A program made the position numbers and the translations under genes. A DNA stretch of 64,000 bases from Pseudomonas sp. PH1b (lineage in GTDB: Bacteria; Pseudomonadota; Gammaproteobacteria; Pseudomonadales; Pseudomonadaceae): positions 62,001-126,000 of the forward strand of contig NZ_AYMU01000011.1 of the NCBI RefSeq assembly GCF_000633395.1, in the 5' to 3' direction. Under the pieces are notes generated by a model that searched no databases, was not told the origin of the DNA, and was given only the letters and a program-made list of their open reading frames with translations. Positions 1 to 64,000 of this stretch are shown one piece after another (the first letter of the stretch is position 1; each line of letters opens with the position of its first letter).

Positions 1-29
1 CGGGATCGCCAGGGCGCGCGCAGGGCTGA

Positions 30-671
30 TCAAAGGCGCGCGGTGATGGAGTCCGCCAGGCGCTCGAGAATCAGGCAGCAGGACACTGCCCCGGCATCCA
101 GTACCCCCAGGGAGCGCTCCCCAAGGCGGCTGGCCCGACCGATCCGCGCCACCAGGTCGCGGGTCGAGTCCCGGCCTTGGGACGCCGCACTTTTCATGCG
201 TTGCAAGGCCTCCTGGAACGAGGCTCCGGCAGCTTCGGCCTGCTCGAAGGCCTCCACCGCCGGAATCAGCGTGTCCATCAGGCACTTGTCGCCCACGCCG
301 GCCTCGGTGATGTCCTGCAAGGAGGTCAGGCCGCCCCGCAGCAGGCGGGAGAAACCCGCGGCGTCGATCCGGGTGGCGCCGCGCACCTCGTTGGCCATGC
401 CGATGAACAGGCTGCCGTACAGCGGCCCCATGGAGCCGCCGATGCCTTCCATCAGGCTCAGGGTCAGTTCGTCGAGGGCTTCTGCCAGGCCCAGTTCGCG
501 ACCTTCAAGGGCGCGCCCGCAATGGGCGAAGCCCTTGGCCATGTTGATCCCGTGGTCGCCATCGCCGATGGCGCCGTCCACTTCACTCAGGTACTCGCGG
601 TTGGCCACGATCACCGTCACCAGATCGCTGACGATGGCGCTGCCGTCCTGGCTGGAAAACTGCTGGTTCAT
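30..671 (-). CDS. dhaL: Dihydroxyacetone kinase-type subunit DhaL
   Basis: This is the nucleotide-binding half of a dihydroxyacetone kinase, 213 aa, the usual size for a free-standing DhaL. The Mg-binding aspartates sit near the N-terminus in the DGAIGDGDHG stretch (D32, D37, D39), and the all-helical fold is suggested by alternating Ala/Leu-rich helices with a glycine-rich GIGGSMGPLYG loop around residues 75-85. It starts 3 nt after the dhaK stop, so the two subunits are surely co-translated. In this locus the kinase probably phosphorylates a ketotetrose such as erythrulose rather than dihydroxyacetone, because two polyol dehydrogenases and a sugar ABC transporter share the operon. That substrate is inference. 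Transcription runs off the left edge of the window, so later genes of the operon are not visible. Confidence 0.9.
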   Translation of the reverse strand: MNQQFSSQDGSAIVSDLVTVIVANREYLSEVDGAIGDGDHGINMAKGFAHCGRALEGRELGLAEALDELTLSLMEGIGGSMGPLYGSLFIGMANEVRGATRIDAAGFSRLLRGGLTSLQDITEAGVGDKCLMDTLIPAVEAFEQAEAAGASFQEALQRMKSAASQGRDSTRDLVARIGRASRLGERSLGVLDAGAVSCCLILERLADSITARL

Positions 672-674
672 GGC

Positions 675-1676
675 TCACTCCGCCTGGGTCATGCCGATGG
701 AACGGCAAGGGTGGTCGATCAGGGTTGCCAGTTCGGCGTCCAGGCCCAGCAGGGTCAGGGTCACGCCCATCATCTCCAGGGAGGTGAAGTAGTTGCCGAC
801 GTAGCAGCGGTGGATGTTCAGGCCTTGGGCGCGCAACAGGCGCTCGACTTCGGCGTAGAAGATGTACAGCTCCATTACCGGGGTGGCGCCGAGGCCTGAA
901 ACCAGGACCACCACCGACGCGTCGTGCTCAAACTCCCGGTCGGCCAGGATCGGTGCCAGCATGCGCTGGGCCATGGCCGCCGCGGATTCAGTGGGGATCA
1001 CTTCAATGCCCGGCTCGCCATGGTGGCCGATGCCCAGTTCCATCTGGCCGTCGGCAATCTGGAAGTTGGCCTTGCCCACGGCAGGAATGGTGCAGGGGGT
1101 CAGGCCGACGCCGATGGAGCGGCACTGGTCGACTGTTTTCTGCGCGACCCGGATAACCCCGTCGAGGTCGTAGCCCCGGGCCGCTGCCGCGCCGCCGACC
1201 TTCCACATGAAAATTTCCCCGGCCACGCCGCGTCGCTTGTGGATCTCTTCCCGTGGTGCTGACGCCACGTCGTCGTTGGCCACCACCGTGCGTACCTGCA
1301 AGTCCCTGCTGGCGGCCATTTTCATCGCCAGTTTGACATTCATGTTATCGCCGGCGTAGTTGCCATAGAGGCAGGCCACGCCGGCCCCGCGGTCGGCGGC
1401 GCGAAAGGCGTCGAAGAAGCTCTTGGCGGTGGGCGAGGAGAAGATCTCGCCCACTGCCACGGCGTCCACCAGGCCTGGCCCCACATAGCCGAGGAAGGCC
1501 GGCTCATGGCCCGAGCCGCCACCGGTGACGATGCCCACCTGGCCCTGCGGCGAGGCTTGGTGCTTGCCGATGACCCGTGGATTGGCTTCGAACTGTGCCA
1601 GATGCGGATGGGCCAGCAGGATGCCTTGCAGCATGTCCTCGACCACCTGGTCCGGGTCGTTGATCACTCGATTCAT
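675..1676 (-). CDS. dhaK: Dihydroxyacetone kinase-type subunit DhaK
   Basis: This is the substrate-binding subunit of a dihydroxyacetone-family kinase, 333 aa. It has the GGGSGHEP loop (residues 52-59) and the HHGEPG motif, whose His219 should form the hemiaminal with the keto-sugar. I start it at the ATG giving MNRVINDPDQ; the frame stays open far upstream, but that part is antisense-like, overlaps the dehydrogenase gene and has no DhaK similarity. It is followed directly by dhaL and preceded by the zinc dehydrogenase after 53 nt. No DhaM/PTS phosphodonor gene lies in the window, so whether this split kinase uses ATP or a PTS donor cannot be told here. Tetrulose kinases of tetritol pathways belong to this family, which fits the neighbours. 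Confidence 0.9.
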   Translation of the reverse strand: MNRVINDPDQVVEDMLQGILLAHPHLAQFEANPRVIGKHQASPQGQVGIVTGGGSGHEPAFLGYVGPGLVDAVAVGEIFSSPTAKSFFDAFRAADRGAGVACLYGNYAGDNMNVKLAMKMAASRDLQVRTVVANDDVASAPREEIHKRRGVAGEIFMWKVGGAAAARGYDLDGVIRVAQKTVDQCRSIGVGLTPCTIPAVGKANFQIADGQMELGIGHHGEPGIEVIPTESAAAMAQRMLAPILADREFEHDASVVVLVSGLGATPVMELYIFYAEVERLLRAQGLNIHRCYVGNYFTSLEMMGVTLTLLGLDAELATLIDHPCRSIGMTQAE

Positions 1677-1729
1677 GACGGTTTTCCTGTGTTCTTGTTG
1701 TTGGCCGTGGCGCGGTGAGTGGGGGCGGC

Positions 1730-2848
1730 TCAGGGCTTGAGTACCACCTTGAGGGAGCGATCGCCACGTTCCATCACCGCGAAGGCCTGCTTGAAGTCCG
1801 CCAGGGCGAAGGTGTGGGTGACCACGTCGCGCATGTCGATCTTGCGCTGGCCGATGAAGTCGATGGCCCGCGGGTACATGTAGGGCCCCAGGTGCGAGCC
1901 GAGCACGTCCAGTTCCTTGCGGTCGCCGATGATCGACCAGTCCACCGTGGCTTCGTCGTTGAACACGCTGAACTCGACGAAGCGCCCCAGTTTGCGCAGC
2001 ATCGCCAGGCCCTGGTTGACCGCCTTGTGGTGGCCGGTGGCTTCGATGTAGATGTCGCAGCCATAGCCTTCGGTGAGGCCGCGGATCTTTGCCAGCACGT
2101 CTTCCTCGGCCGGGTTCCAGACCTCGTCGGCGCCCATGCGCAGGGCCAGTTCGGCGCGCTCGGGCTTCATGTCGAGGACGATCAGGCGCTTGGGGTTGCG
2201 CATGCGCACCGCGCCGATGATCCCCAGGCCCAGGGTGCCGGCCCCGGCCACCACCACGATGTCGTCGAAGCCGACATCGGCGCGGTCGGCGGCGTGCAGG
2301 GAGCAGGCCAGGGGTTCGATGAGGATGGCCTCGTCCGCTGGAATGCTGTCCGGCACTTTGTGCACGATGCCTTCCCGGGTGAAGATCATGTACTGAGCCA
2401 TGGCCCCCTGGACGTTGTTCTGGAAGCCGTACAGGTCGTGTTTCTGGCACATCCAGTACTGGCCGTGGTTGCAGAAGCGACAGCCCCAGCAGGGCACGAT
2501 CTGCTCCGAGATCACCCGGTCGCCGACCTTGACCCCGCGTTTTTCCGCGCCCGGCCCCAGGGCCACCACCCGGCACACGAACTCGTGGCCGGGGATCATT
2601 GGCGGCTTGACGTAGCGCGGCTGCTCGGCGTCGCCCCAGAACGACGGCGCGCCGCGGTAGGTCTTGATATCACCCATGCAGATGCCGCACAGCTCGACCT
2701 GGGTCAGGATCTCCTCGGGCCCCGGTATGGGGACGGGCACCTGTTCCAGGCGGTAGTCCTCGGGACCGTGGCAGACCACCGCCTGCATGGTGGCGGGAAT
2801 GGCGGGCGGCAACTGATGGGCGCTGGCGGTTTCAGGCTGGCTGGACAT
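1730..2848 (-). CDS. Zinc-dependent polyol dehydrogenase, candidate erythritol/L-threitol dehydrogenase
   Basis: This is a medium-chain zinc dehydrogenase of 372 aa. The catalytic-zinc ligands are visible as C57 (CGICMGD), H88 and E89 (GHEF). The structural-zinc lobe has four cysteines (C120, C123, C126, C134), and the NAD-binding Rossmann motif reads GAGTLGLG. Enzymes of this family oxidise secondary alcohols of polyols such as sorbitol, threonine and erythritol. Together with the SDR, the DhaK/DhaL kinase and the RpiB-like isomerase it matches the enzyme set described for erythritol and threitol use in Mycobacterium smegmatis, where a zinc enzyme oxidises erythritol/L-threitol to a tetrulose. 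The exact substrate is inferred from context. The N-terminal 20 residues before MQAVVCHGPE are an extension and the true start could be the internal Met21. Confidence 0.85.
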   Translation of the reverse strand: MSSQPETASAHQLPPAIPATMQAVVCHGPEDYRLEQVPVPIPGPEEILTQVELCGICMGDIKTYRGAPSFWGDAEQPRYVKPPMIPGHEFVCRVVALGPGAEKRGVKVGDRVISEQIVPCWGCRFCNHGQYWMCQKHDLYGFQNNVQGAMAQYMIFTREGIVHKVPDSIPADEAILIEPLACSLHAADRADVGFDDIVVVAGAGTLGLGIIGAVRMRNPKRLIVLDMKPERAELALRMGADEVWNPAEEDVLAKIRGLTEGYGCDIYIEATGHHKAVNQGLAMLRKLGRFVEFSVFNDEATVDWSIIGDRKELDVLGSHLGPYMYPRAIDFIGQRKIDMRDVVTHTFALADFKQAFAVMERGDRSLKVVLKP

Positions 2849-2887
2849 AGACGGGCACCTCGGCGCAATGGCTGGAATGTCTGCGGG

Positions 2888-3646
2888 TTACTGAATGCTG
2901 TAGCCGCCGTCGATCACCACGTTCTCGCCGGTGATCATCTTGGCGGCGTCGCTGAGCAGGTAGAGCACCAGCCCGGCGATTTCCTCGGGTTGGGCGAAGC
3001 GCCCGACCGGGATCTGCAATTTGGCCCGCTCCCCCAGTTCGCCGGCCCAGGCCTGCTTGCCCAGGGCGGTCTCGACAATGGTTGGCGAGACGGCGTTGAC
3101 GTTGATTCCGTCCGCCGCCCACTCCATGGCCAGGACCTTGGTCATGCCCACCACGGCGGCCTTGCTGGCGCAGTAGGCGACGTGCCGGTCGAGGCCGATC
3201 ACCGCCGCCTGGGAGGCAAGGTTGACGATGCGCCCGCCGCCCTGGTCTCGCATGTGCCGGGCGCAGGCCTGGGCCATGAAGAAGCTGGCCTTGAGGTTGA
3301 TGTCGAGGGTGGTGTCCCAGGCGCTTTCGGTCACTTGCAGGGCCTTGTCCAGCAATGCCACGCCGGCGCTGTTGACCAGAAAGTCCAGGCGCCCGAAGTG
3401 CTCGGCCACTTGCTCCACTGCCTGGTTCAACTGGTCCAGCTCCCGCAGGTCCACCGGCACCCCCAGGTGCTGGCTGCCCAGGTTGGCGGCCATGCGCAGC
3501 ACCGCCGGGTCGCGGTCGAGCAGGGCCACTCGGGCGCCGCGCTCCACCAGCAGGCTGGCGCAGGCCAGGCCGATGCCGGCGGCGCCACCGGTAATCACGG
3601 CGCAACGACCGCTCAGATCGAAGGCCTGGTCCCAGAATCCGGACAT
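2888..3646 (-). CDS. Short-chain dehydrogenase/reductase, candidate D-threitol-type dehydrogenase
   Basis: This is a classical SDR of 252 aa. It has the cofactor motif TGGAAGIG near residue 19, NSAG in place of the usual NNAG, the catalytic Ser in NLASQAAV, and the Tyr/Lys pair in YCASK. The C-terminus ends GENVVIDGGYSIQ, typical of polyol and 3-oxoacyl SDRs. It is the first enzyme gene after the ABC transporter genes, with 39 nt to the zinc dehydrogenase. Two stereochemically different dehydrogenases feeding one tetrulose kinase is the arrangement known for D-threitol versus erythritol/L-threitol catabolism, and that is the basis of the suggested role. Any other SDR-type sugar alcohol dehydrogenase activity remains possible. 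Confidence 0.85.
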   Translation of the reverse strand: MSGFWDQAFDLSGRCAVITGGAAGIGLACASLLVERGARVALLDRDPAVLRMAANLGSQHLGVPVDLRELDQLNQAVEQVAEHFGRLDFLVNSAGVALLDKALQVTESAWDTTLDINLKASFFMAQACARHMRDQGGGRIVNLASQAAVIGLDRHVAYCASKAAVVGMTKVLAMEWAADGINVNAVSPTIVETALGKQAWAGELGERAKLQIPVGRFAQPEEIAGLVLYLLSDAAKMITGENVVIDGGYSIQ

Positions 3647-3712
3647 GTCATGACTCCTTGTTGTAGGTGGTGGCCGGTGCCGGGCGAGCAGGCTCGCCGG
3701 TCACCGCAGGGG

Positions 3713-4735
3713 CTATTTGCTGCCGCTGACCTGCTGGTACAGCGCGTCGGCGTTGGCCGGGGTCACCGGCACCCAGGGCAGGATGTACAGCGTGTCGCTG
3801 CCATCACCCCATTTCAGATTGCTGGCGTAGCGCTCCCAGATCACCGAGCGCGGCTTGTAGTCCTTACCGGCCAAGGTCCGCAGGGCCACGTCCAGGGCAC
3901 CCTGAGACTGGGCCTGGGCGTCCTGCAGGAAAGTCGTGAGTTGGCCTTTTTTCGCTGCCTGGATGGCATCCGGCATGCCGTCGATGGAGGTCACCGGCAC
4001 GTCGCTGGGGGACAGCCCGCGGGACTTGATCGCCTGCAGGGCGCCCAGGGCCATGTCGTCGTTCTGCGCGATGACCCCCGAGATGCCGCCATTGGGGTGG
4101 GCGTTGAGCCAGTCTTCGGTCAGGGACAGGGCTTCGGCCCGGGACCAGTTGGCGGTCTTCATCTCGATGACCTTGATGTCCGGGTGCTGCTTGAGCACTT
4201 CCATCTCGCCTTTTTCGCGGTCGATCTGGGCCGACTGGCCGATCGGGCCCTGGATGATCACCACATTGCCCTTGCCCTTGAGCGTGTCGACCATGGCCTG
4301 GGCCTGCAGGCGCCCGCCCTCGACGTCGTCGTTGCCGACGTAGGGCACGCTGGCGCTGGCCACCTTGGTGTTGGAGGCGATCACCGGAATGTCGTTCTCC
4401 CGGGCCCGGGCCACGGCGCCGACCCCGGCCTTGGTGTCGATGGGCACGAAGATGATCGCGTCGTAGTGCTGGGTGACCATGGTCTCGATCTGGTTGTTCT
4501 GGGTCAGGGCGTCGTAGTTGCCGTCGAACACGGTGATCTGCACCGTGCCGTCCTTGACCGCTGGATGCTGCTTGAGCTCGCGCACCCAGTTCTGCATGAA
4601 CTGGCCCTTGAGGCCGTAGACCGCGGCGCCGATCTTGTAGGTCTTTTCGGCTGCCAGCGCCGGGTTGCCGGAGAGCAGGGTGATGGCCACCACTGCTGCC
4701 AGGGAAGTGCCAAGCCGGATCGGAGAAAGCTTCAT
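3713..4735 (-). CDS. Ribose-type ABC transporter periplasmic sugar-binding protein
   Basis: This is a periplasmic binding protein of the Peripla_BP_4 (ribose/galactose-like) family, 340 aa. The N-terminus MKLSPIRLGTSLAAVVAITLL is a signal peptide cleaved after ...ALA. I choose this start because GGAG lies 6 nt upstream; a Met five residues earlier would place the ribosome site inside the coding sequence. Sugar-contact stretches typical of the family include IIFVPIDTKAG, VGNDDVEGG and GVIAQNDDMALGA. It should capture the sugar alcohol and deliver it to the permease/ATPase encoded just upstream in the operon. The binding protein is transcribed after the ATPase and permease genes here. Confidence 0.9.
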   Translation of the reverse strand: MKLSPIRLGTSLAAVVAITLLSGNPALAAEKTYKIGAAVYGLKGQFMQNWVRELKQHPAVKDGTVQITVFDGNYDALTQNNQIETMVTQHYDAIIFVPIDTKAGVGAVARARENDIPVIASNTKVASASVPYVGNDDVEGGRLQAQAMVDTLKGKGNVVIIQGPIGQSAQIDREKGEMEVLKQHPDIKVIEMKTANWSRAEALSLTEDWLNAHPNGGISGVIAQNDDMALGALQAIKSRGLSPSDVPVTSIDGMPDAIQAAKKGQLTTFLQDAQAQSQGALDVALRTLAGKDYKPRSVIWERYASNLKWGDGSDTLYILPWVPVTPANADALYQQVSGSK

Positions 4736-4780
4736 GGGGAACTCCATTGTTGTTGTGGTTGTACCGCGCGGTGGCGGGGG

Positions 4781-5776
4781 TCAGCCTTTCTTCTTGCGCC
4801 AGACATCGATCAGCACCGCGAAGACGATGATCAGGCCCTTGGCGACTTGCTGGTAATAGGACGACACCCCCAGCAGGTTCAGGCCGTTGTTGATCACCCC
4901 GATCAACAGGGCGCCGAACAGGGTGCCGACCATGCTGCCGGTGCCGCCGGACAGGCTGGTGCCGCCGATTACCACCGCGGCGATGGCGTCCAGCTCGTAG
5001 GAGGTGCCGGCCTGGGGCAGGGCCGAGGTGGTGCGGGCCGAGAGCACCACGCCGGCCAGCCCCGCCAGCAGGCCCGAGACCACGTACACCGAGAACATCA
5101 CCTTGCGCACGCCGATCCCGGAGGTGCGCGCGCTTTTCTCGTTGCCGCCCACCGCATACACGTAGCGGCCGTAGGTGGTGTAGCGCAGCACCAGCCAGAA
5201 GATCAGCGCCACCACCGCGAAGATCACGATGGGCACGCCCACCGGGCCGATCTTGCCGATGCCCAGGGCCAGGTAGTGTTCCGGCAGGTCGGTGACCGGG
5301 CTGCCGTCGTTGAGGATGAAGGTCATGCCGCGGGCGACGCTGAGCATGCCCAGGGTGGCGACAAAGGGCGGGATCGACAGGTTGGCCACCATGAAGCCGT
5401 TGACCATGCCCAGCATGGCCCCGGCGAACATGCCGGCACTCACCGCCGCCAGCAGGCCGTAGCCCTGGGTCGCCACCAGGGCGCTGCACAGCCCGGCGAA
5501 GGCGAGGATCGAGCCCACCGACAGGTCGATGCCCCGGGTCAGGATCACGTAGGTCATGCCCACCGCCAGGATGCCGTTGATCGAGGTCTGGCGCAGGATG
5601 TCCATCCAGTTGCGCCAGGTCATGAAGTACTCGCTGGCAAAGGCCATGGCCACGCACAGCAGGATGAACACCAGGGGCAGGCCGAAGCGGTCCAGGGCCC
5701 GGCGCAGGTGGCTGCGGGCGGCGGGGCTGACGGCGGTGGCGGTGCTGGCAGGAGAGATCCGGGTCTTGGCATTCAT
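4781..5776 (-). CDS. Ribose-type ABC transporter permease (RbsC family)
   Basis: This is an inner-membrane permease of 331 aa with about eight to ten hydrophobic segments. Family motifs are visible: a GITYVILTRGIDLSVGS-like stretch (here GMTYVILTRGIDLSVGS) and AVVIGGTSLSGG, the EAA-like coupling loop of carbohydrate uptake permeases. Its ATG overlaps the stop codon of the ATPase gene by four bases (ATGA), so the two are translationally coupled. It forms the membrane channel of the sugar alcohol importer. The last residues (DVWRKKKG) are cytoplasmic and basic. Confidence 0.93.
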   Translation of the reverse strand: MNAKTRISPASTATAVSPAARSHLRRALDRFGLPLVFILLCVAMAFASEYFMTWRNWMDILRQTSINGILAVGMTYVILTRGIDLSVGSILAFAGLCSALVATQGYGLLAAVSAGMFAGAMLGMVNGFMVANLSIPPFVATLGMLSVARGMTFILNDGSPVTDLPEHYLALGIGKIGPVGVPIVIFAVVALIFWLVLRYTTYGRYVYAVGGNEKSARTSGIGVRKVMFSVYVVSGLLAGLAGVVLSARTTSALPQAGTSYELDAIAAVVIGGTSLSGGTGSMVGTLFGALLIGVINNGLNLLGVSSYYQQVAKGLIIVFAVLIDVWRKKKG

Positions 5777-7260
5777 GAGGCGAGACTCAACAAGGCTTCC
5801 TGGGAGAGGTCGGTGTCGTGGCTGATGGTCACCAGCCGGCCACCCTTGAAGATCGCGATGCGATCACTCAGGTGCAGCAGTTCCGGGGCTTCGGAAGACA
5901 CCACGATGGCGGCGCCGCCGGCCCGCACGAACTGGTCCAGCAGGTGGTAGATCTCCTGCTTGGCGCCCTCGTCGATACCCCGGGTCGGCTCGTCGCAGAG
6001 CAGGCACACCGGTTGGGTGGACAGGCACTTGGCCAACACCACTTTTTGCTGGTTGCCGCCGCTCATGGACGCCACCGGCAGGTCCAGGGAGCTGACCTTG
6101 ATCTGCAGGCGGCCGATCATGTCCCGGGCCAGGGCCTGTTCCTTGCGGGCATTGATCAGCGACCAGCGCGACAGTTGCCCGTAGGCGCTGAGGGCGATGT
6201 TGCTGAGAATGCTGCCATCGAGCACCAGGCCGCTGTCCTTGCGGTCTTCGGGCACCAGGGACAGGCCGGCGCGCAGGCTGGCTGCCGGGGTGCCCCGGGG
6301 CAGGGGCCGGCCCTGCAGGCTGGCGCTGCCGGCATCGGCGGTAGTCAGGCCATAGAGGCAGTTGAGGAATTCGCTGCGCCCCGAACCCATCAGGCCGTAG
6401 ATGCCGAGGATTTCGCCCTGGCGCAGTTGCAGACTGATGTCCTGGAACTCGCCATCACGGCACAGGCCCTGGACCTCCAGGCAGGTTTGCGCGGCTTGCT
6501 GGCGGCCGGCCTTGTGGTCGATGCGTTGCAGTTCCTGGCCGACGATGCCGCGCACCAGGTGGGCACGGTCGACGTCCGCCATGGACCCGCTCTCGACGAA
6601 GGCGCCATCGCGAAAAATGCTGTAGTCGTCGGCGATCTGGGCCAGTTCGCTGAGGCGGTGCGACACGTAGATGATCCCGGCGCCGCGCTCGGTGAGGCGG
6701 CGGATGGCCCGGAACAGGGTCTGGGTTTCCTGCTCGCCGATGGCCGAGGTCGGTTCGTCCATGATCATCACCTGGCAGTCGTGGCTGAAGGCCTTGGCGA
6801 TTTCCACAAGCTGCACCTGAGCCACGCTCAGGTGGCGCATGGGGCTTTGGGGGTCGACCTCGAACTCCAGGCCCTGCAGCAGCTCGCGGGTCTGCCGAAC
6901 GAGGGCCTTGCGGTCGACGATGCAGCCCAGGCGACGGGGCTCGCGCCCCAGCCAGATGTTCTCGGCCACGGTCATGTCGGGGATCGGCTCCAGCTCCTGG
7001 GTGATCATCGCCACCCCGGCGGCCAGGGCGTCGCCGGGGCGCTCGAAACGCACGGCCCGGCCATTGAGCAGGATGCTGCCGGCGTCACGCTGGCCAATGC
7101 CCATGAGGATGTTGAGAAAGGTCGATTTGCCGGCGCCGTTGCCGCCGCACAGGGCGTGCACGCTGCCGGCCCGCAGATCAAGACAGCCGTCGCGCAGGGC
7201 GGGAACCCCGGCGTAGGCCTTGGCGACATGTCGAGCCTGGAGCAGTAATGGCGTGGCCAT
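5773..7260 (-). CDS. Sugar ABC transporter ATP-binding protein, two ABC domains (RbsA family)
   Basis: This is a double ATPase of 495 aa, the normal length for RbsA/MglA-type proteins. The first nucleotide-binding domain carries Walker A GGNGAGKST and DEPTSAIG. The second carries a GLMGSGRSE loop, the signature MSGGNQQK and Walker B CDEPTRGID. I take the ATG at 7260 (MATPLLLQAR) because AGGA lies 7 nt upstream; the frame is open a further 15 codons without a ribosome site. It is the first gene of the minus-strand operon and faces the RpiB-like gene across a 284-bp divergent promoter region. It energises uptake of the substrate handled by the downstream dehydrogenases. Confidence 0.93.
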   Translation of the reverse strand: MATPLLLQARHVAKAYAGVPALRDGCLDLRAGSVHALCGGNGAGKSTFLNILMGIGQRDAGSILLNGRAVRFERPGDALAAGVAMITQELEPIPDMTVAENIWLGREPRRLGCIVDRKALVRQTRELLQGLEFEVDPQSPMRHLSVAQVQLVEIAKAFSHDCQVMIMDEPTSAIGEQETQTLFRAIRRLTERGAGIIYVSHRLSELAQIADDYSIFRDGAFVESGSMADVDRAHLVRGIVGQELQRIDHKAGRQQAAQTCLEVQGLCRDGEFQDISLQLRQGEILGIYGLMGSGRSEFLNCLYGLTTADAGSASLQGRPLPRGTPAASLRAGLSLVPEDRKDSGLVLDGSILSNIALSAYGQLSRWSLINARKEQALARDMIGRLQIKVSSLDLPVASMSGGNQQKVVLAKCLSTQPVCLLCDEPTRGIDEGAKQEIYHLLDQFVRAGGAAIVVSSEAPELLHLSDRIAIFKGGRLVTISHDTDLSQEALLSLAS

Positions 7261-7314
7261 CGGCGTGTCCTCGTGCGGTGAATTCTTATTAGGTCGCAGA
7301 GTCATGTTTCCCGG

Positions 7315-7508
7315 TGATCATATGTGTATCAAATGAAATTCTGATCAGTCAATCGCTTTCGGAATAATTCTTCCTGAACGGGTTATAGGGCTTTTTACCC
7401 CTCTATGTAGGGCTTTGACTCGGGTGTCAGGTAAATCTCGCTTGACACCTCGGCGTGTAATATTGAAAAAATAGCTGAGCAAAGTTTCAGTCAATGATCA
7501 TATGATCA
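7315..7508. promoter_or_regulatory. Divergent promoter region with repeated TGATCA operators
   Basis: The 284-bp gap between the divergent transporter and isomerase genes is unusually AT-rich. TGATCA occurs four times: at 7315, 7342, 7495 and 7503. Bases 7495-7508 form a perfect 14-bp palindrome (TGATCATATGATCA), and the decamer TGATCATATG recurs exactly 180 bp away at 7315-7324. A weak minus-strand promoter (TTGACT at 7347-7352, TACACA at 7323-7328, spacing 18) would be overlapped by the left copy. The right copy sits 37-50 bp before the isomerase ATG. The likely ligand-controlled binder is the SorC-family regulator encoded at 8163. The palindromes are seen; the regulator assignment is inferred. 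Confidence 0.6.
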
Positions 7509-7544
7509 ATCTCGTTCTTACCTCACTTTGCGGAGCGAACTGCC

Positions 7545-8006
7545 ATGAACAGCGCCTTTTCGGTGGCCATTGGATGTGATGAAGCGGGTTTCGAGCTCAA
7601 GGAATTGCTCAAGGGGCACATTGAGGCGCTGGGGCATCCGCTGGAGGATTTCGGCACTCATTCACTGGAACCGGTGCTGTATCCGGACATCGCCCTGGCC
7701 GTGGCCACGGCGATCAAGGCTGGGCGGCATCGCCTGGGAATACTGGTCTGTGGCACCGGCATCGGCATGGCCATCTCGGCCAACAAGGTTCAGGGCATAC
7801 GCGCGGCGCAAGCCCACGACACCTATTCGGCGGAGCGCGCACGCAAGAGCAACGATGCGCAGATTCTCTCCATTGGCGCCCGGGTGGTCGGGGCGGAGGT
7901 GGCCAAGGGCATTGTCAGTGCCTTCCTGCAATCGGAGTTCGAAGTGGCGCGCTCCGGGGCCAAGGTGGAGCGCATCAACGCCATCGAGCGCGATGGGCAT
8001 TCCTAG
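7545..8006 (+). CDS. RpiB/LacAB-family sugar-phosphate isomerase
   Basis: This is a 153-aa member of the ribose-5-phosphate isomerase B family. The family signature VCGTGIGMAISANK contains the catalytic cysteine, followed by the AQAHDTYSAERARKSNDAQIL segment with the conserved His and Arg. A related isomerase converts D-erythrulose 4-phosphate to D-erythrose 4-phosphate in tetritol catabolism, which would drain the product of the DhaK/DhaL kinase into the pentose phosphate pathway. That role is inferred from gene context; generic ribose or allose phosphate isomerisation is the alternative. It is transcribed away from the transporter operon and toward the regulator. Confidence 0.85.
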   Translation: MNSAFSVAIGCDEAGFELKELLKGHIEALGHPLEDFGTHSLEPVLYPDIALAVATAIKAGRHRLGILVCGTGIGMAISANKVQGIRAAQAHDTYSAERARKSNDAQILSIGARVVGAEVAKGIVSAFLQSEFEVARSGAKVERINAIERDGHS

Positions 8007-8162
8007 GCTTGGTCGGCGCCGCCAAGGACTGGGTGGAACTGGTCGGGGCGGCGACCGGCACCGGGCAGGGCACGCCGGCGCCGTGGCGGCGCACCAAGGC
8101 TGGACGCCATCGACATCCACTAGGAGAATGCGCCTTTGACGCCGAAACGGAAGCCAGTCCAC

Positions 8163-9143
8163 ATGAGTGACAGTACCCTGCGCGGGGCCAGCGACATCGA
8201 CCTGATGACCGAAGTGGCGATGCTTTACTACCTGGAGAACGTCACTCAGGAGGTCATCGCCAAGCGCTTCGACCTGTCTCGGGCCAAGGTCAGCCGTCTG
8301 CTCAAGCGCGCGCGGGACGAGGGCATCGTCGAGGTGCGGGTATTGCAGCACCCGGCCATGAACAACGAGCTGGAGCAGGCCCTGGTGCAACGCTTCAAGC
8401 TCGACCGGGCGTTGATCGCGGTGGACCACAGCGACCCGGATACCCAGCGCTCGGCGGTGGCCAGCCTGGTGGCCAACTACCTGAACAAGACCCTGGGCGA
8501 CGGCATGATCGTCGCCGTCGGCATGGGCCGCAATGTCGGCGCGGTGGCCGACAACGTGTTCCTGCCGGTGACCCGCAACTGCACCTTCGTCTGCGCCATC
8601 GGCGGTTCCCTGCGGGCCGGCGAGTACATGAACCCCGACCATATCTGCCGGCGCCTGGCCCAGCGCTTCGGCGCCGAGAGCGAGACCCTGTACGCCCCGG
8701 CCCTGGTGGCCAATCCCGAGCTGCGCAGCGCGCTGATCAGCAACGACACCGTGCGCTCGACCCTGGACCGGGCACGGCGCGCCGACATCGCCCTGATCGG
8801 CATCGGTGACATGAGCGAGAACAGCAACATGGTGCGCATGGGCTGGTTCTCGCCCCAGGAAGTGGCCCAGGCGCGGCTCTCGGGCACCGTGGGCGACATG
8901 ATGGGCTACGACTTCATCGACATTCACGGCCAGCCGGCGGTCAACGCCATGCAGGGGCGGGTGATCGGCCTGAGCGTGCAGGAGCTGGTGCGGATTCCCG
9001 ATGTGGTGGCCATCGCCAGCGAGAACACCAAGGCCGCGGCCACCCTTGGGGCGCTGCGTTCCGGGGTGATCAACACCCTGGCCACCACTGTGACCAACGC
9101 CCATACCATCCTCGCCCTGGACGACGCCACCCGTAAGCCCTGA
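8163..9143 (+). CDS. SorC-family transcriptional regulator
   Basis: This is a 326-aa sugar-responsive regulator. The N-terminal helix-turn-helix (VTQEVIAKRFDLSRAKVSRL, about residues 23-42) is followed by a large effector domain of the SorC/DeoR(Bacillus)/CggR type that binds phosphorylated sugars. I take the ATG at 8163, preceded by GGAAG at 9 nt. A TTG at 8136 with AGGAG upstream would add nine residues and cannot be excluded. About 130 bp of GC-rich sequence with no supported gene separates it from the isomerase gene. It most likely controls both divergent units through the TGATCA sites at 7315-7508, with a tetrulose phosphate as plausible effector (inference). Confidence 0.88.
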   Translation: MSDSTLRGASDIDLMTEVAMLYYLENVTQEVIAKRFDLSRAKVSRLLKRARDEGIVEVRVLQHPAMNNELEQALVQRFKLDRALIAVDHSDPDTQRSAVASLVANYLNKTLGDGMIVAVGMGRNVGAVADNVFLPVTRNCTFVCAIGGSLRAGEYMNPDHICRRLAQRFGAESETLYAPALVANPELRSALISNDTVRSTLDRARRADIALIGIGDMSENSNMVRMGWFSPQEVAQARLSGTVGDMMGYDFIDIHGQPAVNAMQGRVIGLSVQELVRIPDVVAIASENTKAAATLGALRSGVINTLATTVTNAHTILALDDATRKP

Positions 9144-9561
9144 CCGCGCTGGCAGTGGCCGGTGACTGCTGGCGTTCGCTCGGGCGACCAGCGGTCTTGG
9201 CCGCAAGGCCCGCAGGGGCCGGGCGTGCAAATCGATAAACTTTTGAAATAATTTCCCGCTGGGGAAACTCCGCGCCGGCCCTGTAATCTTCAAGTCCGTT
9301 TTTCCATCCAGGACCTGCATGAACAGTCTCTCGGAGCCTCCCAGTCGGCGCTCTTTCCTGCTGCAACCCTCGCTTTCCACGTCCAGTATTTCGTGCCTTC
9401 CGGCCATACTGAGCCCCAGACGCTCAGGCCGCCCTCATGCCTTGCCGGCTTTTCCGGCCCTGGCCACTTTCTGCCCTGATCTACCCGGCCCCGAGGTTGT
9501 GCATCGCGTGCACCTTGGTGCCTTGTCGCGTCCGGCTGTTTGACCCCTCTGAAGGTATCGA
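9144..9561. other. 418-bp intergenic region, TerC-gene leader
   Basis: There is no supported gene between the SorC regulator and the TerC-family gene. The first 90 bp are GC-rich with short inverted repeats; an AT-rich patch (around 9237-9252) could hold a promoter for the downstream gene. About 300 bp of potential untranslated leader follows. TerC-family genes are often under the yybP-ykoY manganese riboswitch, but I could not find the conserved core of that element here. Confidence 0.4.
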
Positions 9562-11133
9562 GTGTTTTTTATGGAATGGATCGCAGACCCCACGGCCTGG
9601 CTTGGCCTCTTGACCCTGATCGTCCTGGAACTGGTGCTGGGCATCGACAACCTGGTGTTCATCGCCATCCTCGCGGACAAACTGCCGCCGGAGCAGCGTG
9701 ACCGTGCGCGGTTGATCGGCCTGTCCCTGGCGCTGTTGATGCGCCTGGGCCTGCTGGCGAGTATTTCCTGGATGGTGACCCTGACCCAGCCGCTGTTCGA
9801 GGTGTTCGACAAGAGCTTCTCGGGCCGTGACCTGATCATGCTGTTCGGCGGTGTGTTCCTGCTGTTCAAGGCCACCATGGAACTGCATGAACGCCTGGAA
9901 GGCCATGTCAGCGTGCGCACTGGCAGCGCCACCTATGCGCTGTTCTGGCCGATCGTGGCGCAGATCGTGGTGCTCGACGCAGTGTTCTCCCTGGACGCGG
10001 TGATCACCGCCGTGGGCATGGTCGAGGAACTGGCCGTGATGATGATCGCGGTGGTGGTGTCCATCGGCGTGATGATCATCGCCAGCAAGCCGCTGACTCG
10101 CTTCGTCAACGAGCACCCGACGGTGATCATGCTGTGCCTGGGCTTCTTGATGATGATCGGTTTCAGCCTGACCGCCGAAGGCCTGGGTTTCCATATTCCC
10201 AAGGGCTACCTGTACGCGGCGATTGGCTTCTCGATCCTGATCGAGCTGTTCAACCAGGTGGCCCGGGCCCGGCGCAAGAAGTCCATGCAGGGCCTGCGGC
10301 CCATGCGTGAGCGCACCGCTTATGCGGTGATGCGCCTGCTGGGCGGGCGCAAGCTGGCGGCCGAGGAAGTGGGCGAGGAAATCGCCGACCTGCTGGAAGA
10401 GGGCGAGGCGCCGGCTGCCGAGCTGTTCGACCGCCGCGAGCGGGTGATGATCAGTGGCGTGCTTCAACTGGCCGAGCGGCCGATCCGCAGCCTGATGACC
10501 GTGCGTGCCCAGGTCGACACCATCGACCTGGCCGACAGCCCGGAAACCATCCGCACCCAACTGATGCATTCGTCCTACTCGCGCCTGCCGCTGATTCGCA
10601 ATGGTGCGGTGGATGAGCCCCTGGGGTTTGTGCACAAGAAGGAGCTGCTCAAGGAGTACCTGGCGGGCAACGAGCCGAACCTGGCGCACCTGGCGCGCAA
10701 GACCCTCAACCTGCTGGACAGTTTTTCGATCCTCAATGCCCTGGAGCAGATGCGCAAGGCTTCGACCCACATTGCGTTCGTGATCAACGAATTCGGTGAC
10801 TTTGTCGGCATCCTGACCATGACGGACATCCTTGAGTCGATCGCCGGTGAGCTGCCTGATGCCAGCGAGATCGAAGGCCCGGATGTGGTCGAGGAGGATG
10901 GCGGCTTTCTGGTGGGCGGTGCGTTGAACCTGCCCCTGGTCCGCCAGCGCACCGGCTTCAATGCGCCGCCCACCGATGACTACCAGACCCTGGCCGGGTT
11001 GGTGATGAGCCTGCTGGATCGCTTGCCGGTCAAGGGCGACCGGGTGGAGTGGGAGGGCTGGAGCCTGCAGGTCATGGCCGTGGAAGAGCGCCGGGTGACC
11101 CGGGTCCTGCTGTCGCGCCAGGAACCCGTCTGA
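9562..11133 (+). CDS. TerC-family membrane protein with CBS pair and CorC/HlyC domain
   Basis: This is an integral membrane protein of 523 aa. The first about 240 residues hold seven or so transmembrane helices with the TerC signature acidic motifs [12 protein letters not shown] and [16 protein letters not shown] cytoplasmic pair of CBS domains (about residues 300-420, including RSLMTV and [10 protein letters not shown]) and a C-terminal CorC/HlyC domain (about 430-515) follow. Relatives act in metal ion (Mn2+) homeostasis or efflux. The GTG at 9562 is preceded by GAAGG at 6 nt and is taken as start; the ATG at 9571 ([10 protein letters not shown]) is a possible alternative. It is a single-gene unit between two operons pointing different ways. 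Confidence 0.88.
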
Positions 11134-11260
11134 CCGTCAGCGGCAGGCCCGGTGGCGAGGGGGCTGGGTCGCGCTGGGCCGCGCAGCAGCCCCGGGGCTC
11201 ATCCCATGCCCGGCCCGAGCCTCTGCACAGGCACTACTCCGGCAGGAGCACGGGGCGTGG

Positions 11261-12343
11261 CTAGGATGGGACGTGAAAGGTGTACCTGTCCTTGCCGCTG
11301 TGCTTGGACTCGTACAGCGCTCGATCGGCATTGATCAGCGCCTGGTTCAGGCTGTCGCCTTCCTCGACCCGGGCCAGGCCGATGCTGATGGTCACCGGGT
11401 GTTGGGTGGTCTGGTCCCGTACCACCTGGCACAGGCGCCCGGCCAGGGCCTCGACATCGTCGCGGCGGACCCCGGCCAGGTAGATGGCGAACTCCTCGCC
11501 GCCGAGGCGGGCATAGTCGAAATCCACCATCACCGACTTGATATCGGCAGCGATGCGCTTGAGCACTTCGTCGCCGATGTCATGCCCGTACAGGTCGTTG
11601 ACCTTCTTGAAATTGTCGATGTCGATCATCGCCAGGTAGTGCTCGTGCTCCCGGGGCAGGGCCTGCAGGCGCTGGTCGGCGCGGGTCATGAAGGAGCGGC
11701 GGTTGGGGATTTCGGTGAGGGTATCGAGGTAGGCCTGGTCCAGCAGCAGCTTGGACATGATGTAGTTGTGCAACTTGGCCTGGCGCAGCTTGAGAAAACT
11801 GTAGAGGGTCAGGGTGCTGAGAAACAGGGCATACACCAGCACCATCAGGCCCTTGAGCTCGCTGATGGCGATCTGGGTGGCCCAGAACGGATTGAGTACT
11901 GCCCAGGTAATGAGGATGGCGGCGAAGAACGACCAGCGCCGCAAGGGCATCACCGAGGCGCTGTAGAGAATGCTGGAAGCGCCGAGGATCAGCCAGCCGG
12001 GGTGCAGGTCCATGGGCAGGCCCTCGATCACCAGGCGTACGCCGATGGTGATGGTCAGCACGAACAGCAGGTTGACCCACTGGAAATGCCGGGCCTTGCG
12101 GGTGAAGCGCAGGATGATGGTGGTGAGGGCCAGGATCACCAGGAACACCATCGAGTAGACGGTGAAGCCTTGCCGTCCGGGGAAACTGACAATCAGGTCG
12201 AAGATCAGCCAGATAACGGTGCTGGCGATGTAGATCAGGATGCAGAAGCTGCGCAGGCGTTCGAAATCATGTTGCGCGAATTCAATTTTCAAGGCGGCTG
12301 GAGCGGCCTGCTTGAGCACTTGCTCTTCAATGGTTCTGAACAT
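11261..12343 (-). CDS. Membrane-bound diguanylate cyclase (GGDEF) of the Nfr cassette
   Basis: This is a 360-aa protein with about six transmembrane helices (residues 35-190) followed by a GGDEF domain (about 200-355). The active site reads GGEEF, with IPNRR and DIDNFKKVND upstream as in functional cyclases. No RxxD inhibitory I-site precedes GGEEF (the sequence there is FDYARL), so product inhibition at that site is not expected. The ATG at 12343 overlaps the end of the preceding DUF4434 gene by 17 bp, making it the last gene of a five-gene coupled operon. It probably supplies c-di-GMP to the MshEN motifs of the NfrB synthase encoded in the same operon (inference). In E. coli the orthologous function is carried by an unlinked cyclase. 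Confidence 0.88.
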   Translation of the reverse strand: MFRTIEEQVLKQAAPAALKIEFAQHDFERLRSFCILIYIASTVIWLIFDLIVSFPGRQGFTVYSMVFLVILALTTIILRFTRKARHFQWVNLLFVLTITIGVRLVIEGLPMDLHPGWLILGASSILYSASVMPLRRWSFFAAILITWAVLNPFWATQIAISELKGLMVLVYALFLSTLTLYSFLKLRQAKLHNYIMSKLLLDQAYLDTLTEIPNRRSFMTRADQRLQALPREHEHYLAMIDIDNFKKVNDLYGHDIGDEVLKRIAADIKSVMVDFDYARLGGEEFAIYLAGVRRDDVEALAGRLCQVVRDQTTQHPVTISIGLARVEEGDSLNQALINADRALYESKHSGKDRYTFHVPS

Positions 12344-13208
12344 TGCGGGCCTTGGTCGTGAGCGGATGATCGAGCAGTGGCTTGCCCCACGGGCGGTAGC
12401 GCAGGGAGAACACCGCGCTGGCGTGGCAACCGCCGGGCCGGGCATCCGGGGCGGCCGGCTCGGCGTGGAACGGCTGGCCCGCGGCGCTGGTCTGGCGGAA
12501 AGCTTCGTGGACGATGCCGACGCTGCAGGGCAGGGCACTGGCATAGGTATCGCGCACCAGCGGCGCCAGGCGCCCGGTGCCGGCGCCGTCCTGCCACCAC
12601 AGCTGCAGGCCGGCACTGGCCAGTTCGCCGAGCCAGGCAGCATTGACCTGGGGCGCCAGGTGGCCGGCGCTGAAGGCGCTCAGGTGCAGTGGCGCGTCGA
12701 GCTGGCGGGCGAAGTCCTTGAGCTGGCGGTGCAGGGTGGTGCGGCGGTCCGCGGCCTGAAAGTGCAGGTCGTCCAGTTCCATGGGCAGGTACCAGCCGCT
12801 GACCGGCAGCTTCCAGTCTTCACGCAGCTTGCGCTGGCGGTCCAGGGAGCTGGCCAGTTGCGCTTGCCAGTAGGTTTCCAGGCCGGCGCTGTCCAGTTGC
12901 TCGATACGCTGGTAGTAGGCCGGGTCCATGTACAGGCCCAGAACCAGCTGCAGGCCCTGGTCCCGGGCCTGGCGCAGGCTGTCGGCGAGCCAGCCGTGGG
13001 CGTTGCCGAAGTTCGAGTCGCCGTAGGCGGTCCATTGCACGATCAGGGTCTTGACCCCGTGCCGGGCGCTGGCCTGCCAGATTTTGCGCCACTGCTCGCG
13101 GCTCAGGGCGGCATCGCTGTTGAGCGGCTGGTAGAACAGCCGCTCCTCGGCCTGGGCCGTCAGTTGCAGGCCCAGCCATAGCAGGGTGGTCAGCATCAGT
13201 CGTTTCAT
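12327..13208 (-). CDS. DUF4434 (YbcH-like) periplasmic protein of the Nfr cassette
   Basis: This is a secreted protein of 293 aa whose signal peptide MKRLMLTTLLWLGLQLTAQA ends at AEERLF. The rest resembles the DUF4434 TIM-barrel fold, related to glycoside hydrolases, with GWYLPMELDDLHF containing clustered acidic residues that could be catalytic. The start codon overlaps the stop codon of nfrA by one base. In E. coli K-12 a DUF4434 gene (ybcH) also neighbours nfrA. A role in trimming or guiding the secreted polysaccharide in the periplasm is my inference; no activity is established from sequence. Confidence 0.75.
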   Translation of the reverse strand: MKRLMLTTLLWLGLQLTAQAEERLFYQPLNSDAALSREQWRKIWQASARHGVKTLIVQWTAYGDSNFGNAHGWLADSLRQARDQGLQLVLGLYMDPAYYQRIEQLDSAGLETYWQAQLASSLDRQRKLREDWKLPVSGWYLPMELDDLHFQAADRRTTLHRQLKDFARQLDAPLHLSAFSAGHLAPQVNAAWLGELASAGLQLWWQDGAGTGRLAPLVRDTYASALPCSVGIVHEAFRQTSAAGQPFHAEPAAPDARPGGCHASAVFSLRYRPWGKPLLDHPLTTKARNVQNH

Positions 13209-16200
13209 CAGAAATTCAGCTCCACGCCCACCAGGACGCCATTGCCCCCTTCGTACAGATTGCCTCCCAGGGACTGTTGATATTCGGTGCGCACGGTCAG
13301 GTGGGCGCGGTCGGCGTTGTACTTGTCGTCGTCGAACCAGTATTGCCAGCGCAGGCCGACCCCGGTGCGCAGGTCCTGGCGCCAGTCGTTGCTCGGGTCT
13401 TGCGCGGCAAACTCGAGAAAGCCGTAGGGCATGAGGGTCTGCGGGGTGCTCAGCGGCAGTTTCCAGGCGTGGCCCTGCTGGTAGCGCGACAGCCATTGAT
13501 GGTCGCCGGCCTTGGTCCACCAGGCGGCGTCCAGGTACAGGAAGCGCTCGTCCCAGTCGCTCTCGTCGATTCGCCAGTCGTTGCGGTACTTGCCCTGGTC
13601 GAAGAACGAGGCGGTGGTGCGCAGCAGGTAGTCGGTGCTGGTGTGGCCGCGCTTGCGGTGATCGTTGAGCTGGTCCAGCAGGCGGCCGGGGTCGAGCATC
13701 TGGCCCAGGCTCAGGCCATGGTTGTCCTGGTCGTCGAACTGGCTCTGCTTGTAGATCTCGCCATAGAAATTGATGTTGGCGTTGCCCCAGGGCTTGTAGC
13801 GCAGGCCCAGGCCGGCGGCGGCCGACTCGGCGTAGGACGAGCGACCGAGACCGCCGAGCAGGGTCCGGCCATAGACCGACAGGGTGCTGCCGTTGCGGCT
13901 GGGCTCGTCCCCCAGGGCGTGGTCCCACATCGCCACCTGGACGTTCTGCGACTGCGGGCTGCGCCGGCTGCCCTGAGTGTTGCTGTTGGGCAGCAGGCTG
14001 TTGTTGGTGGACACCCCGCCTGGCGACCAGGTGCTGGCGATGCTCACGCTGTCGCGCCGGGACAGGCTTTCATGGGCGCGGCGCTGGCGGTAGCGGCGGG
14101 CTTCGAGGCTGCCGTTGTGGTCATCGGCGGCCACCGGGTTCTGCTCCAGGTCGATTACTCGACGCAGTTCCTGGCGGGCTGCGGCGCTGTCTTCGATTTC
14201 GTCGTAGCGCCAGGCCAGGGTCTCGCCCAGGCGGTAGTCCTCGGGGAAGTCGCGGGTCGCCTGTTGCAGGTAGGGAATCGCCAGGCGTCGCTGTTGCGGG
14301 GTCTGGGTAGCGGACAGGCGCATGCCGTAGTCGGCGCGAAAGCGCGGGTTGTCCGGCTCGAGGCGCACCGCTTCGGCCAGCCACTGGGTGCTTTGCTCCA
14401 GGTCGCCGGCCTTCTGTGCGGTGACCGACGCGGCGTAGTAGTGCCCGGCATTCGGTGCCTGTCTGAGGGCCTGACGCTGACGCTCCAGGGCTGTGGCGGT
14501 GTCACCGCGCTGCTCGGCGATCGCCGCCCCCAGGGCCCACTCATCAGCGCCACGGGCCTGGCTGTGCTGCCAGTAATGTTCGGCGCCGGGGTTGTCGCCG
14601 ACGGTCAGGGCGCTGCGGCTGGCGGTGAGCCGGGCGTTGTCGCTCAGTTGGGTGTCCGGCACGCTGCGCCAGATGGCCAGGGCCCCGGCCGAGTCGCCGG
14701 AAGCTTCCAGGGCATAGGCCAGGGGCAGGCGGTTGCCGCGCTCGCCAAGGCGTTCGGCAGCCTGGTAGTAGGCGACGGCCGCCCCGGGTTGCGCGGGCAT
14801 GGCGCAGCGGCCCAGGGCGCGGTATTCCAAGGCTTCCCTGGGCTGTTGGCCGATGGCTTGTTGCACGATGTCGCAGCGATCGTTTTCCGCCAGTTGCGCC
14901 AGTAGCTGGCCACGGGTGGCCGGGTCGACTCGCTTGACCAGCGCGCCCATGCGTTGCAGCTGCGCTGGACTCAGGCGCGGCGAGGCGGCGTAGAGCCCGG
15001 CCAGGCGCTGCAGCAGGGGGCTGGGCAAGCCGCCGGCGTGGCGCTCATAGGCCTGTTCCAGCAGTGACTGGGCGCGGGTTTGCTGGCCGTTGCCCAGGGC
15101 CAGGTAAGTGGCTTGGTCGAGGGCCGCCAGGTTGCCGGTCTGGCGGTACTGGCGTTCCCACAGCTCGGCCGCTTCCCGGTGGCGGCCCTGGGCCTGCAGG
15201 AGTTCGGCGCGTTTTCTCAGCACGGCCGGGGTCTGCGGTTGCTGGCTCAGCCAGGCCAGGGCCTGGGCGCCTTGCCCCTGTTCTTGCCAGACCTCCACCA
15301 GGCGTTCGCGCCGGGCCGTGTCCCAAGGCTCGGGCAGGCGCTGGCTTTGCAGCAGGTCGCTGGCTTGCAGGCGCTGGGCCAGCACCAGCCAGGCCTGCGG
15401 ATCGTCCTGGGGCGAGCACTGGTGCAATTGCTTGAGCGCGGCGTCCGGGTCGTGCCGGGACAGCCATTCAGCGGTCTCCAGGCAAGGCCGTTGCAACTCG
15501 GCACTGAGGCGTTGCACGGTGTCGCTGTCGTTCTCCTGGCGGGCCAGTTCCCAGTGCTGCTGGCGCAGGGCCGGGTCGGCCTGCTCGGCCGGCGACAGGC
15601 GCTGGATCCAGCGTTGCGCCTGGTTGCGGTGGCCCAGGGCAATCGCCCGCTCGATCATCGCCAGGTGCACCTGGTGCGCGGCCTCGGGGCTGGGGGCCTG
15701 TTTCAGCAGGGCTTCTAGCTTCATCTCGTCCAGGCGCTGGGTGTAGGCGGTGGCCAGGCGCTGCCAGCCTTCGGCGTCGAGCTGCCCGCGAGCTGCCACG
15801 GGTTCAAGCTGGGCGATGGTCTCATCCCAGTTGCGCAGTTGCTCGGACCAGTTGGCCCGGGCCTGGCGCAGGGCCGTGTCGTCGCCCTTGGCCGGCAGTT
15901 GCGCCAGCCAGTCGTAGGCGCGCCGGGCGCCGCCAAACTTGGCCAGGCTCATGCTGTAGGCCTGCCACAGGCGTATCCGGTGCGCCAGCGAGCTGGCAGC
16001 GATCCAGCTTTCCACCTGTTCGGTACCGGGCGGATCCTGTTCGATCCAGGTCAGGCGCAGTTCCAGCAGTGCTTCACTGTCGCCCGGGACGGTGTTCATG
16101 GCCTGCACGGCGTCCTTGTAGCGCCGCTGGCGAGCCAGGGACTGGGCCAGCAGGCCCTGGGCTTCCTGGTTCTTCGGCACCTGTTGCAGCAGGTGCCGGG

Positions 16201-16372
16201 TCAGGCGCTCGACCTCCTTCCAGTTGCCTTTTTGCGCCTCGCGGTAGCTGCGGTCGAGGTAGGGGTAACTGCGAAAGCGCTCGAAGTCGGTCAGTGGTTC
16301 GGTCTGGGCCACGGCGGTTCCGCCAAGGCTCAGCAGCAGGCTGCACAGCAGCAGTTGACGGCCTGGGTTCAT
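13208..16372 (-). CDS. nfrA: NfrA-type outer membrane polysaccharide exporter
   Basis: This is a 1054-aa outer membrane protein related to bacteriophage N4 adsorption protein A. A signal peptide (residues 1-22, ending TAVAQ) is followed by a long array of TPR-like helical repeats (about 25-760). The C-terminal part from about residue 800 is rich in alternating aromatic strands and ends VLVGVELNF, with the terminal Phe of outer membrane beta-barrels. NfrA is the export pore of the N4 glycan receptor system in E. coli, with periplasmic TPRs that presumably escort the nascent chain. The gene overlaps nfrB by 4 nt and the DUF4434 gene by 1 nt. It could serve as a phage receptor partner as in E. 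coli, which cannot be told from sequence. Confidence 0.88.
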   Translation of the reverse strand: MNPGRQLLLCSLLLSLGGTAVAQTEPLTDFERFRSYPYLDRSYREAQKGNWKEVERLTRHLLQQVPKNQEAQGLLAQSLARQRRYKDAVQAMNTVPGDSEALLELRLTWIEQDPPGTEQVESWIAASSLAHRIRLWQAYSMSLAKFGGARRAYDWLAQLPAKGDDTALRQARANWSEQLRNWDETIAQLEPVAARGQLDAEGWQRLATAYTQRLDEMKLEALLKQAPSPEAAHQVHLAMIERAIALGHRNQAQRWIQRLSPAEQADPALRQQHWELARQENDSDTVQRLSAELQRPCLETAEWLSRHDPDAALKQLHQCSPQDDPQAWLVLAQRLQASDLLQSQRLPEPWDTARRERLVEVWQEQGQGAQALAWLSQQPQTPAVLRKRAELLQAQGRHREAAELWERQYRQTGNLAALDQATYLALGNGQQTRAQSLLEQAYERHAGGLPSPLLQRLAGLYAASPRLSPAQLQRMGALVKRVDPATRGQLLAQLAENDRCDIVQQAIGQQPREALEYRALGRCAMPAQPGAAVAYYQAAERLGERGNRLPLAYALEASGDSAGALAIWRSVPDTQLSDNARLTASRSALTVGDNPGAEHYWQHSQARGADEWALGAAIAEQRGDTATALERQRQALRQAPNAGHYYAASVTAQKAGDLEQSTQWLAEAVRLEPDNPRFRADYGMRLSATQTPQQRRLAIPYLQQATRDFPEDYRLGETLAWRYDEIEDSAAARQELRRVIDLEQNPVAADDHNGSLEARRYRQRRAHESLSRRDSVSIASTWSPGGVSTNNSLLPNSNTQGSRRSPQSQNVQVAMWDHALGDEPSRNGSTLSVYGRTLLGGLGRSSYAESAAAGLGLRYKPWGNANINFYGEIYKQSQFDDQDNHGLSLGQMLDPGRLLDQLNDHRKRGHTSTDYLLRTTASFFDQGKYRNDWRIDESDWDERFLYLDAAWWTKAGDHQWLSRYQQGHAWKLPLSTPQTLMPYGFLEFAAQDPSNDWRQDLRTGVGLRWQYWFDDDKYNADRAHLTVRTEYQQSLGGNLYEGGNGVLVGVELNF

Positions 16373-18546
16373 GGGGCCACCTGCGCGACGATGCGGTAGG
16401 CCGCCTGTTGTTCCGAGGCCTGGTCCGCCAGGGCCTGCTGCAGTACTTGGGGGGTGATCATGCCGCGTTCGATCAGGTGCTCGCCGAGGGAGCCGCGATC
16501 GGCGTCGTAGTCGATCATGGCCTGGTTGAACAGGCTGGGGGGCACCAGGCCGCGCACCTGCAGCAGGTGCCCGACTTGCACCTGGTGCAGGCTGATGCGC
16601 TCCAGCAGGGCTTCGTCATCCTGGTGGCGCTTGAGGGTCTCGAGCATGCGTCGGGTGTCCTCGCTCTGATGCTTGCCGGCGTACCAGTAGCGGATGCCCA
16701 GGGTGACCCGGCCCTGGGGGGCCAGGCGGCAACTCACCGGGCGCTTGAGCTGGCGGCTGATGGCCCCCAGCGAGACCTGGCTGACCGGGTCTTCGGCGGC
16801 CAGGACCAGGGTCTCGCCCTGTTCCTCCACCGGCAGTACGCCGTACTGCACGGCAATCTGCCGCGGCACGCCGGCGATCAGTTGCGGATCGATCTTGAAC
16901 GGGTTCAGGGGCGCCCATGGCAGATCGAATTGTTCGGCCAGTTCCTGCACCAGCTGGGTCGTGTCGATGTAACCGCGCAGCAGCAGTTCGCGCCCCAGGC
17001 GCCGGCGTACCGGGCTGGTGATCGCGGCTTCGAGCTGCTCTTCGGTGAGCAGGCCCTTGTCCACCAGGCGGTGGCCCAGGGGGCTGCGCTGGGCCTTGGT
17101 CAGGGCGGGGAACTCATGGGTGGTCTTGTCCCAGGCCACGCGCCGCGAGTCGCCCATCTGCAGTACTTGGCGCAGGGCCCGCAGGTTGGCGAAGAAGTTG
17201 ACGAAGTTGCTCCACATCATCCGTGGCGCCGACAGCAGGCCCTGCACCACACCGTAGAACCGGGTGACGAACCAGGCCCGCTGGAACAGCCGGTTGAGCA
17301 GCATCAGGCCGTTGAGCCAGAGCAGCGCCGCCAGCAGCGGGCTGTCGGCAAGAATCGACTGGAAGCGCCAGGCGTCGGGGGACAGTACGGTGATCAGCCA
17401 CATGCTCAGCAGCACCAGGAACAGCAGGTTCACCAGGAAGCTCAGCAGGTAGGCGATCAGGCCCCGGCGGTCGCGCCAGAGAAAGTAGTTGAGCAGGCCC
17501 TTGCGGCTCCAGCCCAGGTTGGTGGTGCCCTGGAACACGATGCCGACGATCCATCGCGACTTCTGCCGGACGGCGTGCTGCCAGTCCCGGGGGAAGTGCT
17601 CGCGCACGCAGATCACCTGGGCAAAGCGGCGGTCCATGCCCGGCACCCATTGGTAGTCCAGGGCCAGTTTCGGATCGCTGATGGAGTAGCGGGCGAAGAT
17701 GCACTTCATGCCTTTTTGCTTCAGGCGAAAGCCGATGTCGTAGTCCTCGGTCAGGCTCTGCACGTCGAAGGCGATGCCGTCGCCGTCTTCCAGCAGGGCG
17801 CTGATGGCCCGGCGGCTGAAGCAGGTGCCGACCCCGGCGCTGGGCACCTGCCCGGTCAGGGCCTCGCGCACGATCACGTCCTTGCCGTGGTTCTCGGCGA
17901 ACTCGTCGACGTAGTGCCCGGCGGTGAAGCCTTGCCACGCCGGAGCGTAGGGGTAGACCGGGATCTGGATCAGGTCTTTGTTGGGCAGCAGGTAGTTGTA
18001 CAGGCGCAGTTCCATGGGCGAGATCACGTCTTCGGCGTCATGCAGGATGAAGCCGGCGAACTCGATCCGGGCCTCGTTCTGAAAGCGCAGGATGGCGTCG
18101 ATGATGTTGTTCAGGCAGTCGGCCTTGCTGGTGGGACCGGGGCGTGCGCAGACCACCTTGTGCACGTTGGGGTAGTGCTGGCACACCGCGTCGACGTCGG
18201 CCTGGGTCTCGGCGTCGTTGGGGTAGGTGCCGACGAAGATCTGGTAGTTCTGATAGTCGAGGGTGGAGGCCGCCAGGCGTGCCATCTCGCCCACCACGCC
18301 GACCTCGTTCCAGGCCGGGACCATGATCGCCAGGGGTTTTTCCGGGGTCTCGTAGAGGCGTTTCTCATCCGCCGCCTCGAATTTTTCGTAGATCCGCCAG
18401 CGCCGGATCAGCTTGCGGCCCCAATACACCAGGTCGATGAACAGGTCATCCAGGCCCAGCAGGAACATCAGCAGGGCCAGGGTGATCGCCAGGTACTTGA
18501 GGCCGTAGAGGATATAGATGAAGACATCGATCAAGCCCAGACTCAT
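16369..18546 (-). CDS. nfrB: NfrB-type processive glycosyltransferase with c-di-GMP-binding MshEN region
   Basis: This is a 725-aa inner membrane GT2 synthase. One N-terminal transmembrane segment (about 10-30) precedes a cytoplasmic catalytic domain with HDAED (169-173), TED (266-268) and QKSRW (328-332), the D/D/D/QxxRW set of processive polysaccharide synthases. Two or three transmembrane helices follow (about 362-420). The C-terminal part has three MshEN-like repeats with LGxxLxxxGxIxxxxL character at 490-509, 516-535 and 687-706; MshEN modules bind c-di-GMP. In E. coli NfrB polymerises N-acetylmannosamine from UDP-ManNAc and is switched on by c-di-GMP. The wecB-like gene immediately upstream (4-nt overlap) would provide UDP-ManNAc. 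The same product here is inference from that gene set. Confidence 0.9.
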   Translation of the reverse strand: MSLGLIDVFIYILYGLKYLAITLALLMFLLGLDDLFIDLVYWGRKLIRRWRIYEKFEAADEKRLYETPEKPLAIMVPAWNEVGVVGEMARLAASTLDYQNYQIFVGTYPNDAETQADVDAVCQHYPNVHKVVCARPGPTSKADCLNNIIDAILRFQNEARIEFAGFILHDAEDVISPMELRLYNYLLPNKDLIQIPVYPYAPAWQGFTAGHYVDEFAENHGKDVIVREALTGQVPSAGVGTCFSRRAISALLEDGDGIAFDVQSLTEDYDIGFRLKQKGMKCIFARYSISDPKLALDYQWVPGMDRRFAQVICVREHFPRDWQHAVRQKSRWIVGIVFQGTTNLGWSRKGLLNYFLWRDRRGLIAYLLSFLVNLLFLVLLSMWLITVLSPDAWRFQSILADSPLLAALLWLNGLMLLNRLFQRAWFVTRFYGVVQGLLSAPRMMWSNFVNFFANLRALRQVLQMGDSRRVAWDKTTHEFPALTKAQRSPLGHRLVDKGLLTEEQLEAAITSPVRRRLGRELLLRGYIDTTQLVQELAEQFDLPWAPLNPFKIDPQLIAGVPRQIAVQYGVLPVEEQGETLVLAAEDPVSQVSLGAISRQLKRPVSCRLAPQGRVTLGIRYWYAGKHQSEDTRRMLETLKRHQDDEALLERISLHQVQVGHLLQVRGLVPPSLFNQAMIDYDADRGSLGEHLIERGMITPQVLQQALADQASEQQAAYRIVAQVAP

Positions 18547-19694
18547 GCCGGGTCACGCGCAGGCTGAGCCTCCAGCCAGGAGCACAGCCGACGGGCGATG
18601 CGTTCGCTGGCGTGGCCATCGCCGTAGGGGCTGTGCACGCGGCTCATGCGGGCATACACCTGGGGATCGTCCAGCAGCTCACTGGCGTGGCCCACGATGC
18701 GCTGGTGATCGGTGCCCACCAGCAGCACGGTGCCGCCCTCCAGCACCGACGGCCGTTCGGTGACGTCCCGCAGCACCAGCAGCGGTTTGCCGATGGCCGG
18801 GGCTTCTTCCTGGACCCCGCCGGAGTCGCTGAGGATGAAGTGCGAACGTCCCATCAGCCAGACAAAATGCTGATAGTCCTGGGGCGCTACCAGGTAGATG
18901 TTGGGCTTGTCCGAGAGCAGGCCGTAGACCGCGTTCTGCACCTGGGGGTTGAGGTGCACCGGGTACACGAACTGCACGTCCGGGTAGCGCTGGGCCAGGG
19001 TTGCCAGGGCTAGGCAGATATCGCGGAAACCGTCGCCGAAGTTCTCCCGGCGGTGGCCGGTGATCAGTACCATGCGCCGGTTGTCGTCGAGCATCGCCAG
19101 GGGCGAGTCGGCGGCGGGGCGCCAGTGGGTTTGCTGCTGGTGGGTGCGCATCCACAACAGTGCATCGATCACCGTATTGCCCGTGACCTCGATGTTCTCG
19201 GCGCGAACATTTTCCCGCAGCAGGTTGGCTTCGGACTTGGCGGTCGGGGCGAAGTGCAGGTCGGCGATGACGCCGGTCAGGCGCCGGTTGGCCTCCTCGG
19301 GCCAGGGCGCCTTGAGGTTGCCGGTACGCAGGCCGGCCTCGACGTGGCCGATGGGCAGTTGCCGGTTGAAGGCGGCGAGGGCGGCGATAAAGCTGGTGGT
19401 GGTGTCGCCATGGACCAGCACGATGTCCGGTTGCAGGCGCTGGTAGCTGGTGTCCAGGTGGATCAGCAGTTGCTGCGACAGGCCGTTGAGGGTCTGGCCC
19501 TGGGTCATCACTTGCAGGTCCACATCGACTTCGAGCTCGAAGGAGTCGAGCACCTGCTTGAGCATTTCCCGGTGCTGGCCGGTGGAACAGATGTGCAACT
19601 CGATACCTGGCCAGTTGCGCAGCACCCGGGCCAATGGCGCCATCTTGATCGCCTCAGGACGCGTACCGAAAACCATCATGACTTTGAAAGGCAT
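18543..19694 (-). CDS. wecB: UDP-N-acetylglucosamine 2-epimerase (non-hydrolysing)
   Basis: This 383-aa enzyme interconverts UDP-GlcNAc and UDP-ManNAc. Family motifs are clear: GTRPEAIKMAP at residues 10-20, VHGDTTTS, GHVEAGLRTG, PEEANRRL, TGHRREN and SDSGGVQEEAP. A strong ribosome site (AGGAGG) lies just upstream of the ATG. It is the promoter-proximal gene of the Nfr operon and its stop overlaps the nfrB start. Its placement suggests a dedicated precursor supply for the NfrB product rather than O-antigen or enterobacterial common antigen. A second, housekeeping copy elsewhere in the genome is possible but not visible. Confidence 0.92.
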   Translation of the reverse strand: MPFKVMMVFGTRPEAIKMAPLARVLRNWPGIELHICSTGQHREMLKQVLDSFELEVDVDLQVMTQGQTLNGLSQQLLIHLDTSYQRLQPDIVLVHGDTTTSFIAALAAFNRQLPIGHVEAGLRTGNLKAPWPEEANRRLTGVIADLHFAPTAKSEANLLRENVRAENIEVTGNTVIDALLWMRTHQQQTHWRPAADSPLAMLDDNRRMVLITGHRRENFGDGFRDICLALATLAQRYPDVQFVYPVHLNPQVQNAVYGLLSDKPNIYLVAPQDYQHFVWLMGRSHFILSDSGGVQEEAPAIGKPLLVLRDVTERPSVLEGGTVLLVGTDHQRIVGHASELLDDPQVYARMSRVHSPYGDGHASERIARRLCSWLEAQPARDPA

Positions 19695-20084
19695 GTATCC
19701 CCTCCTGGGATTGTGATAACCGGACCTGACCTTGAATGAAAGCAGTGAGAATCACTCTTGTCCAACCAGGGGCGAAGGCTGTGACATCGCTCAAATGCGC
19801 GGTTATCGGGAAAAGGGGGTCTGGCATTGACCTGGGCGTCAAGTTCCTCGAACGGCGGAGAAACCCTGGGCAAAATGCAAAATCATGTTGCGGTGTCGGG
19901 TTGTTCGACAAGAATGCCTGGATGGTTTTTCGCCACAAAATTGACGATATTGCCATTTGTCGGTAGGTCTAAAATCCAGATCAAGGACTGGTGTCAAAAT
20001 GACGTCGCTTGCTGTTAAAATGCGCGCCATGACTCACCCCTAGAGTGAGTGTTTTGATGACTGCCTAGTTCGTGGAGTATTGCT
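19695..20084. other. Intergenic region upstream of the Nfr operon, with a hairpin
   Basis: This 390-bp region holds the minus-strand promoter and leader of the wecB-nfrB-nfrA operon and, on the plus strand, the start region of a 28-codon gene. It is AT-richer than its surroundings. A short inverted repeat ACTCAC / GTGAGT (20032-20037 and 20045-20050, 7-nt loop) lies 34 bp before that small gene and a TAAAAT hexamer is at 20016-20021. I recognise no operator or riboswitch, and no longer open frame with a ribosome site. Confidence 0.4.
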
Positions 20085-20171
20085 GTGGGTCGTGCTTTAG
20101 CGGTGTATGTAGTGGGAATGGCCTTGGTGCTGGCGTGCTTTGCCTGGGCGATGGCGACTGTCTACAGTTGA
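20085..20171 (+). CDS. Predicted 28-aa single-pass membrane peptide
   Basis: This is a very short gene that begins with GTG, preceded by GGAG at a 7-nt spacing (20074-20077). The product is 28 residues, almost entirely one hydrophobic helix (AVYVVGMALVLACFAWAMA) with an arginine at position 3 and a short polar end TVYS. Such a layout fits a small integral membrane protein. It lies divergent from the Nfr operon and before a convergent P-loop gene. No family was recognised. Support is the ribosome site, the helix and the AT-rich upstream region; conservation was not tested. Confidence 0.5.
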   Translation: MGRALAVYVVGMALVLACFAWAMATVYS

Positions 20172-20228
20172 GCCCCCCGTAGCGTCCAGGCCTTTCCCGG
20201 ACCGCTGTTCAGCGGTCCTTCAGCGGTG

Positions 20229-20771
20229 TCAGTCCCGGCCCATGATCCGCAGGGCCTGGTCGAGTAATTCATCCTTCGATCGACTGCCGTCCAGGCGCTC
20301 CCAGGGCTGCTGCAATTGCGCCAGCCAGGCGTTGTGCCGTGGGCGGCTGCGGCCGGCCCGGGTGCCGCTGTCATAGGCCGCCGCCCATTGCAGAAACGCC
20401 AGGTGCTGGGAGTGCATGTCGCCCCCGGGCAGGATGCGCGGGCCGAAGCGTTGCCGCTCCCGGGCAGCGATGCGTTGCAGGCGCAGCGCTGTCGGGGTGT
20501 CCAGGTACAGCACCCAGTCGGCCCTGGCGATGATGGCGTCGCCCCAGCCATCCATCGAACCCGACACCACCCAGGGCACCTCGCCCAGGGCTGCGTGCAG
20601 GCGCTCCAGGCGTTCCTCGGGCGGGCGTGCTTGTGTGAAGGGCGGATCGCTGGGAATCCAGTAGTGCTCATCGACATCGACGTGGGGCAGGTCTAGGTGC
20701 CGGGCCAGGGCGCTGCCGAGGGTGCTGACGCCGGCGCCCGAGGCACCGATCAGATAGATCCGTGGTTTCAA
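20229..20771 (-). CDS. P-loop NTPase / adenylate kinase-like protein
   Basis: This 180-aa protein has an N-terminal Walker A loop GASGAGVST (residues 9-17), a VDVDEHYW stretch and VVSGSMDGWG, the pattern of small AAA_18/shikimate-kinase-like nucleoside kinases. The substrate is unknown. The C-terminus (SRSKDELLDQALRIMGRD) fits the end of the fold. It follows the LysR gene on the same strand after 58 nt and may be co-transcribed with it, but no functional link is evident. Confidence 0.75.
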   Translation of the reverse strand: MKPRIYLIGASGAGVSTLGSALARHLDLPHVDVDEHYWIPSDPPFTQARPPEERLERLHAALGEVPWVVSGSMDGWGDAIIARADWVLYLDTPTALRLQRIAARERQRFGPRILPGGDMHSQHLAFLQWAAAYDSGTRAGRSRPRHNAWLAQLQQPWERLDGSRSKDELLDQALRIMGRD

Positions 20772-20829
20772 CGCAGTTCCTCCTGAACCAGAAAGGCGGG
20801 ATGACGGGCCGCTGCCCCGTGCAGGTGTT

Positions 20830-21750
20830 TCAGGCCCGCCCTGGCGCGGGCAGATCCCGCTCGGCCGCCTGGGCCTGGAACCAGTTCAGGACGGTTTCGC
20901 AGGCCGGGTGCGCGGCGCCGCTGTCGCGCAGCCACAGGGCATAGACCCCGCCGGTCTTCAGCGCTTGGCCGAAGGGAATCAGCAGGCTGCCCCGGGCAAT
21001 CGAGTCCTGGGCCAGGATCAGGTCGGTCATCGCCACCCCCAGCCCCCGGGCAGCGGCGTCCAGGGCCAGGTCGTCGAGGTTGAACAGCAGGTGCTTGTAG
21101 CTGCGGGGCCTCTGGTCGTCCTGGGCCTGCAGCCAGGCGGTCCATTCCTGGCGGCTGGTGGAGCCGTGGATCAGTGCGTGCCCGGCCAGCTCTTCCAGGG
21201 AGCGCGGCGGTAATTGCCCGTCACTGAGTTGCGGCGCGCACACCGGCACCAGGTATTCGTCGAACAGTGGGGTCAGCGGCCGTTCGTCCAGGCCTTCCGG
21301 CAGGTACAGCACGTAGGCGTCGCAATCGCCGCTGGGGTCCACCATGGCCCCGCCCACGGTCTCGATCGACAGGCACAGCCCGGGGTTGGCGGCGTAGAAA
21401 CCGCTGAGCCTGGGCAACAGCCAGCGCACCGCCAGGGAAACAAAGATGCGGATGCGAAACGGCCGGTCCAGGGGCGCCGGGGCCAGGCGTTCCTGCAAGG
21501 CGCCGAGGGACCTGAGGACCTGCGTGGCCACGTTGCAGACATCGCGCCCCGAGTCTGTCAGCGAGACCCGGCGACTGCTGCGTTCGAACAGGCTGGCGCC
21601 GTAGTGCTCCTCCAGTTGCTGGATCTGCCGGCTCACCGCGCTCTGGGTCAGGTGCAGGCGCGCCGCAGACTCGGTGAAACTGTGGGTCTGGGCCACGCTG
21701 ACCAGGGTTTGCAGGGCCTGCAACGAGGGCAGTCGAAGAGGGTTATCCAT
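20830..21750 (-). CDS. LysR-family transcriptional regulator
   Basis: This LysR-type regulator of 306 aa has an N-terminal winged helix-turn-helix (FTESAARLHLTQSAVSRQIQQLE, about residues 25-47) and a GcvA-like effector domain. It is divergent from the FAD oxidoreductase at 21887, with 136 bp between them. This is the usual arrangement for a LysR protein that controls the adjacent catabolic genes, here two FAD-dependent amine/amino-acid oxidases and a polyamine-type binding protein. The inducer cannot be told. Confidence 0.9.
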   Translation of the reverse strand: MDNPLRLPSLQALQTLVSVAQTHSFTESAARLHLTQSAVSRQIQQLEEHYGASLFERSSRRVSLTDSGRDVCNVATQVLRSLGALQERLAPAPLDRPFRIRIFVSLAVRWLLPRLSGFYAANPGLCLSIETVGGAMVDPSGDCDAYVLYLPEGLDERPLTPLFDEYLVPVCAPQLSDGQLPPRSLEELAGHALIHGSTSRQEWTAWLQAQDDQRPRSYKHLLFNLDDLALDAAARGLGVAMTDLILAQDSIARGSLLIPFGQALKTGGVYALWLRDSGAAHPACETVLNWFQAQAAERDLPAPGRA

Positions 21751-21886
21751 GCGTTTTCCGAATAGATGGATGAATTAATAACGTTCGAAATGAAGCCGTC
21801 ATATCCCTAGATTGTAGGCATGTGGCGCCGGATTGAATGTTCTGTTGAATGCTCCCGGCGCATGGATTGTGCAGGAGTGACAGGCT

Positions 21887-23188
21887 TTGAACAATGTATG
21901 TGGCTGGATCGCCCTGGCGGGGCAGACTCCCCAGCGGCCAACCCTCAAGGGCCTCCAGAAAGCCGACTGGCTGATCATTGGCGGTGGCATTACCGGCCTC
22001 TCGGCGGCCCACGCCCTGGCGCGGATGTTTCCCCAGCAGCGCATCGTCCTGCTGGATCGCCAACGGGCGGCCCAGGGCGCCTCGGCGCGCAACTCGGGGT
22101 TCGTGGTCAGCCATGAGCTGCCCGGGGCCGACGAATTGCTCGGTCGACCCGGGCATCAGGCCTATCTGTTGGCCTGTGGAATCGGCGTTGCTGCCGGTGA
22201 AGAGGTGCGCCAACGCATTGACGAATTGGGCATTGAATGCGAGTTCGACGCGGGCGGCTATCACTTTGCCGTGCACCAGCCCCAGCACCTGCAGGACAGC
22301 AGCGCCCGGGTCGCCACCCTGAATGCGGCGGGCGCCCAGGCCCGGTATCTGGAAGGCGCGGCCTTGCAGCAGCGCCTGGGCAGCGGCTTCTACCAGCGGG
22401 CCATCCACTGCGCCGGCGGTAACGCGCTGTTGCAGCCGGCCAAGTACGTCAAGGGCCTGCTGGAGCGCCTGCCGGAACGCCTGGCGGTGTTCGAGAACAG
22501 CCCGGTGCAGGACCTGCAGCCCCTGGCGGGCCGGGGCTGGCGGGCCACCACCGGGGAGGGCGAGATCCAGGCGTCCCAGGTGCTGGCCTGTGTCGGCGCC
22601 TTCCTGCCCCGGGTCGGGGTCCGGCACAGCGCTACTTTCCCCCTGGAACTGAGCGCCAGCATCACCCGGCCCCTGCACCAGGAGCACTGGCAACAGCTGC
22701 TGGATGAGCAGGGCTGGGGCGTGCTCTCCACCTTGCCCGGGGCGGCCACGGTGCGCCTGTTGCCGGGGCGCCGCTTGCTGATGCGCAACACCGTTGAATA
22801 TCGCCAGCGCGACCTCGGCCCGGCGCAGTTGGCGGTACGCCGCCAGGAACACCTGCGGGGCCTGCAAAAGCGCTTTCCCGGCATCACCGACGCCGACCTG
22901 CAATACACCTGGACCGGGCACCTGAGCGGCACCCGCTCCGGCGAGCCGTACTTCAGCCGGGTTGCCCCAGGCCTGCACGCGGTGGCCGGCTGCAATGGCT
23001 CGGGGGTGGCCCGGGGCACCCTGTGGGGCCGGCTGCTGGCGGAAATGGCCGCCGGCTGCGACTCCTCGCTGCTGCGGGACGTGCTGTCCCAGGCCCGCCC
23101 CGGCTACCTGCCGCCGCGACCGTTTTTCGACATTGGAGCAAGCTTGCGCATGGGCTGGGAAGTGCAGCGCGCGCGACACGAGCGTTAA
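21887..23188 (+). CDS. FAD-dependent oxidoreductase (DAO family), amine/gamma-glutamylputrescine oxidase-like
   Basis: This is a 433-aa flavoprotein of the D-amino acid oxidase/PuuB group. The dinucleotide-binding motif IIGGGITGLSAAHAL is at about residues 30-44, and ASARNSGFV is the family's FAD contact segment. The C-terminal HAVAGCNGSGVARGT closes the FAD site. Translation starts at TTG 21887, with AGGAG 9 nt upstream; no in-frame ATG gives a full N-terminus. Close relatives oxidise gamma-glutamylputrescine or other amines. The next gene is a PotD/PotF-like binding protein, which supports an amine substrate, but the substrate itself is not determined. Confidence 0.8.
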   Translation: MNNVCGWIALAGQTPQRPTLKGLQKADWLIIGGGITGLSAAHALARMFPQQRIVLLDRQRAAQGASARNSGFVVSHELPGADELLGRPGHQAYLLACGIGVAAGEEVRQRIDELGIECEFDAGGYHFAVHQPQHLQDSSARVATLNAAGAQARYLEGAALQQRLGSGFYQRAIHCAGGNALLQPAKYVKGLLERLPERLAVFENSPVQDLQPLAGRGWRATTGEGEIQASQVLACVGAFLPRVGVRHSATFPLELSASITRPLHQEHWQQLLDEQGWGVLSTLPGAATVRLLPGRRLLMRNTVEYRQRDLGPAQLAVRRQEHLRGLQKRFPGITDADLQYTWTGHLSGTRSGEPYFSRVAPGLHAVAGCNGSGVARGTLWGRLLAEMAAGCDSSLLRDVLSQARPGYLPPRPFFDIGASLRMGWEVQRARHER

Positions 23189-23239
23189 CCGTCGCGGCGA
23201 ATAAAACGCCGCAATAATAAGAGCACAGAGGGCGGAAAC

Positions 23240-24328
23240 ATGATTAATCGCACCACTACGGCACTGTTATCCCTGGCCTTGTACGGCGCAAGCGTACACG
23301 CGGCCGAAACGGTGAGCATCGCCAACTGGAGCGGCTACATCGCTCCCGACACCCTGGCCGAGTTCACCCGGCGCAGCGGTATCCAGACCACCTACGACGT
23401 GATCGACAGCAACGAAACCACCGAGGCCAAGCTGATGACTGGCGGCAGCGGCTACGACCTGGCCAGCCCGTCCAATCACTTCCTGCCGCGGCTGATCCAG
23501 GCCGGGGCGATCCAGCCGCTGGACCGGAGCAAGCTGCCCAACTGGAACAACCTCGATCCCAAGCTGATGAAGCTGTTGGAAACCAGCGACCCGGGCAACC
23601 AGTACGGCATCCCCTATATGTGGGTGACCGTGGGCATCGGCTACAACGTCGACAAGATCAAGGCGATCTTCGGTGACACCGACGTCACCCAGTCCTGGCA
23701 GCTGCTGTTCAAGCCGGAGAACATCCAGAAGCTCAAGCAGTGCGGCGTGGCCTTTCTCGACAACCCCACGCAGATGGTGCCCATCACCCTCAATGCCCTG
23801 GGCCTGGACCCCCACAGCGAACAGCCGGCGGACCTGAAAAAGGCCGAAGCGGCGCTGCAGGCGATCCGTCCCTCGATCCTCTATTTCCACCAGGCCAAGT
23901 ACGTCAGCGACCTGGCCAACGGCAACATCTGCGTGGCCGTGGGCTTCAGTGGCGACGTGCTGCAAGCCATGGCCACCGCGCACCAGGCGAAAAGCGGCGT
24001 GAACATCGGCTACAGCATTCCCAAGGAAGGCTCCACCGTGGCCATGGACATGGTGGTGATCCCCAAGGGTGCCCCGCACCTGGACAACGCCTACGCTTAC
24101 CTGAATTACCTGCTGGACCCCAAAGTGATCGCCAACATCAGCAACTTCGTGCAGTACGCCAACGGCAACGCGGCGTCCTTGCCTTACATAGAGCCGCAAT
24201 TGCGCAGCAACCCGGCGGCCTATCCGCCGCAGTCGGTGCTCGACAGCCTGTTCCCGATCAAGACCATGACCCCGGCCGGCATGCGTCTGAGCACCCGCCT
24301 GTGGACACGGGTCGTCAGCGGCACATGA
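23240..24328 (+). CDS. PotD/PotF-type periplasmic polyamine-binding protein
   Basis: This is a periplasmic binding protein of 362 aa with signal peptide MINRTTTALLSLALYGASVHA. The mature start (AETVSIANWSGYIAPDTL) is typical of spermidine/putrescine receptors, as are the SNHFLPRLIQAGAIQPLDRSKLPNW-like segment and the DMVVIPKGAPHLDNAYAYLNYLLD region. It sits between two FAD oxidases and reads in the same direction, so all three are probably one operon. No permease or ATPase genes accompany it in the window, so it must use transport parts encoded elsewhere or act as a sensor. Confidence 0.88.
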   Translation: MINRTTTALLSLALYGASVHAAETVSIANWSGYIAPDTLAEFTRRSGIQTTYDVIDSNETTEAKLMTGGSGYDLASPSNHFLPRLIQAGAIQPLDRSKLPNWNNLDPKLMKLLETSDPGNQYGIPYMWVTVGIGYNVDKIKAIFGDTDVTQSWQLLFKPENIQKLKQCGVAFLDNPTQMVPITLNALGLDPHSEQPADLKKAEAALQAIRPSILYFHQAKYVSDLANGNICVAVGFSGDVLQAMATAHQAKSGVNIGYSIPKEGSTVAMDMVVIPKGAPHLDNAYAYLNYLLDPKVIANISNFVQYANGNAASLPYIEPQLRSNPAAYPPQSVLDSLFPIKTMTPAGMRLSTRLWTRVVSGT

Positions 24329-24338
24329 GGAGCCCGGC

Positions 24339-25601
24339 ATGATTGCGAGTCGGCAACAACGCGGCCATGCCCTAGTGGTGGGGGCCGGGGTGGTAGGCCT
24401 GGCCAGTGCTTTGTGGCTGCAGCGGCTGAACTGGCAGGTGACCCTGCTGGACCGCCAGCTCCCCGGCAGCGGCACCTCGTTCGGCAATGCCTGCACGTTC
24501 GCCACCTATGCGGTGGAGCCGGTGGCCACCCCCGGCATCTGGCGCCAGGCGCCGGGCATGCTGTTGCGCCGCGACAGCCCGTTGGCCATCCGCCCGGGCT
24601 ACCTGCCACGGATCGCTCCCTGGCTGTGGCGTTTCCTCGCCTGCTCCAGTGCGTCGCGGGTCAAGGCCATCAGCCACGACCTGCACAGCCTGCTCAAGCC
24701 ATGCATGGGGGCCTGGCAGACCCTGTTCGATGACGCCGGGGCCAATGATCTGGTACGCCACGACGGCTCGTTGTACCTGTTCGAGGCCCATGAGCGGCAG
24801 AGCGCCATCGACATGCTGGCCTACCATCAGGCCTTCGACGTGCCGATGCGCCTGGTGCCGGGGCCGGAGTTGCGGGCCATGGAGCCGGCCCTGAATGCCC
24901 GGGCCGCTCTGGCCCTGGAGTTGCCGCAGGTCAGCCGCACCCTTGATCCCTATGCCTTGAGCCAGCGTCTGCTCCAGCGTTTTGTCGAGCGCGGCGGGGT
25001 GTTTCGCCGGGGCGAGTTGCTGGATATCGAGCGCCACGCCCAGCACGGCGAACGGCTCAGCGCACGCTTGAGCAGTGGTGAGTCACTGCCGGCCGAGCGC
25101 CTGCTGCTGTGCACCGGGGCCTGGTCCCGCAGCCTGGCACAACGCCTGGGAGACGCCATTCCCCTGGACACCGAGCGCGGCTATCACGTGCTGTTCGAGC
25201 AGGCCGGCGGCCTGGTCAACCGGCCGCTGTGCTGGGGCGCCGGAGGGTTCTACATGACGCCGATGGCCCAGGGTTTGCGCGTGGCGGGCACCGTCGAGTT
25301 CGGCGGCCTCGACGCCGCCCCGGACCCGCGCCGCTACCGTTACCTGGCCCGCGGTGCCCGGCGTTTCCTGACCCTGCACCACTCACCGTCATCCCGGTGG
25401 ATGGGCTTTCGTCCGTCGCTGCCGGACAGCAAGCCGGTGCTCGGCCAGTCGCGATTATTGCCCCAGGTGCACTACAACTTCGGCCATGGCCATGTCGGGC
25501 TGACCCTGGCCGCGATCACTGGGCAACTGATGGCGGAGCAGGCCAGCGGACTGACGCCAAGCGTGGCGTTGCAGCCATTCCTGGCGCAGCGCTTCCGCTA
25601 G
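24339..25601 (+). CDS. FAD-dependent D-amino-acid dehydrogenase-like protein (DadA family)
   Basis: This 420-aa flavoprotein has the dinucleotide-binding motif [16 protein letters not shown] at residues 8-23 and the DadA-like GTSFGNACTFATYAVEP segment. The C-terminus carries GFRPSLPDSKPVLG and HYNFGHGHVGLTLA, conserved in D-amino acid dehydrogenases. It begins 11 nt after the binding protein gene and is preceded by GAGGAG. It is distinct from the first oxidase of the cluster, so the operon encodes two different FAD amine or amino acid oxidising enzymes. Confidence 0.85.
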   Translation: MIASRQQRGHALVVGAGVVGLASALWLQRLNWQVTLLDRQLPGSGTSFGNACTFATYAVEPVATPGIWRQAPGMLLRRDSPLAIRPGYLPRIAPWLWRFLACSSASRVKAISHDLHSLLKPCMGAWQTLFDDAGANDLVRHDGSLYLFEAHERQSAIDMLAYHQAFDVPMRLVPGPELRAMEPALNARAALALELPQVSRTLDPYALSQRLLQRFVERGGVFRRGELLDIERHAQHGERLSARLSSGESLPAERLLLCTGAWSRSLAQRLGDAIPLDTERGYHVLFEQAGGLVNRPLCWGAGGFYMTPMAQGLRVAGTVEFGGLDAAPDPRRYRYLARGARRFLTLHHSPSSRWMGFRPSLPDSKPVLGQSRLLPQVHYNFGHGHVGLTLAAITGQLMAEQASGLTPSVALQPFLAQRFR

Positions 25602-25734
25602 AGGCCAGGGTGTGGCAGCGCCAAAGCACGAAACGGTCATCTTCGGCTGCTAGAACAGGGTTTCCCCGACAGCAATACTGGCGCCCGGCGTTAGGTTGGC
25701 CCGGGGCCGTTTCTGCAGCCATGGATGTGCATCT

Positions 25735-26127
25735 ATGCGAATTGCCCTGTTTCTCGGTTCACTGTTGTTGTGTGCGGCCAACGCCCATGCCGAGGATCCG
25801 GCTTCGGTGCTTGGCCATGGCTTTGGTTCCCTGAGCTGCGTCGACCTGCAAGACCCCGACAGCAGGGCCACCTGTGGGGCCCGGGCGCTGTCCAATGGCA
25901 AGGGCTGCCAGGGCCTGTCGAGCCAGGGCATGCGTGATAAATGCCTGGATGAGGCGCTGTATCCGTCGAGCAGCTCGACCCGCACCCCGCCGGCCAGGGC
26001 CAAGCCTCGAGCGCCTGGGGTGGCCGTTTCCAGCCAAGCGCCTTTGCAACCGCCTGCACCTTTGTTGACCGAGGAGCAGATGCGGCGACTGGATCAGGTG
26101 CTGGGGATCAACGACACCCGCCCTTGA
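25735..26127 (+). CDS. Small secreted protein of unknown function
   Basis: This 130-aa protein has a clear signal peptide (MRIALFLGSLLLCAANAHAE). Six or more cysteines follow in the first half of the mature part (SCVDL, TCGAR, GCQGL, KCLDE), suggesting disulfides, and the second half is a Pro/Ala/Ser-rich linker. It ends EEQMRRLDQVLGINDTRP. I take the ATG at 25735 because the longer open frame would bury the signal peptide. No family recognised. It lies at the boundary between the amine cluster and a run of lipoprotein-like genes. Confidence 0.65.
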   Translation: MRIALFLGSLLLCAANAHAEDPASVLGHGFGSLSCVDLQDPDSRATCGARALSNGKGCQGLSSQGMRDKCLDEALYPSSSSTRTPPARAKPRAPGVAVSSQAPLQPPAPLLTEEQMRRLDQVLGINDTRP

Positions 26128-26128
26128 A

Positions 26129-26351
26129 CGGGTCGTGGCCATGACCTCGGCCTGCTGGCGCTGGGCGGCTGCAAGAGCGCCACGCCACAGCCCCCCGAGC
26201 AACAGTTGCAGAGCCCGCGCGAGGCTTATCGGTGGGCGTTCGCCGAGGCCTTGAGCGAGGGTGCTCGCCGCTACAACCTCGATGACTGGGTGGGCGGTTG
26301 CTCCTGGAGCTCGGCTGCAGGCCCTGGAAGGGCGGGCCGAAACAACCCTGA
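26129..26351 (+). pseudogene. Decayed lipoprotein gene with conserved PWKGGPK tail
   Basis: One frame reads LGLLALGGCKSATPQPP, a lipoprotein signal with lipobox Cys, then AYRWAFAEALSEGARRYNLD. The other frame at the 3' end reads PWKGGPKQP and a stop (26322-26351). That tail is nearly identical to the end of the intact lipoprotein at 27764-28555. No start codon remains for the signal peptide and a frameshift separates body and tail. I read it as the remnant of a paralogue. It lies immediately after the secreted protein gene, possibly as the result of a deletion. Confidence 0.55.
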
Positions 26352-26446
26352 GCCTGTCCCTCGTGGCGGCGTTGCGCTGCAGCACCAGGCCCGGGGCGGT
26401 CGGAGCCCCGTGGCTGGGCACGCCGGCCGCCGCAGGAGGCGAGGGC

Positions 26447-27019
26447 TCAGGCCTTCGGGCGGTGTTCCGCTGCATGCAGGGCGAGGTAGGCACTGAGGTT
26501 GTCATCGCTGATGCCCAGAGCACCGAGAATCTGCGCCATGAAACTCACCGGAGCGCTGCCCGGCGCTGTGATCACTCGCTGATCCGCCACGGCGTGGGGC
26601 ACGTCCTGATAGTGCGCCGCGCCGGCGTATCCCTCCGCCAGCAGGTTGTCCGCCGAGTTCGAGGTATGTCGCACAAGATCCAGCACCCCGGCCCTGGCCA
26701 GGGCGCGGGTGCCGTCGCAGATACCGGCGAGAACGATCTGGCGTGCCTGCGCCGCCCGCAGCAGCTCGCTGATCTCGGGAGCCTGCGCGCTTTGCCAGAC
26801 CGGACCGCCGCAGATCATCAGCAGGTCGAGCTCATCGAGGCGTATGTCTTCCAGGGCCAGGTCCGGGGTCACCCGCAGGCCGCCCATGGAGGTCACCGGG
26901 GTGCCCTTGGGGCTAGCGTATTGGCAGTCGAAACCGTAATAGGCACGGGCCGTGGCGTTGATCAGGGCGGTTTCCCAATCGGCGAAGTTCTCGCAGATGA
27001 GGGTGATGGCGCGGGGCAT
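26447..27019 (-). CDS. DJ-1/PfpI-family glutamine amidotransferase-like protein
   Basis: This 190-aa protein has the DJ-1/PfpI fold. The nucleophile elbow reads LAGICDGTRALA with Cys around residue 102, and a conserved ICGGPVW loop lies upstream. The family includes stress protein YhbO/PfpI, YoaZ-like and ThiJ-type proteins with deglycase, protease or hydratase activities. The exact activity is unknown. It is a single gene on the minus strand between two decayed plus-strand lipoprotein genes. Confidence 0.82.
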   Translation of the reverse strand: MPRAITLICENFADWETALINATARAYYGFDCQYASPKGTPVTSMGGLRVTPDLALEDIRLDELDLLMICGGPVWQSAQAPEISELLRAAQARQIVLAGICDGTRALARAGVLDLVRHTSNSADNLLAEGYAGAAHYQDVPHAVADQRVITAPGSAPVSFMAQILGALGISDDNLSAYLALHAAEHRPKA

Positions 27020-27237
27020 GGGGCAGTCCTTCCTTGGGTGAACCTGGAGTCAGGTGCTGCAGGATATCTGTTTTTTCCGGGTGATTCAGGGCTTGAGCAA
27101 GGCCCTGCGAAACGGCCCGTTACGCCATCAGCCAGGGGTATCAAGGTTGCACTTGGTGAGGCGGGCGATAGCCTTTATGCTTTCGCGCCTTGATCGACGG
27201 GAGGGCTAGGCACGGCGCTGTCCCGATATGTTTCTCA

Positions 27238-27583
27238 ATGGACCTGAGCATGCATTCCAGTCTCCCCGCATCCTTGAAAGCACTGCTGCTGACCGGCGCC
27301 ATGGCGCTGCTGAGCGGCTGTCAGGCCCTGGCGCCAGCGACCACTGCGCAGCAACCGAAGGGATGACGGATGACCAGTGCCAGGTGCGCAGCTGCCAGGT
27401 GGAACTGGGCATGGCCCCTATCCGGGGCAGCCAGTTCCGGGCCGATGCAGACTGCAACAGCCTCTGTGGCAGCGCTGCCGGCAACTGGAGAGGCGCGAGC
27501 TGCCGGGCAAGCGCGAGTATCGGCAGGGCCAGGAGCGGTTCCCGGTCAAGGTGGATTCCAGCCCCTGGAAGGGCGGGCCGAAC
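27238..27583 (+). pseudogene. Decayed lipoprotein gene, two frameshifts, SPWKGGPN tail
   Basis: The reading path can be traced through three frames. The first gives MHSSLPASLKALLL...LLSGCQALAP, a lipoprotein signal, ending in a stop after about 40 codons. A second frame continues with TDDQCQVRSCQVELGMAPI and SQFRADADCNSLCG. A third gives GKREYRQGQERFPVKVDSSPWKGGPN. The tail matches the intact lipoprotein gene at 27764-28555. At least two indels are required to join them. No single frame encodes a plausible protein and there is no good ribosome site before the first ATG. It is presumably a dying paralogue. Confidence 0.6.
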
Positions 27584-27763
27584 CCTGGGCAAGCCTGTCC
27601 GGCAGGCCGGTTCGGGAGCCGACAGAGGACGCTTGCCAGCACTCAGCCCTGTAGCGAACCCCTGCTGCTTCGTTCAACCAGAGGCACATGCGCGGCGCAT
27701 TGATCGCGCCGCAGAACACAGCGCAAGAAGGGCAGGCGATCCTGCCCGGCAAAGGAATTGAAC

Positions 27764-28555
27764 ATGCATACCCAGTTCAGAACGACCCAGGCACGGCGCA
27801 GCCTGTGGATGGCCGGGCTCCTGGCCCTGGCCGGTTGTCAGTCCCCTGCGCAGAGCCCGTCGGCGGTGAGCGACGAACAGCAGCGCCAAGCGGATATGCA
27901 ACGGTATTCGAATACCGTGCAGCAAGTGCTGCACGCTGAAAGCATCAGGGCCAATGCCCAGCAATTGTCCGGCAGCGTCGATTTGCTGATGACCTTCAAT
28001 CGCCAGAATGAGGTGGTCAGTTGCGAGGCGCGGCGCAGCACCAACCCGGCGATGCAGGTGTACCCCTATAGCCTCAAGCTGGGCGCGCTGGTCAAGGGCA
28101 TCTGCTGGGACAGCGTGTTTCCAATGGCCCCGGCCACGGCCTTTGATGGGGACGAGCGGCTGCGGGTGAAGGGAACCATGATCTTCCCGCCGCCAAGCCC
28201 GAATGCCGAGCAACGCAAGGCACTGGATCAGCAGACGCAGGACTACGCCCGGGGACGCTTTTTCTGGGAGCGCACCCTGGCGGGCCAAGCGCTGGACAGC
28301 ATTGGAGTGGCCAGTTTCGAGGTCAAGGCCGACCCCCAAGGCAAGGTGCAGGAATGCTGGGTCAACCTGCGGGCGGTGCAATACCGGCCTGAGTCGTTCA
28401 AGCCCGACAACGAACTGCGCAACAAGCTGACCGGCTTGTGCGAGCAACTGGACCTGCGGCAGATGCCGGGCTTTGCGCTGGTGGATGGCAAGGTGCCGCC
28501 GATTGCCACCAGCGTGTTTTACTCACCCTGGAAAGGTGGGCCGAAGCAGCCTTGA
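27764..28555 (+). CDS. Lipoprotein of unknown function with TonB-C-like region
   Basis: This is a 263-aa lipoprotein. The N-terminus MHTQFRTTQARRSLWMAGLL leads to the lipobox LALAGCQ (Cys about residue 26). Two repeated domains resemble the C-terminal domain of TonB-like energy transducers: SGSVDLLMTFNRQNEVVSCE in the first and DSIGVASFEVKADPQGKVQEC in the second, each followed by a segment with PYSLKLG / PESFKPD. The end is SVFYSPWKGGPKQP. The ATG at 27764 has AAGGA 7 nt upstream. Two broken relatives with the same tail lie within 2 kb upstream. Function unknown; the TonB resemblance is by pattern only. Confidence 0.7.
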   Translation: MHTQFRTTQARRSLWMAGLLALAGCQSPAQSPSAVSDEQQRQADMQRYSNTVQQVLHAESIRANAQQLSGSVDLLMTFNRQNEVVSCEARRSTNPAMQVYPYSLKLGALVKGICWDSVFPMAPATAFDGDERLRVKGTMIFPPPSPNAEQRKALDQQTQDYARGRFFWERTLAGQALDSIGVASFEVKADPQGKVQECWVNLRAVQYRPESFKPDNELRNKLTGLCEQLDLRQMPGFALVDGKVPPIATSVFYSPWKGGPKQP

Positions 28556-28672
28556 TTCCGGGTCGCAGGCCGACAAGGTCGGCGTGGCTCGTTCTCGGTA
28601 CGATGCCTATGCCCAGGGGCAGGGGGCGCAATAAAACAACACCGCCAGCGGAATCAGTCAAAAGGTCAGTCA

Positions 28673-29080
28673 ATGAGCAAATTAGGCTGCAGTTGCGGGC
28701 ATGTGATCGTCGATCAGACTGACGATCTTGCCTATAAGGCATCGTTGATGCGAGACGGGCATGAGGAGGCGCTGTACGAGGGTATTGGCCACTTGAGCCA
28801 GGCATTTCAGGTCGCAGCCGAGGCCGGGAGCCTGGATCAATTGCTGGACCGGACCTATGGCAAGACGGCGTGGCGGCCCAAGGCGAGAGATTACCTCGGG
28901 GACCGGTTGTGCAACCTTTATGCGGCGTCCAGCACCTGTGTCTATGAGTGCCAGAACTGTGGGCGCTTGTGGGTCCAGCGCGGGGCGGAGCACCGTTTCG
29001 TGTCCTTTGCGCCGGACAGCGGCACCTATGAAGCGGTGCTGGCGGTCGAGCCGAGCCGGTCACCGGTGATGGGCGAATAG
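28673..29080 (+). CDS. Hypothetical protein with two cysteine pairs
   Basis: This 135-aa cytoplasmic protein has no signal peptide. It has Cys-rich ends, GCSCGH near the N-terminus and ECQNCGRLWV at about residues 96-105. This suggests a zinc-ribbon-like site formed by CxC and CxxC pairs. The middle is acidic and helical. A ribosome site AAAGG lies 7 nt before the ATG. No family recognised. It forms a small run with two further short genes of unknown function. Confidence 0.65.
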   Translation: MSKLGCSCGHVIVDQTDDLAYKASLMRDGHEEALYEGIGHLSQAFQVAAEAGSLDQLLDRTYGKTAWRPKARDYLGDRLCNLYAASSTCVYECQNCGRLWVQRGAEHRFVSFAPDSGTYEAVLAVEPSRSPVMGE

Positions 29081-29128
29081 CGGATAGCACACCTTGTGCA
29101 ACGGCCTGTGGCCAGGGAGACAGCAAAG

Positions 29129-29530
29129 ATGTTCAAACTCTATAAATGCTTGCCAGTGATGGCCTTGTTGCTGGGGCAGCCAGTGCAGGCAGAGCAGATG
29201 GCTCGCTGCGAAGAGCGGCAGGTGCAGGGGCATATGGCGCAGATGTGCCTGCTGCCAGGGGCGGCGTTCAAGCATGACAGCTATCGCCTGATGGTCGATG
29301 GCGAACTGATTTTCAGCCTGACCGATGACTTTGCCGAAGACGTGACGCTGGTTCACCGGATCCCCAAGGGGCCGGCACTGGAATACATGCTGTCTCGCCA
29401 AGGGCAGGACAGCGTGACCCTCAAGGGCGGGTGCGTGCCGGTAAGCCGGGATGGTGCCGAAGTGGCGCGGTTGTGCAATTTCCACTGGGGCAAGGTGCAG
29501 GTGGTCAAGGATGTGCGTTTCGATTTCTGA
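29129..29530 (+). CDS. Small secreted hypothetical protein
   Basis: This 133-aa protein has a signal peptide MFKLYKCLPVMALLLGQPVQA. The mature protein has four cysteines (RCEER, MCLLPG, GCVPV, LCNFHWG) that could form two disulfides, and a beta-rich pattern. I take the ATG at 29129, preceded by a GGGAGA ribosome site. It is followed by the next small gene after 15 nt, so the two are likely co-transcribed. No family recognised. Confidence 0.65.
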   Translation: MFKLYKCLPVMALLLGQPVQAEQMARCEERQVQGHMAQMCLLPGAAFKHDSYRLMVDGELIFSLTDDFAEDVTLVHRIPKGPALEYMLSRQGQDSVTLKGGCVPVSRDGAEVARLCNFHWGKVQVVKDVRFDF

Positions 29531-29545
29531 AGCGGAGCGATAGCG

Positions 29546-29857
29546 ATGCAGCCGCGACTGTTCAAGGCCGCCAACGGCCACCTCACTCTGGAGTTCGATG
29601 CTTATGGCAGCGAGCTGCACCAGGCGGTTGGCGCTTTTCTGGTGCAAGGGCTGGGCTTCGAGCGTTGCGGTGAAACGGCCGATGGTTGGGACGCAGGCGT
29701 GGCCCAGTCGTTTCGTCGGGGCGAGGTACTGATCGAAGCCGGCTGGTGCCACTGGGCGGATGGGGACTACCTGCTTTCCGGTTGCGTGGCGGGAGATGCC
29801 TTGTTGAGCAGGGTATTTATGGCCATCGAGGCCGACCTTTCGTTTCGGTTGGAGTGA
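29546..29857 (+). CDS. Small hypothetical protein
   Basis: This 103-aa protein has no signal peptide, is acidic (pI low by inspection) and beta/alpha mixed, with a conserved-looking stretch VLIEAGWCHWADGDYLLS. GGAG lies 8 nt upstream of the ATG. Its size, acidity and position in a string of unrelated short genes resemble orphan immunity-type proteins, but there is no positive evidence for that. Confidence 0.55.
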   Translation: MQPRLFKAANGHLTLEFDAYGSELHQAVGAFLVQGLGFERCGETADGWDAGVAQSFRRGEVLIEAGWCHWADGDYLLSGCVAGDALLSRVFMAIEADLSFRLE

Positions 29858-30071
29858 GGCCTGTGCCGAGCCCTTTGAGTCAGACGGCTGGGACTATGGC
29901 CTGCGTTAAACGGTACGGCCGCTGCTGCGCCTGGAAAAAAAACGCCCCTGGGTCTTTACATCGGCCACCATTCTCATCACCATGCGCACCGTCTAAGTTT
30001 CGCTGCTGACCAGACAATTCCAGCCACCAATCGGGTGGTTGTTTTGTTGCGTCCAAGAAAAGCAGTTGAAA

Positions 30072-31505
30072 ATGACCAAGACTCCTCTGAAAAGAATTCA
30101 GCACAAGCTCGCCCGTTCCGGGGTGGCCATCGAACGCCTGAATTCCAATTCCCTCTCTATCTCCTCGATCAACGACGCCGGGCTCAAGGTGGATCTGCTG
30201 CTGCCCGAGAGTTTTGCCATCGAAGAGAAAGCCATCCTGCAACTGATGGATTTCGCCAAGGTCGCCCACCCCGACGGCGGTGAAGTGAAGTGCGCCTGTG
30301 CCACTCCGGACTTCCACACCGGCAGCCCGATACCGGTGGGCAGCGTGATTGTCACCAGCCACGACATGGTGGTGCCGCAAGCCATTGGCACCGACATCAA
30401 TTGCGGCATGCGCCTGCACAAGCTCGACCTGAGCTACGAGCGCTTCATGGCCCATAAGGCGCAATGGACAGCCCTGGTGCGTGGCGATCTGCTGGAAGGC
30501 ACACGCAATATTCCTACCAGCCCGACGGCGATGAGCGCGCTGTTTCAGTCCGGGCTCGGTGATTTCTGGAGCCAGGTGCAGCAGCAGGACCCGGTGGGCC
30601 TGTTTGCCGGGGCGGACTTCCAGCAACTGCAGCGTGAGCTGGCCGGCCTGCATGAGTCGTCCTTTGCCCAGGGCAGTGCGCAGTACGCCCCGGAAGCCCT
30701 GCAGGATGCTTCGCGCAAGATCCTGCGGGACCCGGGGCTGGGCTCCCTGGGCGGTGGCAACCACTTTGTCGAGATCCAGGTGGTCACCGAACTGGTGGAC
30801 CGTCAGGCCTGCTTCGCCCAGGGGCTATCGGTGGGGCAGGTGGTGATGATGATTCACACCGGCTCCCGGGATGTCGGCTTCTACGTCGGGCGGCGCTGGA
30901 TGGACAAGGCCAAGGCCCTGTGGCCGGCGGGGATCAAGCACCCGGACTCGAAGATCTTTGCCCTGCTGGGGGAGATGGCCGACCAGTACCTGCTGGCCAT
31001 GCACAGTGCGGCCCATTACGCCGACGCCAACCGGGCGCTGATTGCCGAGATGGTGCGTCAGCGTACCCGGCAAGTGTTCGGTGCCGGCATCGAGGCCCCG
31101 CTGATCGTCGATGTGCCCCACAACATCGTGCTGCGTGAAGAGGGCGGTAACGTCCACCGCAAGGGCGCGACCCCGGCCTATGCCGGCCAGCCGCTGCTGA
31201 TTCCGGGGAGCATGGGGCACGATTCCTACCTGCTCAACGGGTTGGGCAATGAGCGCTGGTTGCGTTCGGCCAGCCATGGCGCCGGGCGTTCCATGTCCCG
31301 CAGTGAGATTCTGGTCAAGGCCAAGCGCGACAAGGCCTTCCTTGGCCTGCAAGGAGTGGAGTGCATCACCACCAAGGAAGAGCGGATGATCGAGGAAGCG
31401 CCGGGGGCCTATAAGGAAATCGGCCAGGTGATCCGGTCCCAGGTGGAAGAGGAAACGGTATCGGTGATCGCCAGGTTTTCGCCGATTCTGACCTTCAAGG
31501 CGTAA
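30072..31505 (+). CDS. rtcB: RtcB-family RNA ligase
   Basis: RtcB joins 2',3'-cyclic phosphate and 5'-OH RNA ends using GTP and Mn2+. This protein has 477 aa, longer than the 408-aa E. coli enzyme. All metal and nucleophile residues can be placed: D108 and C111 in GTDINCG, H231 in GGGNHFVE, H262 in IHTGSRDVG, H350 in VPHNIV, and the guanylylated H402 in SHGAGRSMSR. The start is ATG 30072; the upstream ribosome site is weak. No RtcA cyclase or RtcR regulator gene is adjacent, so it is not the standard rtcBA operon. Confidence 0.9.
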   Translation: MTKTPLKRIQHKLARSGVAIERLNSNSLSISSINDAGLKVDLLLPESFAIEEKAILQLMDFAKVAHPDGGEVKCACATPDFHTGSPIPVGSVIVTSHDMVVPQAIGTDINCGMRLHKLDLSYERFMAHKAQWTALVRGDLLEGTRNIPTSPTAMSALFQSGLGDFWSQVQQQDPVGLFAGADFQQLQRELAGLHESSFAQGSAQYAPEALQDASRKILRDPGLGSLGGGNHFVEIQVVTELVDRQACFAQGLSVGQVVMMIHTGSRDVGFYVGRRWMDKAKALWPAGIKHPDSKIFALLGEMADQYLLAMHSAAHYADANRALIAEMVRQRTRQVFGAGIEAPLIVDVPHNIVLREEGGNVHRKGATPAYAGQPLLIPGSMGHDSYLLNGLGNERWLRSASHGAGRSMSRSEILVKAKRDKAFLGLQGVECITTKEERMIEEAPGAYKEIGQVIRSQVEEETVSVIARFSPILTFKA

Positions 31506-31754
31506 GTACGGCGGGCCCTTGGGAGTGAGGGTTGATCCTCATGGCTAACCGATGTCTTGGGTTGAAGCGATGCGTTCAAAGATGGTCTCGGTGGTAGGCA
31601 TGAGCGCTCGCTTCAAGTCGGCTGTACCGGTCGTGGGTGCGCTGATTTCGGATTTGCCGTTCAGGGTACTGGCCGATACATTGTCGTCCCCCGGCCACCG
31701 TTCGCTGGTAATGGGATGCGTTCAAGTCGTCTATGGAAGGGCTGTCATCAGATC

Positions 31755-31934
31755 GTGAAACTGCTTAAAAAAGCTATTTGGTTTGTCTTGTGTATTGCCT
31801 CTGGGCTGACGATGGGCGCTGGCCTTTATCAATTCATGCTGCCTAAAGGTGATCCGGGCCTGGCGTTGATGCTGGTCATGATTGCCTTTCTCTCCGGCTA
31901 TTATCTGCGGCCGCAAAAGCCCAGGGCGCGGTAG
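31755..31934 (+). CDS. Small membrane protein, two predicted helices
   Basis: A GTG-started frame encodes 59 residues with a basic N-terminus (MKLLKKAIW), one helix FVLCIASGLTMGAGLY, a short loop KGDPG and a second helix LALMLVMIAFLSGYYL, ending RPQKPRAR. This fits a small inner membrane protein with both ends in the cytoplasm. A purine-rich ribosome site lies a little far upstream, so the start is uncertain. No family recognised. Confidence 0.5.
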   Translation: MKLLKKAIWFVLCIASGLTMGAGLYQFMLPKGDPGLALMLVMIAFLSGYYLRPQKPRAR

Positions 31935-31980
31935 CCACCATGGTGATTGCCTGTTTGCGGCCAAAGTCGGGTGCTCAATC

Positions 31981-32526
31981 ATGAATCAAGATGAAAGTCT
32001 GAAGCACGATGCTGTAGCGCCATTTACAGGTGCCAGCCAGTGCCTCGTCGACAAGCAACCCCTTGTCGAACTACTTGCCGTGCTTGCTGAATGTGGCGAG
32101 CTGGTGTCCAGCTTCGTCAAGCCAGCCCCCTCAATCAAGGCGTTGGATGAGAGGCAGCGACTGGCCGAGTTTCTGGAGCGTTTCAGCAACCTCGCCAGGT
32201 CGACGGCTATTGGGCAGGTTGAGCGTGAGTTCGGGCCCTTTTCCATGCTGAATCGATATGAGTTCGAGGGCTCGTTGCTGGCGGTGGTGCTACGGGGCGG
32301 GTGTCATCATTCGACCCGTGGGTTGAGCCTGGCCAATGCTCGGAAGTTGGTGTACGAGGCGCTAGAGGCGGTGTTTCCGGGGCCGTTTTCCGAGCTGGTG
32401 GTGTATCGGTTGGACAGCCTCGATTGGTGTGAATTGACCCGGAGCTCGACCCTTTCTTCCGCCTATGTCGCCTGCCAGGGGGCTCGGAATCTTTGGTGGG
32501 TGCTGTGCGTTGCTGACTTTGATTGA
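31981..32526 (+). CDS. Hypothetical protein
   Basis: This 181-aa cytoplasmic protein is taken from ATG 31981. The N-terminal half is helical (LLAVLAECGELVSSFVKP, EFLERFSNLA). The C-terminal half is more beta-like and includes SSAYVACQGARNLWWVLCVADFD at the end. No signal peptide, membrane segment or recognisable family. Codon use has more A/T-ending codons than the surrounding metabolic genes, in keeping with an accessory origin. Confidence 0.55.
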   Translation: MNQDESLKHDAVAPFTGASQCLVDKQPLVELLAVLAECGELVSSFVKPAPSIKALDERQRLAEFLERFSNLARSTAIGQVEREFGPFSMLNRYEFEGSLLAVVLRGGCHHSTRGLSLANARKLVYEALEAVFPGPFSELVVYRLDSLDWCELTRSSTLSSAYVACQGARNLWWVLCVADFD

Positions 32527-33264
32527 TGCCCTTCGGGCGCAAGGCTTTTTGCGTAGGAGCTGGCTTGCCAGCGAAGGCGGCATCGAGAACACCAGGGGAT
32601 TGGGTGTTGCAGGTATCGGTTGCTGCCCTGTCCCTCAGTCGTCTGCCATGGCCACACAACCTCTATGGCGAGGGCACTTGCTTGCCCCTCTACTCGGTTT
32701 CTCGTCTAGGCCCGGCATTTCCTCACTCCAGCATTGATCCGTGGGCCACCACCGACCATCCATGGTCGGGTTAGCCACGGCTCAATGCCTGCGTTCGGCC
32801 ATCGTGGTTAACGGGCCCCTCAGGATCAACAGCCAAAGCCGGGCAATGCAGAGCTAAAACCCTGGCTAGGTCTTGTGGCTAATGCTCCGGCAGTTGCATC
32901 GCTTGTTGTTTCGCCACATGCAGTACGGATGCGCAGGCCGGCGTTGGTCAGCAGATCAAGCAAGGAGGCTTGAGGCTGGACAGAGGCGACGGGGTGGTCG
33001 GTGTTTTTCCTACTACGTCCTCAATCGTTGTTTCCGGAAAGTTTGCCATTCCCTCTGTTATCTCCTTTGTTCTCCATGGCACACTCCGTTGGAATTTCCG
33101 TTATTCCATATTTAATTCCGCTATAGCGGAATTTTTTAAAGGCTTAGGGTTTTCAGATGGCCGTTGGTTTTTGTCGCAAGTACTGCTCAGAAATGGACGG
33201 CAAGCTGGATAACCTTCTCGGGCATGGCCTGCAGATGGCCAACCTTCAACCAGGAGAACCTCCC
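32527..33264. other. Gene-poor 740-bp region with one REP element
   Basis: Apart from a single REP sequence at 32553-32579 (GTAGGAGCTGGCTTGCCAGC), I see no gene with a ribosome site and plausible composition. A GCCC-TTC-GGGC hairpin at 32528-32538 followed by a T-run could end the upstream gene. The right end (33089-33140) turns AT-rich and holds the promoter/operator of the ridA operon, annotated separately. Confidence 0.5.
33089..33133 (+). promoter_or_regulatory. Promoter and IclR-type palindromic operator upstream of ridA
   Basis: A perfect 20-bp palindrome AATTCCGCTATAGCGGAATT occupies 33114-33133. The TTCCGC/GCGGAA half-sites are of the kind bound by IclR-family regulators. A candidate promoter (TTGGAA at 33089-33094, TTTAAT at 33111-33116, spacing 16) runs into the palindrome, so a bound repressor would block it. 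The IclR protein encoded at 33788 is the obvious candidate. The palindrome is certain; promoter and binder are inferred. The palindrome could alternatively form a terminator-like hairpin, with three further T residues after it. Confidence 0.55.
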
Positions 33265-33654
33265 ATGAGCATCACCCGTTACGGCACCGGCAGCACCGCA
33301 GGCGGTGGCCAGCCGCGTCCTTTCGCTCGCGCCGTCGAAGCCGATGGCTGGCTGCATGTGTCCGGCCAGGTGCCAGCGCTGGAGGGCGAGATCATTCACG
33401 GTGGAATCGTTGAGCAGACGCATCAGACGCTGCGCAATCTGGTGGCCATTCTCGAAGAGGCCGGCTACGGCCTGGAGGATGTGGTGCGGGTTGGCGTGTG
33501 GCTGGAAGACCCGCGGGATTTCTGGAGTTTCAACAAGGTGTTCGGCGAGTACTTCAAGCCCGAACACGCGCCGGCCCGGGCCTGTGTGCAGGCCAGCATG
33601 ATGGTCGACTGCAAGGTCGAGATCGATTGCGTGGCGTACAAGAAGAAGGCCTGA
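33265..33654 (+). CDS. RidA-family enamine/imine deaminase
   Basis: This 129-aa protein is of the RidA/YjgF family, which hydrolyses reactive enamine/imine intermediates released by PLP enzymes. The sequence shows WLHVSGQVPALEGEIIHGG, the family's substrate loop, then EEAGYGLEDVVRVGVWLEDPRDF and the trimer-interface segment RACVQASMMVDCKVEIDCVAY with the Arg that anchors the carboxylate. AGGAG lies 8 nt upstream of ATG 33265. It is the first gene of a unit that continues with an IclR regulator and a PLP enzyme, which makes a supporting role for that enzyme likely. Confidence 0.88.
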   Translation: MSITRYGTGSTAGGGQPRPFARAVEADGWLHVSGQVPALEGEIIHGGIVEQTHQTLRNLVAILEEAGYGLEDVVRVGVWLEDPRDFWSFNKVFGEYFKPEHAPARACVQASMMVDCKVEIDCVAYKKKA

Positions 33655-33665
33655 TGGCCACGGTC

Positions 33666-33763
33666 TGTAGGAGCTGGCCTGCAGGAGCTGGCTTGCCAGC
33701 GAAGGCGCCCGTGAGGGCGGTACAAGGCTTGAAAGCCTCTTCGCCGGCAAGCCGGCTCCTACG
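33666..33763. repeat. REP doublet (REPIN) between ridA and iclR
   Basis: Two GTAGGAGC-type REP sequences in inverted orientation flank about 40 bp. The left copy is preceded by a partial duplicate of its own first bases (GGAGCTGGC appears twice). The whole can form a long stem-loop between the two genes and might attenuate expression of iclR relative to ridA. Confidence 0.8.
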
Positions 33764-33787
33764 GTTCGATAGAGGGGGCGCAGGTAG

Positions 33788-34552
33788 ATGAGCGAAGACA
33801 CCATCAAGCGCCGGGCCAGGGGCCTGGATCGGGCGTTCGATATTCTCGATTTCCTCAAGGAAGTCGGCCAGCCGTTGCGCCCCAACGATATTGCCAAGGG
33901 CATTGGCAGCCCCAAGTCCACGGTCTACGAGCTGGTGGCGTCTTTGCTGGAGCGGCGGATTCTGGAGCCCGTGGGCAAGGACGGGCATGTGTACCTGGGC
34001 CGCCAGTTGTACTTTCTCGGCCAGGCCCATTTGCGTCATTTCGACCTGACCCGTGAGGCCGATCAGGCCTTGCAGGAAATCGTCAGCCAGACCCACGAAA
34101 CTGCGCAGATGTGCCTGCTCAACGGGCGCAAATACACGGTGGCGCTGATGAAGGAGGGCGAGCGGCATTTCCGCATTTCCTCGGACATCGGCGAGAACGC
34201 GCCGATTCCCTGGACTGCTTCCGGGCGGCTGCTGCTGGGGCATCTGAGCGACGCGCAGATTGTCGATCTGATCGATGAACGGGACTTCATTCTGCCCAGT
34301 GGTGAACGTCTGCCCTTGGAGATTTTCCTTAAGGAAATCCGTCAGGCCACCGAGGATGGGTTCTTTTCCTTCGACAGTGTGGCCGACACCTTTACCCATT
34401 GTTTTGCCGCGCCGGTGCGCGATGAGCGCGGGCTGTGCATTTGCACGCTCTGCATCGTCGCGCCGAGGGCCGATGCCCTGCGCAATTACCAGGAGTACCG
34501 CCGGGTGCTGATCGACAGCGCCAACCAGTTGGCCCGGCGGATCAACGACTAA
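33788..34552 (+). CDS. IclR-family transcriptional regulator
   Basis: This 254-aa regulator has an N-terminal winged helix (LRPNDIAKGIGSPKSTVYELVASLLERR, about residues 30-57) and a C-terminal IclR effector domain (about 75-250). Effector-pocket features such as GENAPIPWTASGRLLLG and FAAPVRDERGLCICTLCIVAP are present. It stands between ridA and the DSD1-like gene on the same strand. KdgR and related IclR proteins control sugar-acid catabolism, consistent with the 2-keto-3-deoxygluconate-type kinase two genes downstream. It likely acts at the palindrome at 33114. Confidence 0.9.
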   Translation: MSEDTIKRRARGLDRAFDILDFLKEVGQPLRPNDIAKGIGSPKSTVYELVASLLERRILEPVGKDGHVYLGRQLYFLGQAHLRHFDLTREADQALQEIVSQTHETAQMCLLNGRKYTVALMKEGERHFRISSDIGENAPIPWTASGRLLLGHLSDAQIVDLIDERDFILPSGERLPLEIFLKEIRQATEDGFFSFDSVADTFTHCFAAPVRDERGLCICTLCIVAPRADALRNYQEYRRVLIDSANQLARRIND

Positions 34553-34602
34553 TAGGTTGTACACCGCGGCTGTGCGCAGCCGCCTTGATAAGGAGTGCCA
34601 AG

Positions 34603-35820
34603 ATGAATTCTCCATTGAACCTGCCGCTGGTGGAAAAGGGTGCCGCTGGCAAGGGCGCGAACCTGTTGACCGAGGTCAGCCTGCCGGCCCTGGTGCTGCA
34701 CCGCGAGGCCCTGGAACACAACATCGGCTGGATGCAGGCGTTCGTCAGCGACAGCGGTGCCGAGCTGGCGCCCCATGGCAAGACCAGCATGATGCCAGGG
34801 CTGTTCCAGCGGCAGCTGGACGCGGGAGCCTGGGGCATCACCCTGGCCACGGCGGTGCAGACCCGAGCGGCTTATGCCCACGGTGCGCGTCGGGTGTTGA
34901 TGGCCAACCAGCTGGTAGGGGCGCCGAACATGGCGCTGATCGCCGAGCTGCTGGCGGACGCGGATTTCGATTTCTATTGCATGGTCGATCACCCGGACAA
35001 CGTTGCCGATTTGGGCGCTTTTTTTGCCCAGCGCGGGGTAACCCTCAAGGTGATGATCGAGTACGGCGTGGTTGGCGGTCGCTGTGGCTGTCGCAGCGAG
35101 CAGGAGGTGCTGGCCCTGGCCAAGGCGATCCAGGCGCAGCCGGCCCTGGCCCTGTGCGGTATCGAGGGTTACGAAGGGGTGATCCATGGCGACGAGGCCA
35201 TTGAGGGGATTCGCCGCTTCGCCGACTCCCTGGTGCGCCTGGCGGTGGACCTGCACAACGACGGGCTGTTTGCCATCGAGCGGCCGATCATCACGGCTTC
35301 GGGGTCGGCCTGGTACGACCTGATCGCCGAATCCTTCGAGACGCACAACGCCAAGGGGCGTTTCCTCAGCGTGCTGCGTCCCGGCAGTTACGTGGCCCAT
35401 GACCATGGCATCTACAAGGTTGCGCAGTGCTGCGTGTTGGAGCGCCGCTCGGACCTGCAGGAGGGCCTGCGCCCGGCCATGGAGGTCTGGGCCCATGTGC
35501 AATCGCTGCCGGAACCGGGGTTCGCCGTGGTGGCCCTGGGCAAGCGCGACGTGGCCTATGACGCCGGGTTGCCGGTGCCGCTGCGTCGCTACAAGCCGCA
35601 GGCAGGTGCTGTTCAGGGGGATGATGTCAGCACCTGCAAGGTTACGGCGGTGATGGACCAGCACGCCTTCATGACCGTGGCGCCGGGTATCGAGTTGCGG
35701 GTGGGCGACATCCTCTCCTTTGGCACGTCGCACCCGTGCCTGACCTTCGACAAGTGGCGCACCGGGCTGTTGGTGGATGAGCGCCTGCAGGTGGTCGAGA
35801 GCCTGGAAACCTGCTTCTAA
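34603..35820 (+). CDS. DSD1-like PLP-dependent enzyme (alanine racemase fold, D-threonine aldolase / D-serine dehydratase type)
   Basis: This 405-aa enzyme has the alanine-racemase N-terminal barrel with PLP lysine K60 in APHGKTSMMPG. A C-terminal D-serine-dehydratase-like domain has the metal-binding pair H377 and C379 in TSHPCLTFDKW. The family eliminates ammonia from, or cleaves, D-beta-hydroxy amino acids. Because the next gene is a 2-keto-3-deoxygluconate-type kinase and the first gene of the unit is a RidA imine deaminase, I infer that it deaminates a 2-amino-2-deoxy sugar acid to a 2-keto-3-deoxy sugar acid. The substrate is not proven by sequence. AAGGAG precedes the ATG. Confidence 0.82.
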   Translation: MNSPLNLPLVEKGAAGKGANLLTEVSLPALVLHREALEHNIGWMQAFVSDSGAELAPHGKTSMMPGLFQRQLDAGAWGITLATAVQTRAAYAHGARRVLMANQLVGAPNMALIAELLADADFDFYCMVDHPDNVADLGAFFAQRGVTLKVMIEYGVVGGRCGCRSEQEVLALAKAIQAQPALALCGIEGYEGVIHGDEAIEGIRRFADSLVRLAVDLHNDGLFAIERPIITASGSAWYDLIAESFETHNAKGRFLSVLRPGSYVAHDHGIYKVAQCCVLERRSDLQEGLRPAMEVWAHVQSLPEPGFAVVALGKRDVAYDAGLPVPLRRYKPQAGAVQGDDVSTCKVTAVMDQHAFMTVAPGIELRVGDILSFGTSHPCLTFDKWRTGLLVDERLQVVESLETCF

Positions 35821-35926
35821 CCGCTGATGGCATAAGCGGTGTGACGCTGAAGACGATCGCATGAGGACTTCACCGGCGCACCGGCTTGTGCAGGATGGGT
35901 TGTGTGGGAGGGAGGAGGGCAAGGAC

Positions 35927-36835
35927 ATGAACCAGAAGAAACGCATCGCCTGCATCGGTGAATGCATGATCGAGTTGCAACAGCATCACGATGGCCGTCT
36001 GCAACAGAGCTTTGGTGGCGACACCTTGAATACCGCGGTGTATCTGTCCCGTGAGTTGGGCGAGCTGGCCCGGGTGGACTATGTCACCGCCCTGGGCGAC
36101 GACAGCTTCAGCGATGCCATGTGCCAGGGCTGGGCGGCTGAGGGCATCGGCCTGGAGCTGGTGCAGCGCTTGCCGGGGCGTTTGCCCGGCTTGTATTGCA
36201 TCCAGACCGATGCCCGCGGCGAGCGGCGCTTTCTCTATTGGCGCAACGAGGCCGCGGTACGCGACTGTTTTACCAGCCTGGCGGCGGGGCCGATTCTTGA
36301 GGCCTTGAAGGGTTACGACGTGCTGTATTTCAGCGGCATCACCCTGGCCGTGCTGGGTGAATCGGGACGCAGCAAACTGCTGGCCATGGTGAGCGAAGCG
36401 CGCCAGCGCCAGGCACTGATCGTCTTCGACAACAACTACCGGCCACGTTTGTGGGCCTCGGTGGAGCAGGCCCGGGCGGCTTATCGGGAGGTACTGCCCC
36501 AGGTGGATCTGGCCCTGCTGACCCTGGAGGATGAGCAGGCGCTGTTTGCCTACAGCGATGTTGAGGCGGTGTTCGAGGCTTATCGCGGCACGCCGGAAGT
36601 GGTGCTCAAGCGCGGGGCCGAGTCCTGCCTGGTTCGGGGCGCGGGTGGCGCGTTTGATGTGCCCGCGCAGCGGGTGGACAAGGTGGTGGACACCACCGCC
36701 GCGGGGGATTCGTTCAGCGCGGCTTATCTGGCCAGCCGCTTGCGGGGTGAGAGCCCGGAGCAAGCGGCGCAGGCGGGGCATCGACTGGCGAGTCGGGTAA
36801 TCCAGTATCCCGGCGCCCTGATCCCCCGCGATTGA
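35927..36835 (+). CDS. kdgK: PfkB-family sugar kinase, 2-keto-3-deoxygluconate kinase-like
   Basis: This 302-aa ribokinase-family enzyme starts at the ATG with GGAGG-rich sequence upstream. The N-terminal CIGECMIELQ and the GGDTLNTAVYLSREL segment match KDG kinases. The second PfkB signature DTTAAGDSFSAAYLASRL contains the catalytic Asp and anion hole. KDG kinase makes 2-keto-3-deoxy-6-phosphogluconate for the Entner-Doudoroff aldolase. It closes the ridA-iclR-DSD1 unit, supporting a sugar-acid pathway. Confidence 0.85.
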   Translation: MNQKKRIACIGECMIELQQHHDGRLQQSFGGDTLNTAVYLSRELGELARVDYVTALGDDSFSDAMCQGWAAEGIGLELVQRLPGRLPGLYCIQTDARGERRFLYWRNEAAVRDCFTSLAAGPILEALKGYDVLYFSGITLAVLGESGRSKLLAMVSEARQRQALIVFDNNYRPRLWASVEQARAAYREVLPQVDLALLTLEDEQALFAYSDVEAVFEAYRGTPEVVLKRGAESCLVRGAGGAFDVPAQRVDKVVDTTAAGDSFSAAYLASRLRGESPEQAAQAGHRLASRVIQYPGALIPRD

Positions 36836-36842
36836 ACCGGGC

Positions 36843-37378
36843 GTTGACCTTGCGCGCGCTTTCGCTGGCAAGCCAGCTCCTACAGGGCAGGTGGAGGTTG
36901 TAGGAGCCGGCTTGCCGGCGAAGAGGCCATTGAGCCGGGCGTTGACCTTTGCGCGCGCTTTCGCTGGCAAGCCAGCTCCTACAGGGCAGGTGGAAGTTGT
37001 AGGAGCCGGCTTGCCGGCGAAGAGGCCATTGAACCGGGCGTTGACCTTGCGCGCGCTTTCGCTGGCAAGCCAGCTCCTACAGGGCAGGTGGAAGTTGTAG
37101 GAGCCGGCTTGCCGGCGAAGAGGCCATTGAATCGGGCGTTGACCTTGCGCGCGCTTTCGCTGGCAAGCCAGCTCCTACAGGGCAGGTGGAGGTTGTAGGA
37201 GCCGGCTTGCCGGCGAAGGGGGCATTGAACCGGGCGTTGACCTTGCGGGCGCTTTCGCTGGCAAGCCAGCTCCTACAGGGCAGGTGGAAGTTGTAGGAGC
37301 CGGCTTGCCGGCGAAGAGGCCATTGAACCGGGCGCTGACCTTGCGTGCGCTTTCGCTGGCAAGCCAGCTCCTGCAAGG
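36843..37378. repeat. Tandem REP array, 98-bp period, about 5.5 copies
   Basis: Six starts of the same unit lie at 36843, 36941, 37040, 37138, 37236 and 37334, so the period is 98 bp (99 once). Each full unit holds two inverted REP sequences (TTCGCTGGCAAGCCAGCTCC and GGAGCCGGCTTGCCGGCGAA) joined by a short link and followed by a spacer unique to this array (ending ...CGGGCGTTGACC). Copies differ by only a few substitutions, so amplification is recent. The array lies between the kinase gene and a convergent parvulin gene. Confidence 0.92.
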
Positions 37379-37385
37379 TCCGGGG

Positions 37386-37661
37386 TCAGTCGCGATAGAA
37401 CACTTGCACCAGGTGGTAGCCGAACTTGCTCTTGATCGGGCCATGCACGGTGCGCAGGGGTTTCTTGAAGATCACCTGGTCGATGGCGCCGACCATCTGC
37501 CCCGGACGCACCTCACCCAGGTCGCCGCCGCGCTTGCCGGACGGGCAGGTGGAGTACTTCTTCGCCAGGACGTCGAAGGCTTCGCCCTTGGCGATGCGCT
37601 GCTTGAGCTGTTCGGCCTCTTCGGCGGTTTTCACCAGGATGTGACGGGCTTGGGCTTTCAT
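37386..37661 (-). CDS. Parvulin-type peptidyl-prolyl isomerase (PpiC-like)
   Basis: This is a single-domain cytoplasmic parvulin of 91 aa: KAQARHILVKTAEEAEQLKQ at the start, STCPSGKRGGDLGEVRPGQMV in the centre and FGYHLVQVFYRD at the end, matching the PpiC fold. No signal peptide or extra domains. A close paralogue lies at 53022-53303 in the same window. It is a single gene on the minus strand whose 3' end touches the REP array. Confidence 0.92.
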   Translation of the reverse strand: MKAQARHILVKTAEEAEQLKQRIAKGEAFDVLAKKYSTCPSGKRGGDLGEVRPGQMVGAIDQVIFKKPLRTVHGPIKSKFGYHLVQVFYRD

Positions 37662-37712
37662 GGGCAGGTGACCTTGTAGCGGGTAAACGGCGGCCGCGGA
37701 TTATGCCTGAAT

Positions 37713-40253
37713 TCAATCCGGCTGGCCGATCATCCGTCGAATCTTCTGCGCCAAGTCCTCGATGGAGAACGGCTTGGCCATCAGGTCCATGCCGGGTTCG
37801 AGGAAGCCCTGGCGCTCGGCGGCTTTTTCAGCGTAGCCGGTCATGAACAGCACCTTCAGTTGCGGACGATGCTGGCGGGCGATCTCTGCCAGTTGCCGGC
37901 CGTTCATGCCCGGCAGGCCGACGTCGGTCACCAGCAGGTCGACGCGCATCGGCGACTCCAGCAAGGGCAGGGCGCTGCGCGCGTCCTCGGCTTCGAAGGC
38001 GCGATAGCCCAGCTCGCTCAGCACATTGAGCACCAGCATGCGCACCGCCGGATCATCTTCGACCACCACCACGGTTTCCCCGGCCAGGGCCTGGGGCGCC
38101 TGGTTGGCGGTGGCGCTGTTTGCCGCTTCCGGCGCGGCGGCATACAACCGTGGCAGGTACAGGCGCACGCAGGTGCCCTGGTCTGGCTCGCTGCTGATGG
38201 TCACGTGGCCGCCGGACTGCTGGGCGAAGCCGTAGATCATCGACAGGCCCAGGCCCGTGCCCTGGCCGATGGGCTTGGTGGTGAAGAACGGGTCGAAGGC
38301 CTTGGCCAGGATCCGCGGGCTCATGCCAGCGCCGTTGTCACTGACGCCGAGCATCACGTAATCACCGGCCTTGACCGGTTCCAGGGTGCTGATGTCACTG
38401 CCGTCGAGGTAACTGTTGGCGGTTTCGATGGTCAGTTGGCCGCCGTTGGGCATGGCGTCCCGGGCGTTGATCACCAGGTTGAGCAGGGCGTTTTCCAGCT
38501 GGCTGGCGTCGGTGTTCACTGGCCACACGCCTTCGGCCAGTTGCATGTGCAGCTCGATGTGCTCGCCCTTGGTGTGGTTGAACAGCTCCTGCAGGGAGCG
38601 CACCAGTTGGTTCGGGTCCAGGGGCTGGCGGTCCAGGGACTGGCGGCGGGAGAAGGCCAGCAGACGATGGGTCAGGGCTGCGGCGCGCTTGGCCGAAGAC
38701 ATGGCCGCCTCGGTGAAGCGGCCGATCTCGTCGCCACGGCCGTTGTCGATGTAGCGCTGCATCAGGTCCAGGCTGCCGATGATCCCGGTGAGCATGTTGT
38801 TGAAGTCATGGGCGATGCCGCCGGTGAGCTGGCCCACGGCTTCCATTTTCTGTGCGTGGCGCAGGGCGTCTTCGGCGCGCTCACGTTCGAACATCTCGTT
38901 CTGCAGGCGCTGGTTGGCGGTGGCCAGGGCCTCGGTGCGCTGGTTGACCCGCTCTTCCAGGGTTTCATTGAGGTTGCGCAGGGCTTCTTCGGTCTGTTTG
39001 CGCTCGGTTTCGTCGATCACGAAGATGTAGAAGCCGTTGATCGCCCCATCGGCTCCGTAGCGTGGCAGGTACTTCATCAGGGCGTGGCGCGGGCGGCCGT
39101 CGCGGTGTGGCGAGTTGGCCTCGAAGCTGCACGGCTTGCCGGCCAGGGCCGCGGCGATGTTGTCGGCGCGAGTGGCATAGATCTCGTCGCCCACCACTTC
39201 GCGGATGGTCCTGCCGTACAGCTCTTGCGGGGTCAGTCCGTACCAGTCGAGGTAGGCGCTGTTGTTCAGGCGAAAGCGTTCTTCGCGGTCGACATAGCCG
39301 ATCAGCACCGGCATGGCGTTGATGATCAGTTGCAGCTCGGTCTGGCTCTGGCGCAGGGCCTGTTCCGTCTGCTTGCGTTCGGTCAGGTCCAGGGCGGCGC
39401 CGAGAAAGCGCGTGGGCCGGCCGTGGTGGTCCTTGTAGCAACGGCCCCGGGCGAAGACCCAGCGCACTTGCCCATCGGCCAGTTGCAGGCGGTATTCCTC
39501 GGCGTACTCGGTGCCGTGGGTGATGCAGTGCTTGATGCCCCGGGCGACCATGCCGCGGTCTTCAGGGTGCACGCCCTTGAGGTATTCGCTGATGGGCAGC
39601 TGGCGCGATTGCTGGGGGTCGACGCTGTGCAACTGGGCGAAATGGGCGTCGGCGATAAAGCGGTCTTCGCCGATGTCCCAGTCCCAGGTACCCACCGCGT
39701 CGGTAGCCGCCAGTGCCAGCTGCAGGCGTTCTTCGGTTTCATGCTGGGCCCGCAGGCTGTCGTCGGAGCGCTGCTTGAGCTCCAGGGCGATGCGCCGGCG
39801 CTCGTTGGTCTCGATGGCCGTGACCAGGATCCCCGCCACCACCCCACGCTCATCGCGGATCGGGCTGTAGGTCAGGTCCAGCCACAGGTCGTATTCGCTG
39901 CCGTTGCTGCGTTGCAGGGTGAAGCGCCGCTCACTGAAGGTGCGCACCTGGCCGTTGAGCACGGCGCTGTAGATCGGGCCGGTGAAGTCCTTGAGCTCCG
40001 GCCAGGTCAGGTGCGCCGGCTGGCCGAAGGCCCCGGGGTGCTTGTTGCCCGCCAGCAAGGCAAAGCCGTCGTTGTAGATCTGCGCCAGCTCCGGGCCCCA
40101 GAGCAGCAGCATCGGCATCGGTGAGTGGATCACGATGTCCACCGCGGTGCGCAGGCTCTGGGGCCAGTGGCTGGATTCGCCGAGGGCGGTGGCGGACCAG
40201 TCCAGGCGGGCAATCAGGTTGGCGGCTTCGCTGCCTGGGTGGGGGGCATTCAT
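37713..40253 (-). CDS. Hybrid sensor histidine kinase with PAS domains and receiver
   Basis: This 846-aa cytoplasmic hybrid kinase has no transmembrane segments. Three PAS domains cover about residues 35-150, 175-295 and 305-420. A short coiled coil (about 420-470) precedes the HisKA domain with phosphoaccepting H482 ([13 protein letters not shown]). The ATPase domain has the N box at 588-600 and G1 DNGAGMS at 639-645, and a C-terminal receiver has D777 (VTDVGLPG) and K827. The absence of membrane segments suggests an intracellular signal, and output via a separate phosphotransfer partner. No cognate response regulator is adjacent. Confidence 0.92.
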
Positions 40254-40454
40254 GTCGAAGGTGTCCTGGGTGGAGCAGTCGCGCGCGGCGAGGCGTCAGG
40301 CTCGCTCACTCGAAAAGTCGCATGGACATGCGGTGCATATTCAAACGGATGGATTGTCGGGAGTTCGGCTGGGTTATTTTCACCTGCTTTTGCGGCAGAT
40401 GACCAGTCTAGAGCGGCTGAACGGTAGTCCGCGAGCATCGACCCAGCTTCGGGT

Positions 40455-40928
40455 GCCGGCTGGCCAGCGAAGAGGCCCGCAAGAACGCCGCATGCCCTCG
40501 CCATGAACCGCACACTCTGGCCGCTGCGCGGTTCGCCGGCAAGCCGGCTCCTACAAGGACGACGCCGCTATCGCGCCAGCCGTAGGAGCTGGCTTGCCAG
40601 CGAAGGGGCCCGCAAGAACGCCGCATGCCCTCGCCATGAACCGCACTCACCGGCCGCTGCGCGGTTCGCCGGTAAAGACGACGCCGCTATCGCGCGAGCC
40701 GTAGGAGCTGGCTTGCCAGCGAAGGGGCCCGCAAGAGCGCCGCATTCCCTCGCCATGAACAGCACCCATCGGCCGCTGCGCGGTTCGCCGGCAAGCCGGC
40801 TCCTACAAGGACGACGCCGCTATCGCGCCAGCCGTAGGAGCTGGCTTGCCAGCGAAGGGGCCCGCAAGAGCGCCGCATTCCTTCGCCATGAACCGCACCC
40901 ACCGGCCGCTGCGCGGTTCGCCGGCAAG
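40455..40928. repeat. Tandem REP array, 133-bp period, about four copies
   Basis: The phrase CATGCCCTCGCCATGAACCG or a close variant recurs at 40491, 40624, 40743 and 40876, giving spacings of 133, 119 and 133 bp. Each unit contains a REP pair with GGAGCTGGCTTGCCAGCGAA and TTCGCCGGCAAGCCGGCTCC. The second copy lacks about 14 bp of one REP arm, which explains the shorter step. The spacer differs completely from the arrays at 36.8 and 46.9 kb. It fills the gap between the histidine kinase gene promoter region and the acetoacetyl-CoA synthetase gene. Confidence 0.9.
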
Positions 40929-40936
40929 GGATGGGG

Positions 40937-42892
<1,956 letters not shown>

Positions 42893-42972
42893 GCAAGGCC
42901 TCGTGTTCTTATTGTTTTTCCGGGTCGGGCTTGTCGCTGCCAAGCTCGCTCCTGCACGGCGGTGATGAGCCG

Positions 42973-42999
42973 TGTAGGAGCCGGCTTGCCAGCGAAGGC
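42973..42999 (+). repeat. Single REP element
   Basis: A lone REP sequence (TGTAGGAGCCGGCTTGCCAG, then CGAAGG) lies between bdhA and the acetoacetyl-CoA synthetase gene. As an RNA hairpin it might separate expression of the two genes. Confidence 0.8.
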
Positions 43000-43017
43000 A
43001 TCAGCCTGGGCGTCGCG

Positions 43018-43791
43018 TCATTGCGCCAGCCAGCCACCGTCGATATTCCACGCCGCGCCGCGCACCTGGGCGCCGGCTTCGCTGCACAAAAATAGCACCA
43101 GTTCCCCCAGCTGCGACGGGGTGACGAACTCCAGGGACGGCTGTTTTTCCGCCAGCAGATCGTGCTGCGCCTGCTGGGGATCGGTGCCGGCGGCGACGCG
43201 GTCGTCGATCTGCTTCTGCACCAGCGGGGTCAGTACCCAGCCCGGGCAGATGGCGTTGCAGGTGACATTGCTGGTGGCGGTTTCCAGGCCCACCACCTTG
43301 GTCAGGCCGATCACCCCGTGCTTGGCCGCCACATAGGCGGCCTTGCCCACCGAACCCACCTGGCCGTGCACCGAGGCAATGTTGACGATCCGTCCCCAGC
43401 CCTTGGCGCGCATCCCCGGCAGCCCCAGGCGAGTGCTGTGGAACACCGACGACAGGTTGATGGCGATGATCGAATCCCAGCGTTCCACGGGGAACTCCTC
43501 CACCGCCGCCACATGCTGGATGCCGGCGTTGTTCACCAGGATGTCGACGCCGCCGAACTCCCGTTCGGCATAGGCGAACATCTCGGCGATCTGCGCCGGG
43601 TCGCTGACGTCCGCCGGGTGATGGCCGACCTGGCCACCGAACTGTGCAACCTCGGCGATTGCCTGGGCGGCATCGCCGAAGCCGTTGAGAATCAGCTTGG
43701 CCCCGGCCTGGGCCAGGACCCGGGCGATGCCCAGGCCGATGCCGCTGGTGGAACCGGTGACCAGTGCGGTCTTGCCGTTAAGAGTGGTCAT
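43018..43791 (-). CDS. bdhA: D-3-hydroxybutyrate dehydrogenase
   Basis: This SDR of 257 aa oxidises (R)-3-hydroxybutyrate to acetoacetate with NAD+. Motifs: TGSTSGIG at the N-terminus, NNAG, the catalytic Ser in NIASVHGQVG and YVAAKHG with Tyr and Lys, then CNAICPGWVLTPLVQKQI, which is characteristic of 3-hydroxybutyrate dehydrogenases. GAGG lies 5 nt before the ATG. It begins 7 nt after the permease gene and belongs to the RpoN-controlled operon. Confidence 0.92.
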   Translation of the reverse strand: MTTLNGKTALVTGSTSGIGLGIARVLAQAGAKLILNGFGDAAQAIAEVAQFGGQVGHHPADVSDPAQIAEMFAYAEREFGGVDILVNNAGIQHVAAVEEFPVERWDSIIAINLSSVFHSTRLGLPGMRAKGWGRIVNIASVHGQVGSVGKAAYVAAKHGVIGLTKVVGLETATSNVTCNAICPGWVLTPLVQKQIDDRVAAGTDPQQAQHDLLAEKQPSLEFVTPSQLGELVLFLCSEAGAQVRGAAWNIDGGWLAQ

Positions 43792-43798
43792 GAATACC

Positions 43799-45190
43799 TC
43801 ACACAATGCCGGTGGCGTAGAAAGTAGCGATCACCACGAAGACCGCCAGGGTCTTGATCAGGGTAATGCAGAAAATGTCCTTGTAGGCTTCACGATGGGT
43901 CAGCCCGGTGACGGCCAGCAGGGTGATCACCGCGCCGTTGTGGGGCAGGGTGTCCATGCCGCCGCTGGCCATGGCGGCCACTCGGTGCAGCACTTCCAAG
44001 GGGATGTTGGCGGCATGGGCGGCGCTGATGAAGCTGTCGGACATGGCCGCCAGGGCGATGCTCATGCCCCCCGAAGCCGAACCTGTGATGCCCGCCAGCA
44101 AGGTCACGGTAACGGCTTCGTTGACCAGCGGGTTGGGAATGCTTTTCAGCCAGTCGGCCAGTACCAGGAAGCCCGGCAAGGAGGCAATCACCGCGCCGAA
44201 GCCGTATTCCGAGGCGGTGTTCATCGCCGCCAGCAGGGCGCCGCTGACCGCGCTCTTGCTGCCTTCGGCGAGCTTGCTGCGAATCGCCGAGAAGCCGCAC
44301 ACCAGCACCATCAAGATGCCCACCAGCAAGGCTGCCTGCACCGCCCAGATGGCGGTGAGCTTGGCGATCTCGGTGGTCACCGGCGCCGCCATGCCCGGCA
44401 GGCTGAGGCTGTGGGTCTTGCCGTACCACAGGGGGATCCAGTGGGTGAACAGCAGGTTCATCAGCCCCACCAGCAGCAGCGGCGACAGGGCGATCCAGGG
44501 GTTGGGCAACTGCAGGTCTGCGGCGGTTTCCGGTTCGTTGCGCAGTTCGCTGCCGTAGCCTTCACCGGCCTTTTGCGCTTTGTTGCGCTGGCGCTGAAGG
44601 AACAGCATGCCGGCGCAGAACACGAAAATGGTGCCGATCACTCCCAGCCAGGGCGCGGCCCAGGCGGTGGTGTTGAAGAAGGTGCTGGGGATGATGTTCT
44701 GGATCTGCGGGGTGCCGGGCAGGGCGTCCATGGTGAAGGAGAACGCCCCCAACGCGATGGTGGCGGGGATCAGCCGCTTGGGGATATTGCTCTGGCGGAA
44801 CATCTCCGCGGCGAACGGGTAGACCGCGAACACCACCACGAACAGCGAGACCCCGCCGTAGGTCAGCAGGGCGCACACCAGCACGATCACCAGCATTGCC
44901 TGGCGAGTGCCGAGCAGCTTGATGGCGGCGGCGACGATGGAGCGCGAAAACCCCGAGAGCTCGATCAGCTTGCCGAACACCGCGCCGAGCAGGAACACCG
45001 GGAAGTACAGCTTGATGAAACCCACCATTTTTTCCATGAACACCCCGGTGAAGGCGGGCGCCACGGCGGACGGGTCGGTGAGCAGCACCGCGCCGAGGGC
45101 GGCGATCGGGGCAAAGAGGATGACGCTGTAGCCACGGTAGGCCGCGAGCATCAGCAGCGCCAGGGCTGCCAAGGCAATGATCACACTCAT
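43799..45190 (-). CDS. GntP-family permease, probable 3-hydroxybutyrate transporter
   Basis: This 463-aa polytopic membrane protein has about twelve hydrophobic helices. It shows GntP features such as LLTYGGVSLFVVVFAVYPFA, FSFTMDALPGTPQIQNIIP and the C-terminal GGMDTLPHNGAVITLLAVTG. Family members carry gluconate and other hydroxy acids. Immediate linkage to bdhA makes 3-hydroxybutyrate the likely substrate. It is the first gene after the -24/-12 promoter at 45247-45262, about 57 nt upstream of its ATG. Confidence 0.88.
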   Translation of the reverse strand: MSVIIALAALALLMLAAYRGYSVILFAPIAALGAVLLTDPSAVAPAFTGVFMEKMVGFIKLYFPVFLLGAVFGKLIELSGFSRSIVAAAIKLLGTRQAMLVIVLVCALLTYGGVSLFVVVFAVYPFAAEMFRQSNIPKRLIPATIALGAFSFTMDALPGTPQIQNIIPSTFFNTTAWAAPWLGVIGTIFVFCAGMLFLQRQRNKAQKAGEGYGSELRNEPETAADLQLPNPWIALSPLLLVGLMNLLFTHWIPLWYGKTHSLSLPGMAAPVTTEIAKLTAIWAVQAALLVGILMVLVCGFSAIRSKLAEGSKSAVSGALLAAMNTASEYGFGAVIASLPGFLVLADWLKSIPNPLVNEAVTVTLLAGITGSASGGMSIALAAMSDSFISAAHAANIPLEVLHRVAAMASGGMDTLPHNGAVITLLAVTGLTHREAYKDIFCITLIKTLAVFVVIATFYATGIV

Positions 45191-45246
45191 GGTGTGTCTC
45201 TCCAGGATTGTTATTGTTGTCGGGTGTTGCGTGTGGAGAGGCTTAT

Positions 45247-45262
45247 AGCGAGAACTGTGCCA
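45247..45262 (-). promoter_or_regulatory. Sigma-54 promoter of the 3-hydroxybutyrate operon
   Basis: On the minus strand 45262-45247 reads TGGCACAGTTCTCGCT. Against the -24/-12 consensus TGGCACGN4TTGCW it differs at only two positions, and the invariant GG and GC are correctly spaced. It stands 57 nt before the permease ATG, and the next gene upstream encodes an RpoN-dependent activator. Expression should therefore need RpoN and that activator. Confidence 0.8.
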
Positions 45263-45326
45263 TCTGTGTAAGTAGTTGAAATATATAGGTATTTTTATTT
45301 TTATAGGGGTGGGCTGAAGTTGTTTG

Positions 45327-45340
45327 TCTCTGTTTTGAGA
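45327..45340 (-). promoter_or_regulatory. Candidate activator site TCTC-N6-GAGA, proximal
   Basis: Bases 45327-45340 read TCTC, six bases, GAGA. The element lies about 65 bp upstream of the -24 box. It has the same format as two abutting elements at 45453-45486, which makes it a likely third site for the sigma-54 activator. Confidence 0.5.
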
Positions 45341-45363
45341 TTTTTTTGGGGTTGGCCGGCCTG

Positions 45364-45428
45364 TTCGCTGGCAAGCCAGCTCCTACAGAGATTGTTCAGC
45401 TCGCCGTAGGCACTGGCTTGCCAGCGAA
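45364..45428. repeat. REP doublet between activator sites
   Basis: Two inverted REP sequences (TTCGCTGGCAAGCCAGCTCC and a slightly diverged ACTGGCTTGCCAGCGAA) are separated by a short link. They sit between the proximal and distal activator sites of the sigma-54 promoter, where they add length and curvature-prone sequence to the DNA loop. Confidence 0.8.
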
Positions 45429-45452
45429 AAGCGCGCAGCGCGATTGGTAGGT

Positions 45453-45486
45453 TCTCTAAATGGAGATTTGTGTCTCACTATAGAGA
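45453..45486 (-). promoter_or_regulatory. Phased tandem activator sites (UAS), distal
   Basis: TCTC and GAGA alternate every ten bases: TCTC 45453, GAGA 45463, TCTC 45473, GAGA 45483, each separated by six bases. This makes two abutting TCTC-N6-GAGA sites on one helix face, about 190-220 bp upstream of the -24 box, the usual distance for an enhancer-binding protein. The last element overlaps the final codons of the regulator gene. Confidence 0.6.
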
Positions 45487-46893
45487 CTCGGTAATCCCCA
45501 GTGCTGCCATTTTCTTGTATAGGGTCGAACGCCCGAGCCCCAGGCTGCGGGCAGCGTCATCCACCTTGCCGGCGCACTGGGCCAGAGTGGCGCTGATCAG
45601 TTGCCGGTCGAAGCGCTCCCGGGCCTGGGCAAAGGTTTCGCTGTTCAAGGGCTGCGGCAGATTGGCGGCGTCGCGTTGCACCGGACTGAAGCTGCCGATC
45701 GCCGCGCGGATGTCGGCGGCATTGAGCATCAGGTCGTCACTGAGCAGCGCGGCTCGCTCCAGCACATTGCGCAGCTCGCGGATATTCCCCGGCCAGGCGT
45801 GCTGGGCCAGCAACTGCAAGGCGTCGCGGTCGAGTTCGTGCTGGCTGCGCAGTTCTTCGAGGATGCCCTCGCTCAGGGCCGGCAGGTCATCCAGGCGTTC
45901 ACGCAGGGCCGGCACCTGAATCGGCAGTACGTTGAGCCGGTAGTATAGATCGGCGCGGAACTCGCCGCGCTTGATCGCCGCCGCAAGGTCGGTGGAAGTG
46001 GCGGCGATCACCCGTACATCGCTGTTGATCACTTCGTTGGAGCCCAGCGGTTCGAACTCCTTCTCTTGCAGCACCCGCAGCAGCTTGCTTTGCAGGGGCA
46101 GCGGCATGTCGCCGATTTCATCGAGGAACAAGGTGCCCCCCTGGGCAATCTGCAGCTTGCCGGCGCGGCCCTTGCGGTCGGCGCCGGTGAAGGCGCCAGG
46201 GGCGGTGCCGAAGAACTCCGCCTCCAGCAGCGCCTCGGGAATCGCCGCGCTGTTGATGCTGACAAAGGGCTTGTGGGCCCGAGGCGATGCAGCGTGGATG
46301 GCCTGGGCCAGCAGCTCCTTGCCGGTGCCGGTCTCGCCTTGCAGCAGCACCGGCGAATCGGCGCTGGCACTGCGTCGGGCCCGGCGCTTGACCTCCAGGC
46401 TGGCGGCGCTGGTACCGATGAAATGGGCGAAGTTGTACTTGGTCTGCCGGGCTCGCAGCAGGGAGCGAGTGGAAGCCAGTTCTTCCTGCATGCTCAGGTA
46501 GCGCTTGAGCATTGGCGACAGGCTGCGCAGCTCGTCGAACAGGGCAAAGCCGATGGCACCGATCACCGTGCCGGCGTCGTCATGGATCGGCAGGCGCATC
46601 ACCACCAGGGGTTCCTTGGGGGTGTCCTGCATGTCCAGCAGGATCGGCCGGCCGGTGCGCACCACTTCGCGCAGCAGGCTGCCGGGGATCACGCTTTCGC
46701 AGGGCTTGCCGATGGCGAATTCGGCGGACTCCAGGCCGAAGCGCCGGGCATAGCGCTGGTTCATCCAGACGATATTGGCGTCACGATCGACGATCACCGT
46801 GCCTTCGCTGGATTGCTCGATGATCTCGAACAGCGAGCGGATCGCCAGTTGGCGCACACGCTGGTAATCCTTGAGGCTGTCGCTGTCGTTCAT
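45478..46893 (-). CDS. hbcR: Sigma-54-dependent activator of 3-hydroxybutyrate catabolism (HbcR-like)
   Basis: This 471-aa enhancer-binding protein has an N-terminal PAS domain (about 20-120) and an AAA+ domain with Walker A GETGTGKE (186-193) and the sigma-54 contact loop GAFTGAD (233-239). A C-terminal Fis-type helix-turn-helix (DDAARSLGLGRSTLYKKMAALG) follows. In P. aeruginosa an RpoN-dependent activator, PA2005 (HbcR), sits next to the same permease-bdhA pair and controls (R)-3-hydroxybutyrate use. The PAS domain may sense the substrate directly. It is transcribed upstream of, and in the same direction as, its targets. Confidence 0.85.
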   Translation of the reverse strand: MNDSDSLKDYQRVRQLAIRSLFEIIEQSSEGTVIVDRDANIVWMNQRYARRFGLESAEFAIGKPCESVIPGSLLREVVRTGRPILLDMQDTPKEPLVVMRLPIHDDAGTVIGAIGFALFDELRSLSPMLKRYLSMQEELASTRSLLRARQTKYNFAHFIGTSAASLEVKRRARRSASADSPVLLQGETGTGKELLAQAIHAASPRAHKPFVSINSAAIPEALLEAEFFGTAPGAFTGADRKGRAGKLQIAQGGTLFLDEIGDMPLPLQSKLLRVLQEKEFEPLGSNEVINSDVRVIAATSTDLAAAIKRGEFRADLYYRLNVLPIQVPALRERLDDLPALSEGILEELRSQHELDRDALQLLAQHAWPGNIRELRNVLERAALLSDDLMLNAADIRAAIGSFSPVQRDAANLPQPLNSETFAQARERFDRQLISATLAQCAGKVDDAARSLGLGRSTLYKKMAALGITESL

Positions 46894-46934
46894 GGTGGCA
46901 TCCTGAAAATGGGCGCCAGGGATTATGCCCGATT

Positions 46935-47343
46935 TGTAGGAGCCGGCTTGCCGGCGAATGGGGTCTTTGGATGGGGCGTTGGTCTTGTCGACGCCTTCGC
47001 TGGCAAGCCAGCTCCTACAGGGCTGGTGGCTGCCGCGGATCTTGTAGGAGCCGGCTTGCCGGCGAATGGGGCCTTTGAATGGGGCGCTGGTCTGGTGGAC
47101 GCCTTCGCTGGCAAGCCAGCTCCTACAGGGCTGGAGGCTGCTGCGGATCTTGTAGGAGCCGGCTTGCCGACGAATGAGGCCCTTGGATGGGGCGTTGGTC
47201 TTGCGGACGCCTTCGCTGGCAAGCCAGCTCCTACAGGGTTGGAGGCTGCTGCGGATCTTGTAGGAGCCGGCTTGCCGGCGAATGAGGCCCTTGGATGGGG
47301 CGTTGGTCTGGCGGACGCCTTCGCTGGAAAGCCTGCCCCTGCA
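46935..47343. repeat. Tandem REP array, 108-bp period, about four copies
   Basis: TGTAGGAGCCGGCTTGCCGG occurs at 46935, 47043, 47151 (third copy with one change) and 47259, exactly 108 bp apart. Each unit also has the inverted mate TTCGCTGGCAAGCCAGCTCC and a spacer private to this array (GGGGC(G)TTGGTCT-type link). The last mate is degenerate (CTGGAAAGCCTGCCCC). The array runs from just upstream of the activator gene start to the stop codon of yejF. Confidence 0.92.
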
Positions 47344-47347
47344 GCGC

Positions 47348-48922
47348 TCAGCCCGGGTGGGCAGCGGCCAGCAGCTCCCGGGTGTAGGGATGCTGCGGAG
47401 CCTCGAACACCTGGTGGCTGGGGCCGCGCTCGACCACCTTGCCGTCCTTGATCACGATCATGTCGTGGGCCAGGGCCCGCACCACCGCCAGGTCATGGCT
47501 GATGAACAGGTAGGTCAGTCCGTGTTTCTCCTGCAGTTCGCGCAGCAGCGCCACCACCTGTTTCTGCACTGTGCGGTCCAGGGCCGAGGTGGGTTCGTCG
47601 AGCAGGATCAGCGCCGGCTTCAGCACCAGGGCCCGGGCAATGGCGATGCGCTGGCGCTGGCCGCCGGAAAACTCATGGGGGTAGCGGTGCCGGCTGTCGG
47701 GGTCCAGGCCCACTTCCTCCAGGGCACGGATCACCTGTTCATCGCATTGCCGGGCGTCGTACTGGCTGTGCACCTCCAGCCCTTCGCTGATGATCTGGGC
47801 CACCGACATGCGCGGGCTGAGGCTGCCGAAGGGGTCCTGGAACACCACCTGCATGCGCTTGCGCCAGGGCCGCAGCTGTTTCTGGTTCAGGCCATCGAGG
47901 GCCTCGCCCTGGAAGCGGATGCCGCCCTGGGAATCCAGCAGGCGCAGGATCGCCTGGCCCAGGGTGGATTTGCCCGAGCCGGATTCGCCGACGATCCCCA
48001 GGGTCTTGCCCTGTTGCACGCTGAGGCTGATGCCGTCCACTGCCCGCAGGTATTCCTTGCGCCGGAACAGGCCGCCGCCGATCTGGAATTCGACGCTGAG
48101 CTGGTCCACTTCCAGCACGGTGGCGCGGGTGTCGAGGCACAGCGGTTCGCCCTCGGGCTCGGCATGCAGCAGTTCGCAGCTGTAGGGATGGACCGGGGCG
48201 TTGAACAGGGTTTCGCAGTCCGCCTGTTCGACGATTTCCCCGGCCTTCATCACGCACACTCGCTGGGCGATGCGCCGCACCAGGTTGAGGTCGTGGCTGA
48301 TCAGCAGCAAGGACATGCCCAGGCGCTGTTGCAGGGACTTGAGCAGCAGCAGGATCTTGCGCTGCACCGTCACGTCCAGGGCCGTGGTGGGCTCGTCGGC
48401 GATCAACAGTTCCGGTTCGCAGGCCAGGGCCATGGCGATCATCACTCGTTGGCGCTGGCCGCCAGAGAGCTGGTGCGGGTAGGCCTTGAGGCGTTCCCCG
48501 GGTTTTTGAATGCCCACCAGCTCCAGCAATTCGAGGATCCGCGCCTGGGCTTGCTTGCCCCCCATGCCGCGGTGCAGCAGCAGGGTCTCGCCGATCTGCT
48601 TCTCGATGCTGTGCAGCGGGTTGAGGGAGGTCATGGGCTCCTGGAAGATCATCGCGATGCGGTTGCCCCGCAGTTTTTGCAGGGTCGCGGGGCTGGCACC
48701 GATCAGTTCCTGGCCGCGATAGCGTACGCTGCCGGTGCTGCTGCAACCGGTCTGCGGCAGCAGTTGCAGGATCGAATGGGCGGTTACCGATTTGCCCGAG
48801 CCGGATTCCCCCACCAGGGCCAGGCACTCGCCGGGGCGGATGTCCAGGCTCAGGTCGCGGACGACGCGATGCTCGCCGAAGGCGACGTTGAGCTGGCGGA
48901 TTTCAATCAGGTTGTCAGTCAT
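47348..48922 (-). CDS. yejF: Peptide ABC transporter ATP-binding protein YejF
   Basis: This double ATPase of 524 aa fuses two OppD/OppF-like ABC domains. The first has GESGSGKS and LSGGQRQR with DEPTTALD. The second has the same GESGSGKS loop, FSGGQRQR and DEPTSALD. This two-in-one architecture is typical of YejF. It is the last gene of the yejA-B-E-F order read on the minus strand and overlaps yejE by a few codons depending on the start used. It powers uptake of peptides such as microcin C-type compounds in E. coli. Confidence 0.93.
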
Positions 48923-48936
48923 TGCTTGCATCCGCT

Positions 48937-49959
48937 TCACGATCTTGGGTCAAAGGCATCACGCAATGCCTCGCCGATAAACACCAGCAGCGAGAGGATC
49001 AGCGCCAGGGTGAAGAAGGCCGTCAATCCCAGCCAGGGCGCCTGCAGGTTCTGCTTGCCCTGGCCGATCAGCTCGCCCAGGGAGGCGCTGCCGGCGGGCA
49101 TGCCGAAGCCGAGGAAGTCCAGCGCGGTGAGGGTCGAGATGGCGCCGGTGAGAATGAACGGCAGGTAGCTCAGGGTGGCGTTCATGGCATTGGGCAGGAT
49201 GTGTCGCAGGATCACCTTGCGGTCGGTCAGGCCCAGGGCCCGAGCGGCCTTGACGTACTCCAGGTTGCGTCCGCGCAGGAACTCGGCGCGCACCACGTCC
49301 ACCAGGGCCAGCCAGGAGAACAGCGCCATGATCCCCAGCAGCCACCAGAAGTTCGGTTCGACAAACCCCGAAAGGATAATCAGCAGGTACAGCACCGGCA
49401 GCCCCGACCACACCTCCAGCAGGCGTTGGCCGAGCAGGTCGACCCAGCCGCCGTAGTAGCCTTGCAGGGCGCCGGCGGCGATGCCGATCAGGGCGCTGAT
49501 GGCGGTCAGGGCCAGGGCGAACAGGATCGATACACGGGCGCCGTAGATCACTCGCGCGGCCACGTCCCGGGCCTGGTCGTCGGTGCCCAGCCAGTTCACC
49601 GCGGTGGGCGGGCTGGGGGCTGGGCGACTCAGGTCGTAATTGGGGGTGTCCTCGCTGAAGGGAATGGGCGGGAACAGCAGCCAGCCGCCGTCCTTGCGGA
49701 TCAGTTGCTGCACGTAGTCGCTGCGGTAGTCGGCCTGGAACGGCAACTGGCCGCCGAATTCCTGCTCGGTGTAGCGCTTGAACACCGGGAAGTACAGCGA
49801 GCCCTGGTAGCTGACCACCAGCGGCTTGTCGTTGGCGATCAGCTCGCCGCCCAGGGTAAGGATGAACAGGCCGATGAACAGCCACAGCGACCACCAGCCA
49901 CGGCGGTTTTTCTTGAAGCGGTCGAAGCGCCGGCGCGCCAGGGGGGAAAGCGTGAACAT
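48937..49959 (-). CDS. yejE: Peptide ABC transporter permease YejE
   Basis: This 340-aa inner membrane permease of the OppC type has an N-terminal helix after a basic start ([21 protein letters not shown]), a periplasmic insertion of about 100 residues and five more helices. The coupling loop reads EYVKAARALGLTDRKVILRHILPNA. Start and stop overlap yejB by one base, so the pair is translationally coupled. Confidence 0.93.
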   Translation of the reverse strand: MFTLSPLARRRFDRFKKNRRGWWSLWLFIGLFILTLGGELIANDKPLVVSYQGSLYFPVFKRYTEQEFGGQLPFQADYRSDYVQQLIRKDGGWLLFPPIPFSEDTPNYDLSRPAPSPPTAVNWLGTDDQARDVAARVIYGARVSILFALALTAISALIGIAAGALQGYYGGWVDLLGQRLLEVWSGLPVLYLLIILSGFVEPNFWWLLGIMALFSWLALVDVVRAEFLRGRNLEYVKAARALGLTDRKVILRHILPNAMNATLSYLPFILTGAISTLTALDFLGFGMPAGSASLGELIGQGKQNLQAPWLGLTAFFTLALILSLLVFIGEALRDAFDPRS

Positions 49960-51023
49960 CAGGCGTTCCTCGCGGCGAAGTCGATACGCGGGTCGACCAG
50001 GGTGTAGCACAGGTCGCCGATGAGTTTTATCAGGAGGCCGAACAGGGTGAAGATGAACAGCGAGCCGAACACCACCGGGTAGTCCCGGGACACGGCAGCC
50101 TCGTAGCTCATGCGCCCCAGGCCGTCGAGGGAGAAGATCACTTCGATCAGCAGGGAGCCGGCGAAGAACACGCTGATAAAGGCCTGGGGAATCCCCGAGA
50201 CCACCAGCAGCATGGCGTTGCGGAACACATGCCCATACAGCACCCGGCGCTCGCTCAGGCCCTTGGCCCGGGCGGTGACCACGTACTGGCGGGTGATCTC
50301 GTTGAGGAAGGAGTTCTTGGTGAGGATGGTCAGGGTGGCAAAGCCGCCGATCACCAGGGAGCTGACCGGCAGCACCAGGTGCCAGAAGTAGTCGGCGATC
50401 TTGCCCAGGGTGCTCAGTTGCTCGAAGTTGTCCGAGACCAGGCCGCGCACCGGGAACCAGTTCAGCGAAGTGCCGCCGGCGAACAGCACGATCAGGAACA
50501 TGGCGAACAGGAAGGCCGGCATGGCGTAGCCGATGATGATCGCGGTGCTGCTCCAGATATCGAAATGGCTGCCGTGGTGCACCGCTTTGCGGATCCCCAG
50601 GGGGATCGACACCAGGTAGGTGATCAGGGTGGCCCAGAGGCCCAGGGAAATGGTCACCGGCATCTTTTCCAGGATCAGGTCGGTGACCGTGGCGCCGCGG
50701 AAGAAGCTCTTGCCGAAGTCCAGTTGGGCGTAGTTCTTGAGCATCAGCCAGAGGCGCTCGGGGGCCGGCTTGTCGAAGCCGTATTGCTTCTCGATGTCCT
50801 CGATCAGCTTGGGATCCAGGCCGCGGCTGGCCCGGGAGCCGCTGGCGCTCATGGCGTCGGCGGAACCGCCGACGGCGCCGCCACCGCCGATGCCTTGCAG
50901 GCGGGCGATAGCCTGTTCCACCGGGCCGCCGGGGGCAGCCTGGACGATGACGAAGTTCACCAGAAGAATGATCAGCAGGGTCGGGATGATCAGCAGCAGG
51001 CGCCGCACAATGTAGCCCAGCAT
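49959..51023 (-). CDS. yejB: Peptide ABC transporter permease YejB
   Basis: This 354-aa OppB-type permease begins [20 protein letters not shown], has about six transmembrane helices and the loop [25 protein letters not shown] glycine-rich linker [18 protein letters not shown] at about residues 45-62 is a feature of YejB proteins. It directly abuts yejA with a one-base overlap. Confidence 0.93.
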
Positions 51024-52885
51024 CAGTGGCGTCCTCCGGGTTTGCCACGGCGGATCAGCTCGGCGGCCATTTGTTCATCGGTCAGTGCGGTGCCGCTGAC
51101 TTCCCACCAGCTCTCGATGGCTTCGTCGTTGCTCGCCGGCACCTTGGGAATGCCGAAGCGGTTCCACCATACGGTGGAGGTGCCCGGCGGGTAGTAGTTG
51201 GCAATCCAGTAGTAGTTCCACTGCAGGACCCGGTCCAGAGCGTGGGCGTAGCGCAGCATTTCCGGCTGGCTGGTGGCCTTCACCAGGCCGTTGACCAGGG
51301 TGTCCACCGCCGGGTTCTTGAGCACCATGTAGTTGTTGGAGCCGGGGTCGTTGGCTGAGGCCGAGCCGAAATAGTTGTACAGCTCCAGGCCTGGCGAGGT
51401 GGTCACCGGGTAGCCGGTGACGATCATGTCGTAGTCCCGGGCCATCAGCCGGTTGACGTACTGCGAGGAGTCGATGCGACGGATGTTCAGGTTGATGCCG
51501 ATCTGCGCCAGGTTGCGCTTGTAGGGCAGCAGCAGGCGTTCGATGGAACTCTGGGTGATCAGGAAGGTGAAGCTCAGGGGCTCGCCCTCGGCATTCACCA
51601 GCTTGTCGCCTTCGGGTTTCCAGCCCGCTTGCTCCAGCAGTGCCAGGGCTTGCAGCTGTTTGTCGCGAATGTTGCCGCTGCCATCGGTTTTCGGGGCTTC
51701 GAAGACCTGGGTGAAGACTTCGTCGGGGATCTGCCCACGCAGGGGTTCGAGGATCTTCAGTTCTTCGGCGTCCGGCAGGCTGCGGGCGGCCAGTGGGGTG
51801 TTGGAGAAAAAGCTCTGCTGGCGGATGTACAGGTCGCGCATCATCTGCCGGTTGCTCCATTCGAAATCCCAGAGCATGGCCAGGGCCTGGCGTACCCGGC
51901 GGTCCTGGAACATCGGTCGGTCAAGGTTGAACACATAGCCCTGGGCCGGTTGCGGCGCGGCCTGGGCCAGGTGGGCCTTTTGCAGGCGGCCATCCTTGAG
52001 GGCCGGGCTGTCGTAGCCGATGGAGTAGCCGGTGGCGGAGAACTCGCGGTTGTAGTCGTAGGCGCCGCCGCGCAGCACCTGGCGGGCGACGTCGATGTCG
52101 CCGAAGTACTCGACGCTGAAATGATCGAAGTTGTACAGGCCGCGACTCACCGGCAGGTCCTTGCCCCACCAGTCGGGATTGCGGGCGAAGGTGATGCTGT
52201 TGCCCGAGTCGACCTTGCTCACCCGGTAGGGGCCGCTGCCCAGGGGGGCTTCATAACCGCCGCCGCCAGCAAAGTCGCGACTCTTCCACCAGTGTTCGGG
52301 GAACACCGGCAGGGTCGCGATATCCAGCGGCAGGGTGCGGTTCTCGTTGCTCTTGAAGTCGAAGCGCACCACCCGCGGCGACTCCACGGTGACGCCTTTG
52401 ACGTCGTCGAACTGGGTGCGGTAGCGCATGCTGCCACGGGTCATCAGCAGGTCGTAGCTGTAGCGCACGTCTTCGGCTGTGATCGGTGTGTTATCGGCGA
52501 AGCGCGCCTTGGGGTTGAGGTAGAAGCGCAGCCACAGGCCATCGTCGGCGCGTTCCATTTTCTCGGCCACCAGGCCGTAGACGGTGTAGGGCTCGTCCAG
52601 GGAGCGCTGGGCCAGGGGCGAATAGACCAGGCCGTCGAGCTGGGACACGCCGATGCCTTTGTCGATGTAGGGCAGGACGTGGTCGAAGCGGCCGATCTCG
52701 ATTGCCGAGCGGCGCAGGGTCCCGCCTTTCGGGGCCTGGGGGTTGACGTAGTCGAAGTGGCTGAAGCCCTGGGGGTACTTGGCCGGTTCGCCGTAGACGG
52801 TCATGGCGTGCTGCGGTGCGGCCTGGGTACTTGCGGCGCCCAGCAACAGGGCGATGAGAAACACAGAGGAAGAAAGCAGTCGCAT
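51023..52885 (-). CDS. yejA: Peptide ABC transporter binding protein YejA
   Basis: This periplasmic binding protein of 620 aa belongs to the SBP_bac_5 peptide family. The signal peptide is [22 protein letters not shown]. The start at 52885 has AAGG 6 nt upstream; the longer frame lacks a ribosome site. Segments such as [30 protein letters not shown] and [19 protein letters not shown] match YejA. It is the first gene of yejABEF. Confidence 0.93.
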
Positions 52886-52973
52886 TGTCAGCCTTAGGAG
52901 CCGGGTGATCGATGACCACGATTTGTACGCTAGCGGCGCGTTGCTGGCCAGTCGCATGCTGTATCACAAGCAC

Positions 52974-52999
52974 AACGGCCCACCAGAGGGCGGGCCGTT
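52974..52999 (-). terminator. Possible terminator hairpin after the parvulin gene
   Basis: An inverted repeat AACGGCCC / GGGCCGTT (52974-52981 and 52992-52999) lies downstream of the minus-strand parvulin gene. There is no good T-run after it, so it may be a weak or Rho-assisted stop, or simply protect the message end. Confidence 0.4.
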
Positions 53000-53021
53000 G
53001 GCAGGGCAAATCGCGAGCGAA

Positions 53022-53303
53022 TCAGTCCTGACGGCTGGTGACTTCCAGCAGGTGATAACCGAACTGGGTCTTCACTGGACCTTGCACGACATTGATCGGC
53101 GCGCTGAACACCACGGTATCGAACTCCTTGACCATCTGGCCCGGGCCGAAGGAGCCCAGGTTGCCGCCGTCACGGCTGGACGGGCAGGTGGAGTTCTTTT
53201 TCGCCACTTCGGCGAAGTCGGCGCCGGCTTCGATCTCGGCTTTGAGTTCGTTGCACTTGGCTTCGCTGGCAACCAGGATGTGACGGGCAGAGGCTTTGGC
53301 CAT
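53022..53303 (-). CDS. Parvulin-type peptidyl-prolyl isomerase (PpiC-like), second copy
   Basis: This is a 93-aa single-domain parvulin. MAKASARHILVASEAKCNEL begins it, STCPSSRDGGNLGSFGPGQMV forms the core, and FGYHLLEVTSRQD ends it. I use the Met at 53303; the six residues before it in frame are unlikely to be translated. It shares its design with the protein at 37386-37661, so the genome has at least two cytoplasmic parvulins of this kind. Confidence 0.92.
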   Translation of the reverse strand: MAKASARHILVASEAKCNELKAEIEAGADFAEVAKKNSTCPSSRDGGNLGSFGPGQMVKEFDTVVFSAPINVVQGPVKTQFGYHLLEVTSRQD

Positions 53304-53421
53304 GGATGTTGCTCCTTTCAAGAAAGTTGAGAGCCTACCGGAATATGTAGCCGTTTTCTTCTCAAAGTTCCTTCAAGCCATTGCCGCCGGGCGGTTGCGC
53401 GGGGATGGGGGGGATAGTCCC

Positions 53422-53506
53422 GTAGGAGCCGGCTTGCCGGCGAAGAGGTCCTTGGAGGAGACGGTGCTCTTGAGGACGCCTTCGCTGGCAAGCCAGCTCC
53501 TGCGGG
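53422..53506. repeat. REP doublet between aroF-type gene and parvulin
   Basis: A REP pair in inverted orientation (GTAGGAGCCGGCTTGCCGGC and TTCGCTGGCAAGCCAGCTCC) is separated by about 35 bp. It is a single unamplified copy of the same kind as the arrays at 36.8 and 46.9 kb. Confidence 0.85.
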
Positions 53507-53517
53507 GGCGCTAATGC

Positions 53518-54609
53518 TCAGGCGGGGACGGCTGCGGCCTTGTGCGCGCGCTGCAGTTGCTGGGCGGCATTGCGCAACAGTTGCTCGGTGGCGTTCCAGC
53601 CCAGGCAGCCGTCGGTCACCGAGACGCCGTAGCGCAGGTTGTCGCTCAGGGGCTGGCAGCCTTCGAACAGGTGGCTTTCCAGCATCACGCCCATCAGTGA
53701 TGTATTGCCCTGCAGGCGCTGTTCCAGCACCTCGTTGAATACCGCCGGCTGGCGCAACGGGTCTTTGCCGCTGTTGGCGTGGCTGCAATCGACCATGATC
53801 CGCGCCGGGATCTTCAGTTTCTGCAGCTCCTGGCGCACCTGGGCCACGCTCTGGCGGTCGTAGTTCGGCCCGCGATGGCCACCGCGCAGTACCAGGTGGG
53901 TGTCGGGGTTGCCCGGGGTCTGGATGATTGCCGGGTGGCCCTGGCTGTCGACGCCGAAGTGGCGGTGCGGATGAGCCGCCGAGCGCATGGCGTCACAGGC
54001 GATGGCGACGCCGCCGTCGGTACCGTTCTTGAAGCCCACGGGCATTTCCAGGCCACTGGCCATCTCGCGGTGGATCTGCGATTCGGTGGTGCGCGCACCA
54101 ATCGCGACCCAGCTCAGCAGGTCGTCGAAGTAGCCGGCGGCCATGGGCTGCAGCAGTTCGGTGGCAATCGGCAGGCCCAGGCGCAGCATGTGGCGCATCA
54201 GTTCCCGGGACAGGGTCAGGCCGCCGGCCATGTCGTCGCTGCCGTCCAGGTCCGGGTCGTAGGCCAGGCCTTTCCAACCCACGGTGGTGCGGGGCTTTTC
54301 GACGTAGGCGCGCATCACCAAGAGCATCTGGTCGCTCACCTCTTCGGCCAGGTGGGCCAGGTTGGCGGCGTATTCCAGGGCCGATTGTGGGTCATGGATG
54401 GAGCAGGGACCGACCACTACCAGCAGGCGCTGGTCGCGGCCTTCGAGAATGGCGCGTACCGCCTGGCGGTGGGTGGCGACTTGCTGGCTCAGGGCCAGGG
54501 ATAGCGGCAATTGCTGCTTGAGCTCCAGGGAGCTGGGCAGGCGCCGGGTCAGGGTTTCATTGGCGCTGACGTGGGCGGACAGGGGCAGGGCGGATACGGA
54601 CGAGTTCAT
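53518..54609 (-). CDS. 3-deoxy-7-phosphoheptulonate (DAHP) synthase, class I
   Basis: This enzyme of 363 aa condenses phosphoenolpyruvate and erythrose 4-phosphate, the first step to Phe, Tyr and Trp. Motifs of the AroF/G/H class: VVGPCSIHDPQSALEYA, RAYVEKPRTTVGWKG, GARTTESQIHREMASGL, GFKNGTDG, RGGHRGPNYD and VDCSHANSGKD. The start is the Met giving MNSSVSALPLSAHVSANE. Two aromatic-rich leader peptides and an intrinsic terminator precede it (54657-55092). Which aromatic amino acid inhibits the enzyme cannot be read from sequence, so no AroF/G/H letter is given. Confidence 0.93.
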   Translation of the reverse strand: MNSSVSALPLSAHVSANETLTRRLPSSLELKQQLPLSLALSQQVATHRQAVRAILEGRDQRLLVVVGPCSIHDPQSALEYAANLAHLAEEVSDQMLLVMRAYVEKPRTTVGWKGLAYDPDLDGSDDMAGGLTLSRELMRHMLRLGLPIATELLQPMAAGYFDDLLSWVAIGARTTESQIHREMASGLEMPVGFKNGTDGGVAIACDAMRSAAHPHRHFGVDSQGHPAIIQTPGNPDTHLVLRGGHRGPNYDRQSVAQVRQELQKLKIPARIMVDCSHANSGKDPLRQPAVFNEVLEQRLQGNTSLMGVMLESHLFEGCQPLSDNLRYGVSVTDGCLGWNATEQLLRNAAQQLQRAHKAAAVPA

Positions 54610-54656
54610 GTGCGGTCTTCCTGGGCGGGCGGCGGGTGGTTTCCCCGCACGCGGCC

Positions 54657-54809
54657 CTACTGGGGTGTTCGACAATTGGCCGTACTGGCCATAAGTGTGC
54701 AATTGCCACCGGTAGGTGACCGATCGGAGGCGGCAGGCTGTCCCGAACGGAGGCTGCTAAATCGCCAGGCGCTAAACATGTCGTAACGGTAATAGGTGGA
54801 GTAGTTCAT
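54657..54809 (-). CDS. Second aromatic-rich leader peptide of the DAHP synthase operon
   Basis: This short gene of 50 codons has GAGG 8 nt before its ATG. It starts MNYSTYYRYDMFSAWRF, with four Tyr, two Phe and one Trp in 17 residues; the rest is ordinary. It lies after the intrinsic terminator at 54871-54910 and before the DAHP synthase gene. No second strong terminator is seen between it and the enzyme gene. It might act in translational coupling, or ribosome stalling, as a second layer of control. Function is inference. Confidence 0.55.
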   Translation of the reverse strand: MNYSTYYRYDMFSAWRFSSLRSGQPAASDRSPTGGNCTLMASTANCRTPQ

Positions 54810-54870
54810 GGGGCAATCCTCAAATAAGTTCGGTGTGTTGCTGAAAGTCGTGGTGAAAAACGTCAAGCCT

Positions 54871-54910
54871 GAAAAAACAAAACCCCCGGTCGGGAGGCCG
54901 ACCGGGGGTT
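54871..54910 (-). terminator. Intrinsic terminator of the DAHP synthase attenuator
   Basis: On the minus strand a perfect 13-bp stem (AACCCCCGGTCGG / CCGACCGGGGGTT, plus-strand 54881-54910) with a 4-nt loop is followed by TTGTTTTTTC (54880-54871). It lies 48 nt after the stop codon of the first leader peptide and about 260 nt before the enzyme gene. A competing pairing exists (see the leader peptide entry), which makes it an attenuator. Confidence 0.88.
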
Positions 54911-54957
54911 GAGATTTCTCTGGTAGGCGACCCGTGAAGTTGGGCGCCGGTTGGGTA

Positions 54958-55092
54958 TCAGGCGCGCCAGTGGCTAAACCAATACCCAAAATAAAAGCTC
55001 ACCGGAGCCTTGTCGCCGTTGACCCAGGCAGCCGCAACCGAGCGCAGGGCGCTGGCGGTGTGGCGATGCAGGGAAAGGGTCTGGGACAACAT
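54958..55092 (-). CDS. Aromatic leader peptide (attenuator) of the DAHP synthase operon
   Basis: This 44-aa leader has GGAG 7 nt before the ATG. Near the end it reads SFYFGYWFSHW: three Phe, two Tyr and two Trp in 11 codons. Within those codons the RNA TTGGGTAT (54989-54982) is complementary to ATACCCAA right after the stop (54958-54951). The same downstream strand continues to CCAACCGG, which can pair with CCGGTCGG of the terminator's 5' arm (54905-54898) with one mismatch. Ribosome stalling for lack of charged aromatic tRNA would free that strand and prevent termination. The peptide, terminator and both pairings are visible; control of transcription by them is inference. Confidence 0.85.
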   Translation of the reverse strand: MLSQTLSLHRHTASALRSVAAAWVNGDKAPVSFYFGYWFSHWRA

Positions 55093-55253
55093 GGGGTTTC
55101 TCCGTGAAGTGGGGCGAGCTTACTAGAGGCCGGGGCCGGGATTCAATCAGTAATTTCTATGGCGGTTTGGCGTGGGAGGCTATGGATTAAGCCTGCAGGG
55201 GATTTATGCCACACTCGCACTTCCCGCCAGATTGCCCTTATCAAGGAATGCGC

Positions 55254-56012
55254 ATGTCTGATTTGACCCTCGCTGTCGCCCAGTCGGTGTCCGTTGCCGG
55301 CGACTTGCCGGCCAATATGGCCCGTCATCAGCAAATGATGCGTGAAGCGGCGGCGAAGGGCGTGCAATTGCTGGTGTTTCCCGAGCTGTCGTTGACGGGC
55401 TATGAGCCGCAACTGGCGGCCGAGTTGGCCCTGGCGCCGGATTCGCCGACGCTGCAGCCGTTGCGTGACCTGGCTCGGGAACTGGGGCTGACAGCGGTGG
55501 TGGGGATGCCGGTTCGCCTCCAGCCTCAGGCGCCGGTGTTGATCGGAGCGCTGGTGCTGGGGGCTGACGGTTCCCTGGCGCTCTACAGCAAGCAGCATCT
55601 GCATGCGGGAGAGGAGCGCGCTTTTGTCGCAGGCAGCGGCGGTGAGCCCGTGGTGTTCGGCGAGGCAATCGTGGCCCTGGCGGTGTGCGCGGATTTTTGC
55701 CATGCCAGCCACGTACAGGCCGCGGTGACAGCGGGGGCTGGAATCTACGCAGCCGGGGTGCTGGTCAGCGAGGGAGGCTATGCCCAGGACAGTGCGCTGT
55801 TACAGGCTTATGCCCGTGAGCACGGCATTTTGGTGCTGATGGCCAACCATGGTGGCCCCAGCGGTGGCTGGGCTTGCGCCGGGCGCAGTGCCATCTGGGG
55901 CGTTTGCGGCGAGTTGCTGGGGGCGGTGGAGGGCACGGGGGAGGCGCTGCTGATCGCCCGGCGCAGCGCTGGCCAATGGCGGGTCGATGGAATGGCGAGC
56001 GCGAATCGATGA
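55254..56012 (+). CDS. Carbon-nitrogen hydrolase (nitrilase superfamily)
   Basis: This 252-aa enzyme has the Glu-Lys-Cys triad E44 (FPELSLTGYE), K113 (YSKQHLHAGEER) and C145 (VCADFCHASH). These proteins hydrolyse amides such as deaminated glutathione or carbamoyl compounds; the substrate is unknown. The ATG at 55254 follows AAGGA by 6 nt. Its stop overlaps the start of the acetyltransferase gene (ATGA), so both are co-translated. Confidence 0.85.
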   Translation: MSDLTLAVAQSVSVAGDLPANMARHQQMMREAAAKGVQLLVFPELSLTGYEPQLAAELALAPDSPTLQPLRDLARELGLTAVVGMPVRLQPQAPVLIGALVLGADGSLALYSKQHLHAGEERAFVAGSGGEPVVFGEAIVALAVCADFCHASHVQAAVTAGAGIYAAGVLVSEGGYAQDSALLQAYAREHGILVLMANHGGPSGGWACAGRSAIWGVCGELLGAVEGTGEALLIARRSAGQWRVDGMASANR

Positions 56013-56485
56013 GCGCTTTCGAACTGCGTCCGGCGCTCGATCGCGACTTGGCATTCGCCCGGGACCTGACCCGTTCCACCATGCTGGGGTATTACATTCG
56101 CAATGACCTGCTGTGGCTTGACGAAGCCTTCGACGTGGCCTGGGCCGGCCGGGAAAATCTGCTGATTGGCCTGGGGCGCGAGGTGCTGGGCTTTGTCAGC
56201 CTGAGCCGGGATCAGCGGGCCCTGTATATCCGCGAGCTGCATGTGCTGGAAGCCTGGCGGGGAAAGGGAGCGGGGGCCTGGACGCTGGGCCGGGTGCTGC
56301 AAATGGCGGCCCAGGAACGGCGAGGATTGTTGCGCCTGACGGTGTTCAAGGGTAATCCGGCGCAACGCCTGTATGAACGGATGGGATTGCAGGTGGTGGG
56401 GGAGGACGACTGTTTCTGGCGCATGGAGCGCGCATCTGCCTTGCGTGTCGACGAAGCCTGCGATCCCGGCCCGGTCCTGTCCTAG
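56009..56485 (+). CDS. GNAT-family N-acetyltransferase
   Basis: This 158-aa acetyltransferase has a GNAT core with the acetyl-CoA loop EAWRGKGAGAWTLGRVLQ at about residues 76-93 and the C-terminal RLTVFKGNPAQRLYERMGLQVV. The N-terminus is ELRPALDRDLAF. The substrate is unknown. It is coupled to the nitrilase gene and its stop codon overlaps that of the convergent small HTH gene by 2 nt. Confidence 0.85.
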   Translation: MSAFELRPALDRDLAFARDLTRSTMLGYYIRNDLLWLDEAFDVAWAGRENLLIGLGREVLGFVSLSRDQRALYIRELHVLEAWRGKGAGAWTLGRVLQMAAQERRGLLRLTVFKGNPAQRLYERMGLQVVGEDDCFWRMERASALRVDEACDPGPVLS

Positions 56486-56718
56486 GCATCCTGCTGCGCT
56501 GGATCCAGGGCTTGGCCTTCCTCGGCGATCACGCCGTCCTTCATTCCCAGCAGCACCGCGACCTTGTGGGCTTCGCCGCGCTTGCCTTTCTTGCGGCCAG
56601 CCAGCACCTGATAGGTAGTGGCTGGATCAACCCCGTGTTCGCGTGCGAACTGTTGAACCGATTTACCTTGATATTCCAGCCAGGCCTTGGCTTGTGCGGC
56701 GGTGCGGATACCGGGCAT
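56482..56718 (-). CDS. Small helix-turn-helix DNA-binding protein
   Basis: This 78-aa protein has one predicted helix-turn-helix (SVQQFAREHGVDPATTYQVLAG, about residues 20-41) followed by a basic KKGKRGEAHK stretch and an acidic tail. It resembles the Cro/phage-type small binding proteins found singly in pseudomonad chromosomes. I use the Met at 56718; the 40 extra in-frame residues upstream have no ribosome site. The target is unknown. It is divergent from gacA, with about 300 bp between. Confidence 0.7.
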   Translation of the reverse strand: MPGIRTAAQAKAWLEYQGKSVQQFAREHGVDPATTYQVLAGRKKGKRGEAHKVAVLLGMKDGVIAEEGQALDPAQQDA

Positions 56719-57025
56719 AGTTCGAAACCGTTCAGATTTGTTCAAGGCTGCAGGATGTAACACCCCTAGGGGGGTATCGAACAGGATCATACATCCAAAT
56801 GGGTGGATCAGGTTCGTGGCCGAATGCAGGGAAAACACCCGGGTTCGGGGAAGGGAAGAAAGGTCCGCTGGACAGCGTGCGAACGTCAGCCATTCTTGTG
56901 CGAGGGGCGATTAGACCCTTATTGCATGCAGATGTTTTTTATATAGCGCTTGTGATTAGGTTTGTACGGCGCTTTTTTGCTAAGGTGTCCGGCAATCTAT
57001 AAAGACCAAATCGCGAGGTGTCTGC

Positions 57026-57667
57026 TTGATTAGGGTGCTAGTAGTCGATGACCATGATCTCGTTCGTACGGGCATTACACGAATGTTGGCTGACATCGAT
57101 GGCCTGCAAGTAGTCGGGCAGGCGGAGTCCGGGGAAGAGTCCCTGATCAAGGCTCGGGAGCTGAAGCCGGATGTGGTGCTGATGGACGTCAAGATGCCTG
57201 GCATCGGCGGCCTTGAAGCCACGCGCAAACTGCTGCGCAGTCATCCGGATATCAAAGTCGTCGCGGTGACCGTCTGCGAGGAAGATCCGTTTCCGACCCG
57301 GTTGCTGCAGGCCGGAGCGGCGGGCTACCTGACCAAGGGTGCCGGCCTCAATGAAATGGTTCAGGCTATTCGCCTGGTATTTGCCGGCCAACGCTACATC
57401 AGCCCGCAGATCGCTCAGCAACTGGTGTTCAAATCATTCCAGCCGTCCAGTGATTCTCCGTTCGACGCCTTGTCCGAACGGGAGATCCAGATTGCCCTGA
57501 TGATCGTCGGTTGCCAGAAGGTACAGATCATCTCCGACAAACTGTGCCTGTCGCCGAAAACCGTGAACACCTACCGCTACCGTATCTTCGAGAAGCTCTC
57601 GATCAGCAGCGATGTCGAGTTGACGCTGTTGGCGGTTCGCCATGGCATGGTTGATGCCAGCCTCTGA
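57026..57667 (+). CDS. gacA: GacA response regulator
   Basis: This 213-aa NarL/UvrY-type regulator has a receiver with D8, D9 and the phospho-acceptor D54 ([10 protein letters not shown]). A LuxR-type HTH ([34 protein letters not shown]) forms the C-terminus. It starts at TTG with GAGG 7 nt upstream, the known form of gacA in fluorescent pseudomonads. GacA drives transcription of rsmX/Y/Z small RNAs and secondary metabolism; none of those RNA genes was recognised in this window. uvrC starts immediately downstream, which is the conserved gacA-uvrC order. Confidence 0.95.
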
Positions 57668-57668
57668 A

Positions 57669-59492
57669 ATGACCGACCTGTTTGATCCCAGCGCCTTTCT
57701 TTCTACCTGCAGTGGCCGTCCCGGTGTGTATCGCATGTTCGACAGCGATGCGCGCCTGCTCTACGTCGGCAAAGCCAAGAATCTGAAGAACCGCCTGTCG
57801 AGCTATTTCCGCAAGACTGGGCAGGCGCCCAAGACGGCTGCCCTGGTGGCGCGCATCGCGCAGATCGAAACCACCATCACCGCCAACGAAACCGAGGCGC
57901 TGCTGCTGGAGCAGACGCTGATCAAGGAATGGCGGCCGCCGTACAACATCCTGTTGCGCGACGATAAGTCCTATCCCTATGTGTTTCTGTCAGACGGCGA
58001 CTTCCCGCGTTTCAGCATCCATCGTGGGGCCAAGAAGCAGAAGGGCAAGTACTTCGGCCCTTACCCCAGCGCCGGGGCCATTCGTGAAAGCCTGAGCCTG
58101 CTGCAGAAGACCTTCATGGTCCGCCAATGCGAGGACAGTTATTACAAGAACCGCACCCGGCCCTGCCTGCAGTATCAGATCAAGCGTTGCAAGGCGCCCT
58201 GTGTCGGCCTGGTGGAGCCCGAGGTCTACGCCGAAGACGTGCGTCACTCGGTGATGTTCCTCGAAGGCCGCAGCAATGCCCTGAGCGATGAGCTGTCCAC
58301 GGCCATGGAAGCGGCTGCCGGCACCCTGGATTTTGAGAAGGCCGCCGAACTGCGGGACCAGATCTCCCTGCTGCGCCGGGTCCAGGACCAGCAGAGCATG
58401 GAAGGCGGTACCGGCGATGTGGATGTGGTGGCGGCGTTCGTCAACCCGGGAGGCGCCTGCGTGCACCTGATCAGCGTGCGCGGTGGGCGGGTGCTGGGCA
58501 GCAAGAACTTCTTTCCCCAGGTCGGCATCGAGGAGGAGGTGGCAGAGGTCATGTCGGCCTTCCTCAGTCAGTATTTCCTCAGCAGCCCCGAGCGCGACTT
58601 GCCAGCGGAGTTGATCGTCAATGTGGTGCACGAGGATTTTCCGACCCTGATCGCCGCCATCGAAGAGTTGCGTGGCCGTGAACTGACCATCAGCCATCGG
58701 GTGCGCGGTACCCGTGCCCGCTGGCAGCAGCTGGCGGTAACCAATGCCGAGCAGGCCCTGGGCGCGCGCCTGGCCAACCGGCAGCATGTGGCCGCGCGGT
58801 TCGACGCCCTGGCCGAAGTGCTGAACCTGGATGAGCCGCCGCAGCGCCTGGAGTGCTACGACATCAGCCATTCCAGCGGCGAGGCCACCGTGGCGTCCTG
58901 CGTGGTGTTTGGTCCGGAAGGGCCGTTGAAGTCCGATTACCGCCGCTACAACATCGAGGGCGTGACTGCCGGAGATGACTATGCCGCCATGCACCAGGCC
59001 CTGACCCGGCGCTTCAGCAAGCTCAAGGACGGCGAGGGCAAGCTGCCGGACATTCTCCTGGTGGACGGCGGCAAGGGGCAGCTGTCCATGGCCCGGGATG
59101 TGCTCAACGAGCTGGCGGTGCCGGACCTGATCCTGCTCGGCGTGGCCAAGGGGGCGACCCGCAAGGCCGGTTTCGAAACCCTGTACCTGAACGATGCAGC
59201 CCATGAATTCACCCTTAAGGGCGATTCGCCAGCGCTGCACCTGATCCAGCAAATCCGCGATGAGGCTCACCGCTTCGCGATCACCGGTCACCGTGCCCGA
59301 CGCGGCAAGACCCGGCGCACCTCGACCCTGGAAGGGGTCGCGGGCGTGGGGCCCAAGCGTCGGCGTGACCTTCTTAAACATTTTGGTGGATTGCAGGAAC
59401 TGTCCCGTGCCAGCATCGACGAAATCGCCAAAGCACCGGGAATCAGTAAAAAGCTCGCTGAGTTGATTTATGCAAGCCTGCACAGCGAGTAG
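57669..59492 (+). CDS. uvrC: UvrABC excision nuclease subunit C
   Basis: This 607-aa nucleotide excision repair nuclease has an N-terminal GIY-YIG domain ([20 protein letters not shown]) followed by the cysteine-rich [15 protein letters not shown]. Next come a UVR motif ([12 protein letters not shown], about 210-225), an RNase H-like nuclease ([22 protein letters not shown]) and C-terminal helix-hairpin-helix motifs ([16 protein letters not shown]). It lies 1 nt after the gacA stop and is probably co-transcribed with it. Confidence 0.97.
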
Positions 59493-59524
59493 AATGCCCA
59501 ATCACCTCGTAGCCAGTTGTGCCG

Positions 59525-60085
59525 ATGAATATCCCTAATCTGATCACCGTTCTACGCGTTCTGCTCATCCCGATTTTCATATTGCTGTTCTATTTGCCCT
59601 ATAGCTGGAGCTACATGGCGGCCAGTTCAGTATTTGCCTTCGCGGCCGCCACCGATTGGCTGGACGGCTACCTGGCGCGACGCCTGGAGCAGAGCACGCC
59701 CTTTGGTGCCTTCCTCGACCCGGTGGCCGATAAGCTGATGGTGGCCGTGGCCCTGGTGCTGCTGGTGCAAGAACACCACAACCTGTGGCTGACCTTGCCG
59801 GCCGCAGTGATCATCGGCCGTGAAATCGTCATCTCGGCCTTGCGCGAGTGGATGGCCGAGCTCGGCGCCCGTGCCCAGGTGGCGGTATCGAACATGGGCA
59901 AATGGAAAACCGCGGCGCAGATGCTGGCGCTGGTGATCCTGCTGGCCAACCCGTCGGATTTCAGCTTCTGGGTGCTGGTGGGTTACGCCTTGCTGTTGGC
60001 GGCAGCCGGCCTGACCTTGTGGTCGATGCTGCAGTATCTGCGTGCGGCCTGGCCTCACCTGAAAACCGACAACGAGAAAAAATAA
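59525..60085 (+). CDS. pgsA: CDP-diacylglycerol-glycerol-3-phosphate phosphatidyltransferase
   Basis: This 186-aa integral membrane enzyme makes phosphatidylglycerol phosphate. The CDP-alcohol phosphotransferase motif [20 protein letters not shown] plus LDPVADK is complete (DGx2ARx8Gx3Dx3D). There are four to five hydrophobic helices. An in-frame GTG at 59519 could start it two codons earlier; I keep ATG 59525. Order gacA-uvrC-pgsA-tRNA-Gly is conserved in the genus. Confidence 0.95.
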
Positions 60086-60104
60086 GTTTTTTTGAATCAA
60101 AGGC

Positions 60105-60132
60105 TTGACGCGCATTCTGATTTCTATAGAAT
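60105..60132 (+). promoter_or_regulatory. Promoter of tRNA-Gly
   Basis: TTGACG (60105-60110) and TAGAAT (60127-60132) are separated by 16 bp and lie 19 bp before the tRNA 5' end, a good sigma-70 match for a stable RNA gene. Confidence 0.7.
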
Positions 60133-60150
60133 GCGCAACACCAAGACGTT

Positions 60151-60226
<76 letters not shown>

Positions 60227-60266
60227 AACATAGCGCTGCAGACTTCCATTGAGGTCTGCAGCGATC

Positions 60267-60294
60267 AAAAAAAGGACCTTCGGGTCCTTTTTTT
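60267..60294 (+). terminator. Intrinsic terminator of tRNA-Gly
   Basis: GGACC-TTCG-GGTCC (60274-60287) is flanked by A7 and T7, so it can terminate in either direction. A second stem GCTGCAGAC / GTCTGCAGC lies just before it (60231-60262). Confidence 0.9.
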
Positions 60295-60408
60295 GTTGCG
60301 CGGGAACCGCTGAAGTTCAGCACGTATCCGCTAGGTTCAAGTCGTTTACGTGTGAACTCAGACTATGAATGGACAGATAAAAACCATACAGATCAGTAGC
60401 TTATAGTT

Positions 60409-60449
60409 CACTGTCCATTGTCCACTTTTTCCCAAATGGATGGACAGTG
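60409..60449. repeat. Inverted repeat at the left border of the insertion
   Basis: CACTGTCCAT (60409-60418) and ATGGACAGTG (60440-60449) form a perfect 10-bp inverted repeat around 21 bp, and TGGACAG also occurs at 60370. It lies between the tRNA terminator and the IS66 remnant and might mark an insertion or recombination end. Confidence 0.45.
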
Positions 60450-60589
60450 CTCCGTTTCGCTGCCCTGCGATGCTCCAGCAAAATACCTCTCCGCCTCGGA
60501 CAAGCAACCTGATAGCTCCAGGCCCTGTCTGGATTCGAAGGGTGGATGAGGCAAGGCAGGATGTTCAGCTCTGTTGGGGGTATCCAGTT

Positions 60590-61111
60590 AATCTGGTCTG
60601 CGATGATTTTGGTGGCTGCAAGGCCAGCTTCGAACTCGGGGTGACGGAGATCGGCTGCATGGCCCATGCGTGGCGCAAGTTCTTCGAACTGCACGCCACA
60701 AACAAAAGCACGCTCGCCGAACAAGCTCTTCGCTATATCCAATTGCTTTACGAAATCGAGAGTGAAGTCCGCGATCTGGAGCCAGATTTACGGCACCGAA
60801 TACGGCAGGAAAAAACCGTACCTGTGATGGAAAGTTTGCATGCCTGGATGACCGGCCGGCGCGATCTCGTGCCTGAAGGTTCGGCCATCAGCAGAGTCCT
60901 GGATTACAGCTTGAAACGATGGGCAGCGCTATCGCGCTACCTTGATGACGGGGCCGTACCCATTGACAACAATTGAGCTGAGAACCAAATCCGACCGTGG
61001 GCTCTTCGACGCAAGAACTGGCTATTTGCAGGATCGCTACGCAGCGGCAAACGGGCGGCAGCGATCATGAGTTTAATCCAGTCTGCACGGCTCAACAGGC
61101 ATGATCCGTAT
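60590..61111 (+). pseudogene. IS66-family transposase remnant
   Basis: This is the C-terminal part of an IS66 transposase. CDDFGGCKASFE with ELGVTEIGCMAHAWRKFFE contains a catalytic Asp region, and the final catalytic Glu lies in AENQIRPWALRRKNWLFAGS. The tryptophan codon expected after PIDNN is TGA (60974-60976), a nonsense mutation, although the reading frame continues intact beyond it to RLNRHDPY. The N-terminal two thirds and the inverted ends are missing. It shows that mobile DNA has entered next to the tRNA. Confidence 0.85.
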
Positions 61112-61435
61112 TCCGCACGCTGGAAGCTTGGAGACCCCCGCTGATCTTCAACCGACAAGCTACGCATTCGAACGTGGAAGCATGCCGAGAGGTTAACGAT
61201 CAGATACACCTGATAGTCAGCATGGACATGAAAGAGAGGTCGTATTTGCCTTTGGTGCCACATTAAAACTCATTAGAGATACTTATATTTGTGATGGGGT
61301 TGTATATGGTGGTGTGGCATTTTCTAACAAAAACTAAGAGGGTGCCTGTTCATGTGATTGAGGCTGAAATATCATAGTCTAGTTCGATGTAGGTTACTGC
61401 CGTAAAAATTGAGTTGTGCGGCAGGCTGTCTTGGG

Positions 61436-62077
61436 TCATTTGGCCATGTATGGCAGGCCTTGACAGAGAATAGAGAGCGGTATGATTGACTGGGGTTTTA
61501 TGCGGAATTCAGATGGTTTTTTCTCTATTATATTGCGCAATTTCTTAGCTTCGCGTGCGGTTTTTACCAATACTGCAATGGGGGCCTTAGGTAGTTTATA
61601 GCTACCCTCACATCGCCACTCGCGCTCATGGATCCAATTGACACCAAATCCATTTACGTCGTTTAATTGAACTACCCGCCAAAGCTCATGTTGGGAGATG
61701 CCGACTTTTTTCTCCTCCTTTTTAGATAAATACATCACGGGACGACATCCTTTTTTAAATGCATTTTTCTTTGTGATCACGATTCCGTATGGCTCATATC
61801 TCGGGTTATCTTTTTTTGTGTCCCGCTCATTTAAGACATATTTTAGCGAGCTGAGAGGAGTGTCCATAAAGCAGGTGGCGCGTTTATACCCTTTTATGAA
61901 TCCATCTGGCCCGCTTGATTTTATATGTCCGTCTTTGAGTATGGATATTAAGTTCTCGAAAGCGGAGTTCTTCTGTGGTTTTTTTGAGCGTCTTGTCAAA
62001 TGTACAAGGAATGGCGATAAATCTGGTCTTTCAAAGAATGGTAGATTGTTTTTTGGTTTTTTGTTTGCTTTCGCCAT
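61436..62077 (-). CDS. AT-rich gene, AbiGi-like candidate phage-defence protein
   Basis: This 213-aa protein has lysine-rich, AT-biased codons unlike its neighbours. Its pattern resembles abortive infection AbiGi/DUF2971-type proteins: FLVHLTRR near the start, RATCFMDTPLSSLKYVL, EPYGIVITKKNAFKKGCRPVMYL, and WIHEREWRCEGSYKLP. AAGGA lies about 8 nt before the ATG. It is alone: no obvious toxin, antitoxin or nuclease partner within 350 bp on either side. A defence role is inferred from family resemblance, composition and its place beside a tRNA and an IS remnant; the resemblance was judged by eye. Confidence 0.6.
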   Translation of the reverse strand: MAKANKKPKNNLPFFERPDLSPFLVHLTRRSKKPQKNSAFENLISILKDGHIKSSGPDGFIKGYKRATCFMDTPLSSLKYVLNERDTKKDNPRYEPYGIVITKKNAFKKGCRPVMYLSKKEEKKVGISQHELWRVVQLNDVNGFGVNWIHEREWRCEGSYKLPKAPIAVLVKTAREAKKLRNIIEKKPSEFRIKPQSIIPLSILCQGLPYMAK

Positions 62078-62428
62078 GAATCATTTCCTTGAAAGATTTG
62101 AATGTGGGTGAGTTATGCTTTTGACTTAAAGCATACTAAAGTATACCGAGTCCAGAGGGTGGTTGGGCGCTGCGTTAAGCTTACAGCTTGCCTAGAGCTA
62201 TAGTTTACTCTAACTGAGGCATGTCCCATGCCGTCGACTTCACCTACAGGTTCCCAACGCAATCCTGAAATGGACTTCGCCACCTTTACTGAGCTGCTCG
62301 CAGCTGGACGTCACCACCATTTTTTGCGGCCGATGGATGTGTGCTTCTGTTTGACACTGTGTTGAAGTACGACCGGGAGCTGAAGATATTGCTCCTGTCA
62401 GATTGCGTAAAATCTGATTACTTCCTGG
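62078..62428. other. 350-bp gap with only a weak 45-codon frame
   Basis: The first 140 bp are AT-rich promoter-like sequence for the divergent Abi-like gene. A frame 62228-62365 (starts MPSTSPTGSQRNPEMDF) has no clear ribosome site and no recognised relatives, so I do not call it a gene. It could be an IS-related fragment. Confidence 0.35.
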
Positions 62429-63337
62429 CTAAATCTTCAAACTGGTTTTTAGGTTCGGCATAGACTCCAGTTCATGGAGCACCCAGTCAGCGAATTCACG
62501 AGCCAGACTTTGTTGACCATGGAAGGGAATGATCAGGAAGTAGGGATGTGGTGCAGGAAATTCCACATCGAACAAGCGCACAAGGTGCCCCTGGGCCAGT
62601 TCTTCCCCGGCCAGAATATGGTCACTGATAGTGACGCCGCCACCTGCTACGGCGGCGCGGATGGTCTGATAGGCGTCAGGTAGAAAGACGTTCTGGCGAA
62701 CCTGTAGCCCCTGAACGCCAGCCGCAAGGAAGTAGCGGTTCCAGTCGGAGCCATCATCCTCATGCAGCAGAACCTGATACATCAGATCTCGTGGTTTGCG
62801 TAGTTGTTCCTTGGCGTTGAGTAAGCGAGGGCTGCATACCGGAAAGTAATGGATGTCGCTCAGTGCGGCAAAACGCTGCCCCTCCAGGTGTATATCACCG
62901 AAGGAAATGACCAGATCCGCCAGTCTCAGATCACCGCTTATCGGCAGTAAGTGCAGGGTCATTTCCTGATAGTTACGCTGAAAGCGCCTCAACAGTGGAG
63001 TTATTCGAGCCAGTAATGCCGGGGCACAGGCGATGTGCAGTTCGCTCGCCGGTTGTGACGATGGAAGCATGAGGTGAATGTGGCGCAATTGCTCAAACGC
63101 ACTGCTCAACTGCTGGCTTAGCTGATGGCCTGCGGGCGTTAGGCGTACCCCCTTGATACCTCGCTCAATCAAGGCCGCTCCCAGTTCATTCTCCAGCTTT
63201 TTTACCTGGTGGCTGATAGCGCCGTGGGTAACGTGTAGTTCTTGCGCGGCCCGTCCGACATTTCCCTGTCGGACCAATGCATCAAAAGCCTTAAGGGCGA
63301 TCAATGAGGGCATGCGCGGGGAATTTCTCCGATCCAT
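62429..63337 (-). CDS. LysR-family transcriptional regulator (GcvA-like)
   Basis: This 302-aa LysR protein of the GcvA/AmpR branch has an N-terminal DNA-binding domain with ALVRQGNVGRAAQELHVTHG followed by AISHQVKKLE. The typical GcvA-type start would be Met9 (MPSLIALKAF); the first Met at 63337 has no clear ribosome site, so the start is uncertain by eight residues. It is divergent from the binding protein gene at 63602 and may control it. Confidence 0.88.
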   Translation of the reverse strand: MDRRNSPRMPSLIALKAFDALVRQGNVGRAAQELHVTHGAISHQVKKLENELGAALIERGIKGVRLTPAGHQLSQQLSSAFEQLRHIHLMLPSSQPASELHIACAPALLARITPLLRRFQRNYQEMTLHLLPISGDLRLADLVISFGDIHLEGQRFAALSDIHYFPVCSPRLLNAKEQLRKPRDLMYQVLLHEDDGSDWNRYFLAAGVQGLQVRQNVFLPDAYQTIRAAVAGGGVTISDHILAGEELAQGHLVRLFDVEFPAPHPYFLIIPFHGQQSLAREFADWVLHELESMPNLKTSLKI

Positions 63338-63601
63338 GAGGACCCCCTTATTGTGATTTTTATTCGTTGTTTTGCTCGAAAACTATTGGCTTGCCGTTAT
63401 TTCTATTCCTGTCAATGTTAGCCCCATAGCCATGAGAAAAGGCAATGGAGGCCTGATGCACTTCTCCTTATCGCTGGCATGCGGTCTTGATGTGGGTGAG
63501 TAGGAACAATGGTTTTATCACAGGACACCCATCTGGGGTCGCTTGATAGCCAAGTTGAGAATGGCCAGATCAATGGAGTGGTACCAAAGGAGAATCAAGG
63601 A

Positions 63602-64000
63602 ATGATTGATCGGCAAAGGATCGTTGAGGATGTTCTTGAAATAGCCCGGGAGCGTGGACAGGGAGCTGGTATCAGCCGGCGGAGTTTCAATCAGAGTCTC
63701 TTGCTGCTGGGGGCGCTTGCGGCGGCAGGGCCTTGGCAGAGAGCGCTTTCTGCTGGTGGCAATGTTGTGGTGTCGAATTGGGGAGGCGATGCGGTATCGG
63801 CCTTCGAGAAGAGTTATGCCGGTTTCAATCAGGCTTCCGGACATAAGCTGCAGATCGACGGCAGCGGGCCCTCCGAAGGCGCCCTGAAAACTCAGGTGAA
63901 TAGTGGCGCCGTGCGTTGGGACGTCTGCGACGGAGAGATGTATTCCTCTTATCGCTTGGGGCGCGGCGACGTCCTTAGTCCCATCGACTACACCGTGGTT
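63602..64000 (+). CDS. ABC transporter binding protein, PotD-like with Tat signal (partial)
   Basis: This frame runs off the window end. The N-terminus holds a twin-arginine signal, GISRRSFNQSLLLLGALAAAG, and the mature part begins GGNVVVSNWGGDAVSAFEKS, like PotD/spermidine-type binding proteins. I use ATG 63602, which has AAGGAG 9 nt upstream; an in-frame ATG at 63509 would move the signal too far inside. Export by the Tat route is unusual for this class and implies folding in the cytoplasm. The rest of the transporter would lie beyond the window. Confidence 0.75.
   Translation, partial: MIDRQRIVEDVLEIARERGQGAGISRRSFNQSLLLLGALAAAGPWQRALSAGGNVVVSNWGGDAVSAFEKSYAGFNQASGHKLQIDGSGPSEGALKTQVNSGAVRWDVCDGEMYSSYRLGRGDVLSPIDYTVV

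Follow-up and report, generated by a model that had tools for sequence, protein, structure and literature searches.

The DNA analysed here (a stretch of 64,000 nucleotides, hereafter the window) raises the question of how Pseudomonas controls the gene of its aromatic entry enzyme, DAHP synthase (DAHPS). The TyrR/PhhR box motif TGTAAA-N6-TTTACA has four matches in the window at up to three mismatches, with 3.18 expected; none of them lies near the leader of the gene, and weaker boxes are possible. In enterobacteria, for which a preliminary description of this locus had named TyrR/TrpR repression, aroF and aroH are under TyrR/TrpR, and the TyrR homologue of Pseudomonas is reported to control mostly degradation (PMC5343134). 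Comparison of the locus with its relatives indicates that the DAHPS gene is very probably controlled by a tandem, translation-dependent leader, the two parts of which are discussed below.

Organization of the locus

On the minus strand the elements of the locus follow one another in this order:

55117-55146, minus strand: promoter-like boxes, TTGAAT (55141-55146) and TAGTAAGCT (55117-55125), 5' of leader ORF 1
54958-55092, minus strand: leader ORF 1, 44 codons plus stop, ending in SFYFGYWFSHWRA, with GGAG at 55100-55103 (ORF list and locus comparison)
54976-54996, minus strand: proposed control codons within ORF 1, F Y F G Y W F (from aromatic conservation in 124 distinct ORFs)
54871-54910, minus strand: terminator and T-run
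54657-54809, minus strand: leader ORF 2, 50 codons plus stop, MNYSTYYRYDMFSAWRF...RTPQ, with GAGGA at 54817-54821, between terminator and DAHPS
53518-54609, minus strand: the gene under control, encoding a type I DAHP synthase of 363 aa (Pfam PF00793, 264.8 bits; NCBIfam NF009395, 534.3 bits; TIGR00034, 447.5 bits)

The closest named enzyme is that of Pseudomonas protegens (95%), and we take PA1750 to be the PAO1 counterpart of the gene. The boxes follow the consensus tTgaa...aGTAaGcT in 49 diverse loci (capitals in at least 80% of rows, small letters in at least 55%), from which several distant loci deviate. Since a simple sigma-70 scan found no site, they are regarded here as a putative promoter. 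On the plus strand, at 57026-59492, a GacA-like response regulator is followed by a uvrC-like gene, both named by eye from their translations.

Leader ORF 1 and its aromatic codons

The 44-codon leader with an aromatic run that had been proposed for this locus was confirmed, stop codon and preceding GGAG included. In 126 such ORFs, the last 13 residues are 50% aromatic on average, compared to 2% in the rest of the peptide. An aromatic residue is present at position -4 in 121 and at position -3 in 123 of the 124 distinct ORFs, and Phe and Tyr are exchanged for each other at positions -5, -4 and -3. Positions -1 to +2 are held by 124/124, although they constitute the anchor pattern and their conservation is thus partly by construction. 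The last Trp (+4) is present in only 79/124. A ribosome footprint reaches about 13 nt past the A-site codon, and by this geometry the last Trp should not be a control codon, because a stall there would cover helix B, described below.

The aromatic tail was found in all 126 loci fetched through the RNA family P15 (125 by pattern, L049 by eye), a count that is partly selection because the P15 model spans the aromatic codons. A further set, the named loci, was fetched through the DAHPS protein alone, without P15, and comprises the best 80 of 589 confirmed ones. In these, the tail was recognized by pattern in 74/80 and by eye in five more, so that the aromatic codons, whose lack of conservation in related genomes would by the preliminary description have refuted the attenuator, are kept in 79 of the best 80 named loci. 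The five tails seen by eye belong to Halomonas species and a relative, Halomonadaceae tails having other aromatic orders (e.g., GYWFGYWF or GWYGYF), and the 80th named contig (L222) begins inside the DAHPS gene. The named and unnamed sets overlap, 8/74 motif stretches being identical. Neither leader ORF 1 nor ORF 2 matched any Pfam or NCBIfam family at E up to 10.

The codons at the start of the run (54988-54996) are mostly TTT and TAT, with 73/88 of the Phe codons at position -5 and 94/100 of the Tyr codons at position -4. TTT and TAT are the rarer choice in GC-rich Pseudomonas, and their use here may favor a more sensitive response or an RNA that stays open.

The P15 RNA and its association with DAHPS

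The aromatic end of ORF 1 is covered by a known RNA family:

54883-55000, minus strand: match to Rfam RF00627, 'Pseudomonas sRNA P15' (132 bits, where 70 is the gathering score; the match runs over the entire model, 1-119 of 119)

Over this full-length match the leader and RF00627 are the same RNA, although the family is filed as an sRNA gene and the second leader element downstream lies outside it. P15 is listed as one of the sRNAs that Livny et al. detected in P. aeruginosa (PMC2375449), and it has elsewhere been guessed to be a riboswitch (PMC2527527). It is here read as the 3' part of a terminated attenuator leader RNA. The source genome carries one copy above threshold. A weak antisense match on the plus strand (54819-54908, 33 bits, below the cut-off) overlaps the terminator and is perhaps its reverse complement.

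In silico analysis revealed P15 above the cut-off in 268/298 genomes of the genus Pseudomonas and in 15/293 genomes drawn from the order, where 27 reach E ≤ 0.001, in three families. One set of 30 genomes had been picked for low P15 scores. A DAHPS gene was found downstream in 126/126 P15-fetched loci, with 60-100% identity to the enzyme of the window; one further locus (L002), with an antisense match below the cut-off, was excluded from the counts. With identical sequences counted once, 117 of the 126 attenuator loci remained, and 49 diverse rows were aligned. In a tree of 70 DAHPS (70/74 of the wanted rows), 52 leader-linked enzymes were separated from 18 paralogues by a single branch (100/100). 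Among 20 of the 29 Pseudomonas genomes lacking P15, two of them less than 80% complete, 19 carry only the paralogue, at 53-57% identity. In the remaining one the DAHPS gene in question starts at base 2 of its contig, and the paralogue is also present. Moreover, GGGTATTGG and TGGCGATTTA, strings of the first and second leader, were found in 0/19 upstream regions of the paralogues (450 nt each). Since P15 is missing where this DAHPS paralogue is missing, and the strings are absent in front of the other, the leader and this enzyme have been inherited together.

These data bear directly on the view that P15 acts in trans as a small RNA and is no more than a neighbor of the DAHPS gene. It was as an sRNA that P15 was found and named (RF00627; PMC2375449), but a neighbor with an independent role would hardly be expected to precede DAHPS in every one of the 126 loci and to be missing along with it in 19/20 of the genomes examined. 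The P15 region also keeps an in-frame aromatic leader together with alternative helices, and we consider this view very unlikely, although the released P15 leader could act in trans as a by-product. The suggestion of a riboswitch (PMC2527527) agrees with the reading of P15 as the terminated 5' leader of a biosynthetic gene. It is nevertheless highly improbable, given that the conserved core of P15 consists of the aromatic tail of a leader ORF and that no riboswitch model was matched over the whole window, where Rfam gathering scores are reached by P15 and one tRNA only.

Alternative helices of the attenuator

The attenuator reading of P15 requires RNA structures that exclude one another. Five helices were delineated, with the fraction of paired cells calculated over 49 diverse loci:

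54951-54989, minus strand: helix A, TTGGGTAT (54982-54989) with ATACCCAA (54951-54958), proposed protector hairpin of the ribosome-free RNA; 75.3% of cells paired
54942-54968, minus strand: helix B, GGCGCGCC (W-R-A codons, 54961-54968) with GGCGCCC (54942-54948); 87.4%
54926-54948, minus strand: helix C, GGCGCCC (54942-54948), the arm that it has in common with B, here as 5' arm, with GGGtCGCC (54926-54933); 95.3%
54897-54928, minus strand: helix D, the proposed antiterminator, GCCtACC (54922-54928) with GGTcGGC (54897-54903); 93.2%, mismatch left out
54871-54910, minus strand: helix E, intrinsic terminator (54881-54910) with T-run (54871-54880); 97.4%, 5/12 pairs changed on both sides

Helix E is the perfect 13-bp terminator with T-run of the preliminary description, and it was indeed seen, with a 4-nt loop and TTTTGTTTTTT after the stem; the distance from the ORF 1 stop to the stem, given there as 48 nt, was measured as 47 nt. 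Terminator-like sites numbered four in the 701 bases scanned, compared to a shuffle mean of 0.7. The best-folding T-run structure is present in 126/126 loci, the weakest of the 117 distinct ones having -20.0 kcal/mol, and a terminator was found in 69/74 named loci whose leader had been recognized by pattern. Helix A had likewise been noticed before. The exact pairing of its arms holds, but ATACCCAA does not lie after the stop codon as had been stated, since it begins inside it (TG-ATACCCAA).

Based on these helices, the first part of the switch might work as follows. Transcription would start upstream of ORF 1, at the putative promoter. A shortage of tRNA charged with Phe, Tyr or Trp would make the ribosome stall at FYFGYWF, where it would block helix A and leave the W-R-A codons free. 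These codons would form helix B with GGCGCC and so prevent helix C, whose 3' arm could then form helix D with the terminator's 5' arm, resulting in read-through by the polymerase. With plentiful aromatic amino acids, a ribosome at the stop codon would cover the 5' arm of B, C and E would form, and termination would release a short RNA, namely P15. Without translation, the formation of A would be followed by that of C and E, and the transcript would be terminated as well.

Folding predictions are consistent with this scheme. The states without ribosome, with a stalled ribosome and with a ribosome at the stop were folded for ten loci and then for 113 of the 117 distinct ones, those outside (L056, L057, L068, L083) having no helix C arm by pattern. 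Without ribosome, the minimum free energy folds of the 113 loci contained helix A in 91, C in 97 and E in 112. When the ribosome was placed on the Trp within the aromatic run and the terminator 3' arm was absent, B was predicted in 93/113 and D in 102/113, both together in 92, and C in 10. With the ribosome at the stop, C was predicted in 110/113 and E in 113/113. When the sequence from stop to terminator was shuffled (20 rounds; 46 of the 49 diverse loci, three without a helix C arm by pattern being dropped), B and D occurred together in 14.35 loci on average (maximum 21), compared to 34/46 real loci. For B and D together with C the values were 33/46 and 1.15 (maximum 3), although the arm of C was located by motif in the real sequence, which favors the real rows for this helix.

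Covariation across loci, another check that had been suggested, gave a divided answer. Helices A, C and E jointly had nine pairs with double changes in the 49 diverse loci, compared to a shuffled mean of 4.3, and this was reached by 0/500 shuffles. B and D had 90.1% of cells paired, and their double-change cells (five, of which helix D contributes one and helix B four) and covariation score exceeded all 500 shuffles. However, their double-change pairs were reached by 88/500 and their pair types by 77/500, and the case for B and D is for this reason mainly one of conservation and slid controls. The antiterminator originally proposed did not pass. This pairing of CCAACCGG with CCGGTCGG of the terminator arm, which together with the two other hairpins would give a classical three-hairpin attenuator, does exist in the window with one mismatch. 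Yet in the 49 diverse loci only 68.5% of its cells are paired if the mismatch is counted and 76.6% if it is not, values below those of B and D, and its covariation score was reached by 486/500 shuffles. A three-hairpin attenuator built on it is thus very unlikely, and the five-helix scheme, which resembles that of the his attenuator, fits better with the alignments.

The 5' arm of the terminator was predicted to be paired upstream, before its 3' arm is made, to a mean of 0.94 with a stalled ribosome and 0.83 with a ribosome at the stop (117 loci). Because it is predicted to be so paired in both states, the choice between read-through and termination must be kinetic, and a choice made in time is also known from other attenuators. 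Taken together, codon conservation, the linkage of P15 to DAHPS and the alternative helices leave the reading of the P15 leader as an attenuator of the DAHPS gene that works through the ribosome and its passage over Phe, Tyr and Trp codons well supported at the level of comparative sequence analysis, and in this respect the preliminary description is upheld.

A second leader ORF

The attenuator had also been called complete. This does not hold, as the terminator is followed, still ahead of the gene, by another leader ORF that has an RNA element of its own. This ORF 2 (MNYATYYRYDSFTAWRF...), preceded by a Shine-Dalgarno sequence, was found in 119/126 P15 loci and not found by pattern in the other seven, and it is present in 75 of the best 80 named loci. 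In four Salinicola loci (L208, L209, L211, L213) ORF 1 lies close to DAHPS and no ORF 2 was found by pattern. Between two other loci, L079 and L080, the same ORF 2 differs in its distance from the ORF 1 stop by 138 nt (offsets 132 and 270), and extra sequence between the two leader elements thus seems to be tolerated.

The reading frame of ORF 2 is maintained: in 36 rows compared with the window sequence, 21/21 gap runs were multiples of three, versus 9/71 from the ORF 2 stop to DAHPS, although runs common to relatives are not independent. For the ORF 2 alignments two loci (L066, L074) were dropped for length and 50 rows were split into 37 and 13. The residues are 39% aromatic through a W-R-F sequence and 0.5% after it, with a mean content of 3.5 Tyr, 1.8 Phe and 1.0 Trp, and the Tyr bias is found in the first 17 codons. 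The W-R-F sequence lies in a conserved stretch:

54756-54767, minus strand: TGGCGATTTANC, codons W-CGA-TTT-ANC, inside ORF 2

TGG CGA TTT is identical in 115/115 distinct ORF 2s, but WRF served as the recognition criterion for ORF 2 and the informative part is therefore the fixed choice of CGA and TTT. The 10-nt site TGGCGATTTA was found in 119/126 P15 loci and 74 of the best 80 named loci. A few codons before the stop of ORF 2, at 54657-54671 and equivalent positions, CGAACAC occurs in long and several short forms of the ORF, again with a CGA codon. A search by eye for long-range partners of TGGCGATTTA and CGAACAC found none.

Before W-R-F the third codon position is not more variable than the others (0.19, versus 0.27 and 0.25 at positions 1 and 2), and past W-R-F the nucleotides are fixed at many synonymous sites, both of which argue against a purely peptide role. 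That ORF 2 encodes a small trans-acting protein would account for its conserved frame and Shine-Dalgarno sequence; it would explain neither the fixed synonymous sites nor the probable pseudoknot described below. A protein of this kind is also at odds with the distribution of the ORF. Strong matches occur once each in 14/29 relatives, other matches having E of at least 0.006, and the ORF 2 DNA pattern likewise matches once in each of 14/29 genomes. An RNA model of the 66-nt element described below was built (covariance model with S1 only, strict filters). It detected the element in 2/369 genomes of the class and 12/293 of the order, once each, and all 12 loci so found stand before DAHPS. We therefore regard a trans-acting protein as very unlikely.

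A probable pseudoknot inside ORF 2

The nucleotide conservation past W-R-F is associated with an RNA element:

54702-54767, minus strand: 66-nt RNA element, probable H-type pseudoknot, with stem S1 (54743-54750 with 54720-54727) and stem S2 (54729-54734 with 54705-54710)

GG.GG lies at a fixed distance from TGGCGATTTA in 147/193 motif sites (101 distinct), in Pseudomonas and Halomonadaceae alike; of the other 46 sites, 45 have no GG.GG nearby and one has it three bases farther. The element was aligned in 44 diverse rows of the 101 distinct sequences. The variable columns were scanned all against all, and covariation was strongest for 18:48, with C-G in 30 rows, G-U in six, U-A in three, A-U in two and U-G in one. 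This pair closes the outer end of an 8-bp stem (18-25:41-48), S1, which had already been spotted by inspection of the alignment before the scan put its outer pair first. A second stem (34-39:58-63) crosses the first, which makes the structure a pseudoknot. In the 44 rows 94.2% of the cells of S1 and S2 are paired, with 16 double-change cells versus 5.6 in shuffled alignments, and both count and score were reached by 0/500 shuffles.

However, double-change pairs were reached by 62/500 shuffles and pair types by 43/500, pair 21:45 is unpaired in 26/44 rows, and a control slid by +3 had 17 double-change cells, four pairs and 12 further types, yet only 51.9% pairing. For these reasons the H-type pseudoknot in the ORF 2 of many Pseudomonas and Halomonadaceae is graded as probable only. 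Short forms of ORF 2, in Stutzerimonas and some Pseudomonas, keep TGGCGATTTA and lack this pseudoknot. A search of Rfam for a counterpart of the element gave a single match, on the other strand (E 7.4; 10.4 bits versus 37.8). RNAalifold predicted little structure for the whole stretch from ORF 2 to DAHPS (-12.48 kcal/mol, two double-change pairs).

Possible function of the second part

Read-through RNA would carry ORF 2, and a ribosome at W-R-F would meet the probable pseudoknot. The element sits about one ribosome footprint past W-R-F, which suggests control by the ribosome. Our best guess is that the second part acts as another ribosome-dependent checkpoint, mainly for Tyr, after the terminator, and that it affects either translation or Rho-dependent termination. 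We put forward only tentatively, as one possibility and not the favored expectation, that the ORF 2 element is a new leader switch, in which a ribosome at W-CGA-TTT on a Tyr-biased mini-ORF would oppose an internal H-type pseudoknot and take a second decision after the terminator. The pseudoknot may sense either a ligand or the position of a ribosome.

The idea that stalling in ORF 2 frees the Shine-Dalgarno sequence of DAHPS was not supported by a fold test. Mean accessibility of this sequence was 0.36 without ribosome, 0.35 for a ribosome stalled at any of three places and 0.27 for one on the stop codon. These means cover 100 of the 119 loci with ORF 2 (99 for the stop), the rest having no ATG or Shine-Dalgarno sequence at the expected place. 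Frameshift sites have a comparable spacing to a downstream structure as that seen here, where S1 begins 7 nt past TGGCGATTTA, and no stop interrupts the frame of DAHPS from its ATG back to 54702; but ORF 2 as an N-terminal extension of DAHPS, joined to it by a frameshift at TGGCGATTTA ahead of the pseudoknot, is barely credible and was rejected, since the frame of the DAHPS ATG relative to ORF 2 is not constant (offset of 200 nt in L001, 193 nt in L003 and 195 nt in L015), no canonical slippery heptamer was seen by eye, and ORF 2 has its own stop in most Pseudomonas rows.

Relation to known leaders

The enterobacterial his attenuator (segments A to F) has five consecutive alternative helices, one set of which leads to the terminator and the other to the antiterminator. 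The scheme proposed for P15 has the same helix parity, but the his attenuator senses His at the his operon, and no relation in sequence is claimed. For the second part, the layout of repY-repZ of IncB/ColIb-P9 is reminiscent, as there the translation of a leader ORF decides whether a pseudoknot arises ahead of the main gene. We liken the ORF 2 element to it by the combination of leader ORF and pseudoknot, although repY-repZ serves plasmid copy control and its pseudoknot activates the gene.

Ribosome-mediated attenuation at DAHPS has likewise been described for the aroR leader of aroF in C. glutamicum, which has Phe-Tyr-Phe codons (PMC11802643; PMC4046766). This leader belongs to another phylum and answers to Phe, not Tyr (PMC11802643). 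It is likened to P15 by description, and the parts of these papers considered describe neither Trp codons nor a pseudoknot nor another leader ORF for it (PMC11802643; PMC4046766). As in the present case, trpL and pheL of E. coli precede their genes and encode a leader peptide that contains the amino acid under regulation (PMC11802643); however, each of them responds to a single amino acid and belongs to a terminal branch, while the P15 leader would respond to all three at the entry enzyme. Stav et al. (2019) listed two computational candidate uORFs with F and Y before shikimate genes, in five bacterial genomes, which resemble the P15 leader in this respect, the comparison being by figure legend (PMC6429828).

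In P. aeruginosa, a study of RNA 3' ends reported that transcripts end prematurely close to a possible uORF at trpGDC; 'P15' and 'aromatic' do not occur in its main text (PMC8297930). The terms aroF, aroG, DAHP, aromatic and 3-deoxy are all absent from the part considered of the text of an attenuator screen (PMC2965389). In the open literature we recognized no paper that links P15 to DAHPS attenuation or describes ORF 2, which is weak evidence of absence given that most subscription journals lie outside it. Two stacked translation-dependent sensors for the products of one pathway on one transcript, if the second part is such a sensor, would be without a parallel known to us.

Implications

The first gain of this analysis is the wiring of the attenuator and its identity with P15; the second leader ORF and its RNA element come next and are less well explained. 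ORF 2, with a near-universal 10-nt site, a probable pseudoknot and no counterpart in Rfam, poses a well-defined question. If the reading of the P15 leader is true, the Rfam family P15 gets a concrete job. It would also suggest how Pseudomonas controls the entry enzyme of aromatic synthesis, its TyrR homologue seemingly serving breakdown. Furthermore, members of the genus are used for the production of aromatic chemicals, and feedback by the P15 leader would matter there.
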